Source of the DNA: Olsenella massiliensis
GTDB taxonomy: Bacteria > Actinomycetota > Coriobacteriia > Coriobacteriales > Atopobiaceae
Direction: 5' to 3'
NCBI RefSeq assembly: GCF_001457795.1
Contig: NZ_LN898211.1
Location: 124,001 to 188,000 of the forward strand
Length of the DNA stretch: 64,000 nt
The notes below the pieces were generated by a model, which saw only the letters and a program-made list of their open reading frames with translations, had not been told where the DNA came from and did no database searches. The position numbers and the translations under genes are program-made. Below are positions 1-64,000 of this stretch, piece by piece; position 1 is the stretch's first letter; each line of letters opens with the position of its first letter.

Positions 1-192
1 AGCCGACCGTCGGGGCCGGCTTCGAGCGAAACGGACGGCATGATGGGTCATAGCGCCTGGGCACACAAGGAGGTTACGCGCGCCGCTGCGGCCGCGTCCC
101 TTGTCGTGCCGACGGGTGTCGCCCGCGCCCTCGCGTCCATCGCTCCCACCTCTGAGATTATTTCGCCCCTCGCGGGCCTCCTCCTAGCGTAG
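1..192 (+). CDS. 3' end of an unidentified gene cut by the left edge (or a leader peptide of leuA)
   Basis: Frame 1 is open from the first base to a TAG at 190-192. Most of its third positions are G or C, as in the true genes here, so it looks coded. The last 40 residues are hydrophobic and end in ISPLAGLLLA, which could be a membrane-helix tail. No family is recognised. In-frame ATGs at 40 and 43 leave open a short Leu/Ile/Val-rich leader peptide for the branched-chain operon that starts 110 bases later. A Shine-Dalgarno-like AAGGAGG lies inside the frame at 67-73. No attenuator hairpin is visible after the stop, so a truncated gene is the simpler reading. Confidence 0.4.
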   Translation, partial: SRPSGPASSETDGMMGHSAWAHKEVTRAAAAASLVVPTGVARALASIAPTSEIISPLAGLLLA

Positions 193-303
193 GCGTGCTG
201 GCCTAAGGGTCCGGCTCCTTGTCGACACCCCGTCATGCGCGCCGTTCTTCATCGCAACGCAGCATCGCCCCCTTGCACGAAGACGCGACCGGAGGAGAGA
301 GAC

Positions 304-1839
304 ATGACCCGCAAGATAGCCATCTTTGACACCACGCTGCGCGACGGCGAGCAGTCGCCGGGCGCCTCCATGAACACCGAGGAGAAGCTCGTCATAGCCC
401 AGCAGCTCCTGCGCCTGCACGTTGACGTCATCGAGGCGGGCTTTCCCGTCTCGAGCCCCGGCGACTTTCGCTCCGTCCAGGAGATTGGGCGCCTGGCGGG
501 CGACGACGCCGTCGTCGTGGGCCTGACCCGCGCCGTCGAGAGGGACATCGACCGCGCCGCGGAGGCCCTGAGCACCGCGAGGCGCCCGCGCATCCACACG
601 GGTCTGGGCGTCTCGCCCCAGCATTTGGCCGAGAAGCTGCGCATAGGCGAGGACGAGTGCGTCGAGCGGGCCGTCCACTGCGTGCGCTACGCCAAGCGCT
701 ACGTGCAAGACGTCGAGTTCTACGCCGAGGACGCCGGCCGTGCCGACCAGGCCTTCCTCGAGCGCGTGATCCAGGCCGTCGTCAGGGCGGGCGCCACGGT
801 CGTCAACATCCCCGACACCACCGGCTACCAGCTGCCCGACGACTTCGGGCGTCGCATCAGGGGCCTCGCCGACAACGTCTGCGGCATCGAGGACGTGACC
901 ATATCGGTCCACACCCACAACGACCTGGGCATGGCCACCGCGCTGGCCCTCGCGGGCGTCAAGAACGGCGCCCGACAGGTCGAGTGCACCATCAACGGCC
1001 TGGGGGAGCGGGCGGGCAACACCGCCCTCGAGGAGGTCGTCATGGCGCTCAGGATGCATGGCGAGGAGCTTGACGGGCACACCGACGTCGTGACCACCGA
1101 GCTCACCCGCGCCTCGCGCCTCGTGAGCCGCATCACGGGCATGCAGGTGCAGGCCAACAAGGCCATCGTCGGCGCCAACGCGTTCGCGCATTCCTCGGGC
1201 ATCCACCAGGACGGCGTCCTCAAGGCCCGCGACACCTACGAGATCATCGATCCCGCCGACGTCGGCGCGGCGGGTTCCGAGATCGTGCTCTCGGCCCGCT
1301 CGGGCCGCGCCGCTTTGCGCCACCGTCTGGGAGAGCTGGGCCACAGCTTTGACGATCAGGACTTTGATGAGGTGTACCAGCGCTTCCTTGAGATTGCCGA
1401 CCAGAAGAAGGAGGTCTTTGACGAGGATCTCGAGTCCATGGTGCAGGAGCGCGACCGCGAGACCAGGGCCGTCTACGTGCTCGACGCCCTGCAGGTGTCG
1501 TGCGGCGACCCCCTCGTGCCCACCGCCACCGCGACCGTCACGGACGAGACGGGCGCGACCCGCGTGACGTGCGCCACGGGAACCGGCCCGGTTGACGCCG
1601 CCTACCGGGCCATCGACCAGGTCGTCACGGTCCACGGCGATCTCCAGGAGTTCTCGGTCAAGTCGGTGACGCGCGGCATCGACGCCATCGGCGAGGTCAC
1701 CGTGCGCGTGCAGGCCGACGACGGCACGCCGTTCACGGGACGCGGCGCCGACAACGACATCGTCGTCTCGTCCGCCAAGGCGTACGTCAACGCCATCAAC
1801 CGCATGATCTTGACCGCACGCTCAAGGCAGGAGGCGTAG
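304..1839 (+). CDS. leuA: 2-isopropylmalate synthase
   Basis: This is the first committed step of leucine synthesis: acetyl-CoA plus 2-ketoisovalerate gives 2-isopropylmalate. The 511-residue product has the DRE-TIM barrel start FDTTLRDGEQSPGASM, the metal-binding SVHTHNDLGMA, and a C-terminal region of about 130 residues typical of the leucine-sensing LeuA dimer domain. The ATG at 304 follows GGAGGAGAG at ideal distance; an in-frame start at 235 has no ribosome site and adds no family sequence. The gene opens the ilv/leu supercluster and ends two bases before ilvB, so they are surely cotranscribed. The C-terminal domain suggests leucine feedback inhibition. Confidence 0.96.
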   Translation: MTRKIAIFDTTLRDGEQSPGASMNTEEKLVIAQQLLRLHVDVIEAGFPVSSPGDFRSVQEIGRLAGDDAVVVGLTRAVERDIDRAAEALSTARRPRIHTGLGVSPQHLAEKLRIGEDECVERAVHCVRYAKRYVQDVEFYAEDAGRADQAFLERVIQAVVRAGATVVNIPDTTGYQLPDDFGRRIRGLADNVCGIEDVTISVHTHNDLGMATALALAGVKNGARQVECTINGLGERAGNTALEEVVMALRMHGEELDGHTDVVTTELTRASRLVSRITGMQVQANKAIVGANAFAHSSGIHQDGVLKARDTYEIIDPADVGAAGSEIVLSARSGRAALRHRLGELGHSFDDQDFDEVYQRFLEIADQKKEVFDEDLESMVQERDRETRAVYVLDALQVSCGDPLVPTATATVTDETGATRVTCATGTGPVDAAYRAIDQVVTVHGDLQEFSVKSVTRGIDAIGEVTVRVQADDGTPFTGRGADNDIVVSSAKAYVNAINRMILTARSRQEA

Positions 1840-1841
1840 GG

Positions 1842-3554
1842 ATGGCCGGGGGCGCAGAAAAAACGAGAGAGCTCACGGGGGCGCAGGTCCTGGTAAGGAC
1901 CCTCATCGACCAAGGGGTGGACACCGTCTTCGGCTACCCGGGCGGCACGGTGCTCGAGATCTTTGACGTGCTCATGGACCACGCCGACCAGCTGCGTCTG
2001 GTGGAGCCCACGCATGAGCAGCACGGCTGCCATGCCGCGGACGGCTACGCCCGCGCCACGGGGCGCTGCGGCGTCGTCATCGCCACCTCTGGTCCCGGTG
2101 CCACGAACCTGGTCACGGGCATCGCGACGGCCTTCTTGGACTCCATCCCGCTCGTCGCCGTGACGGGCAACGTGAGCAACGCCATGATCGGCACCGACGC
2201 CTTCCAGGAGCTGGACATCACGGGCGTCACCCTGCCCATAACGAAGCACAACTACTTCGTCCGCGACGCCTCCCGCCTCCAGGAGGTGCTACGCGAGGCC
2301 TTTGAGCTCGCCCTCTCGGGTCGTCGTGGGCCCGTCCTCGTGGACGTCCCCGCCGACGTCCAGCGCGCTCTCGTGCCCTTTGAGGAGCTGCCGCCCGTCG
2401 GGGCGCGGCCGCCCCTCGAGCCGTCGGATGAGGCCCTGCGCGCGGCCGCTGACGCCATCAACGCCTCCGAGCGGCCCTTCGTCTACTTCGGGGGCGGGGC
2501 CGTCGCCTCCGAGGCGGGCGAGCAGGTCGTGAGCCTGGCACGGCGCATCGGCGCCCCCATCGGCTGCTCGCTCATGGGCGTCTCGGGCATACCCACGCGG
2601 ACGGAGGGCTTCCTGGGCATGGAGGGCATGCACGGCCACGCCGCGAGCACGCAGGCGATGAGCGCGTGCGACTGCCTCATCGCGCTGGGCGTGCGCTTCA
2701 ACGACCGCTCCACGGGCGACCGCGCGACCTATGCCCCCAGCGGCAGGGTCGTCCACGTGGACGTGGACTCCTCGGAGTTCTCCAAGACCCTCGAGGACCG
2801 CGTGGAGGTCCAGGGGGACGTCCGTCTCGTCCTCGAGCGCCTCCTGCCGCTCGTCACAAACGCCACCCATGAGGCCTGGGACGAGCAGGTGAGCGAGCTC
2901 GTCGCGCGGGAGCGCGCGGGCGAGGACCGTCGGGAGGGTCTCACGCCGCAGAACGTCATGGCTGCCATCAACCGGCGCCGCCCCGCACAGGTTCCCGTGG
3001 TGACGGACGTGGGCCAGCACCAGATGTGGGCGGCGCAGGGACTCGCCTTCTCCCGCCCGCGCACCTTCATCAGCTCCGGGGGACTGGGCACCATGGGCTT
3101 TGGCCTGGGGGCCGCCATCGGTGCGGCGCTCGGGACGCGGGGCCCGGCCATCCTGGTCACGGGCGACGGCTCCTTTGCCATGAACCTGGCGGAGCTCATC
3201 ACGGCGGCCGACAACGACCTGCCCGTGGTCGTCGTCCTGCTCAACAACGGCGTCCTCGGCATGGTCAGGCAGATGCAGTCCCTCTTCAAGCGCTCCCGTC
3301 ACGCCGCCACGACGATCGCGCACAAGGCGGATTTCATCGCCATGGCCCGCGCGGCGGGCGCCGCAGCGACGCGCGTGGCGTCGGTGGGGGAGTTCGAGGA
3401 GGCGCTCGCGCGCGCCCTCGCCCAGGACGGTCCCACGCTCATCGAATGCCCCATCGACCCGGACGAGTTCGTGACGCCCGTGCTCAGGATCGGGGCCTCC
3501 ATGGACGAGCTCATCGTCACCATGGATGACGTCCAGGCACGGATGGGAAGGTGA
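1842..3554 (+). CDS. ilvB: Acetolactate synthase large subunit, first copy
   Basis: This is the ThDP/FAD enzyme that condenses pyruvate with pyruvate or 2-ketobutyrate, the common first step to Val/Leu and Ile. The 570 residues show the catalytic glutamate region (HEQHGCHAADGYARATG), the central FAD-binding domain, and the ThDP motif GDGSFAMNLAEL ending in LLNN. The YPGG near residue 30 is family-typical. The gene starts two bases after leuA and overlaps the alternative GTG start of ilvN, so it is translationally coupled to its own regulatory subunit. It is the copy most likely to be the feedback-regulated biosynthetic enzyme. A second large-subunit gene lies at 5271. Confidence 0.95.
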   Translation: MAGGAEKTRELTGAQVLVRTLIDQGVDTVFGYPGGTVLEIFDVLMDHADQLRLVEPTHEQHGCHAADGYARATGRCGVVIATSGPGATNLVTGIATAFLDSIPLVAVTGNVSNAMIGTDAFQELDITGVTLPITKHNYFVRDASRLQEVLREAFELALSGRRGPVLVDVPADVQRALVPFEELPPVGARPPLEPSDEALRAAADAINASERPFVYFGGGAVASEAGEQVVSLARRIGAPIGCSLMGVSGIPTRTEGFLGMEGMHGHAASTQAMSACDCLIALGVRFNDRSTGDRATYAPSGRVVHVDVDSSEFSKTLEDRVEVQGDVRLVLERLLPLVTNATHEAWDEQVSELVARERAGEDRREGLTPQNVMAAINRRRPAQVPVVTDVGQHQMWAAQGLAFSRPRTFISSGGLGTMGFGLGAAIGAALGTRGPAILVTGDGSFAMNLAELITAADNDLPVVVVLLNNGVLGMVRQMQSLFKRSRHAATTIAHKADFIAMARAAGAAATRVASVGEFEEALARALAQDGPTLIECPIDPDEFVTPVLRIGASMDELIVTMDDVQARMGR

Positions 3555-3559
3555 GGGTC

Positions 3560-4066
3560 ATGAGGAGCTACAGCATAGCCATCATGGTGCGCAACGAGTA
3601 CGGCGTGCTCAACCGCGTCACGAGCATGTTCCGTCGTCGCCAGTTCAACATCACCGGCCTCACGGTGTCCGAGACCGAGACCGAGGAGCTCTCGCGCATC
3701 ACCGTGCAGTTCGTGGGCGAAAAGCGCGCCAAGAACCAGCTCGTCGCCCAGCTGGCCAAGCTGCCCGACGTCATCTCGTTCAAGGAGTTCGACCCCGACG
3801 ACTCCATCAGCTGCGAGCTGCTGCTCATCAAGGTGAGCAACCGCGACGAGACACGCTCGCAGATGCTCGACGCGGCCAATGCCTTCCACGCCAAGGTCGT
3901 TGACTACACCCGCGACGCCATCGTCTTTCGCATCGCGGGACAGACCCGTCGCATCGACAACTTCATCGACCTCATGCGCGACTTCACGATCCTGGAGGTG
4001 TGCCGCACGGGCGTGGTCTCGCTCGAGCGAGGAGGCACCGTCATGCGCAACGTGTCGAACATCTAG
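3560..4066 (+). CDS. ilvN: Acetolactate synthase small (regulatory) subunit
   Basis: The 168-residue product has an N-terminal ACT domain (YSIAIMVRNEYGVLNRVTSMF, then the FNITGLTVSET segment) and the conserved C-terminal ALS_ss_C region. It binds valine and activates the IlvB holoenzyme. A GTG at 3551 would add MRV, but that stretch, GGAAGGTGAGG, is itself the ribosome site for the ATG at 3560, so the shorter start is preferred. It overlaps or abuts the ilvB stop, as expected for stoichiometric subunits. Length and both domains are normal. Confidence 0.94.
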   Translation: MRSYSIAIMVRNEYGVLNRVTSMFRRRQFNITGLTVSETETEELSRITVQFVGEKRAKNQLVAQLAKLPDVISFKEFDPDDSISCELLLIKVSNRDETRSQMLDAANAFHAKVVDYTRDAIVFRIAGQTRRIDNFIDLMRDFTILEVCRTGVVSLERGGTVMRNVSNI

Positions 4067-4151
4067 GCACACGGCCGGCACCCCCGCCGCCGGGCATCAG
4101 GGCGGCGTCACGATAGCGTCAGAGAGCACCCACAAGGAAAGGAAGCAGGCA

Positions 4152-5171
4152 ATGGCATTCAGGATGTTTCACGAGCAGGACTGCGACGTCTCGAGGCTCG
4201 ACGGCAAGCACGTCGCCGTCATCGGCTACGGCTCCCAGGGGCACGCGCACGCCCTGAACCTCAAGGACTCGGGCGTCGAGGTCAAGGTGGGCCTGCGCGA
4301 GGGGTCCGCGTCTGCGGCCAAGGCCGAGGCGCAGGGCCTCGAGGTCGTCTCCAACGCCGAGGCGACAAGGTGGGCCGACATCATCATGATCCTCATCAAC
4401 GACGAGTATCAGGCCACCATGTACCGGCGCGACATCGAGCCCAACCTGACTCCCGGGAAGACCATCGCCTTTGCCCACGGCTTCAACGTCCACTACGGCT
4501 GCATCGAGGTCCGTGACGACTGCAACGTCATCATGGTGGCCCCCAAGGCGCCCGGCCACACCGTGCGCTCGGAGTACCTGGCCGGCAAGGGCACGCCCTG
4601 CCTCGTCTGCGCTCACCAGGACGCCACGGGAGACGCCTTCGACCTCGCCCTCGCCTATGGCGCCGCCATCGGCGGGGCGCGTGCCGCCCTGCTCGAGACC
4701 GACTTCAGGACCGAGACCGAGACCGACCTCTTCGGCGAGCAGAACGTGCTCTGCGGCGGCGTGACCGACCTCATGGAGTCCGGCTTCAACATGCTCGTGG
4801 AGGCGGGATACGACCCGCGCAACGCCTACTTCGAGTGCATCCACGAGATGAAGCTCATCGTCGACCTCATCTACGAGAGCGGCTTCGCGGGCATGCGCAG
4901 CTCCATCTCGAACACCGCCGAGTACGGCGACTACACCGCAGGCCCCCGCGTCATCACGGACGCGGCGCGCGCGGGCATGCGCGACAACCTCAGGCGCATC
5001 CAGAACGGCGAGTTCGCCAAGGAGTTCCTGCTCGACATGTCCGACGAGAGCCGCCAGGTGCACTTCAAGGCGATGCGCCGCATCCAGGCCGAGACGCTCA
5101 TGGAGCGGACGGGCAAAAAGATTCGCCAGATGTACGCCTGGAACGACAAGGACAAGCTCCTCAACAACTAG
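4152..5171 (+). CDS. ilvC: Ketol-acid reductoisomerase
   Basis: The second common step isomerises and reduces acetolactate or acetohydroxybutyrate with NAD(P)H. The 339-residue class I (short) form starts MAFRMFHEQDCDVSRLDGK. It has the Rossmann motif GYGSQGHAHALNL, the conserved PKAPGHTVR, and the C-terminal knotted domain with metal-binding acidic residues (DLFGEQNVLCGG and FECIHEMKLI). The ATG follows GGAAAGGAAG. It lies 85 bases after ilvN with no clear terminator, so it is in the same operon. Cofactor preference cannot be settled by reading alone. Confidence 0.96.
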   Translation: MAFRMFHEQDCDVSRLDGKHVAVIGYGSQGHAHALNLKDSGVEVKVGLREGSASAAKAEAQGLEVVSNAEATRWADIIMILINDEYQATMYRRDIEPNLTPGKTIAFAHGFNVHYGCIEVRDDCNVIMVAPKAPGHTVRSEYLAGKGTPCLVCAHQDATGDAFDLALAYGAAIGGARAALLETDFRTETETDLFGEQNVLCGGVTDLMESGFNMLVEAGYDPRNAYFECIHEMKLIVDLIYESGFAGMRSSISNTAEYGDYTAGPRVITDAARAGMRDNLRRIQNGEFAKEFLLDMSDESRQVHFKAMRRIQAETLMERTGKKIRQMYAWNDKDKLLNN

Positions 5172-5270
5172 GGGCACGACAGGGGTCGTCCGGCCCGGGT
5201 GGCCGCCTTTCGGCTGACGCCCGGGCCCGTGGCCGCCAAGGCGCGCGAGACCGACAGGAAGAGGGGACAG

Positions 5271-6974
5271 ATGGAGCTCACAGGAGCGCAGATTCTCGTC
5301 GAGTGCCTGAGGGAGCAGGGCGTCGACGTCGTCTTCGGGTATCCCGGAGGCACGATCCTGGACGTCTACGACGCCCTGTACCAGACGCCCGACATCAGGC
5401 ACTACCTCGTGAGCCACGAGCAGGGCGCGGCGCACGCGGCCGACGGCTACGCGCGCTCCACCGGCAGGGTGGGCGTGTGTCTCGCGACGTCGGGGCCCGG
5501 CTGCACCAACCTCACCACCGGCATCGCCACCGCCTACATGGACTCCTCCCCCCTCGTGGCCATCACCTGCAACGTCTCGAGCAAGCTGTTGGGCAAGGAC
5601 TCGTTCCAGGAGGTTGACATCACCGGCATCACCCGTCCCATAACCAAGTGGAACCAGGTCGTCAAGGACGTCAGCCGCCTTGCGAACGTCGTGCGCCAGG
5701 CCTTCCTCATCGCGCGCAGCGGACGACAGGGCCCCGTCCTCATCGACGTCACCAAGGACGTGACGAGCGCCCGGGCCCCCTATGAGCCCCTGCCGCTCGC
5801 CCGGCATCGCGTGACGGAGCTTCCCAACCCGCTCTCCCGACGCCTGCTCGGGGGCATCGAGGCGCCGGAGCCCTCGCTTGCCGACGTCGAGGGGCTAATC
5901 GAGCTCATCCGCGGCGCCGAGCGGCCTCTGATCGTCTGCGGCGGAGGCGTGGTGCGCTCCCGCGCCCAGGACGAGCTTCTCGCCTTCGCCCGCCGCGTGG
6001 ACGCGCCGGTAGCCATCACGGTCATGGGAGGGGGCGGCTTCGCGGGGGACGACCCCCTCTCCACCGGCATGATCGGCATGCACGGGTCGCAGGCCTCCAA
6101 CCGGGCGGTGGACGACTGCGACCTGCTCGTGGCCGTGGGGTGCCGCTTCTCGGACCGCGTGGCCCTTAAGCCCGCCACCTTCGCGAGCCGGGCGCGCATA
6201 GCCCAGATAGACATCGACGCCACCGAGGTGGGCAAGAACGTCCGCTGCGACCATCACGTGCTCGGCGACGCCCGCCGCGTGCTCAAGCTCGTCAACGACC
6301 GTCTTGACCAGCAGGACCATGCGGCGTGGAAGGAGCACGTCTTCTCGTTTGCGACCGAGACCCTCTACGAGGAGGGCGGAGACCACCTGACCCCCAAGCA
6401 GATCAACGAGACCATCGCGCGCCTGCTTCCCGAGGACACGATCGTGGCCACGGACGTGGGCCAGCACCAGATGTGGGCCATCCAGCACTTTCACTTTCGC
6501 CATCCCGGCCAGCTGCTGACCTCGGGCGGCTTTGGCGCCATGGGCTTTGGGCTGGGGGCCGCCATCGGGGCGCAGGTGGGCAACCCCGCCCGGCGCGTCC
6601 TGCACGTGACGGGGGACGGCTCCTTCCGCATGAACTGCAACGAGCTCTCCACGGTGGAGCACTACGGGCTTCCCGTCATCACGGTGGTCTATGACAACGC
6701 CGTGCTGGGCATGGTCCACCAATGGCAGACGCTCATCTACGACCGTCGTTACGCCGAGACCACGCTCGACCGCGGTCCCGACTGGGTCAGGCTCGCCGAG
6801 GCCTACGGCCTCTCGGGCCGTCGGGTGAGCAACGTGGCCGAGCTCGAGGACGCCCTGGGCGAGGCCCTGTCCTGCGGTCACGGCTACGTCATCGACGCCG
6901 TCCTCGACCCCGACGAGATGGTCCGTCCCATGGTTCCCGCCGGGCAGCATATAACCAGCTTCCTGGCCGTGTGA
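5271..6974 (+). CDS. ilvB: Acetolactate synthase large subunit, second copy
   Basis: A 567-residue paralogue of the gene at 1842 with the same architecture: YPGG near the start, catalytic HEQGAAHAADGYARSTG, an FAD-domain segment, and the ThDP motif GDGSFRMNCNEL, which ends in VYDN where the first copy has LLNN. The ATG at 5271 follows GAGGGGACAG. No small-subunit gene accompanies it, so it must share IlvN or act without one. The central domain looks like the FAD-bearing anabolic type rather than the catabolic AlsS type, but that is a judgement from reading. It sits between ilvC and ilvA. Confidence 0.92.
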   Translation: MELTGAQILVECLREQGVDVVFGYPGGTILDVYDALYQTPDIRHYLVSHEQGAAHAADGYARSTGRVGVCLATSGPGCTNLTTGIATAYMDSSPLVAITCNVSSKLLGKDSFQEVDITGITRPITKWNQVVKDVSRLANVVRQAFLIARSGRQGPVLIDVTKDVTSARAPYEPLPLARHRVTELPNPLSRRLLGGIEAPEPSLADVEGLIELIRGAERPLIVCGGGVVRSRAQDELLAFARRVDAPVAITVMGGGGFAGDDPLSTGMIGMHGSQASNRAVDDCDLLVAVGCRFSDRVALKPATFASRARIAQIDIDATEVGKNVRCDHHVLGDARRVLKLVNDRLDQQDHAAWKEHVFSFATETLYEEGGDHLTPKQINETIARLLPEDTIVATDVGQHQMWAIQHFHFRHPGQLLTSGGFGAMGFGLGAAIGAQVGNPARRVLHVTGDGSFRMNCNELSTVEHYGLPVITVVYDNAVLGMVHQWQTLIYDRRYAETTLDRGPDWVRLAEAYGLSGRRVSNVAELEDALGEALSCGHGYVIDAVLDPDEMVRPMVPAGQHITSFLAV

Positions 6975-7048
6975 GAGACACCGTCGCCGCGTCCGTCGCG
7001 CGGGCATGCCCGCGCCGGCGCGCAACAGAGAGAGGGGAGCGTCAGCGC

Positions 7049-8245
7049 ATGCTGTCACTCGACAAGATCTACCATGCCGCCTACGTCCTCAAGGGCGTCG
7101 CCCGCAGGACCGACCTCATCGCGGCGCCCAACCTTGTGGGCGAGGTGGGAGACCTCTACCTCAAGACCGAGAACCTCCAGGTGACGGGCTCGTTCAAGCT
7201 GCGAGGAGCCTACTTCAGGATCAACCAGCTCCCTCCCGAGGAGCTGGGGCGCGGCATCATCGCCTGCAGCGCCGGCAACCATGCCCAGGGCGTCGCGCTC
7301 GCGGCGACCCAGCTGGGCGTGCGCTCCATCGTCTGCATGCCCGACGGCGCCCCCATCATGAAGGTCGAGAACACGCGCCGCCTCGGCGCGGAGGTGAGGC
7401 TCGTCAAGGGCTCCTACGACGACGCCCACGACGAGGCGGTGCGCCTTCAGCACGAGACGGGCGCCACGTTCATCCACCCCTATGACGACGAGGACGTCAT
7501 CGCGGGTCAGGGAACCATCGGCCTTGAGCTCATGGACCAGCTTGAGGGCGTTGACGCCGTCGTCGTGCCCGTCGGCGGGGGCGGGCTCATCTCAGGCGTC
7601 GCCTGCGCCGTCAAGAGCCTCAAGCCCAGCTGCAATGTGTACGGCGTCCAGGCGGCGGGCGCCTCGGCCATGGCCCAGTCGTTCAGGGCGGGCATCTGGC
7701 AGGCCTCCGAGTCGGCCACCACCTTTGCCGACGGCATCGCGGTCAAGAACCCCGGCGAGCTCACCTTCAGGATGGTCCAGAAGTACGTGGATGACGTCGT
7801 GACCGTCTCGGACGACGAGATCGCCGCCGCCATCCTCAACCTCATGGAACGCCAGAAGATCGTGACCGAGGGCGCCGGGGCCGCCCCCGTCGCGGCGGCG
7901 ATGTTTGGCAAGCTGCCGCTTGGGGGCAAGCGGGTCGTCTGCGTCATCAGCGGGGGCAACATCGACGTCAACATCCTCTCGCGCGTCATCAACCGCGGCC
8001 TCGCCATGAGCGGGCGCAAGGTCACGCTGGCCATCAAGCTCACGGACAAGCCCGGTCAGCTCCAGCAGGTGAGCGGCATCATCGCCAGCCTGGGCGCCAA
8101 CGTCGTCTCCGTTGACTACGACCTCTCCGACCCCGACCTACCCATCTCGAGCTGCACCCTGCGCGTGGGCATGGAGACGCGCGACCAGGCGCAGATCGAC
8201 CAGATTCGCGCTAAGCTCGTCGAGGAGGGCTTCGGGCTCGTGTGA
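7049..8245 (+). CDS. ilvA: Threonine ammonia-lyase with C-terminal ACT domain
   Basis: A PLP enzyme converting threonine to 2-ketobutyrate, the isoleucine-specific entry. The 398 residues include the PLP-lysine motif GSFKLRGA (Lys50), the phosphate-binding glycine loop VPVGGGGLISG, and a final 75-residue ACT domain (RKVTLAIKLTDKPGQLQQV). It is the single-ACT form of about 400 residues, not the longer two-ACT E. coli form. The ATG follows AGAGAGGGGAGCGTCAGCGC. Position in the ilv cluster supports a biosynthetic role, with the ACT domain the likely site of isoleucine or valine control. Confidence 0.93.
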   Translation: MLSLDKIYHAAYVLKGVARRTDLIAAPNLVGEVGDLYLKTENLQVTGSFKLRGAYFRINQLPPEELGRGIIACSAGNHAQGVALAATQLGVRSIVCMPDGAPIMKVENTRRLGAEVRLVKGSYDDAHDEAVRLQHETGATFIHPYDDEDVIAGQGTIGLELMDQLEGVDAVVVPVGGGGLISGVACAVKSLKPSCNVYGVQAAGASAMAQSFRAGIWQASESATTFADGIAVKNPGELTFRMVQKYVDDVVTVSDDEIAAAILNLMERQKIVTEGAGAAPVAAAMFGKLPLGGKRVVCVISGGNIDVNILSRVINRGLAMSGRKVTLAIKLTDKPGQLQQVSGIIASLGANVVSVDYDLSDPDLPISSCTLRVGMETRDQAQIDQIRAKLVEEGFGLV

Positions 8246-8302
8246 GCCCGCCCCACGCCGACGATCGCCCGCGCGCAGCGCACGTTCATCCATACACCCA
8301 CA

Positions 8303-8338
8303 AAGGAGCGTCACATGAAGAGCGAGGAGCGTCATATG
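8303..8338 (+). promoter_or_regulatory. Tandemly duplicated ribosome site and start codon of ilvD
   Basis: Two near-identical 21-base units lie head to tail. Each has a GGAGCGTCA(C/T) ribosome site, an ATG and AAGAGC. They place in-frame starts at 8315 and 8336, seven codons apart, each with its own Shine-Dalgarno. The family-typical N-terminus (MKSDPIKHG) begins at the second. Confidence 0.7.
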
Positions 8339-9991
8339 AAGAGCGATCCCATCAAGCATGGCCCCCAGGCGGCCGCGCACCGTTCCCTCTACAACGCGCT
8401 CGGCTGGACCGACCAGGAGATCGACCGCCCGCTCGTGGGCATCGTGAGCTCCTTCAACGAGGTCGTGCCCGGCCACATGAACATCGACAAGATCACCGAG
8501 GCGGTTCGGATGGGTGTCGCCATGGCCGGCGGCATGCCGGTGGTGTTCCCGGCCATCGCCGTCTGCGACGGCATCGCCATGGGGCACGAGGGCATGCGCT
8601 ACTCGCTCGTGACGCGCGACCTCATCGCGGACTCCACGGAGTGCATGGCGCTCGCCCACGGCTTTGACGCCCTCGTGATGATCCCCAATTGCGACAAGAA
8701 CGTCCCCGGCCTGCTCATGGCTGCCGCCCGCCTCAACCTGCCGACCACCTTCGTGTCGGGCGGACCCATGCTCGCCGGATGCATCGACGGGCACAAGACG
8801 AGCCTCTCGTCCATGTTCGAGGCCATGGGGGCGTACAAGGCGGGCAGGATCGAAGAGGAGAAGCTGCACGAGTTTGAGCGCAAGGCCTGCCCCGGCTGCG
8901 GCTCGTGCTCGGGCATGTACACGGCCAACTCCATGAACTGCCTCACCGAGGTCATTGGCATGGGCCTTCCCGGCAACGGCACCATCCCCGCCGTGCACTC
9001 ACGCCGCCTCCAGCTGGCGAAGCATGCGGGCATGGCCGTCATGGACCTGCTCGCCAAGAACGTTCGCGCGCGCGACATCATGACGCGCGAGGCCTTCCAG
9101 AACGCCCTCACCGTTGACATGGCCCTCGGCTGCTCCACCAACACGATGCTCCACCTGCCGGCCATCGCCCACGAGTGCGGCTTCACGATCGACCTCTCGC
9201 TGGCCAACGAGCTCAGCGAGAGGACGCCCAACCTCTGCCACCTCGCGCCGGCCGGCCCCACCTACATGGAGGACCTCGACGAGGCGGGCGGCGTCCCGGC
9301 GGTCATGGCCGAGCTCGACCGGGCCGGCCTCATCAACCGTGACTGCCTGACCGTCACGGGCGAGACGGTGGGTCAGAGCATCGCCCACGCCCACAATGCC
9401 AATCCCGAGGTCATCCGCACGGTCGAGAATCCCTTCTCGCCCACGGGCGGCATCGCCGTGCTCAGGGGCAACCTCGCCCCCGAGGGCTCGGTGGTCAAGC
9501 GCTCCGCCGTCGCACCCTCGATGCTCGTCCACGAGGGTCCCGCCCGGGTGTTCGAGAGCGAGGAGGCGGCCCAGGAGGCCATCGACGGGGACCTCATCAA
9601 GGCCGGCGACGTCGTCATCATTCGCTACGAGGGGCCCAAGGGTGGCCCCGGCATGCGCGAGATGCTCAACCCCACCTCGGCCATCATGGGGCGCGGCCTG
9701 GGCGAGAGCGTGGCGCTCATCACGGACGGTCGCTTCTCGGGCGCCACGCGCGGGGCCTGCATAGGGCATGTGTCGCCCGAGGCCGCGAGCGGCGGCGCCA
9801 TCGGCGTCGTCGAGGAGGGCGACCTCATCTCCATCGACATCCCCAACTGCAGGCTGGAGCTCAAGGTCTCCGACGAGGAACTCGAGCGGCGCCTTGCCTC
9901 CTTCGTCCCCAAGCAGAAGCCGCTCGCGGGCTATCTCAGGCGCTATGCCGCCCTGGTGTCCTCCGGCGCCACCGGCGCGGTGCTCAACTAG
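8315..9991 (+). CDS. ilvD: Dihydroxy-acid dehydratase
   Basis: An Fe-S enzyme dehydrating 2,3-dihydroxyacids to the keto acids of Val, Leu and Ile. It is 558 residues from the first start, 551 from the second at 8336. The iron-sulfur cysteines are visible in [10 protein letters not shown] and [15 protein letters not shown], followed by the conserved GRFSGATRG and the C-terminal [13 protein letters not shown]. The duplicated translation start gives two possible N-termini; homologues normally begin at the second. It lies 70 bases after ilvA without a terminator. Confidence 0.95.
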
Positions 9992-10028
9992 CGACGCGGC
10001 GGGCACGGGCCAGGGAAAGGTGACGCGC

Positions 10029-11255
10029 ATGGGAACTGACGAGCTGCAGGAGCTGCGCTGGCGGCTTTCGGCACTGGCGGTGTTCAGGGGACTCCTTACG
10101 GACCCCGTGGTGGCGGGCGTCACGACCTGCCTGGAGGCCGTGACGTCGGGGGCCAGCTGGGACCTGAGGGTCTCTCGCTACGGCGAGCTCGTGAGCCGCC
10201 TGTATAAGACGGGGTCGTGCTGCCTGGCCGCGCACGTGCGAAACGCGGCGCTCGAGGACGAGAACGCCTACCTGAGGCTCGTCGGCGCGGGCGAGGAGGT
10301 GGCGCCCAGCATGGAGGCAGCCCTCCGTGCGGAGCTCAGGACGCTTGAGCGCGTGTGTCGCCTTGCTCCCGCGGACCTTGTGGGGGAGCTTCCCGCAGGG
10401 GTCGATGGGGAGCTCCTTCCCTCCTTCGAGCCCGGCGATGCGGCAGAGGGGTGCCTGTCGGACGCCTACGCGGCGCGCAGGGCCCGCCTGGGCACCCAGG
10501 GCTTTGGCATCTACGCCCGCTACCACGTGTTTGCGGTGGGCGACGAGGGCCAGATCGAGCCGGTGCGCTATCCCGACCCCATCCGCCTTGAGGACCTCGT
10601 GGACTACGAGCGCGAGCGTGCGCAGATCCTTGACAACACCAGGGCGCTCCTCGCGGGCAGGCCCGCGGCCAACATCCTGCTCACGGGGGATGCCGGCACG
10701 GGCAAGAGCTCCACGATCAAGGCAGTCGCCAACGAGCTCGCGCCCCGGGGGCTGCGCATCCTGGAGGTCCGCAAGGAGCAGCTGAGGGACATCCCCCAGA
10801 TTCTCGAGGAGCTCACGCGCAACCCGCTCAAGTTCGTCATCTTCATTGACGACCTGTCGTTCTCGTGCGACGACGACAACTTTGCCGCCCTCAAGGCCAT
10901 CCTGGAGGGCTCGGTCTCGGCCAAGAGCGACAACGTCGCCATCTACGCGACCTCCAACCGCCGGCACCTGGTGCGGGAGAGCTTCTCGGACCGCGACGGC
11001 GACGACGTGCACCTTAACGACACCATGCAGGAGATCATCTCGCTGAGCGACCGCTTTGGCCTGCACGTCACGTTCACCAAGCCTGACCGGGCCACCTACC
11101 TTGACATCGTTCGCAAGCTCGCCCACGACGCGGGCGTCACGATGGACGAGGGCGAGCTCGACCTTCTGGCCGAGCGCTTTGCCACGAGGCGGGCGGGCAG
11201 GTCCGCCCGCGGCGCCCGGCAGTTCGTTGACTCGTTGGTCGCCCGGGGCGCCTAG
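10029..11255 (+). CDS. DUF815-family AAA+ ATPase
   Basis: The 408-residue product has an N-terminal half of unknown function and a C-terminal AAA+ module with Walker A LLTGDAGTGKSS and Walker B FVIFIDDLSF, followed by the family-typical ATSNRRHLV and arginine-rich end. This matches the DUF815 (PF05673) ATPases, whose substrate is unknown to me. The gene is wedged between ilvD and leuC with short gaps (37 and 35 bases), so it is cotranscribed with branched-chain synthesis. Whether that link is functional or accidental cannot be told here. Start chosen at the ATG after GGGAAAGGTGACGCGC. Confidence 0.88.
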   Translation: MGTDELQELRWRLSALAVFRGLLTDPVVAGVTTCLEAVTSGASWDLRVSRYGELVSRLYKTGSCCLAAHVRNAALEDENAYLRLVGAGEEVAPSMEAALRAELRTLERVCRLAPADLVGELPAGVDGELLPSFEPGDAAEGCLSDAYAARRARLGTQGFGIYARYHVFAVGDEGQIEPVRYPDPIRLEDLVDYERERAQILDNTRALLAGRPAANILLTGDAGTGKSSTIKAVANELAPRGLRILEVRKEQLRDIPQILEELTRNPLKFVIFIDDLSFSCDDDNFAALKAILEGSVSAKSDNVAIYATSNRRHLVRESFSDRDGDDVHLNDTMQEIISLSDRFGLHVTFTKPDRATYLDIVRKLAHDAGVTMDEGELDLLAERFATRRAGRSARGARQFVDSLVARGA

Positions 11256-11290
11256 CGTCCCCACACGACAGGAGAGGAAAGACGCACATC

Positions 11291-12556
11291 ATGACACGAC
11301 CCATGACCATGGCAGAGAAGATACTTGCCGCCCACGCGGGGCTCGACGAGGTCGTCCCGGGACAGCTCATCGAATGTGACCTCGACGGGGTGCTCGCCAA
11401 CGACATCACGGCCCCCATCGCCATCAAGACGGTGCGCAAGATCGGCGCGGGCGTGTGGGATCCCGACCGCGTCATCCTGGTCCCCGACCACTACTCGCCC
11501 AACAAGGACATCAAGAGCGCCGAGCAGACCAAGGTGACGCGCGACTTTGCCCGCGAGATGGGCATCACGCACTACTTTGAGCAGGGCTGCATGGGCATCG
11601 AGCACGCGCTTCTGCCCGAGCTCGGCGTCGTCGTCCCGGGCGACCTCATCATCGGCGCCGACTCTCACACCTGCACCTACGGGGGCATCGGGGCCTTCTC
11701 CACGGGCGTGGGGTCCACGGACGCCGGCGTGGGCATGGCCACGGGCCGTGCCTGGTTCAAGGTGCCCGAGACGCTGCGGGTCGAGGTGGAGGGCACGCTG
11801 CCCGCAGGCTCGAGCGCCAAGGACCTCATCCTGCACCTCATTGGCCTCATCGGCGTGGACGGCGCCCTGTACTGCGCCCTGGAGTTCACGGGAAGCACCA
11901 TCCGCGACCTGTCCGTCGAGGGGCGCCTCACCATCGCCAACATGGCCATCGAGGCGGGGGGCAAGGCAGGCCTCTTCGAGGTGGACGACGTCTGCCGCGA
12001 GTACGTGAGCCGTCGCAGCACGCGTCCCATCGTTGAGTATCATCCTGATGCCGACGCCAGCTATCGGCGCACCGTTCATATCGACGCTGCTAACGTGGTG
12101 CCTACGGTGTCCTGGCCGCACCTTCCCAGCAACACCCACCCGGTGAGCGAGAGCCGCCACATTGGCATTGACCAGGCGGTCATTGGCTCCTGCACCAACG
12201 GACGGATCGAGGACATGCGCGCCGCCGCCGAGGTGCTGCGCGGCCGCATCGTCGCCGACGGCGTGCGCTGCATCGTGATTCCCGCCACGCAGGGCGTGTG
12301 GCTTCAGTGCGTCCATGAGGGGCTCATGGACGTGTTCGTGGGTGCGCACTGCGTGGTCTCCACTCCCACCTGCGGACCCTGCCTGGGCGGCTACATGGGC
12401 ATCCTCGCCGCGGGAGAGCGCTGCGTGAGCACCACCAACCGCAACTTCGTCGGGCGCATGGGCGACCCCACGTCCGAGGTCTACCTCGCCTCACCGGCCG
12501 TCGCCGCCGCGTCGGCCGTCGCCGGCCACATCGCCCTGCCGTCGGACCTGGGCTAG
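11291..12556 (+). CDS. leuC: 3-isopropylmalate dehydratase large subunit
   Basis: Aconitase-family 4Fe-4S subunit that pairs with LeuD to isomerise 2- to 3-isopropylmalate. At 421 residues it is the shorter archaeal/Thermotoga-type form, not the roughly 465-residue enterobacterial one. Cluster cysteines are seen in IGSCTNGRIED and PTCGPCLGG, and the substrate-loop GADSHTCTYGG is intact. Its partner leuD lies 1.75 kb downstream, separated by a relic gene and the hexulose-phosphate pair. The ATG at 11291 follows AGGAGAGGAAAGACGCACATC. Confidence 0.95.
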   Translation: MTRPMTMAEKILAAHAGLDEVVPGQLIECDLDGVLANDITAPIAIKTVRKIGAGVWDPDRVILVPDHYSPNKDIKSAEQTKVTRDFAREMGITHYFEQGCMGIEHALLPELGVVVPGDLIIGADSHTCTYGGIGAFSTGVGSTDAGVGMATGRAWFKVPETLRVEVEGTLPAGSSAKDLILHLIGLIGVDGALYCALEFTGSTIRDLSVEGRLTIANMAIEAGGKAGLFEVDDVCREYVSRRSTRPIVEYHPDADASYRRTVHIDAANVVPTVSWPHLPSNTHPVSESRHIGIDQAVIGSCTNGRIEDMRAAAEVLRGRIVADGVRCIVIPATQGVWLQCVHEGLMDVFVGAHCVVSTPTCGPCLGGYMGILAAGERCVSTTNRNFVGRMGDPTSEVYLASPAVAAASAVAGHIALPSDLG

Positions 12557-12754
12557 GAGGCTTGCGCGCAGTTCAGGGGCGCCCTTGCCGTGGGGGGACA
12601 AGATTCTGGCGACGAGCCCAAGGATGCGCAGGGACCCGAGCTCGTGGCCTACGTCAAGGAGCATGGCATTGAGGACGCCATCGTCACCTACACCGGGCTC
12701 TCGCGTAACGACGGGCTGACCGCTGAGCTCGCACAGGCGTACAGTACGTCCTAG
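12557..12754 (+). pseudogene. C-terminal relic of mannitol-1-phosphate 5-dehydrogenase
   Basis: Directly after the leuC stop, in the same frame, runs an open stretch without a start codon ending at TAG 12752-12754. It reads (F)RGALAVGGQDSGDEP, then a helix PELVAYVKEHGIEDAIVTY, then TGL and a final AYSTS. This resembles the last 50 or so residues of MtlD proteins, whose E. coli version ends with DDPQAQELAALIADKG, SGL and AYKAMQ. The rest of the gene is absent. It is therefore best read as the tail of a lost mtlD. Readthrough of the leuC amber stop would append it to LeuC, but nothing suggests that happens. Confidence 0.6.
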
Positions 12755-12839
12755 ACGCGACGCCGGCGCCATCTTTGAAAGTGCGCCGCCCCACACTGCC
12801 GGTCGTGCCACAGGGGCACAGGACAAGGGAGACCAGATC

Positions 12840-13469
12840 ATGAAGCTTCAGCTGGCACTTGACGAGTTCGAGCTTGACGAGGCCCTCGCCGTCGCGGACA
12901 AGGTCCGCGACTCCATCGACATCATCGAGATGGGGACCCCCTTCATGTTGCGCTACGGCCTCGAGGCCATCCGCCGCTTTGCCGCCGCCTTCCCCGAGAA
13001 GGAGATCCTGTGCGACGTCAAGATCATGGACGGCGGCAGGTTCGAGTCAGACATGGTCTATAACGCCGGCGCCGCCTACTGCACCGTGCTCGGCGTGACC
13101 GACGACGCCACCATCAAGGGCGCCGTCGAGTCTGCCAACGCGCACGGCACCAAGAGCGTCGTCGACATGATCTGCGTCCCCGACCTTGCCGGCCGCGTCA
13201 GGGAATGCGAAAAGATGGGCGTCCACGTTCTGGCCGTGCACGTGGGGACGGACGCCCAGGCTCTCGGGCGTACCCCCCTCGACGACCTGAAGGTCATGAC
13301 GGCGACGGCGCGTCGCGCCGAGGTGGCTGTCGCCGGTGGCATAACCAGCAAGACCATCGACCAGTATGTTGCCCTCGGCCCGGACATCGTCATCTGTGGC
13401 GGCGCCATCGCCCATGCGGACGACCCCGTGGCGGAGGCAAAGGCGATCAAGAAGGCAATGGAGGCATAG
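12840..13469 (+). CDS. hxlA: 3-hexulose-6-phosphate synthase
   Basis: A 209-residue OMP-decarboxylase-superfamily barrel beginning MKLQLALDEFELDEAL, with the family DVKIMDGG metal/catalytic motif and phosphate-binding VAGGIT and ICGGAI near the end. HPS condenses formaldehyde with ribulose-5-phosphate, or runs in reverse to make pentose phosphate. The related 3-keto-L-gulonate-6-phosphate decarboxylase shares this fold, but the immediately following isomerase gene makes HPS much more likely. Start at 12840 follows AAGGGAGACCAGATC. It lies inside the leu operon, between leuC and leuD. Confidence 0.9.
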   Translation: MKLQLALDEFELDEALAVADKVRDSIDIIEMGTPFMLRYGLEAIRRFAAAFPEKEILCDVKIMDGGRFESDMVYNAGAAYCTVLGVTDDATIKGAVESANAHGTKSVVDMICVPDLAGRVRECEKMGVHVLAVHVGTDAQALGRTPLDDLKVMTATARRAEVAVAGGITSKTIDQYVALGPDIVICGGAIAHADDPVAEAKAIKKAMEA

Positions 13470-13471
13470 CC

Positions 13472-14038
13472 ATGGAGCCGTGCAAGAATCTCGCAGCCAT
13501 CCTGGAGGAGCTCACCTTTGATGCCGGCCTCGTGAGCCAGGAGGAGGTCGAGAGGGTCGAGGGCCTCATCCTTGAGGCACGGCGAGTGTTCGTGGCAGGG
13601 GCCGGCCGTTCGGGCTTTGTGGCAAGGGCCTTCTCGAACCGGCTCATGCACCTGGGGCTTGACGTCCACTTTGTGGGCGACCCCACCACCCCTTCCATCC
13701 GCGAGGGCGACCTGCTCATCGTGGGATCGGGCTCCGGGACGACAAGGGGAATGGTCAACGATGTCAAGATCGCCAAGCGCGAGGGTGCGAAGATCGCCAC
13801 GGTGACCATCAGCCCCGAGGCAACGATCGGCAGCATGGCGGACGCTCACATCACCATCCCTGGCTCCTCGTCGCGCAGCGGCAAACGAACTGCCGAGAAG
13901 GCTCCCTCGATACAGCCGAACGGCAGCTCGTTCGAGCAGCTCACCTGGCTCGTCTATGACGCCATGGTCGTTGACCTCAAGAGGGCGCTCGACCAGAGCC
14001 AGGATCAGATGGACTACCGTCACGCCAACATGGAGTAG
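13472..14038 (+). CDS. hxlB: 6-phospho-3-hexuloisomerase
   Basis: A 188-residue SIS-domain sugar isomerase: FVAGAGRSGFVARAF, then IVGSGSGTTRGMVNDV, the phosphosugar-binding loops typical of PHI. It converts hexulose-6-phosphate to fructose-6-phosphate. The start lies two bases after the HPS stop, so the two are coupled. Together they allow formaldehyde capture or, run backwards, ribulose-5-phosphate supply. The C-terminal QDQMDYRHANME is typical of PHI. Confidence 0.9.
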   Translation: MEPCKNLAAILEELTFDAGLVSQEEVERVEGLILEARRVFVAGAGRSGFVARAFSNRLMHLGLDVHFVGDPTTPSIREGDLLIVGSGSGTTRGMVNDVKIAKREGAKIATVTISPEATIGSMADAHITIPGSSSRSGKRTAEKAPSIQPNGSSFEQLTWLVYDAMVVDLKRALDQSQDQMDYRHANME

Positions 14039-14139
14039 GAAACGCAGGAAAACGCGGAAGGCGTCCCGGACGCCCAGGCGGCTGTCACCATCTTCAATCC
14101 GGCCTGCTGGACGGGCTTCTCGCGGCATACGAAACAGCC

Positions 14140-14178
14140 AGGTGCCCCGAGGTGCCTCGAGGGCATGCCAGGGCACCT
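14140..14178 (+). other. Hairpin in the 265-base gap before leuD
   Basis: AGGTGCCC (14140-14147) and GGGCACCT (14171-14178) form a perfect 8-base stem enclosing a small CGAGG/CCTCG stem. There is no U-run after it. The gap 14039-14304 otherwise holds no gene. A TGGGACCG at about 14268 recalls the T-box core, but no stem I or specifier loop was found. Confidence 0.35.
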
Positions 14179-14304
14179 GTGGCACGAGAGGGAGTGTTGC
14201 GATTAGGCAACGAGCCTTCCGGCTTTGGGCACGGAGGCAGGCGTGGTCCCTCACCTGAGCTACGATGGGACCGTCCGCTCACCATTTTAGGAAGGGACTC
14301 CGCC

Positions 14305-14832
14305 GTGCAGTTCAAGGGCACTGTCTTCCGCTATGGCCGCGACATTGACACCGACGTCATCATTCCGGCCCGCTACCTCAACACCTCGGATCCCGCCGAG
14401 CTCGCGCGCCACTGCCTCGAGGACCTTGACGCGAGCTTTGTCGATCGCGTGCGCCCCGGCGACATCATCGTCGCCGACGAGAACTTTGGCTGCGGGTCCT
14501 CGCGTGAGCACGCCCCCGTGGCCATCAAGGCGGCCGGCGTGAGCGTGGTCGTGGCCAAGAGCTTTGCGCGCATCTTCTATCGCAACGCCATCAACATCGG
14601 CCTGCCCATCATGGAGTGCGCTGAGGCCGCCGACGCCATCAGGGACGGCGACGTCGTGTCCGTCGACGCCGACGCAGGCCTCATCACGGACGAGACCACG
14701 GGCGCGAGCTTCCGGGCGCAGCCCTTTCCCCCGTTCATCCAGGAGATCATCAGCGACGGCGGCCTCGTCGCCCGCACGAGGCGCGTCATGGCGGGGCGCT
14801 CGGCAGCGGCCGGCACGGGCGAGGGGGACTAG
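14305..14832 (+). CDS. leuD: 3-isopropylmalate dehydratase small subunit
   Basis: A 175-residue swivelling-domain subunit of isopropylmalate isomerase: FRYGRDIDTDVIIPARYLNT, then the active-site loop NFGCGSSREHAP. It is of the short form that pairs with a 420-residue LeuC. The start is the GTG at 14305, nine bases after AGGAAGGG; upstream in-frame ATGs would add residues unlike the family. It is followed after one base by leuB. Its separation from leuC by hxlAB is unusual because the two subunits are normally adjacent. Confidence 0.93.
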   Translation: MQFKGTVFRYGRDIDTDVIIPARYLNTSDPAELARHCLEDLDASFVDRVRPGDIIVADENFGCGSSREHAPVAIKAAGVSVVVAKSFARIFYRNAINIGLPIMECAEAADAIRDGDVVSVDADAGLITDETTGASFRAQPFPPFIQEIISDGGLVARTRRVMAGRSAAAGTGEGD

Positions 14833-14833
14833 C

Positions 14834-15988
14834 ATGGCAGAGACCACGTACCGCATCTGCACCCTGCCGGGCGACGGCATCGGCCCCGAGATCATGGAGC
14901 AGGCCGAGCGCCTGCTCGAGGCCGTGAGCAAGGCCTTTGGGGTCACGTTTGACTGCGAGCGCCAGCTCATCGGCGGAGCTGCCATCGACGCGACGCGCGC
15001 GGCCGGAGAGAAGGTGACGGCCCTGCCCCCCGCGACGCTCTCGGCGGCCCAGGCGGCCGACGCCGTGCTCCTCGCCGCCGTCGGCGGGCCAAGATGGGAC
15101 GATCCGACGCCGGGCGCCGTCCGCCCCGAGCAGGGCCTTCTTGCCATCCGCAAGAATCTGGGGCTGTACCTCAACCTGCGCCCCGTCCGCATCTACGACG
15201 CGCTGCGCGACGCCTCGCCCCTGCGTCCCGAGCGGCTCGACGGCGTGGACCTCCTCATCGTCCGCGAGCTGACGGGCGGCCTCTACTTTGGCAGGCACGA
15301 GCGCCAGGTCGACGTGGAGGGCGCCGGCAGGGACGGGACGAAGGGGCAGACGGCGATCGACACCCTCGAGTACGCGGAGTTTGAGATAGAGCGCGTGCTG
15401 CGCTGGGCCTACGAGGCCGCCGCCCGCCGCAGCAAGGTGGTCACGTCGGTCGACAAGGCGAACGTCCTCGAGACCTCCCGCCTGTGGCGCGAGGTCAACC
15501 ATCGCCTCAACGCCGAGTTCGAGGACGTCGAGGGCGAGGACATGCTCGTCGACAACTGCGCCATGCAGCTGGTGGCCAACCCGGCCCAGTTTGACGTGCT
15601 CGTGACGGAGAACACCTTTGGCGACATCCTCTCGGACGAGGCCTCCATGCTCACGGGGTCGCTGGGCATGCTCGCGTCGGCGTCGCTGGGCGACGGGGCG
15701 GCGCTTTACGAGCCCAGTCACGGCTCCGCCCCCGACATCGCGGGAAAGGGCGTCGCCAACCCCATCGCGCAGATTCTCTCGGTCGAGCTCATGCTGCGCT
15801 ACAGCTTCCAGATGGATGAGGCGGCCGACGCCGTTGCGGGCGCGGTCGAGGACGTCCTGGCCGCCGGCTGGCGCACGGCGGACCTCGCCGACGGGACGAC
15901 GGACGCCTCGCACCTGCTGGGCACCGCCGCCATGGGGGACAAGATCCTGGAGGCCTTCGCGCTGCGGGCGGGCTCGCGGGAGGCCTAA
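14834..15988 (+). CDS. leuB: 3-isopropylmalate dehydrogenase
   Basis: NAD-dependent oxidative decarboxylase producing 2-ketoisocaproate. The 384 residues show [13 protein letters not shown], the substrate arginines in LNLRPVRIY and [11 protein letters not shown], the catalytic lysine/aspartate segment ([11 protein letters not shown] and [14 protein letters not shown]) and the NAD loop [18 protein letters not shown]. It is the last gene of the leu/ilv run. No strong terminator follows, only a short TGTCC/GGACA hairpin near 16048 followed by seven A's. Confidence 0.95.
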
Positions 15989-16204
15989 GATTGCGGGGCC
16001 CAGCTCGCGGGGTCCAAGACTGTTCGCATGGCGCCGGGTGTCGTCTCAACGTGTCCGTTTGGACAGGTCGTAAAAAAACGAGTCCTGGGCAAACGCAAAA
16101 GTTGGCCTTCGCAACGTACACTTTAGGCGGAGGGTGCCGAACATCCGGCCCAGTGTAACGGTGCCGTTTTCGATGTGCCCGAGCGAGGGAGGGGTGCCGC
16201 GATC

Positions 16205-17185
16205 ATGACGTGGAGATGTCTGAGGGCGCTGCGTGACGCCTGCCTGGGGCGGGCGTCGTCTTGCACGTCAGCGACAAAGCGGCCTGGGGCGGAACAGTGC
16301 GCGCAGGTTGCGAATTCGCCAGCTCTGGGCGCGCAGGCTGCACCCCCGCAGGTCGTGGACGCGCAAGACCCTGCCCTCGAGGCCGCCAGCGGCTTGGATT
16401 CTGGCGCCGTCCCTGGTCACGGGACCGCCAGCCTCGACCCCATCGGCCCGCCCGACCCCGCCACGCACGCTCTGACGATTGCCACCTGCGCCAACGTCCG
16501 TGAGCTGGGGGACTATGACACGCCATTCGGCCCCACGCGCCTTCACCGCTTCCTTCGTGCCGGCGACACCTGTGCCGTCAGCGCGGATGACGCACGGCGT
16601 CTGTGTGCCTACGGGGTCGCGGCGGACGCGGACCTTCGCAGCTCCTGGGAGCTTGAGCACGCGCCCGACCTGCTGGGCTCCCAACCGCACGTCCGCTACC
16701 GCAACGTGCAGCTTCACGCGTACAACCTGCGGGAGGGCGAACCGGACCTGCCCGATGACGAGCGCGGCTACCTGATGCGCGGGTACCTTGCGATGCTGAA
16801 GAATCACTCAGCCGTCCGCGAGCTCATGTCGTTCTTCGCGTCTGCCGACGAGGACGAGTGCGTCCTCTTCCACTGCGCCGCCGGCATGGACCGCACGGGC
16901 GTCGTCTCACTCCTGCTTCTGGGGCTTTGCGAGGTGAGTCGAGAAGACCTGCTGCGCGACTATCTCTACTCCTTTGCGCCGCCGTCGCTCGTCGAGAGGC
17001 TCGTGCGGGGCGAAGAGCCGTCTTTGGAGGAAGATGACTGGGGGGCCGCGATGCTCGCGGGCGTCATGGACGCGGTCATCGACTGGTTGCTGCGGCGGTA
17101 CGGCAGCGTGCGCGGCTACCTGCTTGCCTGTGGGTGTGACGCTCATGAGCTGGACGCCGTTCGTCGTCACCTTGTCGGCGCGTAG
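16205..17185 (+). CDS. Tyrosine-protein phosphatase family protein
   Basis: The 326-residue product has an Ala/Pro-rich N-terminal 95 residues of no known role, then a tyrosine-phosphatase-like (Y_phosphatase3) domain starting at NVRELGDYDTPFG. The catalytic loop is HCAAGMDRTG (Cys224, Arg230). Substrates may be phosphoprotein or phosphoinositide; family members vary. The ATG at 16205 follows GAGGGAGGGG and is preferred over one at 16175. Its catalytic domain is paralogous to the N-terminal half of the protein at 24806, sharing NVRELG and the R-FLR-G and DAR segments. Confidence 0.85.
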   Translation: MTWRCLRALRDACLGRASSCTSATKRPGAEQCAQVANSPALGAQAAPPQVVDAQDPALEAASGLDSGAVPGHGTASLDPIGPPDPATHALTIATCANVRELGDYDTPFGPTRLHRFLRAGDTCAVSADDARRLCAYGVAADADLRSSWELEHAPDLLGSQPHVRYRNVQLHAYNLREGEPDLPDDERGYLMRGYLAMLKNHSAVRELMSFFASADEDECVLFHCAAGMDRTGVVSLLLLGLCEVSREDLLRDYLYSFAPPSLVERLVRGEEPSLEEDDWGAAMLAGVMDAVIDWLLRRYGSVRGYLLACGCDAHELDAVRRHLVGA

Positions 17186-17414
17186 TGAGGTGTTGGTATG
17201 AAAGAGCCTCAGGTATAGGATACTTTTCCGGTAGGCATGATTGCGGGGGCGCAGGGCAGGTGCCCGTGCGCGAGAAAAAAGACGGGACGCGTCGTGATGG
17301 TCAGAGCCAAAAGCTGCAGAGCCAGGAGCTGCAAGAACGTCATGACGGCGTATCATCTCGCCTGCTCGCGGCGCCTGGCGAAGGCGGCCGCCACCACGGC
17401 GGATCGTCAGCTTG

Positions 17415-17969
17415 ATGCGAGCCTGTATGGGTAGCCTGCTTTTTGTTGTCCTCATGCTGGGCACGCCCATAGTCGTCGCCGCCCTTGAGAGCGCCCTGCT
17501 CGATGACATCGCCGAGCGGCATCATCGCCATCATGACACGTACCGCATCTCCAACTCGCTCACGCACACGATGGTCATCCTCCTGCTCTTCATGGGAATC
17601 TTGGGGTCATTGCTGGCGTGGCTCTGCGACGCAGGCGCGTTTGACGTGGATGCCCCTGTCGTCCTGGGCTTCTTTGGGTCGTTTATCTGCGTCGTGCTGG
17701 CGCTATGGATAATGCTGCACCGCCACGAGGTGGCAACCTATGACAGCTACCTGCGCGTCCGCCCGCTCGTGGGAAGCATGCGGACCATCCGGTACGAGGA
17801 CATCACGCGCATGGAGTGGAGAAGGTCAAGCATGGCCGTGGGGTACGACAACATTTGGGTGAAGGCGCGGCATCAGTCGCGTCCCGTGACCATCTTGGGC
17901 ATGCTCGACCTTGAGCAGATTCTCTCGCGCATCAATCGCTTCGACGCGCTGGACCGCAGGCGAGGGTAA
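17415..17969 (+). CDS. Small membrane protein with C-terminal PH-like segment, unknown function
   Basis: 184 residues. Three hydrophobic helices are seen: one at the very N-terminus (SLLFVVLMLGTPIVVAAL) and two in the middle (MVILLLFMGILGSLLAWL and VVLGFFGSFICVVLALWIML). A soluble tail of about 80 residues follows, YDSYLRVRPLVGSMRTIRYE, of the kind seen in bacterial PH/YcxB-like membrane proteins. I do not recognise a specific family. The start could be 17415 or 17427; neither has a strong ribosome site. It stands alone between the phosphatase and plsY. Confidence 0.7.
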   Translation: MRACMGSLLFVVLMLGTPIVVAALESALLDDIAERHHRHHDTYRISNSLTHTMVILLLFMGILGSLLAWLCDAGAFDVDAPVVLGFFGSFICVVLALWIMLHRHEVATYDSYLRVRPLVGSMRTIRYEDITRMEWRRSSMAVGYDNIWVKARHQSRPVTILGMLDLEQILSRINRFDALDRRRG

Positions 17970-18013
17970 CGAGGGCGCGGGCGAGGGGCGGAGAGACCAG
18001 CGAGGATGATAAA

Positions 18014-18041
18014 GCGGGCGGCCGCGAACGTGGCCGCCCGC
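18014..18041 (-). terminator. GC-rich hairpin at the 3' end of plsY
   Basis: Arms GCGGGCGGCC and GGCCGCCCGC form a 10-base stem. Read on the minus strand it is followed by CTTTATCAT, so it probably ends plsY transcription. It may also stop the membrane-protein mRNA from the other side. Confidence 0.6.
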
Positions 18042-18070
18042 AGTCTGTGAGCGTCAGGGCCTTCGCGCGG

Positions 18071-18757
18071 CTAGCTAGCCGCGCCGTTTTGTCCTCGTCC
18101 GCCCCTGAGAGGCGGCATGCCCAGGCGCGCACGCAGCTTTACGGCCAGACCTGCGGGACGCTGGGTCCCGCGGGCGGTGGCCACGAGCGCCGACCAGTGT
18201 GCGCGCATCATGAGAAGCGCCAGCGCCAGGGCAACGAGCACCTCCAACCCGGGCCCGTGCAAGGCGAGCGTCAGGACAAGATAGGCCCCCGTTATCACGA
18301 CGGCGCCCACGCACAGATACCCCGAGGCCAGCACGGCCGCAAAGCCCGTGAGGCAGGCAAGGACGCCCCAGGGGGGCGTTGCCAGGATGATGGCCGAGCA
18401 GGTGGTGGTGACGCCCTTTCCGCCCGCAAAGCCGTGCCACAGGGGGTGGTTGTGTCCCAGCGTGCAGCCCAGTCCCGCCATGAGCCCGGCGAGCTCTGCC
18501 TGGGACGCAAAGAGCCAGCGCGCCAACGCCCAGGCAAGCACGCACTTGAGGACGTCGCCCGCCAGCACGACGAGCGCCGCCCCCGCGCCCAGCTCATGGC
18601 CCACGTTTGCCATGCCGGGGTTACCGACCCCCAGGTCAAAGGCGGATTTTTTTGCTACGACGCGCGAGACGACGTCGGCCGTCAAGAAGCTGCCGCAGGC
18701 ATAGCCCACAAGCAGGCTCGCACAGGCGACGGTCAGAGGGGACACGGGCAGGGTCAT
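18071..18757 (-). CDS. plsY: Acyl-phosphate:glycerol-3-phosphate acyltransferase
   Basis: Integral membrane enzyme that starts phospholipid synthesis by acylating glycerol-3-phosphate from acyl-phosphate. The 228 residues contain the PlsY motifs: YACGSF near the first helix, VGNPGMANV (normally GSGNxGxTN), and GHNHPLWHGFAGGKGV. Several transmembrane helices are evident. The Pro-Gly-Met-Ala in the glycerol-phosphate loop departs from the usual S/T-rich sequence, a mild oddity. Start ATG at 18757 follows AAGGAGCCCGCC. The gene stands alone on the minus strand. Confidence 0.9.
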   Translation of the reverse strand: MTLPVSPLTVACASLLVGYACGSFLTADVVSRVVAKKSAFDLGVGNPGMANVGHELGAGAALVVLAGDVLKCVLAWALARWLFASQAELAGLMAGLGCTLGHNHPLWHGFAGGKGVTTTCSAIILATPPWGVLACLTGFAAVLASGYLCVGAVVITGAYLVLTLALHGPGLEVLVALALALLMMRAHWSALVATARGTQRPAGLAVKLRARLGMPPLRGGRGQNGAAS

Positions 18758-18875
18758 GGCGGGCTCCTTATGGCGTGGGTTGGGGCGACATGGCGGCGGA
18801 CGAGAACGAGGGTCTCGCTCGGACGCGCGTGTCTGCCGCTATTGTGAAGACAGATTCATAGCTGAGTGACGACGT

Positions 18876-18904
18876 TTGACTTTTTTGGCTTCTACCCGTA
18901 TATT
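18876..18904 (+). promoter_or_regulatory. Promoter of tRNA-fMet
   Basis: TTGACT at 18876-18881, a 17-base spacer, and TATATT at 18899-18904, placed about 30 bases before the tRNA. Near-consensus sigma-70-type spacing. Confidence 0.85.
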
Positions 18905-18934
18905 ACTTTCTTGCGCCGAAAGGCGCCCAGACAT

Positions 18935-19011
18935 TGCGGGGTGGAGCAGTCTGGTAGCTCGCCGGGCTCATAACCCGGAGGTCGTAGGTTCAAATCCTGC
19001 CCCCGCGACCA
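18935..19011 (+). tRNA. Initiator tRNA-Met (CAT anticodon)
   Basis: A 77-base cloverleaf with acceptor TGCGGGG/CCCCGCG, a D-arm, and an anticodon loop CTCATAA on a stem with the three consecutive G:C pairs diagnostic of bacterial initiators. The T-arm is GTAGG-TTCAAAT-CCTGC and CCA is encoded. The 1:72 pair is U:G instead of a strong pair, in line with an initiator. Flanked by its own promoter and terminator. Confidence 0.97.
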
Positions 19012-19018
19012 CAAATAC

Positions 19019-19053
19019 ATTCCCGATCTGCAAAAACAGGTCGGGAATTTTTT
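19019..19053 (+). terminator. Rho-independent terminator after tRNA-fMet
   Basis: ATTCCCGATCTG pairs with CAGGTCGGGAAT (one G:U) around a CAAAAA loop, followed by TTTTTT. Classical form, 8 bases past the tRNA. Confidence 0.93.
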
Positions 19054-19477
19054 ATAGCCCCAATCAACCCCGAAGTTTCAGTAGATGGCTCATCCTTCGG
19101 TCCGCATGAGCACAGATGGTTCAAACTTCGGATTGCTTGCCGGTAGATGGTTCGTTTCTCGAGCTAGAGGAAATTTGACCTGCCCGTGGAAATGCGGCGA
19201 TGGGGCTGCCGCGAGGCGTTGCGTGCCTGCGCGCCGAGGCGTGCGGCGGAGGCGCGGTGCGCCGGTCGGCTGCTGGCGGCCTCACCGGGCGACGAGGTTC
19301 TCACGTGGATTTCGTGCGACGTGCGGTGACCATGCCCGTGAGGCGCCCGGGGTGCATCGTGCCGTCGCGGCGTGCCCGTTGGGATGCGTGGAAGTCTCGG
19401 CGTTCACCACGGCAGTGGACACAAACTGTACTCACTACCCATAATGCTTTCTGCTGTTGGCCTACAGGCTTGCCCGT
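19054..19477 (+). other. Gene-free gap with short degenerate repeats
   Basis: No convincing gene in 424 bases. Near its left end CCGAAGTTT (19070-19078) is the inverse of AAACTTCGG (19123-19131). An 18-base unit AGATGGYTCAWMCTTCGG occurs at 19083-19100 and 19114-19131, and a partial copy begins at 19145. Such repeats could be the worn end of an insertion sequence, possibly IS21-like, but no transposase is present. The remainder is plain GC-rich DNA. Confidence 0.35.
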
Positions 19478-20434
19478 CTACTCTTTAGCGTCCTTGATGT
19501 TGTGAGCGTATTCCTTCCAGAGCGGGCACTCCTGCCAGCCTTTGGTGAAGCCCATGCGGCGGAGCTCACTGGCACTAAGGCGGTCCAAAAGTTTGAAGAG
19601 ACGCTCACGCCAGGACGTCTCAGGTGCAATGTGCTCCAGCAGATAGCTCAGGATTATGAGGATGCCGAACATGTTGTCCGACCTCACGCTGAAGGGCTCA
19701 TGCCATTCCGGATGTTTCGACCGCTTGGGAATGATTGGTCTGGTGCCGATGCCCCTGTTCCAGAGGCGGCCATGGTGCGCGCATATGTTACGCACCGTGT
19801 TTATGGTCACGAGCCAAGATTCCAGCACGCGCGAGCTCACGCCCAAGTCGTTTGCGAGCTTCTTCCTGATTTCAGCTGGTGCGCCGTTGAAGAGCCTGAT
19901 CATGGTGCCAAAGTCCATCAGGTTGACGAGTATCCAGTAGGGAGGAAGCTCGTGCTCGTCACCATAAGCCTCTTTGAAGTGGAGGGCGAAAGGCTCACGT
20001 GAGCGTCTGAGCTCATCTTTGCAGCGCGCTATGAACCTGTCATACTCGCCCTGCTTGAGCCTTGGCAGGTTGTTAGCGTCGAGGAATCCGAAGGTACCGG
20101 TCTCTCTGGCAAGTTCGTATGCGAGCTGTGTGCGGAAGTAGACCTCGACGCGCTCTATGGCATCGAATACGACAAGCCTGAACTGCCGGTCGAAGATATA
20201 GAGGTGCCAGATCTGGTCGAACGATGTCCCCTCGATGAAGCGCTCGTCCTGTGTACCATCTTTGGCGCCTCTTGGCTGACGCTTAAAGATGTACCAGTAT
20301 CCGCTCAGGCGGTAGTAACCAATGTCAGCGAGGTGCTTGATAAGATTGTCGCGGTCGGCCACGAGGCCACGCTTGTTGATGAGAAGGTCTGCCTGCTGCT
20401 CGAAGGACAGCCAAGATTTCGCGTACGTTCCCAC
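19478..20434 (-). CDS. Abi_2-family (AbiF/AbiD-like) abortive infection protein
   Basis: The 318-residue product matches the Abi_2 (PF07751) family. Its N-terminus is KSWLSFEQQADLLINKRG, followed by GYYRLSGYWYIF, the central LYIFDRQFRLVVFDAIERVEVYFRT, and a HEPN RNase motif RNICAH (Arg215, His220) followed by HGRLWNR. Such proteins are RNA-cleaving toxins in phage defence, and HEPN Abi proteins are considered relatives of Cas13. The start is GTG at 20434; a GGAGG lies 12 bases upstream, rather far. Base composition is less GC-rich than its neighbours, consistent with acquisition. It stands alone but carries a structured leader just upstream. Confidence 0.88.
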   Translation of the reverse strand: MGTYAKSWLSFEQQADLLINKRGLVADRDNLIKHLADIGYYRLSGYWYIFKRQPRGAKDGTQDERFIEGTSFDQIWHLYIFDRQFRLVVFDAIERVEVYFRTQLAYELARETGTFGFLDANNLPRLKQGEYDRFIARCKDELRRSREPFALHFKEAYGDEHELPPYWILVNLMDFGTMIRLFNGAPAEIRKKLANDLGVSSRVLESWLVTINTVRNICAHHGRLWNRGIGTRPIIPKRSKHPEWHEPFSVRSDNMFGILIILSYLLEHIAPETSWRERLFKLLDRLSASELRRMGFTKGWQECPLWKEYAHNIKDAKE

Positions 20435-20448
20435 GGTGCTCTTGTACC

Positions 20449-20508
20449 TCCAAATAAAGAAGACCCGCCAGTGTGCATGCTCAAAAGCAGAGGCCAGGCG
20501 GGTTTACT
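20449..20508 (-). ncRNA. Structured leader / candidate antitoxin RNA before the Abi_2 gene
   Basis: Between the promoter and the Abi_2 ribosome site the minus strand forms ACCCGCC (20503-20497) with GGCGGGT (20469-20463), enclosing a 27-base region with a GCT-TTTG-AGC mini-hairpin, then CTTCTTTATTT. It looks like a small RNA ending in a weak terminator, or a leader that controls read-through into the toxin. AbiF-type genes are reported to be paired with small antitoxin RNAs; that this is one is inference. Confidence 0.45.
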
Positions 20509-20514
20509 GACCAT

Positions 20515-20523
20515 AGTGTATCA
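20515..20523 (-). promoter_or_regulatory. Extended -10 promoter of the Abi_2 transcript
   Basis: On the minus strand TGATACACT gives a TGn-extended -10 (TACACT), placing the transcript start just before the hairpin. No good -35 is seen at 17 bases, as is common for extended -10 promoters. Confidence 0.5.
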
Positions 20524-20727
20524 CATCCATCGCAAGACGGCACGGAAGAGCCAACGCACGAAGCGCCAGATGAGCCTAATTATTCTGCCACACACGTACG
20601 CACGCGCCTTGGGCTCGGTTGCGCGCTCCGCCTGCCGCGTAAGCCCCGCCCCCCTCGATGAGCTACACTGTGGGACCAATCACGAGGCGCACGCCGCGCC
20701 TCTGCCGGTTCGGCGAGGGAGGCACGC

Positions 20728-21645
20728 ATGCAGGAAGACGCACTCAACAGGCGCATCGCCGCGTTTGGGCGTGGCTATGAGGCCGAGGCGGCACTCTTTG
20801 GGGAGCCCAAGAAGCGCTTTCCCAGCCGCAGCGCCTGCATCAGCCTCCTGGGAGACATCCGCAGCCTCATGTTTCCGGGCTACTTTGACAACGACAGCGC
20901 CGCCGGCACGAGCTCGGAGCTGCTGATAGGGGAGCGTCTCCTGCACATAGAGCGCGTGCTCAGGTGCCAGATTCGCGACGCGCTGATCTTTGGCGACGGC
21001 TCGCTCGCGCTTGAGCTCGCCTACGAGCGGGCGACGAACCTGGCTAGCACCTTCATGGACGAGCTCGCCACCGTTCAGGCCCTGCTGCTCACGGACATCC
21101 AGGCGCTCTTTGACGGTGACCCCGCGGCGCGCAGCTACGAGGAGGTGCTTGTCTCCTACCCCGGGCTCTATGCCATCTTCGTCTATCGTCTGGCGCACGT
21201 GCTCTATGAGCTTGACGTGCCGCTGATTCCTCGTCTGATGACGGAGCACGCCCACAGCAAGACGGGCATCGACATCAACCCGGGCGCCCAGATCGGCGAG
21301 TACTTCTTCATCGACCACGGCACGGGCGTGGTCATTGGCGAGACGACCGTCATAGGCGACCACGTGAAGATCTACCAGGGCGTCACCCTGGGCGCGCTCT
21401 CCACGCAGAAGGGGCAGGGGCTCTCGGGCGTCAGGCGTCACCCCACGCTCGGCGACTATGTGACCGTCTACTCCAACGCGAGCATCCTGGGCGGCGAGAC
21501 GCACATCGGCGCCGGGTCGGTTGTGAGCGGCAGCGCCTTCGTGTGCGAGTCGGTGCCCGAGCACGCCCGCGTCAAGCTCAAGGACCAGGAGATCATCGTC
21601 CATCATCCGGGCGAGCCCGAGCCTGCCTGGAATTACGTCATATAG
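20728..21645 (+). CDS. cysE: Serine O-acetyltransferase
   Basis: Makes O-acetylserine from serine and acetyl-CoA for cysteine synthesis. At 305 residues it is of the longer CysE type. An N-terminal helical domain (residues 1-175) precedes a left-handed beta-helix of hexapeptide repeats starting at GIDINPGAQIGEYFFIDHG, with GVVIGETTVIGDHVKIYQGV typical of SATs. The ATG at 20728 follows GCGAGGGAGGCACGC. No cysK is adjacent. Feedback inhibition by cysteine is usual for the family. Confidence 0.93.
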   Translation: MQEDALNRRIAAFGRGYEAEAALFGEPKKRFPSRSACISLLGDIRSLMFPGYFDNDSAAGTSSELLIGERLLHIERVLRCQIRDALIFGDGSLALELAYERATNLASTFMDELATVQALLLTDIQALFDGDPAARSYEEVLVSYPGLYAIFVYRLAHVLYELDVPLIPRLMTEHAHSKTGIDINPGAQIGEYFFIDHGTGVVIGETTVIGDHVKIYQGVTLGALSTQKGQGLSGVRRHPTLGDYVTVYSNASILGGETHIGAGSVVSGSAFVCESVPEHARVKLKDQEIIVHHPGEPEPAWNYVI

Positions 21646-21739
21646 GGGGAGAGCGCGAAGGCCGTCGCCTGCCCGACCGTCACGGCGGCGAGCAGGCCGC
21701 TCTCCGCGATAAAACAGCAGCTCGGCTCCGCGACAAAAA

Positions 21740-21766
21740 TTGATACCCAAGTCAAACTTTTTGTTG
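21740..21766 (+). promoter_or_regulatory. Palindrome upstream of the DUF438 gene
   Basis: TTGATACCCAAGTCAA (TTGA-N8-TCAA) at 21740-21755 has the 16-base geometry of Crp-type sites. It is followed by TTTTTGTTG (21758-21766), resembling half of the palindrome at 24299-24320. Probably the binding region for the Crp/Fnr regulator encoded next door. Confidence 0.45.
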
Positions 21767-21835
21767 CCATAACCACATACATTGCGCTCATGTGCTCCTA
21801 TGCTGCAGCCAACATGCCAACGTAAAGGAGCGACC

Positions 21836-23581
21836 ATGATGGACAACGGCAATGTCGGCGGCAACAAGACGCTCGATCTCTCTCGCACGGTCTTCGACCT
21901 TGTAAGCGAACGTCCCGAGCTGGCTCACATCCTATCTGAGCTCGGGTTTTCCGAGATAGATAACAACGCGATACTTCATTCGGCAGGTCGGGTCATGACC
22001 ATCCCCAAGGGCGCTAGAATCAAGGGAATCTCCCTGGATGACGTCATCCGCGGCCTTGAGGCGCGTGGCTTCACGGTCGTGGGGGCACCGGGGCCCGCGC
22101 CTGCGGCGCCCGGAGCGACATCGGCGTCTGGGACTACGCCGGCCGCGTCCAAAGCGTCCCTCTCGGAGAATCCGCCCACTTCGTCCGCTTCGTCCGCTCC
22201 GTCGACCCCGTTCGGACGGGCGGCCAATCGCACGGAGCAGATCAAGGGCTATCTGCGCCGACTGGGTGCGGGCGAGGATCTCGAGGCGGTCCGCAGCGAC
22301 TTCGTGAGGGAGTTCAGCGATGTTGATGCCTCAGAGATCATGCGCGCCGAACAGGAGATCCTGAACGAGGGGACCCCGCTTGACGAGGTGCAGCGCCTCT
22401 GCGACGTCCACTCCGCGCTCTTTCACGGCTCGACCCTCGAAGAGCGCCTCGCCCATGCCGAGTCTGAGGCTGCGGCGTCCGTCGCCCATGGCAACGAGTC
22501 GGCCCTCGAGCGCGCGTCGCGTGCTCTGGCGGCAAACCCGCCTGCCGCCGCCTCTTCCGATGTCGCCGCGCCGGCCTCGGCTCCCGCCTCTCCTGAAGCA
22601 GGATCCGCCTCTCCCGCGGCGGCGCGCGCCTCTTCCACGGCGGCACTCGAGACCGTGGAGGGACACCCCCTTCAGACCTTCTCTCGCGAGAACAAGCGCA
22701 TCGAGGCGCTGATTGCCGAGCTCCTGCAGGTTCTGGACGCAGGGGAGGACCCCTCGGCCCTGCTCGCGCGCCTGCGTGAGGTGGCCATCCACTACGCCAA
22801 GAAGGGCGACCTCCTCTATCCGCAGCTCAGAACCAGGCATAACATCACGGGCCCGGCAATGGTCATGTGGACCGTTGACGACGAGATTCGCGATGAGCTG
22901 TCCGCGCTCTACAGGGACCAGGACCGCAGCGCCATGTGGTTCTCCCGTCTGCGGGCGGTCGTCGGTCGCGCGAGCGAGATGGTCTACAAGGAGCGCAACA
23001 TCCTCTTTCCCGTCTGCGCCGAGACCTTTGGGGATGACGAGTGGGTGGGCATCTATCACGACGCCAAGGACTACGCCAGCTGCCTGGGCGTCCAGGGAGC
23101 CGTGTGGCAGGAGGCCGAGGACGCGCTCGCCCACGAGGCGTCAGGGGCCACGACGGGTGCCAGCATGGAGGAGGAGGTTCGCATGCCGGGCGGACATCTG
23201 ACGGTTCCTCAGCTCACGGCCATGCTCAACACGCTTCCGCTTGAGATTACGTTCGTGGATGCGGACAACATCAACCGCTTCTTCAACGAGGGGCCCAAGG
23301 TGTTCAAGCGCGCGGGCATGGCCATCGACCGCGATGTGTTCTCCTGCCACCCGCCCAAGGTGGAGCCCATGGTCCGAGCCATCATCGAAAGCTTCCGCGA
23401 CGGCACCAAGGACAGCGTGCCCGTGTGGATGGAAAAGGGCGGACGCACCATGCTTGTGACCTATTGGGCCGTTCGGGATGGGGGAGGCTCCTACGTCGGC
23501 ACGGTCGAGACGGTGCAGGACATGGAGTTCGCCAAGGAGCACTTCTTGCGCGTCAGGCCTGACGCAGGGCGTCGTCGCTGA
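21836..23581 (+). CDS. DUF1858-DUF438-hemerythrin-PAS sensor protein
   Basis: The 581-residue product has four parts. Residues 1-75 are DUF1858-like (LSRTVFDLVSERPELAHIL). About 135-215 is DUF438-like (EQIKGYLRRLGAGEDL). About 290-430 is a hemerythrin-type four-helix region (HPLQTFSRENKRIEALI, HYAKKGDLLYPQL, GPAMVMWTVDDEIRDE). The C-terminal 120 residues are a PAS domain (LEITFVDADNINRFFNEG). Ala/Pro/Ser linkers join them. Such proteins are thought to sense oxygen, NO or redox state; the ligand is not known here. The ATG follows AAAGGAGCGACC. It overlaps the 3' end of the convergent Crp/Fnr gene by 29 bases, suggesting a working pair. Confidence 0.82.
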   Translation: MMDNGNVGGNKTLDLSRTVFDLVSERPELAHILSELGFSEIDNNAILHSAGRVMTIPKGARIKGISLDDVIRGLEARGFTVVGAPGPAPAAPGATSASGTTPAASKASLSENPPTSSASSAPSTPFGRAANRTEQIKGYLRRLGAGEDLEAVRSDFVREFSDVDASEIMRAEQEILNEGTPLDEVQRLCDVHSALFHGSTLEERLAHAESEAAASVAHGNESALERASRALAANPPAAASSDVAAPASAPASPEAGSASPAAARASSTAALETVEGHPLQTFSRENKRIEALIAELLQVLDAGEDPSALLARLREVAIHYAKKGDLLYPQLRTRHNITGPAMVMWTVDDEIRDELSALYRDQDRSAMWFSRLRAVVGRASEMVYKERNILFPVCAETFGDDEWVGIYHDAKDYASCLGVQGAVWQEAEDALAHEASGATTGASMEEEVRMPGGHLTVPQLTAMLNTLPLEITFVDADNINRFFNEGPKVFKRAGMAIDRDVFSCHPPKVEPMVRAIIESFRDGTKDSVPVWMEKGGRTMLVTYWAVRDGGGSYVGTVETVQDMEFAKEHFLRVRPDAGRRR

Positions 23582-24227
23582 GGACAAACTCGCTCAGGTG
23601 ATAGGTCAGCAGGCCCTCCTGCCGCATCTTGCCCAGCTCCTTTGAGAGGGCGCTGCGGTTGACGCCCAGGTATTCTGCGAGCTGCTGGCGCGAGAAGGGC
23701 GTTCTGACGCGCGGGCCGCCCTGCCGCGCGGCAAGCTCCGAGAGATACGAGAGCACGCGCCCCCTGATGGTCTTGGGGGCGATGTGCATCATGCGTCGGG
23801 ATAGGCCCAGGCTCTTCTCGGCCGAGATGCGCACGAGGTTATAGATGAGCTGGTGATGGTGGCCGCAGGCGCGCGTGCAGGTGGTGAGCAGCCTTTCGAG
23901 CGAGACAAAGAGCACGCGAGCGGGTTCGGCGGCCACGATGTTGCAGGTCATTTGCTGGTCAGAGAGGGCGGCGTAGTTCTGCGCGAAGATGTCGCCTCGC
24001 GGGATGTGCCCAAAGATGCGTGTCTCGCCCCAACAGAGGTTGACCACCACGTTGGCGCTGCCCTTCTCGATGAGGCCGATCTCCCTGGTGACGTCCCCGG
24101 CGCGAAGAATTGCCTCGTCCTTGGCGAACGAGCGCTCGTGGGCGCCGAGGCAGGGAAGGACCTCCTCGATGTCCTGAGGCGACATACCCAGGAAGAGCTG
24201 CGTGTGCGAGAGCGACTGGCAGTTCAT
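23553..24227 (-). CDS. Crp/Fnr-family transcriptional regulator
   Basis: 224 residues: an N-terminal cyclic-nucleotide-binding-like beta-barrel (LRAGDVTREIGLIEKGSANV), a dimer helix, and a C-terminal winged helix (TPFSRQQLAEYLGVNRSALSKEL). Cysteines occur at MNCQ and in CTRACGHHHQ before the dimer helix, so a redox or metal cofactor is possible, but no full Fnr cluster pattern is present. The chosen ATG (24227) follows CGGAGACCCC; an earlier in-frame ATG would add 16 non-family residues. A palindrome overlaps its promoter, so autoregulation is likely. Confidence 0.88.
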   Translation of the reverse strand: MNCQSLSHTQLFLGMSPQDIEEVLPCLGAHERSFAKDEAILRAGDVTREIGLIEKGSANVVVNLCWGETRIFGHIPRGDIFAQNYAALSDQQMTCNIVAAEPARVLFVSLERLLTTCTRACGHHHQLIYNLVRISAEKSLGLSRRMMHIAPKTIRGRVLSYLSELAARQGGPRVRTPFSRQQLAEYLGVNRSALSKELGKMRQEGLLTYHLSEFVLSDDALRQA

Positions 24228-24287
24228 GGGGTCTCCGATGTGGCGGCGCGGGAACGGATAAGCGGATGGTGGCACTTACGTCAACTC

Positions 24288-24320
24288 ATTGTACCCGGCT
24301 TTGTTGTCGCAGCAACAAAG
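24288..24320 (-). promoter_or_regulatory. Promoter and palindromic operator of the Crp/Fnr gene
   Basis: On the minus strand TTGCTG (24315-24310), a 16-base spacer and TACAAT (24293-24288) form a promoter. The perfect palindrome CTTTGTTG-N6-CAACAAAG (24299-24320) covers the -35, as expected for an autorepressor. Confidence 0.6.
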
Positions 24321-24383
24321 GCGCAGGGCTCTGGGACTTGATACATTGCCCTGCATCTATGCGCGATCCGTCTGGCGTTCGCA

Positions 24384-24446
24384 CAAACCGCATTAGTCGG
24401 CCTTTTTTGGAGTTTTGAGTCCAAAAAGGCCGACTAATGCGGTTTG
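24384..24446. repeat. Long palindromic repeat, copy 1
   Basis: Arms of 26-27 bases (starting CAAACCGCATTAGTCGGCC) are inverted copies of each other around AGTTTTGAGT, with one extra T in the left arm. A diverged copy lies at 36901-36961. It sits in a gene-poor gap. Possibly a REP/MITE-type element; as RNA it would fold into a very stable hairpin. Confidence 0.8.
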
Positions 24447-24805
24447 TAGAGGGGCGAAAAGATATGCCACACGTCAGCAATGTGCTTGCAAGGGCATCCC
24501 ATCCATTAGTTTGAATCATGCGCCAAGAAGTGCCTGATACCTGTAGGGGCACACTGGATAACAAACCATTCGTGTTTTCCCGTGATAATTGTGGCCCAGA
24601 AAATCCCAGCTACGGCGCCGCGCGGGCGACCCATCGTGATGATGTAGTTTATGAGCTAAATAAACTTCCCCGGGGAGGCCGCCGTCAAACATGCCTCATT
24701 GACCCACCACATGTCCATGCGAAGACGTGCGGCGAGCGACGTGGTCGGACACATGTCAGGCTGCTACGATGAGCTCAGGACCATGCGAGCGAAAGGGGTG
24801 ATGGC
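24447..24805 (+). other. Gap with no recognised gene
   Basis: About 360 bases, more AT-rich at its left, between the palindromic repeat and the phosphatase-EIIA gene. No reading frame has convincing coding character and no clear promoter was seen. It could hold worn remnants of a lost gene. Confidence 0.4.
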
Positions 24806-26296
24806 ATGCGCCTTCTGGGCAGAGGCCGGCAGCGGGGCGCCGCCCGCAGCGGCTGTGAGACGGGCCAGGTCGACATCGCGACGGGCATCAACGTCCGCGA
24901 GCTCGGCGGCTTTCCCACGCCCTCGGGCACCACGCGCTATCGGCGCTTTCTGCGCTCTGGCTCCACGGCGCGCATCAGCCCCTCCGACGCGCGCGAGCTC
25001 TTTGACTACGGCGTGCGGCGCATCCTCGACCTGCGCGGCAAGGAGGAGGTCGCCAACAGCCCCGAAAGCCTGCTGTCGCTGCGCAACGTCGAGTACCTCA
25101 ACGTGCCGCTCTACGACTTTGACATCTCGGCGGGCGTGCTCGCGCACGAGGACGACGCGGGCGGCTATCTTACCGAGAACCTCCTTTCCATGCTCGAGAA
25201 CCGCGCGGCCTTCCGGCAGATCTTCACCTTCCTGGCGCACGCGCCGCGCTCGGCGTGCACGCTCTTCCACTGCGGAGCGGGAAGCGACCGCACGGGCCTT
25301 CTCTCACTGGTGCTTCTGGGGCTCGCGGGCGTCGAGAGGCGCCAGCTCGTGGCCGACTACGTCTACTCCTTTGGCTACATCCCCGAGGTCAACGCGGCCA
25401 TCTTCGAGCGCGTGGGGGAGGGCGCCCGCACCCTCCAGGTGCGCGGCGAGCTTAGGACGAGGATTGCGTCCATCTCGCTCGTGCACGACCGCATCCACGA
25501 GACGTTTGGCGGCTACGAGGGCTTCCTGAGGTCCTGCGGCGTCCGCGAATCCGAGATTTCCCAGGTGCGGGCGCTTCTGCTTCGCCGCTTTCCAGGACGC
25601 TACCGCATGCCCGCCGAGGAGACGCTCGTCTCGAGCGCCGAGCTGCTCCACCGAGACATCCCGGGGCCCGTCGCGAACACGACCTTCTTCGTCCATGCCT
25701 ACGAGCGCCCCGACAAGGTGACCGCAGACCTCTACTACATGAGCGACAAGACGCGCGACCTCATGGCGCGCATCGACGAGAACCAGCGCAACCGCTCCTT
25801 CCACGACCACGACTACGTGACCCTGGAGGTGCCCCTCGAGGAGAGGGGCAAGCTCTTCGCCCCCGTGACGGGGGAGCTCCTTGCGCTGTCCGACGTGGAC
25901 GACCCGTACTTTGCGAGCGGCGCCTGCGGGGCGGGGGTGGCCATCGTCCCAAGCGGGAACACGGTGTACGCGCCCGCCGCCTGTCGCGTGACGGTGCAGG
26001 TTCCCACGCGCCACGCCATTGGCGTGCTGACCCAGGACGGCATCGAGGTCCTCATCGTCGTCGCCTCCTCAACGGCGTCGGCCAGCAGGCGAGGCTTCCG
26101 CCAGCACGTGTGGCAGAACGACTCGGCGCATCGCGGCACGCCGCTTTTGTCGTGGGACCCCACCCTGGTGGGAAAGGACGCGTCGAGCCCCGTCCTCATG
26201 ATCGTCACCAACTCGAGCGAGTTCTCCCGCCTGGACATCCGCGACAGCGGCAGCGTCCAGGTGGGCGACGAGGTTGCCTCGATCTCCTGGGAGTGA
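24806..26296 (+). CDS. Tyrosine phosphatase fused to a glucose-type PTS EIIA domain lacking the phospho-histidine
   Basis: 496 residues. The N-terminal half (about 25-270) is a Y_phosphatase3-type domain, INVRELGGFPTPSGTTRYRRFL, with P-loop HCGAGSDRTG (Cys156, Arg162). From about residue 350 the sequence is clearly EIIA-Glc-like: FAPVTGELLALSDVDDPYF, VAIVPSGNTVYAP, RHAIGVLTQDGIEVLI, and LLSWDPTLV. The auxiliary histidine (His403) is kept, but the residue that normally carries the phosphate is Val418 (LIVVAS where active EIIAs have LIHVG). It cannot pass phosphate and is more likely a sensor or docking domain. It lies 195 bases before a mannose-family PTS. ATG 24806 has the better ribosome-site spacing (GAAAGGGG); ATG 24801 is out of frame. 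Confidence 0.85.
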   Translation: MRLLGRGRQRGAARSGCETGQVDIATGINVRELGGFPTPSGTTRYRRFLRSGSTARISPSDARELFDYGVRRILDLRGKEEVANSPESLLSLRNVEYLNVPLYDFDISAGVLAHEDDAGGYLTENLLSMLENRAAFRQIFTFLAHAPRSACTLFHCGAGSDRTGLLSLVLLGLAGVERRQLVADYVYSFGYIPEVNAAIFERVGEGARTLQVRGELRTRIASISLVHDRIHETFGGYEGFLRSCGVRESEISQVRALLLRRFPGRYRMPAEETLVSSAELLHRDIPGPVANTTFFVHAYERPDKVTADLYYMSDKTRDLMARIDENQRNRSFHDHDYVTLEVPLEERGKLFAPVTGELLALSDVDDPYFASGACGAGVAIVPSGNTVYAPAACRVTVQVPTRHAIGVLTQDGIEVLIVVASSTASASRRGFRQHVWQNDSAHRGTPLLSWDPTLVGKDASSPVLMIVTNSSEFSRLDIRDSGSVQVGDEVASISWE

Positions 26297-26392
26297 GGGG
26301 TCGCAACGGCCCCCGGCGACAGGAAACGTACAGGACAACGAGACGTCTTCACCGTTTCAGAAAGATTTGGACACATCTCCTCCATAACACGG

Positions 26393-26398
26393 TATACT
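26393..26398 (+). promoter_or_regulatory. Probable -10 box before the first mannose-family PTS
   Basis: TATACT lies about 90 bases upstream of the EIIA start. The only -35-like hexamer, TTGGAC, is 20 bases away, so the promoter is weak or activated. Confidence 0.35.
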
Positions 26399-26490
26399 GA
26401 CAGTTGGTTTGGCGAAGTCCCGAGGCCACCAAGACAAAGTTGCACTCGGGCGGTCGTGGGTTCGCTCATGTCGCTATGGAAGGAGACCGC

Positions 26491-26916
26491 ATGCGCTATC
26501 TGTTGATCGTGAGCCATGGCACGTTTGCCCCCGGGCTGCATAGCGTGCTCGACATGCTGGTGGGCGAGAGGGATGACGTCCTTGACTGCTGCATGACCAG
26601 CGACATGGGCGCCGAGGCCTATGTCCAGAAGCTCGAGGAGACGGTGGCCCCCATCGGCGCCGATGACTCCGTCTTCCTGTTTGGCGACGTCATAGGCGGG
26701 TCCCCCCTCACCAACGCCATGAACGTCCTCACCAAGAAGGGCATCATGGAGCATCTGACCGTGTTTGGCGGCGCCAACCTTCCCATGGTCATCACGGCCG
26801 CCATGGAGGCCGACGAGGACGACGCCACCCTCAAGGAGCGCGTCATCGCCGAGGGTCAGGCCGCCATCCGTGAGTTTGTGCTCGACCTGGGCGGCGACGA
26901 GGACGAGGACCTCTGA
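26491..26916 (+). CDS. PTS mannose/fructose/sorbose-family EIIA
   Basis: A 141-residue free EIIA of the mannose class: MRYLLIVSHGTFAPGL, with the phosphorylated His9, and DVIGGSPLTNAM typical of the family. It takes phosphate from HPr and passes it to EIIB. The C-terminus is acidic (GGDEDEDL). Start follows AAGGAGACCGC. It is the first gene of a four-gene permease with EIIB, EIIC and EIID all separate, unlike the fused EIIAB of the second system at 33217. Confidence 0.93.
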   Translation: MRYLLIVSHGTFAPGLHSVLDMLVGERDDVLDCCMTSDMGAEAYVQKLEETVAPIGADDSVFLFGDVIGGSPLTNAMNVLTKKGIMEHLTVFGGANLPMVITAAMEADEDDATLKERVIAEGQAAIREFVLDLGGDEDEDL

Positions 26917-27002
26917 GGCACGCTTCGTGCGAAAGCCAACGTCCCCGCGTCGCGCAGCGGCGCATCGCAGGTTTTCCCGTCAACCAGAAAGGAAGCGTCC
27001 CC

Positions 27003-27500
27003 ATGATCTCATTCGTTCGTATCGATGACCGCATGATTCACGGCCAGACCGTCACCCGCTGGGCCCTGGAGTTCCCCTGCGACGGCATCATCGCCGTCAA
27101 CGACGCGGCGGCCAACAACCCCGTCCTCAAGGCCGCCTACAAGGGCGCCGCACCCGAAAAGAAGACCTTCGTCTGGACGCTCGACCACTTCAAGGAGAGC
27201 ATGGAGAAGGTCCTCGCGAGCAAGACGAACTACTTCCTCATCACCAAGAACCCTGTGGACATGAAGAAGATCCTCGTGGACTTTGGCTTCAAGCCCTCCT
27301 CGATCAAGACCGTCATCGTGGGCCCGTGCAACGATCGTCCCGGCGCCGTGAAGCTGGGCAACAACCAGTCCATCACCCCCGAGGAGGCCCAGGCCATCGA
27401 GGACATCACCAAGGCGGGCTACAGCGTCGAGTTCGCGCTCCTCAAGGACAACGCCATCGGCAACTGGTCCAAGTTCCGCAGTCGCTTCGACCTTCAGTAG
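27003..27500 (+). CDS. PTS mannose/fructose/sorbose-family EIIB
   Basis: 165 residues, starting MISFVRIDDRMIHGQTVTRW, in which His13 of RxIHGQ is the phosphorylation site. It transfers phosphate to the incoming sugar. The ATG follows AGAAAGGAAGCGTCCCC. A GGGGCC/GGCCCC hairpin in the 97 bases before EIIC (about 27510-27532) may adjust stoichiometry. The substrate cannot be read from sequence. Confidence 0.93.
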   Translation: MISFVRIDDRMIHGQTVTRWALEFPCDGIIAVNDAAANNPVLKAAYKGAAPEKKTFVWTLDHFKESMEKVLASKTNYFLITKNPVDMKKILVDFGFKPSSIKTVIVGPCNDRPGAVKLGNNQSITPEEAQAIEDITKAGYSVEFALLKDNAIGNWSKFRSRFDLQ

Positions 27501-27597
27501 GCACCACGGGGCCTCTCGTGCGAGGGCCCCTCGACATAGTCGATCCGCCCCTTTTGGAGGGCGGAGGAGCATCTAGGTAAGAAAGGTGGCATGCGTT

Positions 27598-28461
27598 ATG
27601 GCAATCAATGCACTTCAGGCCGCGTTGCTGGGTCTCTTTGCCTGCCTGGCCTCCCTGCCAGGCATGGGCGGCACGACCATCGGTAACTACACCCTTGGTC
27701 GACCCCTCGTCGGAGGCCTCTTCGTCGGTCTCATCCTTGGCGACGTCCAGTCCGGCATCATCGTCGGCGCGGCCATCCAGGTCGTCTACATCGCCCTGGT
27801 GACCCCCGGCGGAACCGTCTCCGCCGACGTGCGCGCCGTGACCTACATCGGCATCCCCCTGTCAATCCTGGCCATTCACGCCCAGGGCCTCGACCCCAGC
27901 TCCGCCGCCGCCGCGTCGCTCGCCGCCGCCCTCGGCGCCGCCGTCGGCACCCTCGGCACCGTCCTGTTCTATGGCACCGCCACGCTCAACCTCGTGTGGC
28001 AGTCCATCGGCTGGAAGGCCATGGAGACCCGCGACTGGAACACCATCAAGCGTCAGATCCCGCTCGTCGACTTTGTCTATCCCTGGATTTCGCACGTCCT
28101 GTTCTCCTTCATTCCCACGTTCATCATCTGCATGGCCGGCTCCCAGATGGTCCAGCTCATGAAGGACTACATGCCCATGGACGGCCTGGCCATGAAGACG
28201 CTGTTCACCGTCGGCTCCCTTCTTCCCGCCGTCGGTATCGCCATCCTGTGCAAGCAGGTCATCAACAAGCCTCTTGACTGGCTGACCTTTGCCTTTGGCT
28301 TCACGCTCGCGGCCTGCCTGCACCTCAATCTCATCGCGTGCGCCGTCGTGGCCGCGTTCTTCGCGCTCATCAAGTATCAGATCGAGGAGGCCAAGGTCGC
28401 CCGTCCCGCCATTTCCGGTGGTGTCGGCGCCTCCGACGACGAGGAAGAGGAGGACATCTAA
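27598..28461 (+). CDS. PTS mannose/fructose/sorbose-family EIIC
   Basis: A 287-residue membrane channel subunit: LLGLFACLASLPGMGGTTIG, then RPLVGGLFVGLILGDVQSG, the hallmark of ManY-type proteins, with many hydrophobic helices. The C-terminal tail is acidic (DDEEEEDI). ATG 27598 follows AAGAAAGGTGG; a GTG four codons earlier is less likely. It is two bases from EIID. Confidence 0.92.
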   Translation: MAINALQAALLGLFACLASLPGMGGTTIGNYTLGRPLVGGLFVGLILGDVQSGIIVGAAIQVVYIALVTPGGTVSADVRAVTYIGIPLSILAIHAQGLDPSSAAAASLAAALGAAVGTLGTVLFYGTATLNLVWQSIGWKAMETRDWNTIKRQIPLVDFVYPWISHVLFSFIPTFIICMAGSQMVQLMKDYMPMDGLAMKTLFTVGSLLPAVGIAILCKQVINKPLDWLTFAFGFTLAACLHLNLIACAVVAAFFALIKYQIEEAKVARPAISGGVGASDDEEEEDI

Positions 28462-28463
28462 TC

Positions 28464-29357
28464 ATGGCCGAGACCAAGAAGATTTCCACCGGTGCCCGCA
28501 GGAAGTCCTTTAGGAACTGGGCCTACGGCAACCTGACCTGCTTCTCACAGGCGCACATGCAGACGTTTGGCTACCTTGCCGCCATGCTTCCCATCGTGGA
28601 CGAGCTCTACGACAAGGACGAGGACAAGGTCAGCGCGCTTGAGACGTACACCACGTTCTTCAACACCGAGCCCCAGATCGGCACCATGGTCGTGGGCCTC
28701 ACGGCCGGCCTCGAGGAGGCTCGCGCCAACGGTGAGGCCATCGACGACGAGACCATCAACGGCATCCGCGCCGGCCTGATGGGCCCCCTCGCCGGCCTCG
28801 GCGACTCCATCATCGTCGGCACGTTCATCCCCATCCTGCTGGGCATCGCCCTTGGCCTGTCCGCCGGCGGCTCGGTCCTGGGTCCCCTGTTCTACATCGT
28901 CGCGTGGAACGTCCTCATGTACTTTGGCATGAAGCTCGCCTATGACCGCGGCTACGAGCTCGGCGGCTCCGCCGTCCAGGCTCTCGTCGGTCCCGAGTCC
29001 CAGGCCCTGCGCAGCGCCATTCTGATGGTGGGCGCCATGGTCATCGGCGCCGTCGCCGCCACCTGGGTCTCCATCAGCACGGCGCTCGTGCTGCCGGGCG
29101 TCGGGCCGCTCGAGAACGTCCTGTGGTCCAGCAGCTCCACCGTCACGGCCGAGGCGCTCAACGCCACCGGCGCGGTGTCGCTCAACGTCTTTGGCTCGGG
29201 CATCTTCCCCAAGCTCCTCAACTTCGTGTTCGTGTATCTCTGCTGGTGGATGATGACCAAGAAGAAGATCGGCGTGATTCCGGTCATGCTCATCCTGGTC
29301 GCCGTCGCCTTCGTGGGCGTGCTCGTGGGCTTCTTCAACCCCGGCCTGTCCTACTAG
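28464..29357 (+). CDS. PTS mannose/fructose/sorbose-family EIID
   Basis: A 297-residue second membrane subunit: FRNWAYGNLTCFSQAHMQTFG, GLMGPLAGLGDSIIVGTFIPI, and a hydrophobic C-terminus ending in a conserved glycine-rich helix (GVLVGFFNPGLSY). With EIIC it forms the translocation channel. It starts two bases after the EIIC stop, so the two are coupled. Confidence 0.92.
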   Translation: MAETKKISTGARRKSFRNWAYGNLTCFSQAHMQTFGYLAAMLPIVDELYDKDEDKVSALETYTTFFNTEPQIGTMVVGLTAGLEEARANGEAIDDETINGIRAGLMGPLAGLGDSIIVGTFIPILLGIALGLSAGGSVLGPLFYIVAWNVLMYFGMKLAYDRGYELGGSAVQALVGPESQALRSAILMVGAMVIGAVAATWVSISTALVLPGVGPLENVLWSSSSTVTAEALNATGAVSLNVFGSGIFPKLLNFVFVYLCWWMMTKKKIGVIPVMLILVAVAFVGVLVGFFNPGLSY

Positions 29358-29433
29358 GCGCGCGGGCGGGGCGCCGACCCCCGGACGGGGCGTCGGTCCC
29401 CGCAGGTCCGGCATAGCCGTCATAGTGAAAGAC

Positions 29434-29462
29434 GGGGTGGGGTCCACTGGCGGCCCCACCCC
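29434..29462 (+). terminator. GC-rich hairpin after the first PTS operon
   Basis: GGGGTGGGG (29434-29442) pairs with CCCCACCCC (29454-29462). Another imperfect stem (CCGACCCC with GGGGcgTCGG) lies at about 29374-29396. Neither has a strong U-run; one or both probably end or attenuate the PTS transcript. Confidence 0.5.
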
Positions 29463-29521
29463 GTTCGTAAGCTTTGCGGACGACGCGGCCCAGTCGACGC
29501 GAGCGGGTGGCAGGCGTTGGC

Positions 29522-29596
29522 GCGGCCAGGGGGGGCCCGGCGGCCAGGGGGCCAGGGAGCCCGGCGGCCAGGGAGCCCGGCGGCCAGGGAGGCTGG
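29522..29596. repeat. GC-rich minisatellite
   Basis: Four to five copies of a 16-base unit built around GGCGGCCAGGGAGCCC, the last two identical, in the gap before the small membrane gene at 29653. Likely slippage-prone and able to change copy number. Confidence 0.75.
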
Positions 29597-29652
29597 TGGC
29601 TGGGTCGCCTTCGCCCCTTTCACAATCGTCCGCAGGACAGAAAGGCGCAGTC

Positions 29653-30144
29653 ATGCACACGAGCGAGAGTGACCTCACGCGACGCGAGGAGGCGACCACG
29701 GCAACAACGGCGGCAGGCGCGACCGACGCGACCGACGCGACCGATGCGACCAAAGCGGCCGATGCTCAGCCGACGCCCGTCACGGTCCCCGGAGGCTTTG
29801 CGCCCGGCGCGCGCCACGTGGTCACGGGGAAGCGGGTCTCGCCCGAGCGCAGGGAGGCCCTCATCCGCGAGGCGGACGTGCAGACGCGCGCCATCATGAA
29901 CCTGGAGGTGTGGAAGCGCATCGCCTACTCCCTGCTGGCCGTGGGGGCGCTGCTCGCCTACTGGAACATCTATCAGGGCGGTCCCGCCTGGGCGCTCATC
30001 GTGGGGATAGGCACGTTCGTCCTTTCGGCCTTGGCCTCGGTCATGCTGTACATGGTGGTGGAGCGAGGCAAGGCCAACGTCAGGACCATGATGACGGCGG
30101 CGGGCGTGAGCCTGGAGAGGCCATCTGGCACAAAGAAGAAGTGA
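29653..30144 (+). CDS. Small two-helix membrane protein with ATD repeats, unknown function
   Basis: 163 residues. The N-terminal third is low complexity, with four tandem Ala-Thr-Asp triplets encoded by a 9-base repeat. Then come a charged segment (RVSPERREALIREADVQTRA) and two hydrophobic helices (YSLLAVGALLAYWNIY and ALIVGIGTFVLSALASVML), with a basic C-terminus ending KKK. I recognise no family. The ATG follows AGAAAGGCGCAGTC. Following a mannose-family PTS, it may be an accessory membrane protein, but nothing proves it. Confidence 0.65.
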   Translation: MHTSESDLTRREEATTATTAAGATDATDATDATKAADAQPTPVTVPGGFAPGARHVVTGKRVSPERREALIREADVQTRAIMNLEVWKRIAYSLLAVGALLAYWNIYQGGPAWALIVGIGTFVLSALASVMLYMVVERGKANVRTMMTAAGVSLERPSGTKKK

Positions 30145-30195
30145 CAGGGCAGACCCCCGCGGGGCAGGCTTTTCTCCCTTGCTCGCACGTTTCTA

Positions 30196-30220
30196 TTACG
30201 TTCGCCATTACGTACGAAAT
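30196..30220 (+). promoter_or_regulatory. Candidate DeoR-type operator before deoR
   Basis: TTACGTTCGCC (30196-30206) and TTACGTACGAAAT (30208-30220) are direct repeats, followed by a third related TCACGTAA at 30223-30230. The core GAACGAAA/GTACGAAA recurs at 33080, 38824 and 38980. Probably autoregulation by the DeoR protein encoded 74 bases downstream. Confidence 0.5.
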
Positions 30221-30293
30221 TATCACGTAAAAGGCGCTACGGAAAGCGCTACAGTAGCTTCGTGAGAAACGTTGCGCGTCGAGCGGAGGGTGC

Positions 30294-31040
30294 ATGTCCA
30301 GGCGGGACAACCAGATACTCGAGATGCTCACCAAGGACAAGCGGCTCGAGGTCACGGCCCTTGCCGAACGTCTTGGCGTCTCGAACGTCACCATGCGAAA
30401 GGACCTCGACGCCCTTCAGGCCCTGGGCCTCGTGAAGCGCGAACATGGCTTCGCGCTCCTTTCCAACCCCAACGACCTTGGTGGGCGTCTCGCGTACCAC
30501 TACGAGGAAAAGCGCCGGATAGCACGAAAGGCCGCGGAGCTCGTTCCCGACGGGTCAACGGTCATGATCGAGAGCGGAAGCTGCTGCGCGCTTCTTGCCC
30601 GCGAGCTTGCCGACACCAGGCAGGGCGTGACCATCATCACCAACTGCGCCTTCATCGCGAGCTACATCCGCGACAGCGGCTCGGTCGAGACGACGCTGCT
30701 CGGTGGCGTGGTGCAGCGCGACTCGCAGGTCATGGTGGGTCCGCTCGTGCGGCTGTGCGCACGCGAGTTTCTCGTCGACTACCTGTTCGTGGGCGTGGAC
30801 GGCTGGTCGCCCGAGGTGGGCTTCACCAACGGCGACCACATGAGGGCCGATGCCGTGCGCGGCATGGCAACGTCGGTGAGCAAGGTCGTGGTGCTCACGG
30901 AGTCGGAGAAGTTCGGTCAGCACGGTTCGAGCCCGCTGCGCCTGACGGGGCATGACGTGCTGCTGTACACGGACGCGGGCATATCCGATGCATATCGCTC
31001 CGCCCTCGAGGGCGCCGGCGTGAGGGTGTCGACGGCATGA
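30294..31040 (+). CDS. DeoR-family transcriptional regulator
   Basis: 248 residues: an N-terminal winged helix (RLEVTALAERLGVSNVTMRK) and a DeoR C-terminal sugar-phosphate domain (EEKRRIARKAAELV, FVGVDGWSPEVGFTN). Such regulators respond to phosphorylated sugars. The ATG follows CGGAGGGTGC. Its stop overlaps the start of the TPR gene, so these are cotranscribed. Recurrent operator-like motifs at this promoter, the second PTS and the glycyl-radical genes suggest it controls the whole 30-42 kb island. Confidence 0.9.
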   Translation: MSRRDNQILEMLTKDKRLEVTALAERLGVSNVTMRKDLDALQALGLVKREHGFALLSNPNDLGGRLAYHYEEKRRIARKAAELVPDGSTVMIESGSCCALLARELADTRQGVTIITNCAFIASYIRDSGSVETTLLGGVVQRDSQVMVGPLVRLCAREFLVDYLFVGVDGWSPEVGFTNGDHMRADAVRGMATSVSKVVVLTESEKFGQHGSSPLRLTGHDVLLYTDAGISDAYRSALEGAGVRVSTA

Positions 31041-31921
31041 CGGGCGCGGCAGGGACGGAGCAAGGCTTCTACGAGCGGCTCGACGCCCTGTACGCCGCAG
31101 GCGACCTCATGGCGGTCGAATCCTTCCTGCGAGATGAGGCAAAGCGCCCCCTGGGGGCGGGCGAGTCCCCCCTCGACCGCGTGCCGGCGCTGAATCAGCT
31201 CGCCTGCCACCTGAGGAACGCAAGCCGCCTGGGAGAGGCGCTTCCCGTGTTCGACAGGACGCTGCAGGTCCTGCGCGAGGAAGGTATGGGCGGCACGCCG
31301 CAGTATGCCATCGTCCTGCTCAACCGCGCGGGTCTTGACCGGCTCCGGGGCGCCCGCACGGAGGCCATCGAGGCATTTCAGGAGGCCGCTACGATATTGG
31401 CCGATGCCGGCGACTCCTATGCCTATGAGCATGTGGGGGCGCTCAACAATCTCTCGCTCGCGCTTCATGACGACGGGCAGGTCTTCCGGGCGCTCGATGT
31501 CGCCAGACAGGCCATGGGGCGCATTGCCCAGCTCCCGGGCCATGATGCCGAGCTTGCCACGTCGCAGGGCAACGTGGCGCATCTGCTGCTCGCGGCCGGG
31601 GACGCTCCCGCCGCCCTCGAGCTGGCTCGGGCGTCAGCACAATGGTACGAGGGACAGGGCGACCTGGGGACGCACTATGCCTCGGCGCTCGAGGCTCAGG
31701 GACGGGCCCTGCGCGCCTTGGGCGAGCGTGCGTCGGCGCTGGCATGTCTTGAGCGCGCCCGGGACGCGCTGCTGCGCTGTGCGGGACGGACGTTGGATTA
31801 CGCCGCCGTGATGGGAGAGATGGCGGCGCTTCTCGAGGACCTGGGACGTGACGGCGAGGCTGACGCCGCCCGGGCCGAGCGCGACGCGGTCATGAGCAAC
31901 GTGCGAGAGGGCCTCTCATAA
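31037..31921 (+). CDS. TPR-repeat protein
   Basis: A 294-residue, wholly helical, Ala/Leu-rich protein with at least five tetratricopeptide-like repeats (ALNQLACHLRNASRLGEAL, NNLSLALHDDGQVFRALDV, EAQGRALRALGERASALAC). There is no signal peptide or catalytic motif. TPR proteins are docking platforms. It overlaps deoR by four bases (ATGA) and the DUF4037 gene by one base, so the three are tightly coupled. It likely forms a complex with the DUF4037 product. Confidence 0.85.
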   Translation: MTGAAGTEQGFYERLDALYAAGDLMAVESFLRDEAKRPLGAGESPLDRVPALNQLACHLRNASRLGEALPVFDRTLQVLREEGMGGTPQYAIVLLNRAGLDRLRGARTEAIEAFQEAATILADAGDSYAYEHVGALNNLSLALHDDGQVFRALDVARQAMGRIAQLPGHDAELATSQGNVAHLLLAAGDAPAALELARASAQWYEGQGDLGTHYASALEAQGRALRALGERASALACLERARDALLRCAGRTLDYAAVMGEMAALLEDLGRDGEADAARAERDAVMSNVREGLS

Positions 31922-32844
31922 TGGGGGCCCTGGATGACGTGCGCGCCTATGTCGAGCGAGTTGCGGCGCCGGCCCTTGCGGCCGCAGCGCCCGACCTGTG
32001 GCCTCGCGTCGCCTGCGGCCTGGTGGGCAACGGGTCGGAATGCCTGGGCCTTGACGACGGCCTCTCGCGCGACCACGACTGGGGGATTGACTTCTACCTC
32101 TGGGTCCTCGACGAGGATGCCGACCAGGTCCCTCGCCTTGAGCGCCTCAAAGCCAAGCTGATGCTCGAGCATCCTCCCGCGCATGTGCGGGCCACGTCCG
32201 AGTTTGGGGTGGGGCCGCGCGTCATGACGGTGTCCGCCTTCTACACGGAGCTCATTGGTCGCGCCGACGTTCCTGTGGGCTGGAGGTCGTGGCGCGCCAT
32301 TCCCGAGGAGAACCTCCTGCTGGCCACCAACGGTGCGGTGTTCGTTGACGGTCCGGGGGTCTTCTCGGCCGTGCGCGCGGGGCTCTTGGGCTACTACCCG
32401 CGCGATCTCTGGCTCAAGCGCATGGCGGCGCGATGCATGGCGCTCGCCCAGACGGGCCAGTACAACCTCGCACGCATGGAGGCGCGCGGCGACGTCGTGG
32501 CGGTCAACCAGACCCTGGCGCGCTTCATCGACGAGGCGGAGCAGCTGACGTTCCTGCTCAATCGCGCCTATCGGCCCTACTACAAGTGGGCCTGGCGGAT
32601 GCTGTGCGAGCTGCCGGTGCTGGGGTCCCAGGTGGGGGAGCTGCTGCGGCGCCTGGTGGGGGCGGCTGGCGACCGGGAGGGTCGGCAGTGCCTGGCGGAC
32701 GAGGTCTGTGCGCTGCTTCTGGGCGAATTGCGACGCCAGGGGCTGGTGACGACCGGAGATTGGTTCCTGGCGACGGCGGGCGTGGAGCTCCAGGGGCTCA
32801 TAGAGGACCCGGTGCTGCGGGCGGTGCCTCCCCAGTACGACTGA
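31921..32844 (+). CDS. DUF4037-family nucleotidyltransferase-like protein
   Basis: 307 residues with the family signature VGNGSECLGLDDGLSRDHDWGIDFYLW, which resembles the GS...DxD active site of nucleotidyltransferases, followed by a helical C-terminal half. DUF4037 proteins are predicted nucleotidyltransferases of unknown substrate. The gene is coupled to the TPR gene. A DUF4125 gene, which from memory often accompanies DUF4037, lies 5 kb away beside the glycyl-radical activase, under the same operator motif. Confidence 0.85.
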   Translation: MGALDDVRAYVERVAAPALAAAAPDLWPRVACGLVGNGSECLGLDDGLSRDHDWGIDFYLWVLDEDADQVPRLERLKAKLMLEHPPAHVRATSEFGVGPRVMTVSAFYTELIGRADVPVGWRSWRAIPEENLLLATNGAVFVDGPGVFSAVRAGLLGYYPRDLWLKRMAARCMALAQTGQYNLARMEARGDVVAVNQTLARFIDEAEQLTFLLNRAYRPYYKWAWRMLCELPVLGSQVGELLRRLVGAAGDREGRQCLADEVCALLLGELRRQGLVTTGDWFLATAGVELQGLIEDPVLRAVPPQYD

Positions 32845-33216
32845 CGGGCGTGCCTGCGCCGCTCGGTGCCGCGCCGGCGACGGGCTTTGCGGCGCGCGGC
32901 GGGTCGTGTCGCACGTCTGCGGACGTAGGCATAGGACGTGCCATCATGCCGTTCAAGGACGATTTCCCACCGCCCGCCGGCCATGGGACATATCGTCATC
33001 CGTTGATTCTCAGGTGTATCACCACGTTTGGGCTGCAATTTGCCGTTCTTAAGATAATTCCTAGCGAAATCTATAGACTTTATGAACGAAACATTTTAGG
33101 ATTACGAAGGCATGAACTGACGACAAGCGCCGCGGCAGTCGTCACAACATGCGCACACACGCTTCATGCACGGTTCACGCATCGCTTCTTCTCACAGAAT
33201 GGAATGGAGGTCAGCA
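32845..33216 (+). other. Promoter gap before the second PTS
   Basis: 372 bases with no gene. The right half is markedly AT-rich (33030-33110), carries the DeoR-type motif and is the promoter region of the EIIAB gene. Confidence 0.5.
33080..33094 (+). promoter_or_regulatory. Candidate DeoR-type operator before the second PTS
   Basis: TTATGAACGAAACAT, nearly identical to TTATGAACGAAACA at 38824-38837. A partial second copy, ATTACGAAGG, follows at 33101-33110. Confidence 0.6.
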
Positions 33217-34206
33217 GTGGTAGGAATCGTTCTCGCCAGTCATGGTGGGCTCGCGGAGGGCGTCCTGTCGTCCGGGGCCATGATCTTTGGCTCCCAAGAT
33301 GACGTCGCGACTGTCTCTCTCACCCCCGACATGGGGCCCGACGACTTCAAGGCCAAGCTCGTCGAGGCCGTCTCGACCCTGTCCGACCAGGAGCACGTGC
33401 TGTTCCTTGTCGATCTTAAGGGCGGCACTCCCTACAACCAGACCGTGACGCTCTTTGGGGAGGGCGAGCATGACGACTGGGTCGCGGTCACGGGCCTCAG
33501 CCTTCCCATGCTGCTCTCGGCCTATGAGTCGCGCGTCGAGGCGCAGACTGCCGCAGAGGTGGCACGTGGCGTCTACCAAGGCGCCAAGGTGAGCGTCAAC
33601 GTCGTGCCCGAGAGCCTCACTCCCGAGGCGGTCGTCACTGCCGCGCCGGCGACCAGGGCGGGCAAGTCCAAGTTGACGCTGGCGCCCGGCACGGTCCTGG
33701 GCGACGGAAAGATCAAGACGGCGCTGGTCCGCATTGACTCGCGCCTGCTGCACGGCCAGGTCGCGACCGCGTGGGCCAAGCAGGTCTCGCCCACGCGCAT
33801 CGTGGTCGTGTCCGACGGCGTCGCGCGCGACCCCATGCGCAAGACCCTCATCACCGAGGCGGCGCCTCCGGGCGTGCGCGCCAACGTCATTCCCGTCTCC
33901 AAGCTCGTCGAGATCTGGGAGGACCCACGCTTTGGCAGCACCAATGCCCTCTTCCTGTTTGAGAACCCCGAGGACGTGGTGCGTGCGATGGACGGAGGCG
34001 TGGACTTCAAGGAGGTCAACTTTGGCTCCATGGCCCACTCTGCCGGCAAGGTGCTGCTCAACGACACCCTCTCCGTCGGCCCCGACGACGTCAAGGCCGT
34101 CCGGACCCTGCACGAGCGCGGCCTCAAGCTCTTTGCCCAGAAGGTCCCCACGGACAAGCCGCAGGACGTCTGGGGGCTCGTGGTCAAGGCCGGTCTGAAC
34201 AAGTAG
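33217..34206 (+). CDS. PTS mannose-family EIIAB fusion
   Basis: 329 residues: EIIA domain (VGIVLASHGGLAEG, phospho-His9), a Pro/Ala linker near residues 130-165, then EIIB (TALVRIDSRLLHGQVATAW, phospho-His179). It resembles E. coli ManX in layout. The start is taken as GTG 33217, seven bases after ATGGAGG, because EIIA domains begin at this valine; an upstream ATG would add 17 non-family residues. First gene of the second permease operon (EIIAB, EIIC, EIID, DUF956). Confidence 0.92.
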   Translation: MVGIVLASHGGLAEGVLSSGAMIFGSQDDVATVSLTPDMGPDDFKAKLVEAVSTLSDQEHVLFLVDLKGGTPYNQTVTLFGEGEHDDWVAVTGLSLPMLLSAYESRVEAQTAAEVARGVYQGAKVSVNVVPESLTPEAVVTAAPATRAGKSKLTLAPGTVLGDGKIKTALVRIDSRLLHGQVATAWAKQVSPTRIVVVSDGVARDPMRKTLITEAAPPGVRANVIPVSKLVEIWEDPRFGSTNALFLFENPEDVVRAMDGGVDFKEVNFGSMAHSAGKVLLNDTLSVGPDDVKAVRTLHERGLKLFAQKVPTDKPQDVWGLVVKAGLNK

Positions 34207-34236
34207 GTCCTCTTCAATCGATAGGGAAGGAACCAC

Positions 34237-35037
34237 ATGAACGTCGTATCCATCATCTTCGTGCTCGTCGTCGCGTTCTTGGCCGGCCTCGAGGGCGTCC
34301 TGGACGAGTGGCAGTTTCACCAGCCCATCGTCGCCTGCACGCTCATCGGCATCGTCACGGGTCACCCCATGGAGGGCGTCCTGTTGGGCGGAACCCTGCA
34401 GATGGTCGCCCTCGGCTGGATGAACATCGGCGCCGCCGTCGCGCCTGACGCCGCGCTGGCCTCCGTCGCCTCGGCCATCCTCGTCTGCATGAAGGGCGCC
34501 TCCGTCGCGGATGGCGTCGCCTCCGCCATGGCCCTCGCCGTCGCCGGGCTGGTCCTCACGATTTTCATCCGCACCATCACCGTCGGCATCATCCATCTGG
34601 CGGACGCGGCCGCCGACCAGGGCAACCTCGCGCGCGTCAACCGGCTTCACCTCTCCGCCCTGGCGCTGCAGGGCCTGCGCATCCTCATCCCCGCCGCCTT
34701 CGTCATCGCCGTTCCCGCCGAGGCCGTCCAGGCCGCCCTTGAGGTCATTCCCGTCTGGATCTCGGGCGGGCTCGCCGCTGCCGGCGGGTTCATCGTCGTC
34801 GTCGGCTATGCCATGGTCATCAACATGATGGCGACCAAGGAGCTCTGGCCGTTCTTCTTCATTGGCTTCGTGCTGTCGGTCCTCTCGGGCATCACGCTCA
34901 TCGGCATGGGCATTCTGGGCGTGTGCCTGGCGTTCATCTACATCAACCTCAAGCCCGAGTTCAACGGCGGGGGAGGCTCCTCGCGGGGTGACTCCGTGGA
35001 CGACCAGCTCGACATGATCATGAACGACTACGAGTAA
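34237..35037 (+). CDS. PTS mannose-family EIIC (second system)
   Basis: A 266-residue ManY-type membrane subunit: FLAGLEGVLDEWQFHQPIVA, GHPMEGVLLGGTLQMVALGW, followed by several helices and a glycine/serine-rich acidic tail. Start follows AGGGAAGGAACCAC. 15 bases before EIID. Confidence 0.92.
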   Translation: MNVVSIIFVLVVAFLAGLEGVLDEWQFHQPIVACTLIGIVTGHPMEGVLLGGTLQMVALGWMNIGAAVAPDAALASVASAILVCMKGASVADGVASAMALAVAGLVLTIFIRTITVGIIHLADAAADQGNLARVNRLHLSALALQGLRILIPAAFVIAVPAEAVQAALEVIPVWISGGLAAAGGFIVVVGYAMVINMMATKELWPFFFIGFVLSVLSGITLIGMGILGVCLAFIYINLKPEFNGGGGSSRGDSVDDQLDMIMNDYE

Positions 35038-35052
35038 CAAGGGAGCAGAGAC

Positions 35053-36039
35053 ATGACAGACAACGCAGCTGTGTCCCCGACCCGCCTGAGCGAGGCCACC
35101 CGTCGCAAGGTGTGGTGGAAGAGCCAGTTCCTTCAGGGTTCCATGAACTACGAGCGCATGCAGGCGCTGGGCTGGTGCTACGGCATGGGTCCCGCCCTCA
35201 AGGAGCTCTATCCCGACAAGGATGACCTGGCCCAGGCCCTCAAGCGCCACCTTGAGTTCTTTAACACCCAGCCCTTCCTGGCCAGCCCGATCTTTGGCGT
35301 CGAGATGACGCTTGAGGAGGAGCGCGCCGCCGGCGTCGAGGTCGATGACGCCGCCATCCAGGGCGTGAAGATCGGCATGATGGGCCCGCTTGCCGGCGTG
35401 GGTGACCCCATCTTCTGGGGCACGATTCGACCCGTCCTCGGCGCCTTCTGCGCGTCGCTGGCCCTCTCGGGTTCCATAGCCGGTGCCTTCGTGTTCTTCA
35501 TCGTGTGGAACCTCGTCAGGCTTGCCTTCATGTGGTACACGCAGGAGTTTGGCTACAAGCAGGGCATGAACATCACCAAGGACCTCTCTGGCGGCTTCCT
35601 CAAGAAGATCACCATGGGTGCCTCCATCCTGGGCATGTTCATCATGGGCGTCCTCATACCGCGTTGGACCTCCATGCCCATGTCCAAGGTCGTCTTCTCC
35701 AAGGCGGCCCTCAGCAACGCGGCCGACACCTTCCCGGGCATCGCAGGCCTTGCCGACGCCATCAACGGCGGCACGGTCAACGCCGAGAGCCTGACCCAGG
35801 GCGTGAGGTCGGTGGGCACCCTTGCCAGCACCGACACGGTGAGCATGATTGACGGCGTCGCGCAGGTGGTGCGCACCACGACGCTGCAATCCGTGCTTGA
35901 CCAGCTGCTTCCCGCCCTGCTGCCGCTGGGCCTCACCTTCCTGTGCATCCGCCTGCTCAAGAAGGGCGTGAGCCCCATCACGATCATCTTCGCGCTGTTT
36001 GCGGTGGGCATCCTGGGTGCGCTCGTCGGCATCTTCTGA
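35053..36039 (+). CDS. PTS mannose-family EIID (second system)
   Basis: A 328-residue ManZ-type subunit: WWKSQFLQGSMNYERMQALG, KIGMMGPLAGVGDPIFWGT, and a C-terminal helix GILGALVGIF. It is about 30 residues longer than the first system's EIID. The start follows AAGGGAGCAGAGAC. Its link to the downstream glycyl radical genes by operator motif suggests it imports a hexitol or anhydrohexitol. Confidence 0.92.
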   Translation: MTDNAAVSPTRLSEATRRKVWWKSQFLQGSMNYERMQALGWCYGMGPALKELYPDKDDLAQALKRHLEFFNTQPFLASPIFGVEMTLEEERAAGVEVDDAAIQGVKIGMMGPLAGVGDPIFWGTIRPVLGAFCASLALSGSIAGAFVFFIVWNLVRLAFMWYTQEFGYKQGMNITKDLSGGFLKKITMGASILGMFIMGVLIPRWTSMPMSKVVFSKAALSNAADTFPGIAGLADAINGGTVNAESLTQGVRSVGTLASTDTVSMIDGVAQVVRTTTLQSVLDQLLPALLPLGLTFLCIRLLKKGVSPITIIFALFAVGILGALVGIF

Positions 36040-36167
36040 GTTTTCTAGGCGTCTGGAAGCTGGGCGCCTGATGGTGGGGCGTCTGATGGTTTGGCGTGAC
36101 GAGGCCCCGGCACCTCTGGGTGCTGGGGCCCTCTCATATGCGACTACGAGGCCAAAGGGAGCGTTTC

Positions 36168-36695
36168 ATGACTGACATGCTTGACGCGCTTGGCATTGTC
36201 AAAAAGGCCGTCAGAGGTGTTTTTCATGCGGGAGCGGATGCCGACGGGCAAGGTCACGTATGCCAGGGTCGTGCGCGCACAAACCCTGTGTGCGCGGATC
36301 CCGTGTGCGCTGGCCACGTGAGCGCTGGCCCCGAAGGCAAAGATTCTGCGCGTCAGGAACCAATGCTGGCCAACCGCGAGGTAGAGCTGGGTGTCAAGGC
36401 AAACTGCTTCCTGAGTCGCCTTGCCCCCAAGCCGGGAACGATCATGCTGGGCGACGGGGGCATAGACTTCATCGCGGCGTCGGGGCGAGGGTTCGTCGCG
36501 ATTCCCTGGCCAAGCATTCAGAAGGTACGCGCTGACGTCTACGGCAGGCACGTCCGAGGCATCGAGGTGGTCACCACCGATGGGCGTGCGATACCGTTCG
36601 TTTTGTCGCGGGGTCATGAGGTTCTGCGCGTCATCCATGCTCACCTGGGGCGAACACGGATTGTCTCGATGCGCCATAACGTGGTGTCGCGTTAG
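36168..36695 (+). CDS. DUF956-family PTS accessory protein (ManO-like)
   Basis: 175 residues. The C-terminal 100 match DUF956 proteins that follow mannose PTS operons: LGVKANCFLSRLAPKPGTI, MLGDGGIDFIAASGRGFVAI, PWPSIQKVRADVYGRHVRG. The N-terminal 65 residues are extra, with several cysteines (CQGRARTNPVCADPVCAG). The ATG at 36168 follows AAAGGGAGCGTTTC. Its function is unproven; in Gram-positives it is an accessory gene of man operons. The added Cys-rich segment is unusual. Confidence 0.8.
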   Translation: MTDMLDALGIVKKAVRGVFHAGADADGQGHVCQGRARTNPVCADPVCAGHVSAGPEGKDSARQEPMLANREVELGVKANCFLSRLAPKPGTIMLGDGGIDFIAASGRGFVAIPWPSIQKVRADVYGRHVRGIEVVTTDGRAIPFVLSRGHEVLRVIHAHLGRTRIVSMRHNVVSR

Positions 36696-36756
36696 GCCTC
36701 GCCCTCACGTTTGTGGCGGCTCAGGGTCCAACTTTGGGTTCGGATCCGAATCACGG

Positions 36757-36844
36757 TATGTCCCCGCGGGCGCCTCTGTACGTTACGGATCAAGACGGTG
36801 GGAGCCGACATCCAGAGATATGTCCCCGCGAGTGCCTCTGTACG
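36757..36844 (+). repeat. Two 26-base direct repeats
   Basis: TATGTCCCCGCG...GCCTCTGTACG occurs at 36757-36782 and 36819-36844 with two mismatches, 62 bases apart. A perfect palindrome TTCGGATCCGAA lies just before, at 36739-36750. Part of the 428-base gap 36696-37124, which has no gene. Origin unknown. Confidence 0.6.
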
Positions 36845-36900
36845 GCATAATGCATACTTTGAGAATCAGTATGCTTTGCTACCTAAGAGGGTGCGCCCAA

Positions 36901-36961
36901 AAATCGCACTACTCGGCCTTTTTGACCCTTTTGAGGCCATTTTGCCCGAGTAATGCGATTT
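36901..36961. repeat. Long palindromic repeat, copy 2
   Basis: Arms start AAATCGCACTACTCGGCC and end TGCGATTT, imperfect inverted copies. The left arm and TTTTGAG centre match the element at 24384-24446 at most positions. Like that copy, it lies in a gene-free gap. Confidence 0.75.
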
Positions 36962-37124
36962 ATTGCGGGGCATGTGAAGTATCAGCTGCATAATCCATGC
37001 GCGTTTGTGCGCGCCAGGTGCTCCCGCACGGGTCAAGCCTTTGCCGGAGCGCCTGCCAGGCGCGCCCGCGCATCCCAAACCCGTCTGAGCGGTCGTCACG
37101 TCCAGGCCGCCGGTGGCGTCAATC

Positions 37125-38033
37125 CTAGAAGAACGCCTCGACGCCCTCGTCACGATAGGCCGCCGCGTAGTCAGATAGGTCCTCGGGCTTTAGCGCGGTG
37201 ACGCCATGCAAGGGATAGTCGCGCTCGAGCAGCCGGTACTTGTTCTCGCCGTAGTTGTGGAACGGGAGCAGCTGAACGCGTGAAAGCCCCAGCTCGCGCA
37301 GGGTGCGCGCCATCAGACGGGCGTCCTCGGTCCTGTCGTTGAAGCCGGGGATGACGGGCGTGCGCACCAGAACGTCCTTGCCCATCTCCACGGCCGCGCG
37401 GATGTTTGCGTGGATGAGCCCTATGCCACCGCCCGTGCCGCGCCGATGGGCCGCGTCATCCCCGTGCTTCATGTCGATCAGCATGTGGTCCAGGTGCTCG
37501 GCGACTGCGACGAACGTCTCCGTCGGCACGTATGCCTCCGTCTCGATGCAGGTGTCAACACCTTCCTCGTGCAGGCGACTCAACAGCTCGATGTCAAATT
37601 CGGGCCACAGCATCGCCTCGCCGCCCGACAGCGTCACGCCGCCGCCGGACTCCTCGTAGAACGGCTTGTCCTGCAGGCAGAACTCAAGAACCTCATCGAC
37701 GGTCTTGGTCTCACCCGCGATGGAGAGCGCCTTGCCCGGGCACTCCTCCACGGCCTTCTCGGCGGCGGGCGTCGTCGCGTCCGCGTGACGCACGTCAACG
37801 TGGGCCTTGCCGCCGACGACGGACGTCCCTGCATGGGGCAGCAGCTCGATGCAGTGACCGCAGCCTATGCAGGCGCCTTCCTTCCATTCGAGCTGGGGCT
37901 CACGTCGCTGGCTCTCGGGGTTGGAGCACCAGAAGCAACGCAGCGGGCATCCCTTGAGGAACACCACCGTGCGGATTCCCGGCCCGTCGTTGAGGCTGAA
38001 CTTCTGCATGTTGAACACCGTCGCATGCTGCAT
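37125..38033 (-). CDS. Glycyl-radical enzyme activating protein (radical SAM)
   Basis: 302 residues. The radical-SAM motif is CPLRCFWC (Cys29, 33, 36), with GGG and SGGEAM following. An inserted ferredoxin-like segment has CIGCGHC (Cys55, 58, 61), but the usual fourth Cys of that motif is Leu65; the second motif retains only Cys98 (ECPGKAL). So one auxiliary cluster is possible, not the usual two. It abstracts hydrogen to make the glycyl radical in the enzyme encoded at 39102. The ATG at 38033 follows GGGAGGGCCGCC. It lies 12 bases after the DUF4125 gene, in the same minus-strand operon. Confidence 0.92.
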   Translation of the reverse strand: MQHATVFNMQKFSLNDGPGIRTVVFLKGCPLRCFWCSNPESQRREPQLEWKEGACIGCGHCIELLPHAGTSVVGGKAHVDVRHADATTPAAEKAVEECPGKALSIAGETKTVDEVLEFCLQDKPFYEESGGGVTLSGGEAMLWPEFDIELLSRLHEEGVDTCIETEAYVPTETFVAVAEHLDHMLIDMKHGDDAAHRRGTGGGIGLIHANIRAAVEMGKDVLVRTPVIPGFNDRTEDARLMARTLRELGLSRVQLLPFHNYGENKYRLLERDYPLHGVTALKPEDLSDYAAAYRDEGVEAFF

Positions 38034-38045
38034 GGCGGCCCTCCC

Positions 38046-38756
38046 TCATTCGGCGCAGTCCGGACAGGCCTCGTTGCCGCCCAGGGTCTGGACCTGGCGC
38101 CGCGCCTCCTCCTCGGCCTCGTCGAGGCTCGAGAACCCCTGGTAGCGCAGGGTGTTTTGAAATGCCTCACGGGTCATGGAGCGCCCCTGTGCCGCCAGCT
38201 CGCGCTGGTGGCGGGCCAGCGCCTCGAGCGTGCGCTCGGAGTAGGTCATCAGCTCGCCTCTCGTGTACGTCTCGAACGAGGTGTCAACGGAGGAGTCTCC
38301 CGCGCTCGTGGCGGGACGGATGAAGACGCTGAGATAGGGATAGCTCTCGGCGAGCTCGTCGGTGTCGCGCACCATCGCACACGTCAGCTCGTCCACAAGC
38401 TGAGACGCGCGCGGGGAGGGCGTCGGCGCCACCTGACCCAGACGCTCGTAGTTCTCGGGCTCGGTGGCGCGCATCATGTGCAGGTACTTCTCGGTGACGA
38501 GGTTGCGCCCCTCCTGCTCGGCGGCGCGCAGGTCGTTAAGGTAGCTCTCCAGGGCCTCGGCTGACCAGCTCTCAAACTGGGCGCGCCGCATCTGGTCAAA
38601 GGTCCGTGGTCGCTCCTGGCACGCCACCTTTTCGTGACCCTCGTTGACGGTGGAGAACATCGCCCACTCACGCTCGATGAGCTCGTCCATGAGCGCATCG
38701 CCGCCTTGCGAGGACCGACCGCCCTCGGTGGTTTCGTGTCCGACGATCGTGTCCAT
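38046..38756 (-). CDS. DUF4125-family protein
   Basis: 236 residues matching DUF4125: LIEREWAMFSTVNEGHEKVA, TFDQMRRAQFESW, YLNDLRAAEQEGRNLVTEKY, and later SFETYTRGELMTYSE. It is mostly helical and ends in CPDCAE. The biochemical role is unknown to me. It is the first gene of an operon with the glycyl radical activase, divergent from the glycyl radical enzyme, which argues for a role in maturing, repairing or controlling that enzyme. The ATG at 38756 follows CAGGGGGTTGGCA; a downstream ATG (38570s region excluded) at MDELIEREW is an alternative start. Confidence 0.85.
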   Translation of the reverse strand: MDTIVGHETTEGGRSSQGGDALMDELIEREWAMFSTVNEGHEKVACQERPRTFDQMRRAQFESWSAEALESYLNDLRAAEQEGRNLVTEKYLHMMRATEPENYERLGQVAPTPSPRASQLVDELTCAMVRDTDELAESYPYLSVFIRPATSAGDSSVDTSFETYTRGELMTYSERTLEALARHQRELAAQGRSMTREAFQNTLRYQGFSSLDEAEEEARRQVQTLGGNEACPDCAE

Positions 38757-38823
38757 TGCCAACCCCCTGTCGACGTCGTGCGAGCGAGGAACAGCCTGAG
38801 ACCTCGCGCACATGTTTTTGAGC

Positions 38824-38837
38824 TTATGAACGAAACA
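38824..38837 (-). promoter_or_regulatory. Candidate DeoR-type operator before DUF4125/activase
   Basis: TTATGAACGAAACA on the plus strand, 68 bases upstream of the DUF4125 start and inside the divergent region. Confidence 0.55.
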
Positions 38838-38979
38838 AAATCCTCTTTCAAGGGTATCTACAGAGTACCCCATCGGGACCCCTGCGCGACGCGTGTGTCA
38901 GGAGCATATGTATGTTCTGTACGTACGCGCCGGTTCAGGGACGCTCGTTGACAGTGCCCCGGCACCGGCGTACAATATA

Positions 38980-39016
38980 TTACGAACGAAATAAGTATAA
39001 CTTATTTACGAAGTAA
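38980..39016 (+). promoter_or_regulatory. Candidate DeoR-type operator and palindrome before the glycyl radical enzyme
   Basis: TTACGAACGAAATAA (38980-38994) is followed by TTATTTACGAAGTAA (39002-39016). Together they form the palindrome AAATAAGT-ATA-ACTTATTT (38989-39007) in an AT-rich promoter, about 100 bases before the start. The rest of the 345-base divergent gap has no gene. Confidence 0.6.
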
Positions 39017-39101
39017 CGGTACGGTTCACAGCTCACGACATACGAACGTCTCACGTCATCGCCCAGCTCATACGTCCAGCTTGTCAGCAAGGGAGAGAAA
39101 C

Positions 39102-41516
39102 ATGGAGAACAAGGAGCACTTTGGGTCGCTGACCCCGGTCATGCAAGCCTTCCGCGACGAGGTCCTCAACGAGAAGCCCTTTGTTGACGCGGAGCGCGCC
39201 GTGCTGTGCACGGAGTCCTACCGCCAGACGCTCAACCAGCCGCCCGTCATGCGCCGCGCCCTCTCGCTCGCGCACATTCTCGACAACATGACCATCTACA
39301 TCGAGGACAAGACCCAGATCGCCGGCAACCAGGCCACCAAGAACAGCAACGCGCCCGTGTTTCCCGAGTACACGCTGGGCTTCATCCTTGACGAGCTCGA
39401 CACGTTCGAGAAGCGCGACGGTGACGTGTTCTACATGACCGAAAAGGACAAGCAGCGCATTCGCGACATCGCCCCCTTCTGGGAGAACAACAACCTTCGC
39501 GCTCGCGGCATGGAGCTTCTGCCCGACGAGGTCTCCGTCTTCATGGAGACGGGCGTCTTTGGCATGGAGGGAAAGCTCAACGCCGGCGACGCCCACCTTG
39601 CCGTCAACCATGACCGCCTGCTCCGCGAGGGCCTGCGCGGCTTTGAGGAGCGCGCCCGCGCCGCGAAGGCCGCCCTTGACCTCACCGATCCCGCGTCCGT
39701 GGACAAGTACGCGTTCTACAAGGCCGTCCTCGTCGTGATCGACGCCTCCCGCCGCTTCGCGCTGCGCTATGCCAAGCTCGCCGCCGAGCTCGCGGCCACC
39801 TGCGACGACCCCACGCGCAAGGCGGAGCTCGAGCGCATGAGCTCCATCTGCTCCAAGGTTCCCTACGAACCCGCGAGCTCCTTCCGCGAGGCCATCCAGT
39901 CCGTATGGTTCTCGCAGGTGCTCCTTCAGATCGAGTCCAACGGGCACTCCGTCTCGTTTGGCCGCTTTGACCAGTACCTCTATCCCTATTACATGGCCGA
40001 CCTCGCCAACGGCGAGATCACCCGCGACGAGGCGCTCGAGCTTCTCACCAACCTGTGGATCAAGACGCTCACGATCCAGAAGATTCGCAGCCAGGCGCAC
40101 ACGCTCTCGTCGGCCGGCTCGCCCATGTACCAGAACGTCACCATCGGCGGTCAGACCACCGACGGCCATGACGCCGTCAACGAGCTCTCGTTCCTCGTGC
40201 TGCAGTCCGTCGCGCAGACCCGCCTCACCCAGCCCAACCTCACCGTCCGTTACCACGCGAACATCGACAAGAAGTTCTTTGACGAGTGCGTCGAGGTCAT
40301 GAGGCTCGGCTTTGGCATGCCCTCCATGAACAACGACGAGGTCATCATCCCCTCGTTCATCAACTGGGGCGTCGCCAAGGAGGATGCGTATAACTACTCC
40401 GCCATCGGCTGCGTCGAGACGGCCGTGCCGGGCAAGTGGGGGTATCGCTGCACGGGCATGAGCTACCTCAACTTCCCGCGCCTGCTCCTGTGCGCCATGA
40501 ACGGCGGCATCGACCTCACGAGCGGCAGGCGCTTCACCCAGGACTACGGCACCTTCACGCAGATGGGGAGCTACGAGGAGCTCGTGGCGGCCTGGGACAA
40601 GACCATCCGCGAGATGACGCGCTACTCCGTGATCGTGGAGAACGCCATCGACAAGGCCTCCGAGCGCGAGGTTCCCGACGTGCTCTGCTCCACGCTCGTC
40701 GATGACTGCATCGCGCGCGGCAAGACCATCAAGGAGGGCGGCGCGGTCTACGACTTCATCAGCGGCCTTCAGGTGGGCATCGCCAACATGGCCGACTCTC
40801 TCGCCGCCATCAAGAAGCTCGTGTTCGAGGAGAAGAGGATCACGCAGCAGCAGCTCTGGGACGCCATCCTCGACAACTTTGAGAGCCCGGAGAGCCGGCG
40901 CGTCCAGCAGCTGCTCATCGACGGCGCCCCCAAGTACGGCAACGACGACGACTACGTGGACAACCTGGTCGTCGAGGCCTACGACTCCTACATCGACGAG
41001 ATCAAGAAGTACCCCAACACGCGTCACGACCGCGGGCCCATCGGCGGCATCCGCTACTCCGGCACGAGCTCCATCAGCGCCAACGTGGGGCAGGGCATGG
41101 GCACCATGGCGACGCCCGACGGTCGGAAGGCCCACGAGCCCCTCGCCGAGGGCTCGAGTCCGGCGCACAACTGCGACAAGCAGGGTCCCACGGCCGTGTT
41201 CAAGTCGGTGTCCAAGCTGCGCACCGAGAAGCTCACGGGCGGATCGCTGTTGAACCAGAAGGTCACGCCCATGATGCTCGAGCGCGAGGAGAACCGCCAG
41301 AAGCTCGAGATGATGCTCAGGACCTTCTTCAACCGCCTGCACGGGTACCACGTCCAGTTTAACGTGGTCTCCCGCGACACCCTCCTGGACGCCCAGGCGC
41401 ACCCCGAGGCCCACAAGGACCTCGTCGTCCGCGTCGCCGGCTACAGCGCCTTCTTCAACGTGCTGTCCAAGATGACTCAGGACGACATCATCGGTCGTAC
41501 GGAGCAAACCCTGTAG
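39102..41516 (+). CDS. Glycyl radical enzyme, PflD/YbiW-like C-O lyase
   Basis: 804 residues, normal for the PFL2/dehydratase branch. The active-site thiyl Cys437 lies in YSAIGCVETAVPGKWG, with Glu439 as in C-O-cleaving members (CVE). The glycyl radical Gly780 is in VRVAGYSAFF. Pyruvate formate-lyase proper has two adjacent cysteines, absent here, so this is not PFL. The next gene is a fructose-6-phosphate aldolase, the same pairing as E. coli pflD-fsaB and ybiW-fsaA, reported to open 1,5-anhydromannitol- or 1,5-anhydroglucitol-6-phosphate to 1-deoxyfructose-6-phosphate. The exact substrate cannot be chosen by reading. Start follows AAGGGAGAGAAAC. Confidence 0.9.
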   Translation: MENKEHFGSLTPVMQAFRDEVLNEKPFVDAERAVLCTESYRQTLNQPPVMRRALSLAHILDNMTIYIEDKTQIAGNQATKNSNAPVFPEYTLGFILDELDTFEKRDGDVFYMTEKDKQRIRDIAPFWENNNLRARGMELLPDEVSVFMETGVFGMEGKLNAGDAHLAVNHDRLLREGLRGFEERARAAKAALDLTDPASVDKYAFYKAVLVVIDASRRFALRYAKLAAELAATCDDPTRKAELERMSSICSKVPYEPASSFREAIQSVWFSQVLLQIESNGHSVSFGRFDQYLYPYYMADLANGEITRDEALELLTNLWIKTLTIQKIRSQAHTLSSAGSPMYQNVTIGGQTTDGHDAVNELSFLVLQSVAQTRLTQPNLTVRYHANIDKKFFDECVEVMRLGFGMPSMNNDEVIIPSFINWGVAKEDAYNYSAIGCVETAVPGKWGYRCTGMSYLNFPRLLLCAMNGGIDLTSGRRFTQDYGTFTQMGSYEELVAAWDKTIREMTRYSVIVENAIDKASEREVPDVLCSTLVDDCIARGKTIKEGGAVYDFISGLQVGIANMADSLAAIKKLVFEEKRITQQQLWDAILDNFESPESRRVQQLLIDGAPKYGNDDDYVDNLVVEAYDSYIDEIKKYPNTRHDRGPIGGIRYSGTSSISANVGQGMGTMATPDGRKAHEPLAEGSSPAHNCDKQGPTAVFKSVSKLRTEKLTGGSLLNQKVTPMMLEREENRQKLEMMLRTFFNRLHGYHVQFNVVSRDTLLDAQAHPEAHKDLVVRVAGYSAFFNVLSKMTQDDIIGRTEQTL

Positions 41517-41566
41517 ACTGGTGGGTAGCAGACACGACCGGCGGGAGCCAGAGGAAAGGCGGCATC

Positions 41567-42238
41567 ATGGAGTTCTTCATCGACAGCGCGGACATTGAGG
41601 CCATCAAGGAGCTGAACGCGTTTCTTCCTATTGACGGCGTGACCACCAACCCGACGATCATCACCAAGTCGGGCAGGCAGCCCGAGGAGGTCCTTGAGGA
41701 GCTCACGGAGGTGCTCAGCGAGGACCAGAAGATCTTTGCCCAGGTCATTGCCACGGACTATGAGGGCATCCTCGCGGAGGCGCGCGAGATCGCCTCGCTG
41801 CGCGGCGGCAAGAACGTCCTGGTGAAGATTCCCGTCTCGCGCGAGGGCCTCAAGGCCATCCCGGCGGTCAAGGCGGAGGGGATCGGCGTCTTGGCCACGG
41901 GCATCTACTCGGCCGACCAGGCCTTCTGGGCCGCCAAGGCCGGCGCGGACTACCTGGCGCCCTACGTCAACCGCATGTGCAACTACGGCGACGGCGTCGG
42001 CCAGGTTGTCGAGCTCGTTGACACGCTGGCTCTCTACGGCCTGGACGCCAAGGTCTGCGCCGCGTCCTTCAAGAACGTTGACCAGGTGCATCAGCTCCTG
42101 GCGGCCGGCACCCCTGCCGTCACGGTGGCCCCCGACGTGATCAGGGCCATGGTCGACCATCCGGGTACCGCCATCGCCGTGGACGAGTTCACGGCCAACT
42201 GGCAGAAGGCCTACGGTCGCGCGACCCTGAGGGCATAG
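41567..42238 (+). CDS. fsa: Fructose-6-phosphate aldolase (transaldolase-like)
   Basis: 223 residues: MEFFIDSADIEAIKEL, VTTNPTIITKSG, and the Schiff-base lysine in VLVKIPVS (Lys87). This short form is Fsa/TalC, not full transaldolase. After the glycyl radical enzyme it would split 1-deoxyfructose-6-phosphate into glyceraldehyde-3-phosphate and hydroxyacetone. It lies 50 bases downstream of the radical enzyme, in one operon; the ATG follows AGAGGAAAGGCGGCATC. Transaldolase activity for the pentose pathway is an alternative. Confidence 0.92.
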   Translation: MEFFIDSADIEAIKELNAFLPIDGVTTNPTIITKSGRQPEEVLEELTEVLSEDQKIFAQVIATDYEGILAEAREIASLRGGKNVLVKIPVSREGLKAIPAVKAEGIGVLATGIYSADQAFWAAKAGADYLAPYVNRMCNYGDGVGQVVELVDTLALYGLDAKVCAASFKNVDQVHQLLAAGTPAVTVAPDVIRAMVDHPGTAIAVDEFTANWQKAYGRATLRA

Positions 42239-42351
42239 CCAAGGCCCAGGGAGGAGACCCGTTCGCACCGACGCCCGCCCGTTGCCGGGCAGGGGAGAAG
42301 GGGCTGCGAACGGTCGCGCGAATCCCCGGCGCCGCATAGACGATCGCAAGA

Positions 42352-42384
42352 GGGGAGGGTGCCACGACGGCGCCCTCCCCTTGC
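42352..42384. terminator. Terminator hairpin between fsa and the RpiR gene
   Basis: GGGGAGGGTGCC (42352-42363) pairs with GGCGCCCTCCCC (42369-42380), then TTGC. A second, wider inverted repeat CCGTTCGCA/TGCGAACGG spans 42259-42313. The genes converge here, so it is probably bidirectional. Confidence 0.65.
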
Positions 42385-42413
42385 ATGCGGCGTCCACGTG
42401 ACACGTCGCGGCG

Positions 42414-43289
42414 CTACGCCACGGGCCGTCCGGTGTCGTCCAGCTTGGTCGTGGCGATGGCGCGGCGCATCTTGTGCAAGGTCTCGGAGACGTTGGGCAC
42501 ATGAAACATGACGGCCGTATAGAGGGTGTCCACCAGGGCAAGCTGCGAGATCCGGCTCGACAGCGACTCGGAGCGATAGCCCGTCTCGTCGGAGACGGAT
42601 ACGAGCACGACGTCCGCGTATGCCTGCAGGTGCTCGGACGGGTAGCTGGTGATGACGATGGTGCGCACGCCGGCCTTCTTGACGATGCCCGCCAGGCGGA
42701 CCATCTCCTTGGTGAGGCCCGTGTGGCTGATGACGATCGCGCAGTCCTCGGGCCCCAGGAGGGACGCCTGCATCAGCTGCAGGTGATAGTCCTGGGCAAA
42801 TACGGTCTGCAGGGGGGAGCGCAGGAACTTCTGATAGGAGTCGTACGCCACGGCGTTGGAGCCCCCGCACCCATGGAACGAGACACGCTTGGACGACAGC
42901 AGTATCTGCACGGCCTTGTCGAGCGCATCCTGCTGCTGGAGTCGCAGGGTATCCTCAAGTGACTTGATGCTCGATTGGAAGACCGCCTGCGCGACCGAGG
43001 AGATGTCGTCCCTCTCGCTGATGTTCTCATGCACCGACACCTGCGGGTCAAAGGCGTCTGCCAGAAGGTCGTCCCTAAAGTCCCTGAACCCCTGATAGCC
43101 CAGGTGCTTGGCAAACTTGAAGATGGTGGAATCCGCGACGCCAAGCTCGTCAGACATCTCGCTGATGGTCATGCGCGACGCTCGCACGGGGTCGGAGAGG
43201 ATGAGCTGGGCTATTGACTGCTCCTTGCGGGTGAACGTGGAGGAGGAGGTCTTTATCTTGAGCAACACCGCCGTCGGGCTCGTGGACAT
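42414..43289 (-). CDS. MurR/RpiR-family transcriptional regulator
   Basis: 291 residues: N-terminal RpiR helix-turn-helix (TFTRKEQSIAQLILSDP, MSDELGVADSTIFKFAKHLGYQGF) and C-terminal SIS sugar-phosphate domain (VSFHGCGGSNAVAYDSYQ, CAIVISHTGLTKEMVRLA). The start at 43289 follows AGAGGGAGTCCAT; a longer frame upstream is non-family. It is divergent from gnd, so it probably regulates gnd and the sugar-acid genes beyond. Confidence 0.9.
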   Translation of the reverse strand: MSTSPTAVLLKIKTSSSTFTRKEQSIAQLILSDPVRASRMTISEMSDELGVADSTIFKFAKHLGYQGFRDFRDDLLADAFDPQVSVHENISERDDISSVAQAVFQSSIKSLEDTLRLQQQDALDKAVQILLSSKRVSFHGCGGSNAVAYDSYQKFLRSPLQTVFAQDYHLQLMQASLLGPEDCAIVISHTGLTKEMVRLAGIVKKAGVRTIVITSYPSEHLQAYADVVLVSVSDETGYRSESLSSRISQLALVDTLYTAVMFHVPNVSETLHKMRRAIATTKLDDTGRPVA

Positions 43290-43421
43290 ATGGACTCCCT
43301 CTTCTCGTGCCGCCTGGACCTGTGGGAGACCCCACGCAGGCATAGGTAGATAGGTAAATGGTACGACCAGATGCGCGCCTGGGGGACGTCGCACCTCAGG
43401 CCATAGAAAAAGTAACAAAAA

Positions 43422-43476
43422 AATTTTTGCTAAAACACTAGAAAAAAGAAAAATGTTAGCTAAAATGTATGCATAC
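43422..43476 (+). promoter_or_regulatory. AT-rich control region of gnd
   Basis: Contains TTTTTGCTAAAA and GTTAGCTAAAATG as related half-sites, a run AAAAAAGAAAAA, and the palindrome GTATGCATAC (43467-43476). A similar AAATTTTGTAAAAAAAGAAAA stretch precedes the KDPG aldolase gene (49711-49731). Likely target of the divergent RpiR regulator. Confidence 0.4.
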
Positions 43477-43551
43477 CATCCACAGTTCGTGTGGACATTG
43501 TGTTCAAACAGCCTGAGCACGTGAGGCCAGGAAGCCAAGAAGGGAAGGGCG

Positions 43552-44982
43552 ATGGGCAACTACGTTGGCGTCATCGGCATGGGGGTCATGGGTCAGAGCC
43601 TTGCCCTCAACATTGCGAACCATGGCTACGCGGTTTCCGTGTACAACCGCCATGGGCAGGTCACCAAGGACTTCATGGACACGCGCGCAAAGGGGCATGA
43701 CAACATCACCGCCGCCTATGAGCTCAAGGACTTTGTGGCGTCGCTGGACGCGCCCCGCAAGGTGATTCTCATGGTCAAGGCCGGTCCCGTGGTGGATGCG
43801 GTCACCGACAGCCTTCTGCCGTATCTCGAGAAGGGCGACATCGTCATCGATGCGGGCAACTCCTACTTTGAGGACACCAAGCGTCGCATGGAGCACTACG
43901 AGGAGCTTGGCGTCAACTTCTTTGGCATGGGCGTCTCGGGAGGCGAGAAGGGCGCCCTCCTGGGGCCCTCCATCATGCCGAGCGGCGACCGCGACCTCTA
44001 CGACCGGCACCTGCGCACGCTTCTCACGGACATATCGGCCCACACCGAGGACGGCAGTCCCTGTTGCGACTACATTGGCCCGGAGGGTTCGGGCCAGTAC
44101 GTGAAGATGGTGCACAACGGCATAGAGTACGGTGACATCCAGATCATCGACGAGGCCTACTTCATCATGAAGCATATGCTGGGCATGACCAACGCCCAGA
44201 TGGCCGACACCTTTGAGGAGTGGAACAACGGTCGCCTTGACTCCTTCCTCGTGGAGATCACCTACAAGATCCTGCGCGAGAAGGACCCGGAGACTGGCGA
44301 TGACCTCATAGACCACATCCTGGACGAGGCGGGCCAAAAGGGCACGGGCATGTGGACTGCCATCGAGGGCCTCAAGATGTACCTGGCCATACCCACCATG
44401 GCCGAGGCCGTCTTTGCCCGCAACCTCTCTGCCGTCAAGGGCGAGCGCGTCATTGCTGCCGGACATTTTCCTGAGCGTCCCCACTGTGACGTCCAGGACA
44501 AGCGGGGTTTGCTCGAGAACCTTGAGCAGGCGGTCTATGCCAGCAAGATCATGTCATACGCGCAGGGCTTCCAGCTGCTTGCGAAGGCGTCCGACGAATA
44601 TGGGTGGGACCTCAAGCTGGGCGACATTGCCCTGCTTTGGCGCGAGGGCTGCATCATTCGCGCCAAGTTCCTGGGACGCATCAAGGCGGCCTATGACGAC
44701 AGTCAGGGCAAGGTCCAGAACCTCATGCTCACCGACGAGTTCATGGAGGAGATCAGGGTGGCCGTCGCCGGTTGGCGTCGCGTGGTGGCAAAGGCCATCG
44801 AGGCCGGTCTCTACGTGCCCACCATCGCCAACTCGCTGCTGTACTTTGACGGCTACACGAGCGAGAAGCTCCCGGCCAACCTCTGCCAGGCCCAGCGAGA
44901 CTGGTTTGGGGCGCACACCTTCCGTCGTGACGACCAGCCCCATGACCTCTCGTTCCATCACCCGTGGGAGGAGCTTGGCTAG
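43552..44982 (+). CDS. gnd: 6-phosphogluconate dehydrogenase (decarboxylating)
   Basis: 476 residues, full length: NADP-binding VIGMGVMGQSLALNIANHGY, MVKAGPVVDAV, the substrate segment SGGEKGALLGPSIMPSG, and GSGQYVKMVHNGIEYGD. It makes ribulose-5-phosphate, CO2 and NADPH. The C-terminal HTFRRDD is conserved. The ATG follows AGGGAAGGGCG. No zwf is seen in the window. Its location next to an RpiR gene and sugar-acid genes suggests it serves gluconate-type substrates as much as the oxidative pentose pathway. Confidence 0.95.
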   Translation: MGNYVGVIGMGVMGQSLALNIANHGYAVSVYNRHGQVTKDFMDTRAKGHDNITAAYELKDFVASLDAPRKVILMVKAGPVVDAVTDSLLPYLEKGDIVIDAGNSYFEDTKRRMEHYEELGVNFFGMGVSGGEKGALLGPSIMPSGDRDLYDRHLRTLLTDISAHTEDGSPCCDYIGPEGSGQYVKMVHNGIEYGDIQIIDEAYFIMKHMLGMTNAQMADTFEEWNNGRLDSFLVEITYKILREKDPETGDDLIDHILDEAGQKGTGMWTAIEGLKMYLAIPTMAEAVFARNLSAVKGERVIAAGHFPERPHCDVQDKRGLLENLEQAVYASKIMSYAQGFQLLAKASDEYGWDLKLGDIALLWREGCIIRAKFLGRIKAAYDDSQGKVQNLMLTDEFMEEIRVAVAGWRRVVAKAIEAGLYVPTIANSLLYFDGYTSEKLPANLCQAQRDWFGAHTFRRDDQPHDLSFHHPWEELG

Positions 44983-45072
44983 ACGAGGGGCATTCCAAAA
45001 GGTGAGGAAACCGACTGTATGTCATTTCCATCGTCTTATTGCAAATGAGCTAGCGACTAATAGGGAGGGTGA

Positions 45073-45516
45073 ATGCTCGAGAAATGGCTTAATCAACGTG
45101 CGATAAAGCTGAATCTATCAGTACCTGACTATGCAAGCGCAATCCGAGCAGGTGGAAAGCTTCTGGTAGATGATGATATTGCCTCCGATGCGTACGTTGA
45201 TGCCATGATTAACGCAGTGTCGGAACTCGGTCCATACATGGTCGTTGCCCCAGGCATCGCCATAGCGCATGCTCGACCAGAAGCTGGGGCCAAAGGCATT
45301 GGCTTTAGTCTAGTTACGTTACAGGATCCTGTGGATTTCGGAAATCCGGAGAACGACCCTGTCTGGTTGCTCATCTGTCTGTGCGCGACAGATTCAACGT
45401 CTCATCTTGAGGCGCTGCAAAGGTTGGTTGCCTTCCTTATGGACGACAAGGCTCTCGATTCCATCCGTCATGCAAGGCATGTCGATGACGTTATCCAAAT
45501 AGTCCAGGCGTATTAG
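45073..45516 (+). CDS. PTS EIIA, ascorbate/fructose-mannitol type (UlaC-like)
   Basis: 147 residues with the PTS_EIIA_2 site VVAPGIAIAHARPEAGAKG (phospho-His66). It follows AGGGAGGGTGA. Base composition from here to about 48.39 kb is visibly more AT-rich than the rest of the window, suggesting acquisition. It is the first gene of an A-B-C ascorbate-type permease; the true substrate may be another sugar acid or sugar. Confidence 0.9.
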   Translation: MLEKWLNQRAIKLNLSVPDYASAIRAGGKLLVDDDIASDAYVDAMINAVSELGPYMVVAPGIAIAHARPEAGAKGIGFSLVTLQDPVDFGNPENDPVWLLICLCATDSTSHLEALQRLVAFLMDDKALDSIRHARHVDDVIQIVQAY

Positions 45517-45568
45517 GCATCTCCGGCGGATGAGATGCAGATTGGTCTTCAAGTTGAAAGGAGAAAAG

Positions 45569-45871
45569 ATGAAAAGGCGGTATAGCATCACGGCACTGTG
45601 TGGGATGGGACTTGGTACGAGCAGCATTGCGCGAATGGCCATCATGGACTATCTGAAAAAGCGTGACATTGATGCCTCCGTGACCGTTGCTGACATCGGC
45701 AGCGTCAAAGGCATTAATAGCGATGTGATTCTGACCACGAAAAGCATGGGAAGCCATATTCCGAGCGATATTGCGGAAAAGTCCGCGGTTCTCTTGGTCA
45801 CTAACTTGATCAAGAGAGATGAAATCGAAGCCAAGCTTGATGAGTTCTTCTCCACGCAGAACGCCGATTAG
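45569..45871 (+). CDS. PTS EIIB, ascorbate type (UlaB-like)
   Basis: A 100-residue single-domain EIIB; the phospho-cysteine is Cys11 in TALCGMGLGTSSIARM. The start at 45569 follows GAAAGGAGAAAAG. It receives phosphate from the EIIA just upstream and phosphorylates the substrate bound to EIIC. Confidence 0.9.
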   Translation: MKRRYSITALCGMGLGTSSIARMAIMDYLKKRDIDASVTVADIGSVKGINSDVILTTKSMGSHIPSDIAEKSAVLLVTNLIKRDEIEAKLDEFFSTQNAD

Positions 45872-45918
45872 ACACATCCAGTCCCCTGTAGTGCGGTCCT
45901 CTAAAAAGGCAGGAAAAA

Positions 45919-47223
45919 ATGGAAGTCCTTTCAAATATTGGTAACTTCATTATTTTTCAGGTGCTCGACCAGGCCCCAATCTTCTTGGGTCTCATCACGC
46001 TCGTCGGTATGCTCTTGCAGAAATCAAAGGGTTCAGAAGTATTCGATGCCGTAATAAAGACCATTGTCGGCATGCTCGTTCTGAGCGCTGGCGCTGAGCT
46101 GATCTCCGGAACCATAACCCCGGTCATGCAGCTGCTCAACGACGCTGTGGGAGTCAATGGCGTAATGCCCATGAACGAGGCGGCGTTTGGCGTTGCAATG
46201 GCCTCGCTTGCGGAGAGCGCCGTATCCATCTTTGTGATCGGGTTTTTGATTCACCTTGCCCTGGTATACATCATTCCAAGCAAGGGGCTAAAGAACGTGT
46301 ACCTAACCGCTCACATGATGCTGTATCTGTCCATCTTTCTCGATTTGACCGTTGGGGAAACTCTTGGCCTCAGCGGCGCGCCCCTGATCATCACTTGTGC
46401 GGCGCTGGCAGCCTTGTACTGGACGTTTACTCCGGCGATCCCTCGCTATCTTGGAAAGAAGTACTTTGGTGAGGACTTCACGCTTGGGCATGCGCAGCAG
46501 TTTGGCACCCTCGTCGGCGCGCTTTGCGGCAAGCTTTTTAAAAGCCGTGCCGAAGATGAGGATGCTGACAATATCGTGCTGCCTGGAGGGTTGTATCTTT
46601 TCCAGGACGTCACCCTCGCACTTTCTCTCATTATGCCAATCCTGTTTGTGATCATCGGCTTGGTTGTTGGGGAGGGCCAGGTGGCGACCCTTTCTGGTAG
46701 CCAGAACTGGATTATTTTCCTGTTGATGGAGGGGCTCAAGTTCGCCGCTGGCGTGGCAGTCATGCTGTATGGCGTGCGCATGTTCCTGAACTCGATCATC
46801 CCGGCGTTCAAGGGCATCTCCGAGAAGCTCATCCCAAATTCTATTCCCGCACTCGATTGCCCTGTTCTCTATCCGTACAGCCCATCTGGCGCCATGTTCG
46901 GATTCCTGGGTTCCATTCCTGCCGGCATTATTGTTTGCCTGCTCACCGTCGCCCTGGGCTCCTCCGTTGTCGTGTTCCCCAGCCCGATCATCCTGTTCTT
47001 TGACGGATGCACGGTAGGCGTGTTCGGCAATAAGTACGGTGGATGGAAGGGAGCCCTTCTCGGTGGGTTTGTCTCAAGCCTCATCGCCCACCTTGCCATT
47101 ATCCCCCTCTACCCGATGATGGGCGTGCTGTTTGGTTCTGGGCTGATGTTCAGCAACATTGACTATGCAGTTCTCTGGCTTCCCATTCTGCTTCTCTTCA
47201 AGCTTGTGCGTGGGCTGCTGTAG
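45919..47223 (+). CDS. PTS EIIC, ascorbate type (UlaA/SgaT-like)
   Basis: A 434-residue polytopic membrane permease: VLDQAPIFLGLITLVGMLLQ, GTITPVMQLLNDAVGVNG, ALDCPVLYPYSPSGAMFGFLG, VFPSPIILFFDGCTVGVFGN, all typical of the SgaT/UlaA family. It follows AAAAAGGCAGGAAAAA. UlaA transports ascorbate in E. coli, but no ulaG/ulaD/E/F homologues are present here, so another substrate is likely. Confidence 0.92.
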   Translation: MEVLSNIGNFIIFQVLDQAPIFLGLITLVGMLLQKSKGSEVFDAVIKTIVGMLVLSAGAELISGTITPVMQLLNDAVGVNGVMPMNEAAFGVAMASLAESAVSIFVIGFLIHLALVYIIPSKGLKNVYLTAHMMLYLSIFLDLTVGETLGLSGAPLIITCAALAALYWTFTPAIPRYLGKKYFGEDFTLGHAQQFGTLVGALCGKLFKSRAEDEDADNIVLPGGLYLFQDVTLALSLIMPILFVIIGLVVGEGQVATLSGSQNWIIFLLMEGLKFAAGVAVMLYGVRMFLNSIIPAFKGISEKLIPNSIPALDCPVLYPYSPSGAMFGFLGSIPAGIIVCLLTVALGSSVVVFPSPIILFFDGCTVGVFGNKYGGWKGALLGGFVSSLIAHLAIIPLYPMMGVLFGSGLMFSNIDYAVLWLPILLLFKLVRGLL

Positions 47224-47257
47224 TTTTTGATAAGAGAATCTACAGTATGTAACAAAA

Positions 47258-47291
47258 AATGTAGCCTTTAGTAAACGCTAGGGGCTACATT
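47258..47291 (+). other. Inverted repeat between the ascorbate-type EIIC and the phosphotriesterase gene
   Basis: AATGTAGCC (47258-47266) and GGCTACATT (47283-47291) form a 9-base stem with inner TAG/CTA pairing. No U-run follows, so it may be a regulatory leader hairpin or operator rather than a terminator. Confidence 0.4.
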
Positions 47292-47335
47292 GCCATCACG
47301 CCTCTGGTACATGGCAGGATGGCTCGTACCTGCTG

Positions 47336-48322
47336 ATGAATGGACACACGTATATGAAATACATTGAAACGGTACTCGGAAAGGTACCCGCCACAGACTT
47401 CGGGATGACTGACTCCCATGATCATTTGATTCGAAAAGGTGGAGTTGAGGTCATCGTAAATGGCAAGAACTTTGATATGCCTGACGAAGAGAAGGCGGCG
47501 GAGGAGTTAAGGCTATTCAAAAGCGTTAGCGGTAGCGCCCTTGTCGAGATGACTCCTATTGGAAGCGGAAGGTCAATCGAGAGCCTTAGGTCACTGAGCT
47601 CTTCAAGCGGCGTTCATATCGTTTCAACTACCGGCTTTCATAAATCAGAGTACTATGACAAGTCCCACTTCCTTTGGAAATATGACGAGCAGACATTATC
47701 TGACCTCTTGATTGCCGACGTGGAAGAGGGAATAGATATCTATGATTACGCCGGGCCAGTCGTCAGACGTTCTGAGGGCCGAGCTGGAGTGATTAAGGCG
47801 GCCTGTAGCCTGCAGAGCATTACGCGCATTGAACACAAGGAGCTTAGATCAGCCGCCATGGCATCAAAGGCAACGGGCGCCCCTGTCTCGCTGCATCTTG
47901 AGAAGGGGACGATGGGCCTGGAGGCAGTTGACATTCTATTGGATAATGGAGTAATTCCAAACAATATCATTCTCTGCCACATAGATAGGAATCCTGACTA
48001 TTACTACCACTGTAAGTTAGCCGAAAAGGGCGTCTATCTTGCCTATGACGGCGCTGCAAGGGTTAAGTATTACACGGACGAGGTCATCATTAACCTTTAC
48101 AAGAAAATGATAGCGGCCGGGTTTGAGGATCAGCTGCTTATTGGGGCAGACCTTGGGGGGAAGTCGTACTTTCGCTCTTATGAGGGTGGCCCTGGCCTTG
48201 GCTATAACTTTGGCTACTTTGTGCCCCGCATGATGGAGAGCGGAGTCGATAGCCACGTTGTCGAGAAGATAACGACGTTGAATGCACGAGAAGCATTTTG
48301 TAATAAAAAATATCAAATATAA
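47336..48322 (+). CDS. Phosphotriesterase-family metal-dependent hydrolase
   Basis: 328 residues of the amidohydrolase/PTE fold: metal pair HxH in TDSHDHLIRKGG, the carbamylated-lysine segment RAGVIKAACS, histidines in SLHLEKGT and ILCHIDRN, and the aspartate in LLIGADLGGKSYF. Relatives next to PTS genes act as sugar-phosphate lactonases or esterases, so a role on the PTS product is plausible. Two starts are possible (47336, 47354); neither has a strong ribosome site. AT-rich like the PTS genes before it. Confidence 0.85.
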   Translation: MNGHTYMKYIETVLGKVPATDFGMTDSHDHLIRKGGVEVIVNGKNFDMPDEEKAAEELRLFKSVSGSALVEMTPIGSGRSIESLRSLSSSSGVHIVSTTGFHKSEYYDKSHFLWKYDEQTLSDLLIADVEEGIDIYDYAGPVVRRSEGRAGVIKAACSLQSITRIEHKELRSAAMASKATGAPVSLHLEKGTMGLEAVDILLDNGVIPNNIILCHIDRNPDYYYHCKLAEKGVYLAYDGAARVKYYTDEVIINLYKKMIAAGFEDQLLIGADLGGKSYFRSYEGGPGLGYNFGYFVPRMMESGVDSHVVEKITTLNAREAFCNKKYQI

Positions 48323-48394
48323 GTTGAAGAAAAGTAAGATATCGCACTTTTTTCTAGTTACTATTCATTTTGTTGAACTGTAAAGGATACGGTT

Positions 48395-49369
48395 ATGAAT
48401 TACAACATCGCCATCGTCAACTCCTCCTCCTTCGGGCAGTACTTCCCAGAGCATCTGGAGCGCCTCAAGGCTCTGGGCAGCGTCGAGCGCGTGCGCGTCG
48501 CAGGTGACGCGCACGGCAAGGAGCTTGCGGACGCATTGCGCGACTTCAACGTGGTCATCGCGTCGGTCACCCCGTTCTTTGACGCGGAGTTCTTTGACAA
48601 CAAGCGCGACCTGCTGCTGCTGAGCCGCCATGGCATCGGCTTCAACAACGTTGACGTCGAGGCCGCGACCAAGACGGGCACGCTCGTGACGACCGTTCCC
48701 CCCAAGGTGGAGCGTGACGCCGTGGCCGAGGGCACCGTCGCGACCCTCATGAGCCTGATGAGACGCGTCAGCGACTCGCATGTGGCCGCCAACGAGGGTC
48801 GCTGGGCCGACCGCGCCTCGTTCATCGGCGCGGGGCTGTCCGGCAAGACCCTTGGCATCGTGGGGTGCGGCAACATCGGCACGCGCGTGGTGGAGATTCT
48901 GAGCCGCGGCTTTGACATGCGCGTCCTTGCCTGCGACCCGGTGCGTCACGAGAAGTGGGCGGACGTTTTGGGCGTGGAGTACGCGGATTTGGACACCGTC
49001 GTCTCTGGCTGTGACGTCCTGTCCCTCAACGCGGACCTCAACCCCAGCTCCCTGCACATCATCGGGGAGCATGCCCTCTCGCTCATGAAGCGGGGCGTGT
49101 ATGTGGTTGATACCGCCCGGGCGGACCTCATTGACCAGCAGGCCATGCTGCGTGCCCTGCAGGATGGCACGGTCGCGGGCCTGGCGCTCGACGTGATGCA
49201 CGACGAGCCCCCGGCACCCGACGACCCCTACTTCAACCATCCCAAGGTGCTGGTGACCACGCACATCTCGGCCTATACCGCCGAATGCCTGCGTGGCATG
49301 GGCGACAAGGTGACGGGGGACGTGGAGCGTCTGGCGCGGGGTGAGGAGCCCGTCAACGCCAAGAACTAG
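48395..49369 (+). CDS. D-isomer-specific 2-hydroxyacid dehydrogenase
   Basis: 324 residues: NAD-binding GIVGCGNIGTRVVEIL and the catalytic triad (Arg in VVDTARADLID, Glu in MHDEPPAP, His in TTHISAYT). The substrate is a 2-ketoacid or D-2-hydroxyacid, not identifiable here. GC content returns to the window's norm. Start follows AAAGGATACGGTT. It is the first of the sugar-acid genes after the acquired PTS block and is followed by a terminator hairpin. Confidence 0.9.
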   Translation: MNYNIAIVNSSSFGQYFPEHLERLKALGSVERVRVAGDAHGKELADALRDFNVVIASVTPFFDAEFFDNKRDLLLLSRHGIGFNNVDVEAATKTGTLVTTVPPKVERDAVAEGTVATLMSLMRRVSDSHVAANEGRWADRASFIGAGLSGKTLGIVGCGNIGTRVVEILSRGFDMRVLACDPVRHEKWADVLGVEYADLDTVVSGCDVLSLNADLNPSSLHIIGEHALSLMKRGVYVVDTARADLIDQQAMLRALQDGTVAGLALDVMHDEPPAPDDPYFNHPKVLVTTHISAYTAECLRGMGDKVTGDVERLARGEEPVNAKN

Positions 49370-49415
49370 AAGATGCCCATAGACACCCGTTCGCCTTCTA
49401 GACGGGGCAGTGGTG

Positions 49416-49448
49416 GGGGTCGTCCGGGCTGTTGCCGGGCGACCCCTT
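49416..49448 (+). terminator. Hairpin terminator after the 2-hydroxyacid dehydrogenase
   Basis: GGGGTCGtCCGG (49416-49427) pairs with CCGGgCGACCCC (49435-49446), then TT. Confidence 0.65.
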
Positions 49449-49464
49449 GTCGGAAAGGGGAGTC

Positions 49465-49690
49465 ATGGAGCGCGTCGGTGCCGTCATCTTTGACATGGAC
49501 GGGTTGGTGCTTGATACCGAGAGCATCTGCTATGAGGCGTACCTGAGGGCGGCGTAGGAGCTTTCGGGGCTGTGGGTGTCACGCTCGCGGCTGCGACGCG
49601 CGTTTGCGGACATCCGACGGCTCGGCGCACCCCACAACCCCGACATCGTCTTCAAGGACTTTGAGGATTCCCTGAAGGCGCATGCCCGTA
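49465..49690 (+). pseudogene. Broken HAD-family phosphatase (beta-phosphoglucomutase-like)
   Basis: A good ribosome site (GGAAAGGGG) and ATG at 49465 start MERVGAVIFDMDGLVLDTES, the HAD subfamily I motif DxDG. A TAG at 49555-49557 stops it after 30 codons. Beyond, in the same frame, ELSGLWVSR and, near 49640-49680, PDIVFKDFEDSLKAHA recall the protein's later part (motif IV FEDS), with the middle missing. So it has both a nonsense codon and a large internal deletion. Confidence 0.8.
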
Positions 49691-49715
49691 AAAAGAAAAA
49701 ATAAAATACTAAATT

Positions 49716-49746
49716 TTGTAAAAAAAGAAAATAAATTCGCTATACT
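49716..49746 (+). promoter_or_regulatory. Promoter of the KDPG aldolase gene
   Basis: TTGTAA (49716-49721), a 19-base spacer, TATACT (49741-49746) in an AT-rich stretch resembling that before gnd. It lies about 45 bases before the start and probably drives 49788-54040. Confidence 0.5.
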
Positions 49747-49787
49747 AGAAGCCGTCCCACAACACCGACAAGCGAGCGAGGCTTCTC

Positions 49788-50450
49788 ATGGCAACTGGAC
49801 AGTACATGGAGTCAAACGGCTTCTACGATGCGGTAGAGGCCTGCGGGGTCGTGCCCGTGGTGGTGCTCGACAAGGTCGAGGACGCGGTCCCTCTGGCTGA
49901 GGCGCTCAATCGTGGTGGGCTTCCGGCGGCTGAGGTCACCTTCAGGACGCCGGCGGCAGCCGCATGCATCGAGAGGATCGCGCGTCAGTGCCCTGGCGTG
50001 CTCGTGGGTGCCGGAACGGTGCTCAACGTAGAGCAGGCGAAACGCGCCGTGGACGCGGGCGCCCGCTACCTGGTGTCACCCGGGACCGACAGGGAGACGC
50101 TCTGCTGGGCGCTGCAGAACCACGTCAACATCGTTCCCGCCGGCGTCACGCCCACCGAGGTCGGCTGGCTGAGGGGCCAGGGCATTGGTCTTACCAAGTT
50201 CTTCCCGGCCGCCGTCTTTGGGGGCGTCAAGGCCATATCGGCGCTGGCGTCCGTCTTCATCGGCCACAAGTTCATGCCGACGGGTGGCGTGAGCAGGCAG
50301 AACCTTGGCGAGTACCTCTCGCTTCCGTCGGTCATGGCCTGCGGCGGCACATGGATGGTCAAGCCGTCGCTCTTTGCCGATGGTGACTTTACGGAGGTGG
50401 AGCGCCTGGCAGGCGAAGCCGCCTGCGCGGTGCGAGACGTGCGTGGGTAG
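49788..50450 (+). CDS. eda: 2-dehydro-3-deoxyphosphogluconate (KDPG) / 4-hydroxy-2-oxoglutarate aldolase
   Basis: 220 residues: GVVPVVVLDKVEDAVPLAEA, the catalytic Glu49 in AAEVTFRT, GAGTVLN, and the Schiff-base lysine in LTKFFPAAVFGG (Lys137). It splits KDPG (or KDPGal) to pyruvate and glyceraldehyde-3-phosphate. It starts the operon with the dehydrogenase, HAD-SAF and dehydratase genes. No KDG kinase is in the window; it may be elsewhere, or the pathway may run on PTS-phosphorylated acids. Confidence 0.93.
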   Translation: MATGQYMESNGFYDAVEACGVVPVVVLDKVEDAVPLAEALNRGGLPAAEVTFRTPAAAACIERIARQCPGVLVGAGTVLNVEQAKRAVDAGARYLVSPGTDRETLCWALQNHVNIVPAGVTPTEVGWLRGQGIGLTKFFPAAVFGGVKAISALASVFIGHKFMPTGGVSRQNLGEYLSLPSVMACGGTWMVKPSLFADGDFTEVERLAGEAACAVRDVRG

Positions 50451-50507
50451 CTCAGACGGCGCGAGGCAGGGCCACATTGGCCCACATGACGAGGAGGAAG
50501 CTCTCTT

Positions 50508-51602
50508 ATGGCAGACACCAGCAAGCTTGACACGGCAATAAAGTTTGGCGCCGGACGTTATCGTCAGGAACGAGGCCTCATCGGCAGCTGCGGTGAGGAG
50601 GTGGCCCGTTTTGGCACGCGGCCCCTGGTCGTCACGGGGCCAAACTCCTGGGCCGCCGTCGGGGAGCCGCTCCTGGAGGATTTCAACGCGGCCGGACTGG
50701 CTCCCAAGGTGGAGGTCTTTGACGGGTGGTGCTCGTTTGAGGCCGCTGAGGACCTTGCCAAGGCGGCGCGAGCGCACGGGGCGGACGAGATCGTGGGTGT
50801 GGGCGGCGGCAAGATCATGGACCTTGCCAAGGCCGTCGGCGAGACCGCCGGCCTGGGTACCGTCAACATTCCCACCTCCGCCTCCAGCTGCGCACCGTTT
50901 ACCTGCATGAGCGTGATGTACACCGCAGAGGGCGGCAAGAAGCTCAGCTGGCGCTTTGACCACGAGATCGACGCCTGCCTCATGGACATGGACGTCATCG
51001 CCGCATGCCCCATCCGCTTTAACGCGGCGGGCATCATCGACGCCATGGCCAAGCGGATCGAGATGCTCAACGGCAAGCCCGCGCTCTCCCTTGACGACAC
51101 GCCCGTTGACGTCTTCACCGCGTACAGCGTCGCCGAGTACACCTATCGCGTGCTCAAGGACGTCGCCCTGCGGGCCATCGAGGACAACCGCCGCCACGAG
51201 GCGACGAAGGCGCTCAACGACATGGCCTTCATGAACGTGCCCGTGACCGGCGTCATCGCCAACACCACCAAGAGCTTCAGGCAGTCCGAGCTCGCCCACG
51301 TGATCTATGACGGCGTGCGCACCATCTTCACCGAAGAGGGGCAGGACGCCATCCATGGGGAGGTCGTGGGTGTGGGACTGTTCTGCCAGCTCTACTTCAA
51401 CGGCCAGCAGGGCCAGGAGCAGGAGCTGCGCGATCTCATGCGGGCCATGGACATGCCGCTGACCTTCCCGGACCTTGGCATCAAGGCGACGGACAAGAAC
51501 CTTGACGCCATCGAGGAGTACATCGTCAACTCCCGCCACTACAACAGCACCGACCCGGCGGACCGCCGGCGTCTGCATGAGGCCGTGCACGAGATGGCGT
51601 AA
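50508..51602 (+). CDS. Iron-type alcohol dehydrogenase, GldA-like
   Basis: 364 residues: NAD-binding GVGGGKIMDLAKAVGE, the IPTSASSCAPFTCMSVMY segment related to GldA's, and metal ligands around CPIRFNAAGIIDAMAKRIE and GEVVGVGLFCQ. It could be a glycerol or hydroxyacetone dehydrogenase, or reduce a keto-sugar acid. The sugar-acid operon favours the latter; the anhydroglycolysis genes 9 kb upstream would need a hydroxyacetone reductase, so the former is open. Start follows GAGGAGGAAGCTCTCTT. Confidence 0.85.
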   Translation: MADTSKLDTAIKFGAGRYRQERGLIGSCGEEVARFGTRPLVVTGPNSWAAVGEPLLEDFNAAGLAPKVEVFDGWCSFEAAEDLAKAARAHGADEIVGVGGGKIMDLAKAVGETAGLGTVNIPTSASSCAPFTCMSVMYTAEGGKKLSWRFDHEIDACLMDMDVIAACPIRFNAAGIIDAMAKRIEMLNGKPALSLDDTPVDVFTAYSVAEYTYRVLKDVALRAIEDNRRHEATKALNDMAFMNVPVTGVIANTTKSFRQSELAHVIYDGVRTIFTEEGQDAIHGEVVGVGLFCQLYFNGQQGQEQELRDLMRAMDMPLTFPDLGIKATDKNLDAIEEYIVNSRHYNSTDPADRRRLHEAVHEMA

Positions 51603-51611
51603 GCTTAGGGC

Positions 51612-51643
51612 GAGGGTCCCCTCACGTGGGTGGCGGGGACCTC
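51612..51643 (+). terminator. Hairpin between the alcohol dehydrogenase and HAD-SAF genes
   Basis: GAGGgTCCCC (51612-51621) pairs with GGGGAcCTC (51635-51643); a further GCCTGCC/GGGCAGGC stem follows near 51680. No U-run, so probably an attenuating or processing element. Confidence 0.4.
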
Positions 51644-51728
51644 ACCTTGAGGGCGGAAAGCCCCTCACCCTGCCTGCCTCGTTCCGGGCAGGCTCCACCG
51701 CGCAAGGCGCGCGTCAGGAGGAGAACAC

Positions 51729-52874
51729 ATGGCGACATCCCACATCCAGGCGCGTCCGAGCATGGTCTTCTGCGACCTGGACGGCACCCTTCTTGCGCGT
51801 GACAAGTCCTTAGGAGAGCGGACGCGCAGGGTCTTGGGGCGTCTGGACCGTGCGGGGATAGAATTCGTGGTCAGCACGGGGCGGTCCATCGAGGGCATTC
51901 CCGACGAGCTGATGTCTGCAGTACGGCTGCGCTATGCCATCACGGCCGACGGGGCCTCCATATACGGGCCAGGCGACGCTTCGGGGAGCTTTGTGCGTCT
52001 CAGGCTGCATGACATGCCTGCGGACGAGACGCTGGGGCTCATCAGGCTCGTGGAGGCAACGGACTCCTACATAGACCTCTTCAGCGAGGGCGTCGCCTTC
52101 GTGAGCCGCGGCCAGCTGGACAAGCTTGCGGGCCTGGGCGTCATGCCCGCGGACGTCGCCTACATGCGCTCGGTGCGCCACGAGGTGGATGGCTCTCTGG
52201 GGCGAATTGTGGAGGAGGGGAAGGCCGTGGAGCGGCTCACCATCTTCCCAAAGGACGACGCGACGCGCGATTGCGTGTCCCGCTTTGTCGACGACTGCGG
52301 GAGCCTTGCGGTGTTCTGCTCCCAGCCCGCCAACATGGAGGTCGTGAGCTCGCAGGTCAGCAAGGGAAACGCCCTTCGCTGGCTCTGCGGGCGCCTGGGC
52401 GTGCCGACGGAGGAGGTCATTGCCTTTGGCGACTCCGCCAACGACGGGCCCATGCTCCAGGCGGCGGGCGTCGGCGTGGCCATGCCAGACGCCCCCGCGC
52501 AGGTGCGGACCCTTGCAGATACGGTGTGCCCCCTTGACTGCGACCATGAGGGCGTGGCGGCGCTTTTGGAGGACATCCTGGCGCCACGGCAGGTTCCCGC
52601 CCTGCTCATGCACGAAAAGGATGACGTCGTCACCTGCCTGGGGGCCATGCTCGCGGGCGACGTGGCCGCAGTCAGAGGCCTTGACGGGCACCACGTCTGC
52701 GACCTCGCCGTGAGGGAGCGCGTGGGGCAGTATCACAAGCTCGCCCGCCGTGACGTCGGCGCGGGTGACCTCCTGCGCAAGTACGGAGAGGTGATCGGCG
52801 TCGCCAGCGCGCCCATTGCCCAGGGGCGATGGGTGCATGCCCATAACGTCGAGAGTGTGAGGACGCGCGCATGA
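51729..52874 (+). CDS. HAD-IIB phosphatase fused to a SAF (altronate-dehydratase small) domain
   Basis: 381 residues. Residues 12-280 are a Cof-type HAD phosphatase: FCDLDGTLLARD (Asp16, Asp18), STGRS, and FGDSANDGPML. Residues about 287-381 are a UxaA-type SAF domain: VPALLMHEKDDVVTCLG, YHKLARRDVGAGDLLRKYG, VIGVASAPIAQGRWVHAHN. The fusion has no internal stop and overlaps the UxaA large-domain gene by four bases (ATGA), so the SAF half most likely forms the dehydratase with that protein while the HAD half dephosphorylates a substrate or product. Start follows CAGGAGGAGAACAC. Confidence 0.88.
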   Translation: MATSHIQARPSMVFCDLDGTLLARDKSLGERTRRVLGRLDRAGIEFVVSTGRSIEGIPDELMSAVRLRYAITADGASIYGPGDASGSFVRLRLHDMPADETLGLIRLVEATDSYIDLFSEGVAFVSRGQLDKLAGLGVMPADVAYMRSVRHEVDGSLGRIVEEGKAVERLTIFPKDDATRDCVSRFVDDCGSLAVFCSQPANMEVVSSQVSKGNALRWLCGRLGVPTEEVIAFGDSANDGPMLQAAGVGVAMPDAPAQVRTLADTVCPLDCDHEGVAALLEDILAPRQVPALLMHEKDDVVTCLGAMLAGDVAAVRGLDGHHVCDLAVRERVGQYHKLARRDVGAGDLLRKYGEVIGVASAPIAQGRWVHAHNVESVRTRA

Positions 52875-54040
52875 TCAGGGGATACAAGCGACCGGACGGC
52901 AGGATGGGCGTGCGCAACCATGTGCTGGTGCTCTCGTGCGTGGGCTGCGCCAACCATGTGGCGCGCGCCATCGCCCAGAGGGTGCCCGGCGCCGTCGCCC
53001 TGGAAAACGCGAAGGGCTGCGGTCAGGTGGGCAAGGGCCTTGCCATCATGCGCCGCTGCCTGGTGAACCTGGCCTTGAACCCCAACGTTTTCGGGACGCT
53101 CGTCGTGGGTCTGGGCTGCGAGACCACCAAGCCCCTTGAGCTGGCGCAACGTCTGGGCGAGCAGAGCGCGAAGCCCGTGGAGGTGATCACCATCCAGGGC
53201 GCGGGCGGGACGCTCGCGGCCATCGAGGAGGGCGTGCGCCTCGCGAGCGACCTGGCGGGCCGGGCGGCGCTCGTGCGGCGCGAGGACATGCCCCTGTCAG
53301 CGCTGGTGCTGGGCACCAACTGCGGCGGCTCCGACGCGACGAGCGGCCTAGCGGCCAACCCGACCATCGGCGTGGTGGCAGATTGCGTAACGGGCGCGGG
53401 GGGAACGGTGCTTTTGGGCGAGACCACCGAGCTCATAGGCACCGAGCACATCCTGGCGTCGCGCGCCGCGAGCGCGGAGGTGGGGCAGGACGTCCTGCGC
53501 ATCGTGCGCGACCTCGAGGAGCAGTTCGTTCGTCGCGGCATAGACGTCAGGGGCGCAAACCCCTCGCCGGGCAACATGAAAGGGGGCCTCTCAACCCTTG
53601 AGGAGAAGGCGCTGGGCGGCATCTCCAAGGGAGGCACCTCGCCCATCACGCAGGTCGTGGCCTATGGGCAGATTCCCTCTCGACGCGGCCTCGTCATCAT
53701 GGACACCCCCGGGTACGACATTGAGTCCGTCTCGGGCATGGCGGCGGGCGGGGCGCAGGTCCTGCTCTTTTCGACCGGCAGGGGCAATCCCATCGGGAAC
53801 CCGCTCATGCCCGTCATAAAGGTCACGGGCAACGCCTCCACGTATCGCCGAATGGTAGACAACATGGACTTTGACGCCTCCGGTGCCATAGGCGGGGCGA
53901 CATCGGTGCAGGACGAGGGAACGCGGCTGCTTGAGCTGCTGGAGCGCGTGTGCAACGGGGAGCCGACCAAGGCCGAGCGCCTGGGGCAGGACGACTTTGC
54001 GATCTACCACAACGACGAGCTGTGGTGCGGCTGCCTGTAG
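52871..54040 (+). CDS. UxaA-family sugar-acid dehydratase, large domain
   Basis: 389 residues: MIRGYKRPDGRMGVRNHVLV, CANHVARAIAQ, KGCGQVGKG, GLGCETT, GTNCGGSDATSG, and the C-terminal DDFAIYHNDELWCGCL. It matches the C-terminal part of altronate dehydratase and its relatives (galactarate dehydratase, sulfolactate sulfo-lyase beta). Cysteines probably bind iron. The SAF domain usually at the N-terminus of UxaA is supplied by the preceding gene. Together with the KDPG aldolase it fits breakdown of a hexonate. Confidence 0.9.
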   Translation: MIRGYKRPDGRMGVRNHVLVLSCVGCANHVARAIAQRVPGAVALENAKGCGQVGKGLAIMRRCLVNLALNPNVFGTLVVGLGCETTKPLELAQRLGEQSAKPVEVITIQGAGGTLAAIEEGVRLASDLAGRAALVRREDMPLSALVLGTNCGGSDATSGLAANPTIGVVADCVTGAGGTVLLGETTELIGTEHILASRAASAEVGQDVLRIVRDLEEQFVRRGIDVRGANPSPGNMKGGLSTLEEKALGGISKGGTSPITQVVAYGQIPSRRGLVIMDTPGYDIESVSGMAAGGAQVLLFSTGRGNPIGNPLMPVIKVTGNASTYRRMVDNMDFDASGAIGGATSVQDEGTRLLELLERVCNGEPTKAERLGQDDFAIYHNDELWCGCL

Positions 54041-54415
54041 CCGCCTCGCGCGTCGCGCGGAGTTAGCGATGGATATAAACGTTATTAAACGTTTTCCGTG
54101 CCAAACATGCCAAAAAGATATAAACATTCCCGCTAACATACCGCTTAATGTCAAAATATGACCACTCACACCCTGGTCGATTCAGTACCTGTTTATAAGC
54201 TGTTAGAACAGATGGCAGCAAGAGACAGTCGCCAACCGTAGTGCGTCATCATCATTACATATACGTTTACCTGCACGATTGCAAAGGATATGCAATGGAT
54301 TCCAGGTTCGTTCCGTAGTGAGGCGGGCTGGCTTTGTGTCTTGCTTCGCATGAGGTGGTAATGGTTACAAAAAATGTGAACATTACCGTGTAAACAAATG
54401 GAAGGGGTTGTGAGG
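54041..54415 (+). other. Promoter gap before the sugar ABC operon
   Basis: 375 AT-richer bases with no gene. Left part carries LacI-type operators; the right end (54361-54405) is the probable core promoter and ribosome site (GGAAGGGG). Confidence 0.5.
54077..54094 (+). promoter_or_regulatory. Tandem LacI-type operators
   Basis: AAACGTT (54077-54083) and AAACGTTT (54087-54094), the AACGTT core that LacI-family proteins bind, about 325 bases before the binding-protein gene. Likely target of the LacI regulator at 62593. Confidence 0.5.
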
Positions 54416-55612
54416 ATGAACGTCTCAAGAAGGGGCTTTGTGAAGTACGCCGGCCTCATGGGCGGCATGATGGGGACGGGCGCCCTTGCGGGCTGCTCGG
54501 GCGCCGGCTCCGGCGGGGCCTCCTCCTCGGGCGACAAGATCAAGATCGGCGTCTCCATCTGGAGCTCCACCGACGCCCTTGGCAAGCTCTCCGTCGAGAT
54601 CATCCAGAAGGCCGCCGACATCCTGGGCGTCGAGATCTCCACCGTTGACCAGGGGCACGTCTCCGAGCAGGTCACGGCCTCCGTCGAGACGCTCTGCGCC
54701 GCAGGCTGCAACGGCATCGTCATCTGCAACTCAGCTGACTCCGAGATGACCTCCGCCATCAACACCTGCAACGACAACCAGGTCTACCTGGCCCAGTTCT
54801 ACCGCATGATCTCCAAGGACGCCTCTCCCGACGTCTACAAGCTCGCCGAGGCGTCCGAGTACTACGTCGGCGCCGTCCACGAGGACGAGGTCGCCAACGG
54901 CGAGAAGCTCGTCAGCCTCCTGGCGGCCGACAACGACGACGCCTACGAGGGCCTCGTGAAGGGCGCCCGCAACATCAAGCTCGAGGCCTGGACGGTCGGC
55001 GACGCCACGTTCCAGCTGCGCTGGCAGGGCTACAAGTCGGGCGTCGAGGCCTGGAACAGCGCCCACCCCGACGACAAGGTGGCCCTGTCCGACCCCGTGT
55101 ACGCCAACACCTCCTCCTCGGAGGGTGCCAACGTCACCCAGCAGTTCTACAACACCGACCCCACCATGGACGCCCTCATCGTCGCCGGCGGCGGCGGTGA
55201 CCCGCTCGTGGGCTCCGTGGGCCAGCTGGCCAACATGGGCCTCACCGGCAAGATCCGCGTCGCCTCGACGGACTTCCTGGATGACCTCAAGGCCCAGCTC
55301 GAGTCCGGCGGCATGTACGCCGAGTCCGGCGGGCACTTCTGCGACCCGCTCTACGCCTTCCTCATGGTCTACGCCGCCTGCAAGGGCAACGCCGACTTCA
55401 AGCCCACCGTCGGCACCTTTGGCCGCGAGATTCTCTTCCCCTACGTGTACGTCTCGTCCGTCTCCGAGTACGAGGACTACGAGAAGTACTTCGTCAAGGA
55501 CGCCCCCTACACCGACGACGAGATCGCCAAGCTCGCCGAGATGGGCTTTGACGAGCTGAACAAGTCGGCCACGTCGCTCTCCATCGAGGACGTCAAGACG
55601 CGTCACGCCTAG
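54416..55612 (+). CDS. Sugar ABC transporter substrate-binding lipoprotein
   Basis: 398 residues. The N-terminus has SRRGFVKYAG (twin-arginine-like) and the lipobox LAGC (Cys about 26), then a Ser/Gly linker and a periplasmic-binding-protein type I domain (IKIGVSIWSSTDALGKLSVE, NGIVICNSADSE). It delivers a pentose or hexose to the RbsC/RbsA-type permease that follows. An RNA hairpin after the gene should keep it at higher level than the membrane genes. Arabinose is the likely ligand given the downstream isomerase. Confidence 0.9.
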   Translation: MNVSRRGFVKYAGLMGGMMGTGALAGCSGAGSGGASSSGDKIKIGVSIWSSTDALGKLSVEIIQKAADILGVEISTVDQGHVSEQVTASVETLCAAGCNGIVICNSADSEMTSAINTCNDNQVYLAQFYRMISKDASPDVYKLAEASEYYVGAVHEDEVANGEKLVSLLAADNDDAYEGLVKGARNIKLEAWTVGDATFQLRWQGYKSGVEAWNSAHPDDKVALSDPVYANTSSSEGANVTQQFYNTDPTMDALIVAGGGGDPLVGSVGQLANMGLTGKIRVASTDFLDDLKAQLESGGMYAESGGHFCDPLYAFLMVYAACKGNADFKPTVGTFGREILFPYVYVSSVSEYEDYEKYFVKDAPYTDDEIAKLAEMGFDELNKSATSLSIEDVKTRHA

Positions 55613-55631
55613 GAGCCCGCAACGCCCGTCA

Positions 55632-55660
55632 GGGGGCGGGCCCACCGTGGGCCCGCCCCC
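55632..55660 (+). terminator. Strong hairpin between binding-protein and permease genes
   Basis: GGGGGCGGGCCCA (55632-55644) and TGGGCCCGCCCCC (55648-55660) form a perfect 13-base stem with a three-base loop, then TT. Typical of partial terminators that raise binding-protein expression. Confidence 0.85.
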
Positions 55661-55694
55661 TTGTCGTGACGCGTCATCCTGAAAGGACTGGTGC

Positions 55695-56642
55695 ATGGAA
55701 CTCATCAAGAAGGCGAGGCAGAGCCAGTGGTACGGCGTGGGGCTGCTCCTCGTTGTCACAGCCTTGGTGTGGACGGCGTTCAAGCTCTTGTGCCCCACCA
55801 CGTTTGGCGCCCCCGACCAGATGCTCACCTACCTGCAGACCGGCCTCATCTACGCCGTGGGCGGCTGCGGCCTGTATTTCATCGTCGTCATGGGGCTCTG
55901 GGACTTCTCCATTGGCTCGGTCCTCGTTCTCTCGTCCTTGGTCTCCATCGGCTTCGCGCAGCGCTTTGGCGTGTTTGGCCTCGTCGTCGCCCCCGTGGTC
56001 TGCGGGGCCCTGCTCGGTGCCGCCAACGGTCTCGCCTACATCAAGCTGAGGATTCCGTCGCTGATCGTCACCGTGGGCCTCTCGCTCATCTATGAGAGCC
56101 TCTCGGTCTTTGCCGCCGACGCGTACGGCACCCGCCTGAGCGACGCGTACAAGATGTTCGGGTCGTATCCCTACAACCTCATCCTGGCGCTTCTCGCCTT
56201 TGGGCTCTGCACGTTCATCCTGGGCTACACCAAGCTCGGGACGTACGTCAACGCCATCGGCGCCAACGAGGCCACCGCCAAGAACATGGGCGTCAACGTG
56301 GACAGGTACAAGTTTTTCGCCTTCGTCCTCTGCTCGCTGTTCGTGGGCATCATGTCCATCCTCTACATCGGCTACGGCACCGCCCAGACGCCCATGACCG
56401 GCATGCTCTCGCAGTCGCTCAACTTCAAGCCCCTCATGGGCACCTTCTTTGGGCTCGCCTTCAAGCGCTATGGGCATCCCGTGGCATCCATCGTCATTGG
56501 TGAGTTCATCATCTCGATGATGTTTGCCGGCTTCGTCGCCCTGGGCATGCCCGTCACGATCAACAACGTGGTCACGGGTGCGACGCTGCTTGCCATCGTC
56601 TGCATGACCGTCAAGCGCGTCAACGGCGCCGTCGTCAAGTAG
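55695..56642 (+). CDS. Sugar ABC transporter permease (RbsC-like), first
   Basis: 315 residues, about eight to ten membrane helices, with the family IGANEATAKNMGVNVDRYK loop (BPD_transp_2). It forms the channel with the permease at 58171. The ATG follows GAAAGGACTGGTGC. Confidence 0.9.
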   Translation: MELIKKARQSQWYGVGLLLVVTALVWTAFKLLCPTTFGAPDQMLTYLQTGLIYAVGGCGLYFIVVMGLWDFSIGSVLVLSSLVSIGFAQRFGVFGLVVAPVVCGALLGAANGLAYIKLRIPSLIVTVGLSLIYESLSVFAADAYGTRLSDAYKMFGSYPYNLILALLAFGLCTFILGYTKLGTYVNAIGANEATAKNMGVNVDRYKFFAFVLCSLFVGIMSILYIGYGTAQTPMTGMLSQSLNFKPLMGTFFGLAFKRYGHPVASIVIGEFIISMMFAGFVALGMPVTINNVVTGATLLAIVCMTVKRVNGAVVK

Positions 56643-56655
56643 GGGGGGAGACGCC

Positions 56656-58158
56656 ATGAGCAACAAGCTGCTGCTGCACGCCGAAAAGATCGACAAGAGC
56701 TTTGGTCCCACGCACGCCGTCAACGAGGTGTCCCTCGACTTCTACGAGGGCGAGATTCACGCGCTCATCGGTGAGAACGGCTCGGGCAAGTCCACGTTCA
56801 CCAACATGCTCACGGGCATCCTGCCCATCGGATCGGGTACGTTCACCCTGGACGGCGGGGACGTGGCGCCTAAGAACCAGGTGGACGCCAACCACCACGG
56901 CATCGCGATCGTGGTCCAGGAGACGGGCACCCTCAGCGGCCTCACCGTCGCCGAGAACATGTTCCTCGGCGACGAGGACCAGTTCGCCAGGGGAGGCATC
57001 AAGGACAGCGCGGCCATGAACAGGAAGGCCCAGGAGCTCCTTGACGCCTATGGCCTCGGGCACATCAAGGCCACGAGCGTCATCGACCACTACGACTTCG
57101 AGGACCGCAAGCTCGTCGAGATCGTCAAGTCCACCTGGTTTGACCCCAAGGTCCTCGTCATCGACGAGACGACCACGGCGCTCTCGCAGAGCGGCCGCCA
57201 GAAGCTCTTCGAGGTCATGCGCCACGTACGCGACCTGGGGCACTGCGTCATCTTCATCTCGCACGACATGGGCGAGGTCCTCGACATGTCCGACCGCATC
57301 TCCATCCTGCGAGACGGCGTGTTCATCACGACGGTCGAGCGCGGCGAGGTGGACGAGGACCGGCTCAAGACCCTCATGGTGGGCCGCGAGATGGACGACC
57401 ACTACTACCGCACGGACTTTCCCGACTACGCCAAGGAGGCCCCCGGCGAGGTCGCGGTGTCCCTGAGGGGCGTCTCGGTTCCCGGTGAGATCGACGACGT
57501 CAGCTTTGATTTGCACCATGGCGAGATCCTGGGCATCGGCGGCCTCTCCGAATGCGGCATGCACGAGGTGGGCAAGGCCATCTTCGGTGCCTCCTTTGAC
57601 CGTTCCGGCGAGGTGAGCCTTGCCGACGGCACCCAGGTCAAGGACATCAATACGGCCATCGACCACTCCATCGCCTACGCGTCCAAGGACCGCGACAACG
57701 AGTCGCTGCTCATCAACGACACCATCGAGGACAACATCACGCTCCCCTCGATGCGCGACATGGGCCTCGTCCTCTCGGACCGTCACCTCTACGAGTTCGC
57801 CGACACGTACGCCAAGCTCATGAGCACCAAGATGGTCAGCGTCAAGCAGTTTGTCTCGGCGCTGTCGGGCGGCAACAAGCAGAAGGTCGTGCTGGCCCGC
57901 TGGCTGGGCAAGCAGTCGGACATCCTGGTGCTCGACTCGCCCACGCGCGGCATCGACATCAAGGTCAAGGCGGCCATCTACGCGCTGCTCGAGCAGATGC
58001 GCGCCGAGGGCAAGGCGATCTTGATCATCTCCGAGGAGATCATGGAGCTCATCGGCATGTGCGACAGGATCCTCGTGATGAAGGACGGCACGATCAACGG
58101 CGAGCTCACGCGCGACCCCGACCTGTCCGAGCAGGACCTCATCGCGAAGATGGTCTAG
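56656..58158 (+). CDS. Sugar ABC transporter ATP-binding protein (RbsA-like, two NBDs)
   Basis: 500 residues, two nucleotide-binding domains. NBD1 has Walker A GENGSGKST and Walker B VLVIDETTTAL, but its signature reads HYDFEDRKLVEIVK where LSxGQ is expected. NBD2 has a degenerate Walker A (GLSECGMHEVGKAIFG) and a good signature ALSGGNKQKVVLARWL with VLDSPTRGIDI. So one composite site is canonical and the other degenerate, as in many RbsA/AraG proteins. It powers uptake with the two flanking permeases. Confidence 0.9.
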   Translation: MSNKLLLHAEKIDKSFGPTHAVNEVSLDFYEGEIHALIGENGSGKSTFTNMLTGILPIGSGTFTLDGGDVAPKNQVDANHHGIAIVVQETGTLSGLTVAENMFLGDEDQFARGGIKDSAAMNRKAQELLDAYGLGHIKATSVIDHYDFEDRKLVEIVKSTWFDPKVLVIDETTTALSQSGRQKLFEVMRHVRDLGHCVIFISHDMGEVLDMSDRISILRDGVFITTVERGEVDEDRLKTLMVGREMDDHYYRTDFPDYAKEAPGEVAVSLRGVSVPGEIDDVSFDLHHGEILGIGGLSECGMHEVGKAIFGASFDRSGEVSLADGTQVKDINTAIDHSIAYASKDRDNESLLINDTIEDNITLPSMRDMGLVLSDRHLYEFADTYAKLMSTKMVSVKQFVSALSGGNKQKVVLARWLGKQSDILVLDSPTRGIDIKVKAAIYALLEQMRAEGKAILIISEEIMELIGMCDRILVMKDGTINGELTRDPDLSEQDLIAKMV

Positions 58159-58170
58159 GAGGGACCCTTG

Positions 58171-59154
58171 ATGACGACTTCAAACGACACGGCGCTCGAG
58201 GCGGGCGCCCAGGGCACAAAGGAGAGAAAAGAGGCCCTCATGTCGCGGCTTCGCAGCTTTCTCCCGCTCATCGGCTTCGTGGTCATCCTCGGCTTCTTTG
58301 CCGTGGCGACCCACGGGTCCATCCTTACGCCCAAGAACATCACGCTGATCCTCTCGGGCGGCTACATGCTCATGATCGCCGCCTGCGGCGTGTGGCTCAT
58401 CATGACCATGGGATGCCTTGACTTCTCGCAGGGCTCCATGCTGGGCGTCGCCTGCGCGGTCTTCTGCGCGCTGTCCCAGGTGAACCTCGTGCTCGCCATC
58501 CTCGGCAGCGTCGCGACCGGCGCGCTCGTCGGCGCCGTCAACGCCTACTTTCACGTGCGCCGACAGATACTCTCCTTCGTGGTCACGCTGTGCATGATGT
58601 TCCTGCTTCGAGGCATCTGCGCCTTCATCACCACCGAGAGCCCCGTCTACGCGGCGTCCTATGTCACGACGTTCAACAACATGCCGCTGCTCATGGGCAT
58701 GACCGTCACCATTCTCGTCATCACCTACCTCGTGACGCGCTTCACGGCCCTGGGCCACAACCTCAAGGCCATCGGCGCCAACGAGAAGGCCGCCCGCTTT
58801 GCCGGCATCAGGGTCCAGAGGACCAAGGTCATCATCTACGTCGTCGCCGGCTGCATCACGGGCTTCGCCGCGTTTGTCAACGCCATCAAGGTCGGCTCCG
58901 TGACCTCGACCGCCGGCAACATGCTCGAGACCCAGCTGCTCATCGCCATGGTCCTCGGCGGCATGCCCATCAACGGCGGCGCGCGGGCGCGCTTCTCCAA
59001 CGTCGTCATCGGCGTCCTGTCGTATCTCGTGCTCCAGAAGGGCCTCGTCATGATGGGCTTCGCAACCGAGATTCAGCAGCTCATCCTTGGCGTCGTCTTT
59101 GTCGCCATGGTCGCGCTCTTCTCCGACCGCAGCCTTGGGCAGGTCATCAAGTAG
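58171..59154 (+). CDS. Sugar ABC transporter permease (RbsC-like), second
   Basis: 327 residues, polytopic, with IGANEKAARFAGIRVQRTK, the conserved loop of this permease class. The ATG at 58171 follows AGGAGGGACCCTTG; a TTG directly before is unlikely. Two different permease genes imply a heteromeric channel. Confidence 0.9.
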   Translation: MTTSNDTALEAGAQGTKERKEALMSRLRSFLPLIGFVVILGFFAVATHGSILTPKNITLILSGGYMLMIAACGVWLIMTMGCLDFSQGSMLGVACAVFCALSQVNLVLAILGSVATGALVGAVNAYFHVRRQILSFVVTLCMMFLLRGICAFITTESPVYAASYVTTFNNMPLLMGMTVTILVITYLVTRFTALGHNLKAIGANEKAARFAGIRVQRTKVIIYVVAGCITGFAAFVNAIKVGSVTSTAGNMLETQLLIAMVLGGMPINGGARARFSNVVIGVLSYLVLQKGLVMMGFATEIQQLILGVVFVAMVALFSDRSLGQVIK

Positions 59155-59236
59155 CCTCACCTGCCGCCGGCGCCGGCTCGCCGTCTTGGCGGCCCCCGCC
59201 TGCCCGTCACCCACGTTTGCGAGAAAGGACTCACTC

Positions 59237-60733
59237 ATGCTCAAGGTCAGGAAGTATCAGTTCTGGTTCTGCCCCTGCACCCAGGACCTGTACGGCGACG
59301 AGGTGCTCGCCCACGTGTCTGCCCATGCCGCCGAGGTCGTGGCGGCCCTCAACGCGTCCGAGGCCATCCCTTACGAGGTCGTCCTCAAGCCCAACCTGCT
59401 CACCGACGACGTCATCACGGCCACCTTCGCCGCCGCCGACGCCGACCCCGACTGCGCCGGCATCATCACCTGGGCGCACACCTTCTCGCCCTCAAAGTCC
59501 TACATTCACGGTCTGCGGCGGCTCGAGAAGCCCCTCTGCCAGTTTGCGACGCAGTACAACGAGGAGATTCCGTACGACGCCATCGACATGGACTTCATGA
59601 ACGAGAACCAGGCGGCCCACGGCGAGCGCGAGCTGGGGCACATCTTCGCGCGCATGCGCTGGACGCATAAGGTGGTGTTTGGCCACTGGAAGGACGAGGA
59701 GGTCCGTGCCGAGCTGGGTGCCTGGCAGCGCGTGGCCGTTGGCGTCGTGGAGAGCGCGAACATCCGCGTGGCTCGCTTTGCCGACACCATGCGCAACGTC
59801 GCCGTCACCGACGGAGACAAGGTCGAGGCGCAGATCAAGTTCGGCTGGGTCGTCGACGCCTGGCCCGTCAACGAGCTCGCCCCCTACGTGGAGGGCGTCG
59901 CCGCCGCCGACGTCAAGGCGCTTACCGACGAATACTACGACACGTACGAGGTCATTCTGGACGGGCGCGACCCTGAGGAGTTCCGTCGTCATGTCGAGGT
60001 CCAGGCGGCGCAGGAGATCGGCATCGAGCGCTTCCTGGACGAGCACGGCTACAATGCCTTCTCGGACCACTTTGGCGACCTGGGTGGCCTCAGGCAGCTC
60101 CCGAGCCTTGCCGTCCAGCGCCTCATGCAGAAGGGCTACGGCTTTGGCCCCGAGGGAGACTGGAAGACGCCCGCCATGGTGCGCCTGATGAAGGTCATGA
60201 CCGCCGGTATGAAGGGCGCACGGGGCTCCGCCATGATGGAGGACTACACCTACAACCTCGTGCCGGGCAAGGAGGGCATCCTCGAAAGCCACATGGCCGA
60301 GGTCGACCCCTCCGTGGCCGACGGCCGCATCGCCATGCGCGCCACACCGCTCTCCATGGGCGAGCGCGAGGACCCCGCGCGTCTTATCTTCACGGGCAAG
60401 ACGGGTCCCGCCATCGCCACCTCCCTCATCGACCTGGGCAACCGCTTCCGCCTGATAATCCAGGACGTGGACTGCAAGAAGGTCGAGAAGCCCATGCCGC
60501 TGCTGCCCACTGGCACCCTCTTCTGGACCCCGCGCCCCAACCTCAAGCTGGGGACCACCGCCTGGATCTATGCCGGTGGAGCGCACCACACGGCCATGTC
60601 GTTTGACCTCACGGCCGACCAGATGGTCGATTGGGCCGACGCCATGGGCATCGAGTCGGTGGTCATCGACGCCGACACCAGACTTCGCGACTTCCAGCAG
60701 GCGCTCAAGCTCGGTGAGGTGTACTACCGCTAG
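59237..60733 (+). CDS. araA: L-arabinose isomerase
   Basis: 498 residues, exactly the family length: WFCPCTQDLYGDEVLAHV, PYDAIDMDFMNENQAAHGERE, the metal-ligand glutamates in GSAMMEDYTYNLVPGKE and SHMAEVDP, and the ligand His in GGAHHTAMSFDL. It converts L-arabinose to L-ribulose. The ATG follows GAGAAAGGACTCACTC. It names the substrate of the ABC operon before it. No araD is in the window. Confidence 0.94.
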   Translation: MLKVRKYQFWFCPCTQDLYGDEVLAHVSAHAAEVVAALNASEAIPYEVVLKPNLLTDDVITATFAAADADPDCAGIITWAHTFSPSKSYIHGLRRLEKPLCQFATQYNEEIPYDAIDMDFMNENQAAHGERELGHIFARMRWTHKVVFGHWKDEEVRAELGAWQRVAVGVVESANIRVARFADTMRNVAVTDGDKVEAQIKFGWVVDAWPVNELAPYVEGVAAADVKALTDEYYDTYEVILDGRDPEEFRRHVEVQAAQEIGIERFLDEHGYNAFSDHFGDLGGLRQLPSLAVQRLMQKGYGFGPEGDWKTPAMVRLMKVMTAGMKGARGSAMMEDYTYNLVPGKEGILESHMAEVDPSVADGRIAMRATPLSMGEREDPARLIFTGKTGPAIATSLIDLGNRFRLIIQDVDCKKVEKPMPLLPTGTLFWTPRPNLKLGTTAWIYAGGAHHTAMSFDLTADQMVDWADAMGIESVVIDADTRLRDFQQALKLGEVYYR

Positions 60734-60821
60734 GCCGTCGCGCGGCCTGGGCGACCGGCCGCCCCGCACGTCCGCCGGGGCGGCCGGCATCCCTGTTCAT
60801 GACGAGAGCTTGGAGACGGCA

Positions 60822-62438
60822 ATGAGAACGGTTGAGAAGGCACGCCCGGACGCGGTCCGCGACATTGAGGGGGGCACCACGACCCTGGGCATTGAGTACG
60901 GGTCGACGCGCATCAAGGCCGTTCTCGACGACGCCGACGACAGGCCCATCGCCGTCGGCACCTTCGACTGGGAGAACAGCTTTGAGGGAGGCTACTGGAC
61001 CTATCCCCAGGAGCAGCTCGTCGCGGGCATCCAGGCCGCCTACGCGGCGCTGAAGGATGACGTCAAGGCGCGCTACGGCGTCACCCTGCGCAGGCTGGGC
61101 GCCCTGGGCGTCTCTGCCATGATGCACGGCTACCTGCCCTTTGACGTCGAGGGCAGGCTGCTGGTGCCGTTTCGCACCTGGCGCAACACGACCACGACCG
61201 CGGCCGCCCGCGAGCTCACCGAGCTGCTGCGCTTTCACGTTCCCGAGCGCTGGAGCATCTCTCACCTGTATCAGGCCGTCCTCGACGGCGAGGAGCACGT
61301 TGCGCGCATCGCCTCGTTCACGACGCTCGCCGGCTACGCCCACCGGCTGCTCACGGGCGAGAGCTGCCTCTCGGTGGGTGACGCCTCGGGCATGTTCCCC
61401 ATCGACTCCACGACGCGCGACTATGACCGCGCCATGCTCGACCTCGTGGATGCCCGCCTGGCCGAGAGGGGCGTGTCCCTCAGGGTCGAGGACCTCCTGC
61501 CCCGCGTCAAGGTCGCGGGCGAGTGCGCCGGCCATCTCACGCCCGAGGGCGCGCGCCTCCTTGACCCCGCGGGCGACCTTGAGCCGGGGTGCCCGCTCTG
61601 CCCGCCCGAGGGCGACGCCGGCACGGGCATGATCGCCACGAACTCGGTGGCCCCGCGCACCGGCAACGTGAGCGCCGGGACCTCGGTCTTCTCGATGGTG
61701 GTGCTGGAGCGTCCTCTCAGAGATGCCACGTCGCCCCTCGTCGACCTCGTGACCACGCCGGTCGGCGACGCGGTGGCCATGGTCCACTGCAACAACTGCA
61801 CCTCGGACATCAACGCCTGGGTCGGCCTGCTCATGGAGTTTGCCGAGCTCATGGGTGTGCCCGTGGACGCGCCCGAGGCCTTCTCCCGCCTGTTTGGCGT
61901 CGCCCTCGCGGGTGACAAGGACGCCGGGGGGCTCGTGTCGCTGCCCTTCGTCTCGGGCGAGACGGTCATGGGCGTCCAGACGGGCCGTCCCCTGCTGGTG
62001 CGCGAGCAGGCCGCGCGACTCTCGCTGGCAAACTTCATGCGCATGAACGTCATGTCGGCCTTTGGGGCCCTGGCGGCGGGCAACGAGGCGCTGAGGGCGG
62101 AGGGCGTCAGGATCGACAAGCTCTACGCTCACGGCGGCATCTTCAAGACCCCGGGCGTTGCCCAGGGCATCCTCGCCGCCGCGCTCGAGGCCCCCGTCAC
62201 CGTCATGGACACGGCGGGGGAGGGCGGCGCCTGGGGCCAGGCGGTGGCCGCCTCCTACATGCTCAACCGCGGGGAGCGCGAGACGCTTGCCGAGTTCCTC
62301 TCGCGACGCGTCTTCTCCGGCGTGGGGTCCAGCACCGTCGAGCCGGACGCCGCCGACGTCGAGGGCTTCAGGTCCTACCTCGCCCGCTTCAAGGCGGCCA
62401 ACCGGGCGGAGCTGACGCTTGAGGGTCGCCAGGGCTAG
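60822..62438 (+). CDS. FGGY-family carbohydrate kinase, probable L-ribulokinase
   Basis: 538 residues with the FGGY N-terminal ATP fold (TTTLGIEYGSTRIKAVL), SAMMHGYLPFD, GNVSAGTSVFSMVV, and AHGGIFKTPGVAQGILA near the C-terminal ATP site. It is not the classical AraB sequence, but its place after araA makes L-ribulose the obvious substrate. Start at 60822 follows TTGGAGACGGCA. Alternative kinases for xylulose or another pentulose are possible. Confidence 0.85.
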   Translation: MRTVEKARPDAVRDIEGGTTTLGIEYGSTRIKAVLDDADDRPIAVGTFDWENSFEGGYWTYPQEQLVAGIQAAYAALKDDVKARYGVTLRRLGALGVSAMMHGYLPFDVEGRLLVPFRTWRNTTTTAAARELTELLRFHVPERWSISHLYQAVLDGEEHVARIASFTTLAGYAHRLLTGESCLSVGDASGMFPIDSTTRDYDRAMLDLVDARLAERGVSLRVEDLLPRVKVAGECAGHLTPEGARLLDPAGDLEPGCPLCPPEGDAGTGMIATNSVAPRTGNVSAGTSVFSMVVLERPLRDATSPLVDLVTTPVGDAVAMVHCNNCTSDINAWVGLLMEFAELMGVPVDAPEAFSRLFGVALAGDKDAGGLVSLPFVSGETVMGVQTGRPLLVREQAARLSLANFMRMNVMSAFGALAAGNEALRAEGVRIDKLYAHGGIFKTPGVAQGILAAALEAPVTVMDTAGEGGAWGQAVAASYMLNRGERETLAEFLSRRVFSGVGSSTVEPDAADVEGFRSYLARFKAANRAELTLEGRQG

Positions 62439-62592
62439 GGCGTCCCTGGGAGACCTGCGGTTCCGAACGGCGACGGGCGCCGTGCGGCCGCGGTGGCGCC
62501 CCGTGCGCGCCATGGGAGCGGCGTCCGGTTTGTCACGACGCGCCGCCAGATGGTTAGGTATGCTGTTCATACGGGCGTGGGAAGGAAACGTG

Positions 62593-63600
62593 ATGAGGAA
62601 CGTCGGGGTCAGAGAGATCAGCCGGCAAACGGGCTTCTCTCCCGCGACCGTGTCCAACGCCCTCAATCACAAGCGCGGCGTCAACGCCGCGACTGCGGCG
62701 ACGATCTTTCGCACGGCGCGCGAGCTGGGCCTAGGCAGGCACGACCACATCAGCAGCATCAACTTCGTCATGGCCCGCAAGACGGGCGACGTCTTGGACG
62801 AGGGCACCTTCCACACGGGCGTCATCAACGGCATCGCCGCCAAGGCGCAGGCGGAATGCCTCCAGGCGTCCATCACCACGTTGGAGCTCTCCGACCGCGT
62901 CGCCGCCGCCGCCCAGGTGGCCGACATCATCGGCGACATCACCACGGGCGTCATCCTCTTGGGCACCGAGATGCGCGAGGAGGACTACGACCTCTTCAAG
63001 AACCCCACGTCACCGCTGGTGGTCGTGGACGGGACGAGCGACCGGATTCCCTTTGACTCCATCGTGATGTCAAACGAGACCTCCTCGTACCGGGCCATCC
63101 GTCACCTCATCGACAACGGGCATCGCGAGATCGGCTACATCGCCGGCTCATATCGCATCCGGAACTTTCCTCTGCGCGAACGGGGATGGCGGCGGGCCAT
63201 GCGTGAGGCGGGCTTGCCCATTCGGCCGGAGTTTCGCGTGGAGGTGGGCACCAAGGTGAGCACCTCGTACGAGGGCATGCGCGCCTGGCTCAGGACCAAC
63301 CCCAAGCTGCCCACGGCCTTCTTCGCCGAAAACGACATCATGGCGTTTGGCTGCATGCGCGCGTTTGCCGAGCATGGCATCGCCATACCCGACGACGTGT
63401 CGCTCGTCGGCTTTGACGACCTCTCGTTTGCCACCACCGCCATCCCGCCCCTGACGACGATGCACGTTCCCAACCAGGAGATGGGGGCGATGGCGGTGCA
63501 GCGCCTCCTCGACGCGGCCAGCAAACCCAGCGCGTACTCGCACGTGCTGCACATAGGCACGACGCTCATCGAGCGTCAGAGCGTCAAGCGGCTGGGGTAG
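62593..63600 (+). CDS. LacI-family transcriptional regulator
   Basis: 335 residues: N-terminal HTH VGVREISRQTGFSPATVSNAL, hinge, and a C-terminal sugar-binding domain (AAFFAENDIMAFGCMRAF-like, DDVSLVGFDDLSFATTAIPPL). The ATG follows GGGAAGGAAACGTG. It most likely represses the ABC-araA-kinase operon through the AACGTT sites at 54077-54094. It ends facing a second LacI-type gene. Confidence 0.92.
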   Translation: MRNVGVREISRQTGFSPATVSNALNHKRGVNAATAATIFRTARELGLGRHDHISSINFVMARKTGDVLDEGTFHTGVINGIAAKAQAECLQASITTLELSDRVAAAAQVADIIGDITTGVILLGTEMREEDYDLFKNPTSPLVVVDGTSDRIPFDSIVMSNETSSYRAIRHLIDNGHREIGYIAGSYRIRNFPLRERGWRRAMREAGLPIRPEFRVEVGTKVSTSYEGMRAWLRTNPKLPTAFFAENDIMAFGCMRAFAEHGIAIPDDVSLVGFDDLSFATTAIPPLTTMHVPNQEMGAMAVQRLLDAASKPSAYSHVLHIGTTLIERQSVKRLG

Positions 63601-63619
63601 GGCGGTGTCCTGACCGTCG

Positions 63620-64000
63620 TCAGCACCTGCGCGGCGGGGCGACCGATGACTTTTCCACAAGTCGAGGCTCAAGGATGCGCTCGATGGCGCACGCGGGGCC
63701 GCCGTCCTCCTTGAGCCGTCCCAGCATGACGGCAAAGGCCTCGTCGGAGAGCTCGGCCACGTTCTGCTCGATGGACGTGAGCGCGGGCTCAAAGAGGGCG
63801 TCGGCCGCCGAGTTGTCGTAGCTCACGACGGAGCAGTCGTGCGGCACGCGCAGGCCGCAGGCATACAGGCGCTTGAGCAGTCCCAGGGCTATGTTGTCCG
63901 AGCTGGCAAACACGGCCGTCACGTCGCTTCCCACCAGCCTTCGCGCGGCGCGAAACGCGTCGTCTATGTAGTAGTCGGTCTGGAGCTCCAGGGTAAGGTC
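63620..64000 (-). CDS. LacI/GalR-type regulator, C-terminal part (5' end beyond the window)
   Basis: Open to the right edge on the minus strand: LTLELQTDYYIDDAFRAARRL, then TAVFASSDNIALGLLKRLYA, CGLRVPHDCSVVSYDNSAAD, the typical substrate-binding domain end of LacI-family proteins. The N-terminal DNA-binding part is outside. Convergent with the LacI gene at 62593. It probably controls genes to the right. Confidence 0.85.
   Translation of the reverse strand, partial: DLTLELQTDYYIDDAFRAARRLVGSDVTAVFASSDNIALGLLKRLYACGLRVPHDCSVVSYDNSAADALFEPALTSIEQNVAELSDEAFAVMLGRLKEDGGPACAIERILEPRLVEKSSVAPPRRC

Follow-up and report, generated by a model that had tools for sequence, protein, structure and literature searches.

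We found that a gene of Olsenella massiliensis encodes a tyrosine-phosphatase-like protein whose C-terminal domain has the predicted fold of EIIA-Glc and lacks the histidine that accepts phosphate, and that this histidine is missing from all 12 members of the family to which the domain belongs. The gene lies at positions 24806 to 26296 (plus strand) of the stretch of DNA analyzed here (64,000 nucleotides, referred to as the window). The loss of the histidine in 12 of 12 members, the predicted fold, the grouping into a single clade, purifying selection, newly conserved motifs, and linkage to one clade of phosphatases support the interpretation that a permanently unphosphorylated EIIA-Glc serves a dedicated phosphatase of family PF13350 as its docking or regulatory subunit, fused to it or encoded separately. 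We put the chances of this interpretation at about even. A part of a transport relay seems to have been converted into a regulatory part.

The gene is an uninterrupted frame encoding 496 amino acids, and the choice of start codon agrees with the N-termini of homologues. A protein search in 60 relatives turned up four full-length fusions with 52-63% identity to the protein from the window. The phosphatase domain (residues 23-259; 24872 to 25582, plus strand, as for all parts of the gene below) was recognized by Pfam as PF13350 (Y_phosphatase3; 152.2 bits versus a cut-off of 22.2). The C-terminal domain (residues 349-496; 25850 to 26293), which we call the pseudo-EIIA, was recognized as PF00358 (PTS_EIIA_1; 108.4 bits versus a cut-off of 27.2; residues 349-471), and its score with the NCBIfam model for glucose IIA (TIGR00830; 86.4 bits) was below the curated cut-off of 97.5. 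The AlphaFold2 model of the pseudo-EIIA superimposed on E. coli IIA-Glc (1f3g) with a Z of 24.0 and an rmsd of 1.6 over 148 residues. In this fold, and with about 28-33% identity, the domain resembles EIIA-Glc of PF00358, including E. coli Crr and the IIA domain of B. subtilis PtsG. The model of the phosphatase domain matched the C. difficile PTP (8dhi; Z 19.2, rmsd 5.5 over 215 residues) and M. tuberculosis PtpB (MptpB; 1ywf; Z 17.9, rmsd 3.5 over 197 residues). The model of the full protein had a mean pLDDT of 81 and a pTM of 0.54, and the mutual placing of the two domains in it is not trustworthy.

The two domains are connected by a linker (residues 260-348; 25583 to 25849) that has two predicted helices (residues 288-324) followed by a flexible stretch. 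A second AlphaFold2 model, of the C-terminal half, gave the two helices with moderate confidence. The motif RSFHDHDY (25793 to 25816) lies beyond the helices, and its residues S331, D334, H335 and Y337 are invariant in all 12 members of the family. The invariant DH-Y (D334, H335, Y337) fell in a low-confidence part of the second model, and the stretch that contains it is probably flexible. Such a stretch would have the look expected of a short binding motif.

To locate the active site, the domain was aligned with E. coli IIA-Glc (chain 1ggr). The alignment had no gaps across the active site, and numbers in the protein from the window equal E. coli numbers plus 328. The phospho-acceptor H90 corresponds to Val418 (26057 to 26059) and the auxiliary H75 to His403 (26012 to 26014). 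The preliminary description had given the position of the gene, a valine at the acceptor position, and Cys156 and Arg162 in the phosphatase, and these were borne out by the open frame, the alignment with 1ggr, and the P-loop sequence HCGAGSDRTG. It had also taken the whole EIIA-Glc frame to be retained, with the auxiliary His403 as part of it. The fold is indeed kept; the HVGxDTV signature around the acceptor position is lost (G92 to Ala, D94 to Ser, V96 to Ala). His403 is present in the window and is not a trait of the family; the corresponding residue is Asn in the other 11 members. Because it is an exception among 12 relatives, His403 cannot be used as an argument.

There was no histidine at the phospho-acceptor position in any of the 12 pseudo-EIIAs, in which the residue was Thr (five), Val (three), Ala (three) or Ser (one). 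The five domains that are fused to a phosphatase have Val (the window, G002, G027), Ala (G018) or Ser (G035). Both of those encoded in tandem with a phosphatase gene (G151, G152) have Ala, and all five standalone pseudo-EIIAs have Thr. A catalytic histidine in close homologues had been named in the preliminary description as evidence against its proposal of an EIIA that cannot be phosphorylated; with none in 12 relatives, the proposed state proved to be a conserved one. The same result rules out a local mutation or sequencing error at Val418.

Canonical EIIAs from the family and the order, including one from the same genome as the window, had histidine at the acceptor position in 27 of 27 cases. 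The pattern used to choose these sequences left the acceptor residue free and demanded [DN]T at positions 94-95, so that part of their conservation at 94-95 results from the selection itself. V96, which was absent from the pattern, is kept in all 27. Both D94 and V96 are gone from all 12 pseudo-EIIAs, and five of them retain the D38/F41 loop, which is altered or deleted in the other seven. Other residues are newly fixed: in the motif RQHVWQND (26099 to 26122), R432, Q433, W436, Q437, N438 and D439 are invariant in the 12 pseudo-EIIAs and are not jointly conserved in canonical EIIAs. The family is set apart from EIIA-Glc by the missing histidine, the loss of D94 and V96, the TIGR00830 score below cut-off, and the joining to or pairing with a phosphatase.

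We searched for relatives with a profile of the C-terminal half, within the phylum of the window. In 140 genomes of the family, 12 members spanned both the linker and the domain (E ≤ 1.8e-74). The next matches (E ~1e-35 or weaker) began only at the domain and were ordinary EIIAs. The 12 pseudo-EIIAs come from 11 genomes in eight genera of one family, and their distribution is patchy, with most congeners having none. A search of 397 genomes across the order recovered these 11 genomes again and added none, and in a sample of 396 genomes from the phylum, which contained few relatives, only the gene from the window matched. Some of the compared genomes are drafts. When named genomes were scanned for the C-terminal half, EIIA-like matches that start at the domain only were obtained in Enterococcus, Anaerorhabdus and Latilactobacillus; they are uninformative, as the patterns were taken from one protein. 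No paper describing a fusion of this kind, or a family of EIIA-Glc that cannot be phosphorylated, was found, which is weak evidence given the search terms used.

In a midpoint-rooted tree, the 12 pseudo-EIIAs formed one clade separate from the 27 canonical EIIAs (support 100/100). Estimates of dN/dS for the genes of the dead domain (Nei-Gojobori, close pairs) were 0.24 for G082/G085, 0.33 for G009/G077, and 0.05 for G151/G152, the last being rough because synonymous changes were near saturation. Judged by these ratios, the pseudo-EIIA domain is maintained by purifying selection.

The pseudo-EIIA is tied to a phosphatase in most of the genomes that encode it. It is fused to the phosphatase in five of the 12 cases (the window, G002, G018, G027, G035). 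The gene for the dead EIIA begins 8-9 bp behind the phosphatase gene in G151 and G152. The distance between the two genes is about 1.2 kb in G009 and 2.2 kb in G077, with a gene for a HAD-type phosphatase between them and, in G077, an RpiR-like gene as well. In G082, the phosphatase is on a different contig from the pseudo-EIIA, a split that may reflect the draft state of the genome. G085 has a dead EIIA, and no phosphatase of this family was found in the genome, whose draft status may make the absence incomplete evidence.

The phosphatases themselves are closely related. The ten best relatives of the phosphatase domain from the window, across the 140 genomes, are exactly those of the genomes with a pseudo-EIIA. 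In a tree of 37 rows (midpoint root), the phosphatases from these genomes (n = 10) formed one group (99/96), and the seven fused or tandem enzymes formed a subgroup (100/99) with the P-loop HCG(A/G)GSDRTG. The three other phosphatases of the clade and 25 further distinct relatives examined have HCAAGMDRTG, so that the residue at position 160 is Ser in the window and Met in 28 other distinct relatives. Because GSDR is restricted to the fused and tandem subclade, the P-loop changed on the branch of physical linkage.

The P-loop in the window (HCGAGSDRTG; 25268 to 25297) has all of the catalytic residues (C156, D161, R162) of the HCxxGxDRTG loop. In fold and in the Cys, Asp and Arg of this loop, the enzyme is like the PF13350 proteins MptpB and C. 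difficile PTP. The sequence HCXXGKDR is the signature of MptpB-type atypical lipid phosphatases, in which the Lys binds substrate (PMC3091653). Unlike MptpB, the enzyme in the window has Ser160 at the position of this Lys and has an EIIA-like domain attached. The replacement of the Lys argues against an MptpB-type lipid phosphatase, and membership in that group was ruled out on this signature. A second PF13350 phosphatase is encoded in the window at 16175 to 17185 (plus strand; 139.8 bits); it has no EIIA domain, and its P-loop is HCAAGMDRTG. PF13350 phosphatases are abundant in the family, with up to seven matches per genome among 11 genomes searched.

The fusion gene is followed by genes for a mannose-family PTS on the same strand, as the preliminary description had it. 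The EIIA gene (26476 to 26916; PF03610, 69 bits) starts about 180 bp downstream of the fusion, and the genes for EIIB, EIIC and EIID (PF03830, PF03609, PF03613) occupy 27003 to 29357, giving four components at about 26476 to 29357. A mannose PTS is also directly downstream and co-directional in G002 and G027, and in G152 it is about 1.3 kb off, with deoC in between. The fusion gene of G018 is away from the mannose PTS and lies divergently to a 633-aa ORF with an EIIA domain at its end, and that of G035 is neither at a mannose PTS nor at a site of the G018 type. Adjacency was thus not consistent, and most mannose PTS loci have no pseudo-EIIA gene. An EIIC of the mannose PTS is present in 79 of the 140 genomes and a pseudo-EIIA in only 11; therefore, the mannose PTS does not need the fusion gene. 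A function bound to the mannose PTS was set aside, because only some of the loci adjoin one. A scan for promoters and terminators from 24300 to 30400 gave sites that were no more frequent than in shuffled sequences.

Several other features surround these genes. In the window (29425 to 30144, plus strand), as in most of the compared loci, the mannose PTS is followed by a gene for a small putative membrane protein without a clear Pfam match. A second mannose-family PTS begins at 33166 (plus strand), about 4 kb after the first, and opens with an EIIA-EIIB fusion (PF03610 and PF03830). The region from 21782 to 24275 encodes a PAS/DUF438/DUF1858/hemerythrin protein and, next to it on the other strand, a Crp-like regulator, a possible redox- or gas-sensing pair, and 19481 to 20434 (minus strand) encodes an Abi_2 (abortive-infection-like) protein (184.7 bits). 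Elsewhere, the genome of the window encodes a canonical EIIA-Glc with both histidines, and HPr; these two would serve the actual phosphate relay in this cell.

The standalone pseudo-EIIAs have a different neighbor. Four of the five (the second copy in G035, and those in G077, G082 and G085) adjoin a gene for an RpiR-like regulator. These regulators scored at about the cut-off for HTH_6 and are 64-66% identical to the one in G077. The pairing was seen at L036, L074, L075 and L076, and the regulators of L075 and L036, scanned with a relaxed cut-off, gave no match to a SIS domain. Because of this adjacency, docking on a target outside the PTS is just as possible as docking on the PTS. The pairing also suggests that the domain may have a role independent of the phosphatase.

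These observations bear on what the dead domain might do. One explanation is that it docks on the neighboring mannose PTS or on HPr, and that the phosphatase then tunes uptake by dephosphorylating PTS proteins such as HPr Ser-P or EIIAB~P. We think this unlikely. In its favor, a mannose PTS follows the gene directly and in the same direction in the window, G002 and G027, and one is close by in G152. The loss of D94 and V96 in all 12 members and of the D38/F41 loop in seven makes the usual docking on HPr doubtful, the fusions of G018 and G035 are located elsewhere, and many more genomes have the EIIC than have a pseudo-EIIA. To our knowledge, no PTP-type enzyme is a phosphohistidine phosphatase. 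There is a precedent for a phosphatase tied to a PTS relay: SixA, which acts on the nitrogen PTS of E. coli (PMC6282199). SixA differs from the enzyme described here in being a phosphohistidine phosphatase, of another class, without an EIIA domain, and the PTS target proposed here comes from gene context. The preliminary description had proposed that a dead EIIA, as a sensor or docking domain, steers the phosphatase onto PTS or other phosphoproteins, and this was supported in part. The link to the phosphatase was strongly supported (five fusions, two tandem pairs, two neighboring pairs, and a clade confined to genomes with a pseudo-EIIA). The PTS would be a candidate target at the loci where it is a neighbor (the window, G002, G027 and G152, and not G018 or G035), and no such phosphatase was found in G085.

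The pocket of the dead domain might instead take a small molecule, such as a sugar phosphate, in place of the phosphohistidine, making the domain a sensor that gates the phosphatase allosterically. The changes in the pocket are patterned (H75 to Asn in 11 of 12; H90 to Val, Ala, Ser or Thr), and the neighborhoods contain sugar PTS genes, HAD Cof-type phosphatases, deoC, and RpiR-like regulators. However, the strongest new invariants (FRQ-WQND and the DH-Y of the linker) are away from the histidine pocket in the sequence, and we know of no EIIA-Glc domain that binds such a ligand; we consider a sensor of this kind unlikely too, if slightly less so than docking on the PTS. It is quite improbable that the domain is still phosphorylated at another site, either a Thr or Ser at the old position, as could be the case in six of 12 members, or the linker His335 within the DH-Y that is invariant in all 12. 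The other six, including the window, have Val or Ala, neither of which can carry phosphate, the residues that follow the active histidine in canonical EIIAs are gone, and the stretch with DH-Y is predicted to be flexible. Least probable of all is an inert relic carried as a passenger since the genes fused. The catalytic residues are gone and the D38/F41 loop is partly deleted in several members, as might be expected of a relic, but dN/dS of 0.05-0.33, the new invariant motifs, and intact standalone genes for this domain alone disfavor it.

We favor a docking or regulatory subunit of the phosphatase because EIIA-Glc, when unphosphorylated, binds other proteins and regulates them, and an allele locked in this state can still bind a partner (PMC10208484). 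In V. cholerae, the H91Q form of EIIA-Glc, which cannot be phosphorylated, still bound the regulator ChiS and partly repressed it, less strongly (PMC10208484). H91Q is a laboratory allele, whereas the loss described here is natural and conserved across genera. By analogy, the C-terminal domain would be locked in the dephosphorylated state and would transfer no phosphate. It would bind a partner protein, and this binding may position or gate the phosphatase, probably in the regulation of sugar uptake or sugar phosphates. There are points against such a subunit. The active-site histidine of EIIA-Glc is part of some partner interfaces (PMC10208484), and its loss could weaken the known modes of docking. 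In addition, the D38/F41 loop is lost in seven of 12 members, and in G085, which has a dead EIIA, no such phosphatase was found.

More tentatively, a naturally locked, dephosphorylated EIIA-Glc may be an exchangeable adaptor in a new type of signaling module. In one lineage, it would be the targeting subunit of a dedicated phosphatase whose P-loop changed upon linkage, and in another it would pair with an RpiR-like regulator; this is possible, and we hold it with less conviction than a subunit of the phosphatase. EIIA-Glc is a model case of a protein that relays phosphate and, in its unphosphorylated form, also binds partners and so regulates them. A natural family without phosphotransfer in which the fold was kept and re-tuned would separate these two roles and would exemplify the evolution of a PTS component into a pseudoenzyme adaptor. 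It would also provide a direct handle on the targets of PTP-like phosphatases, of which these bacteria have so many.
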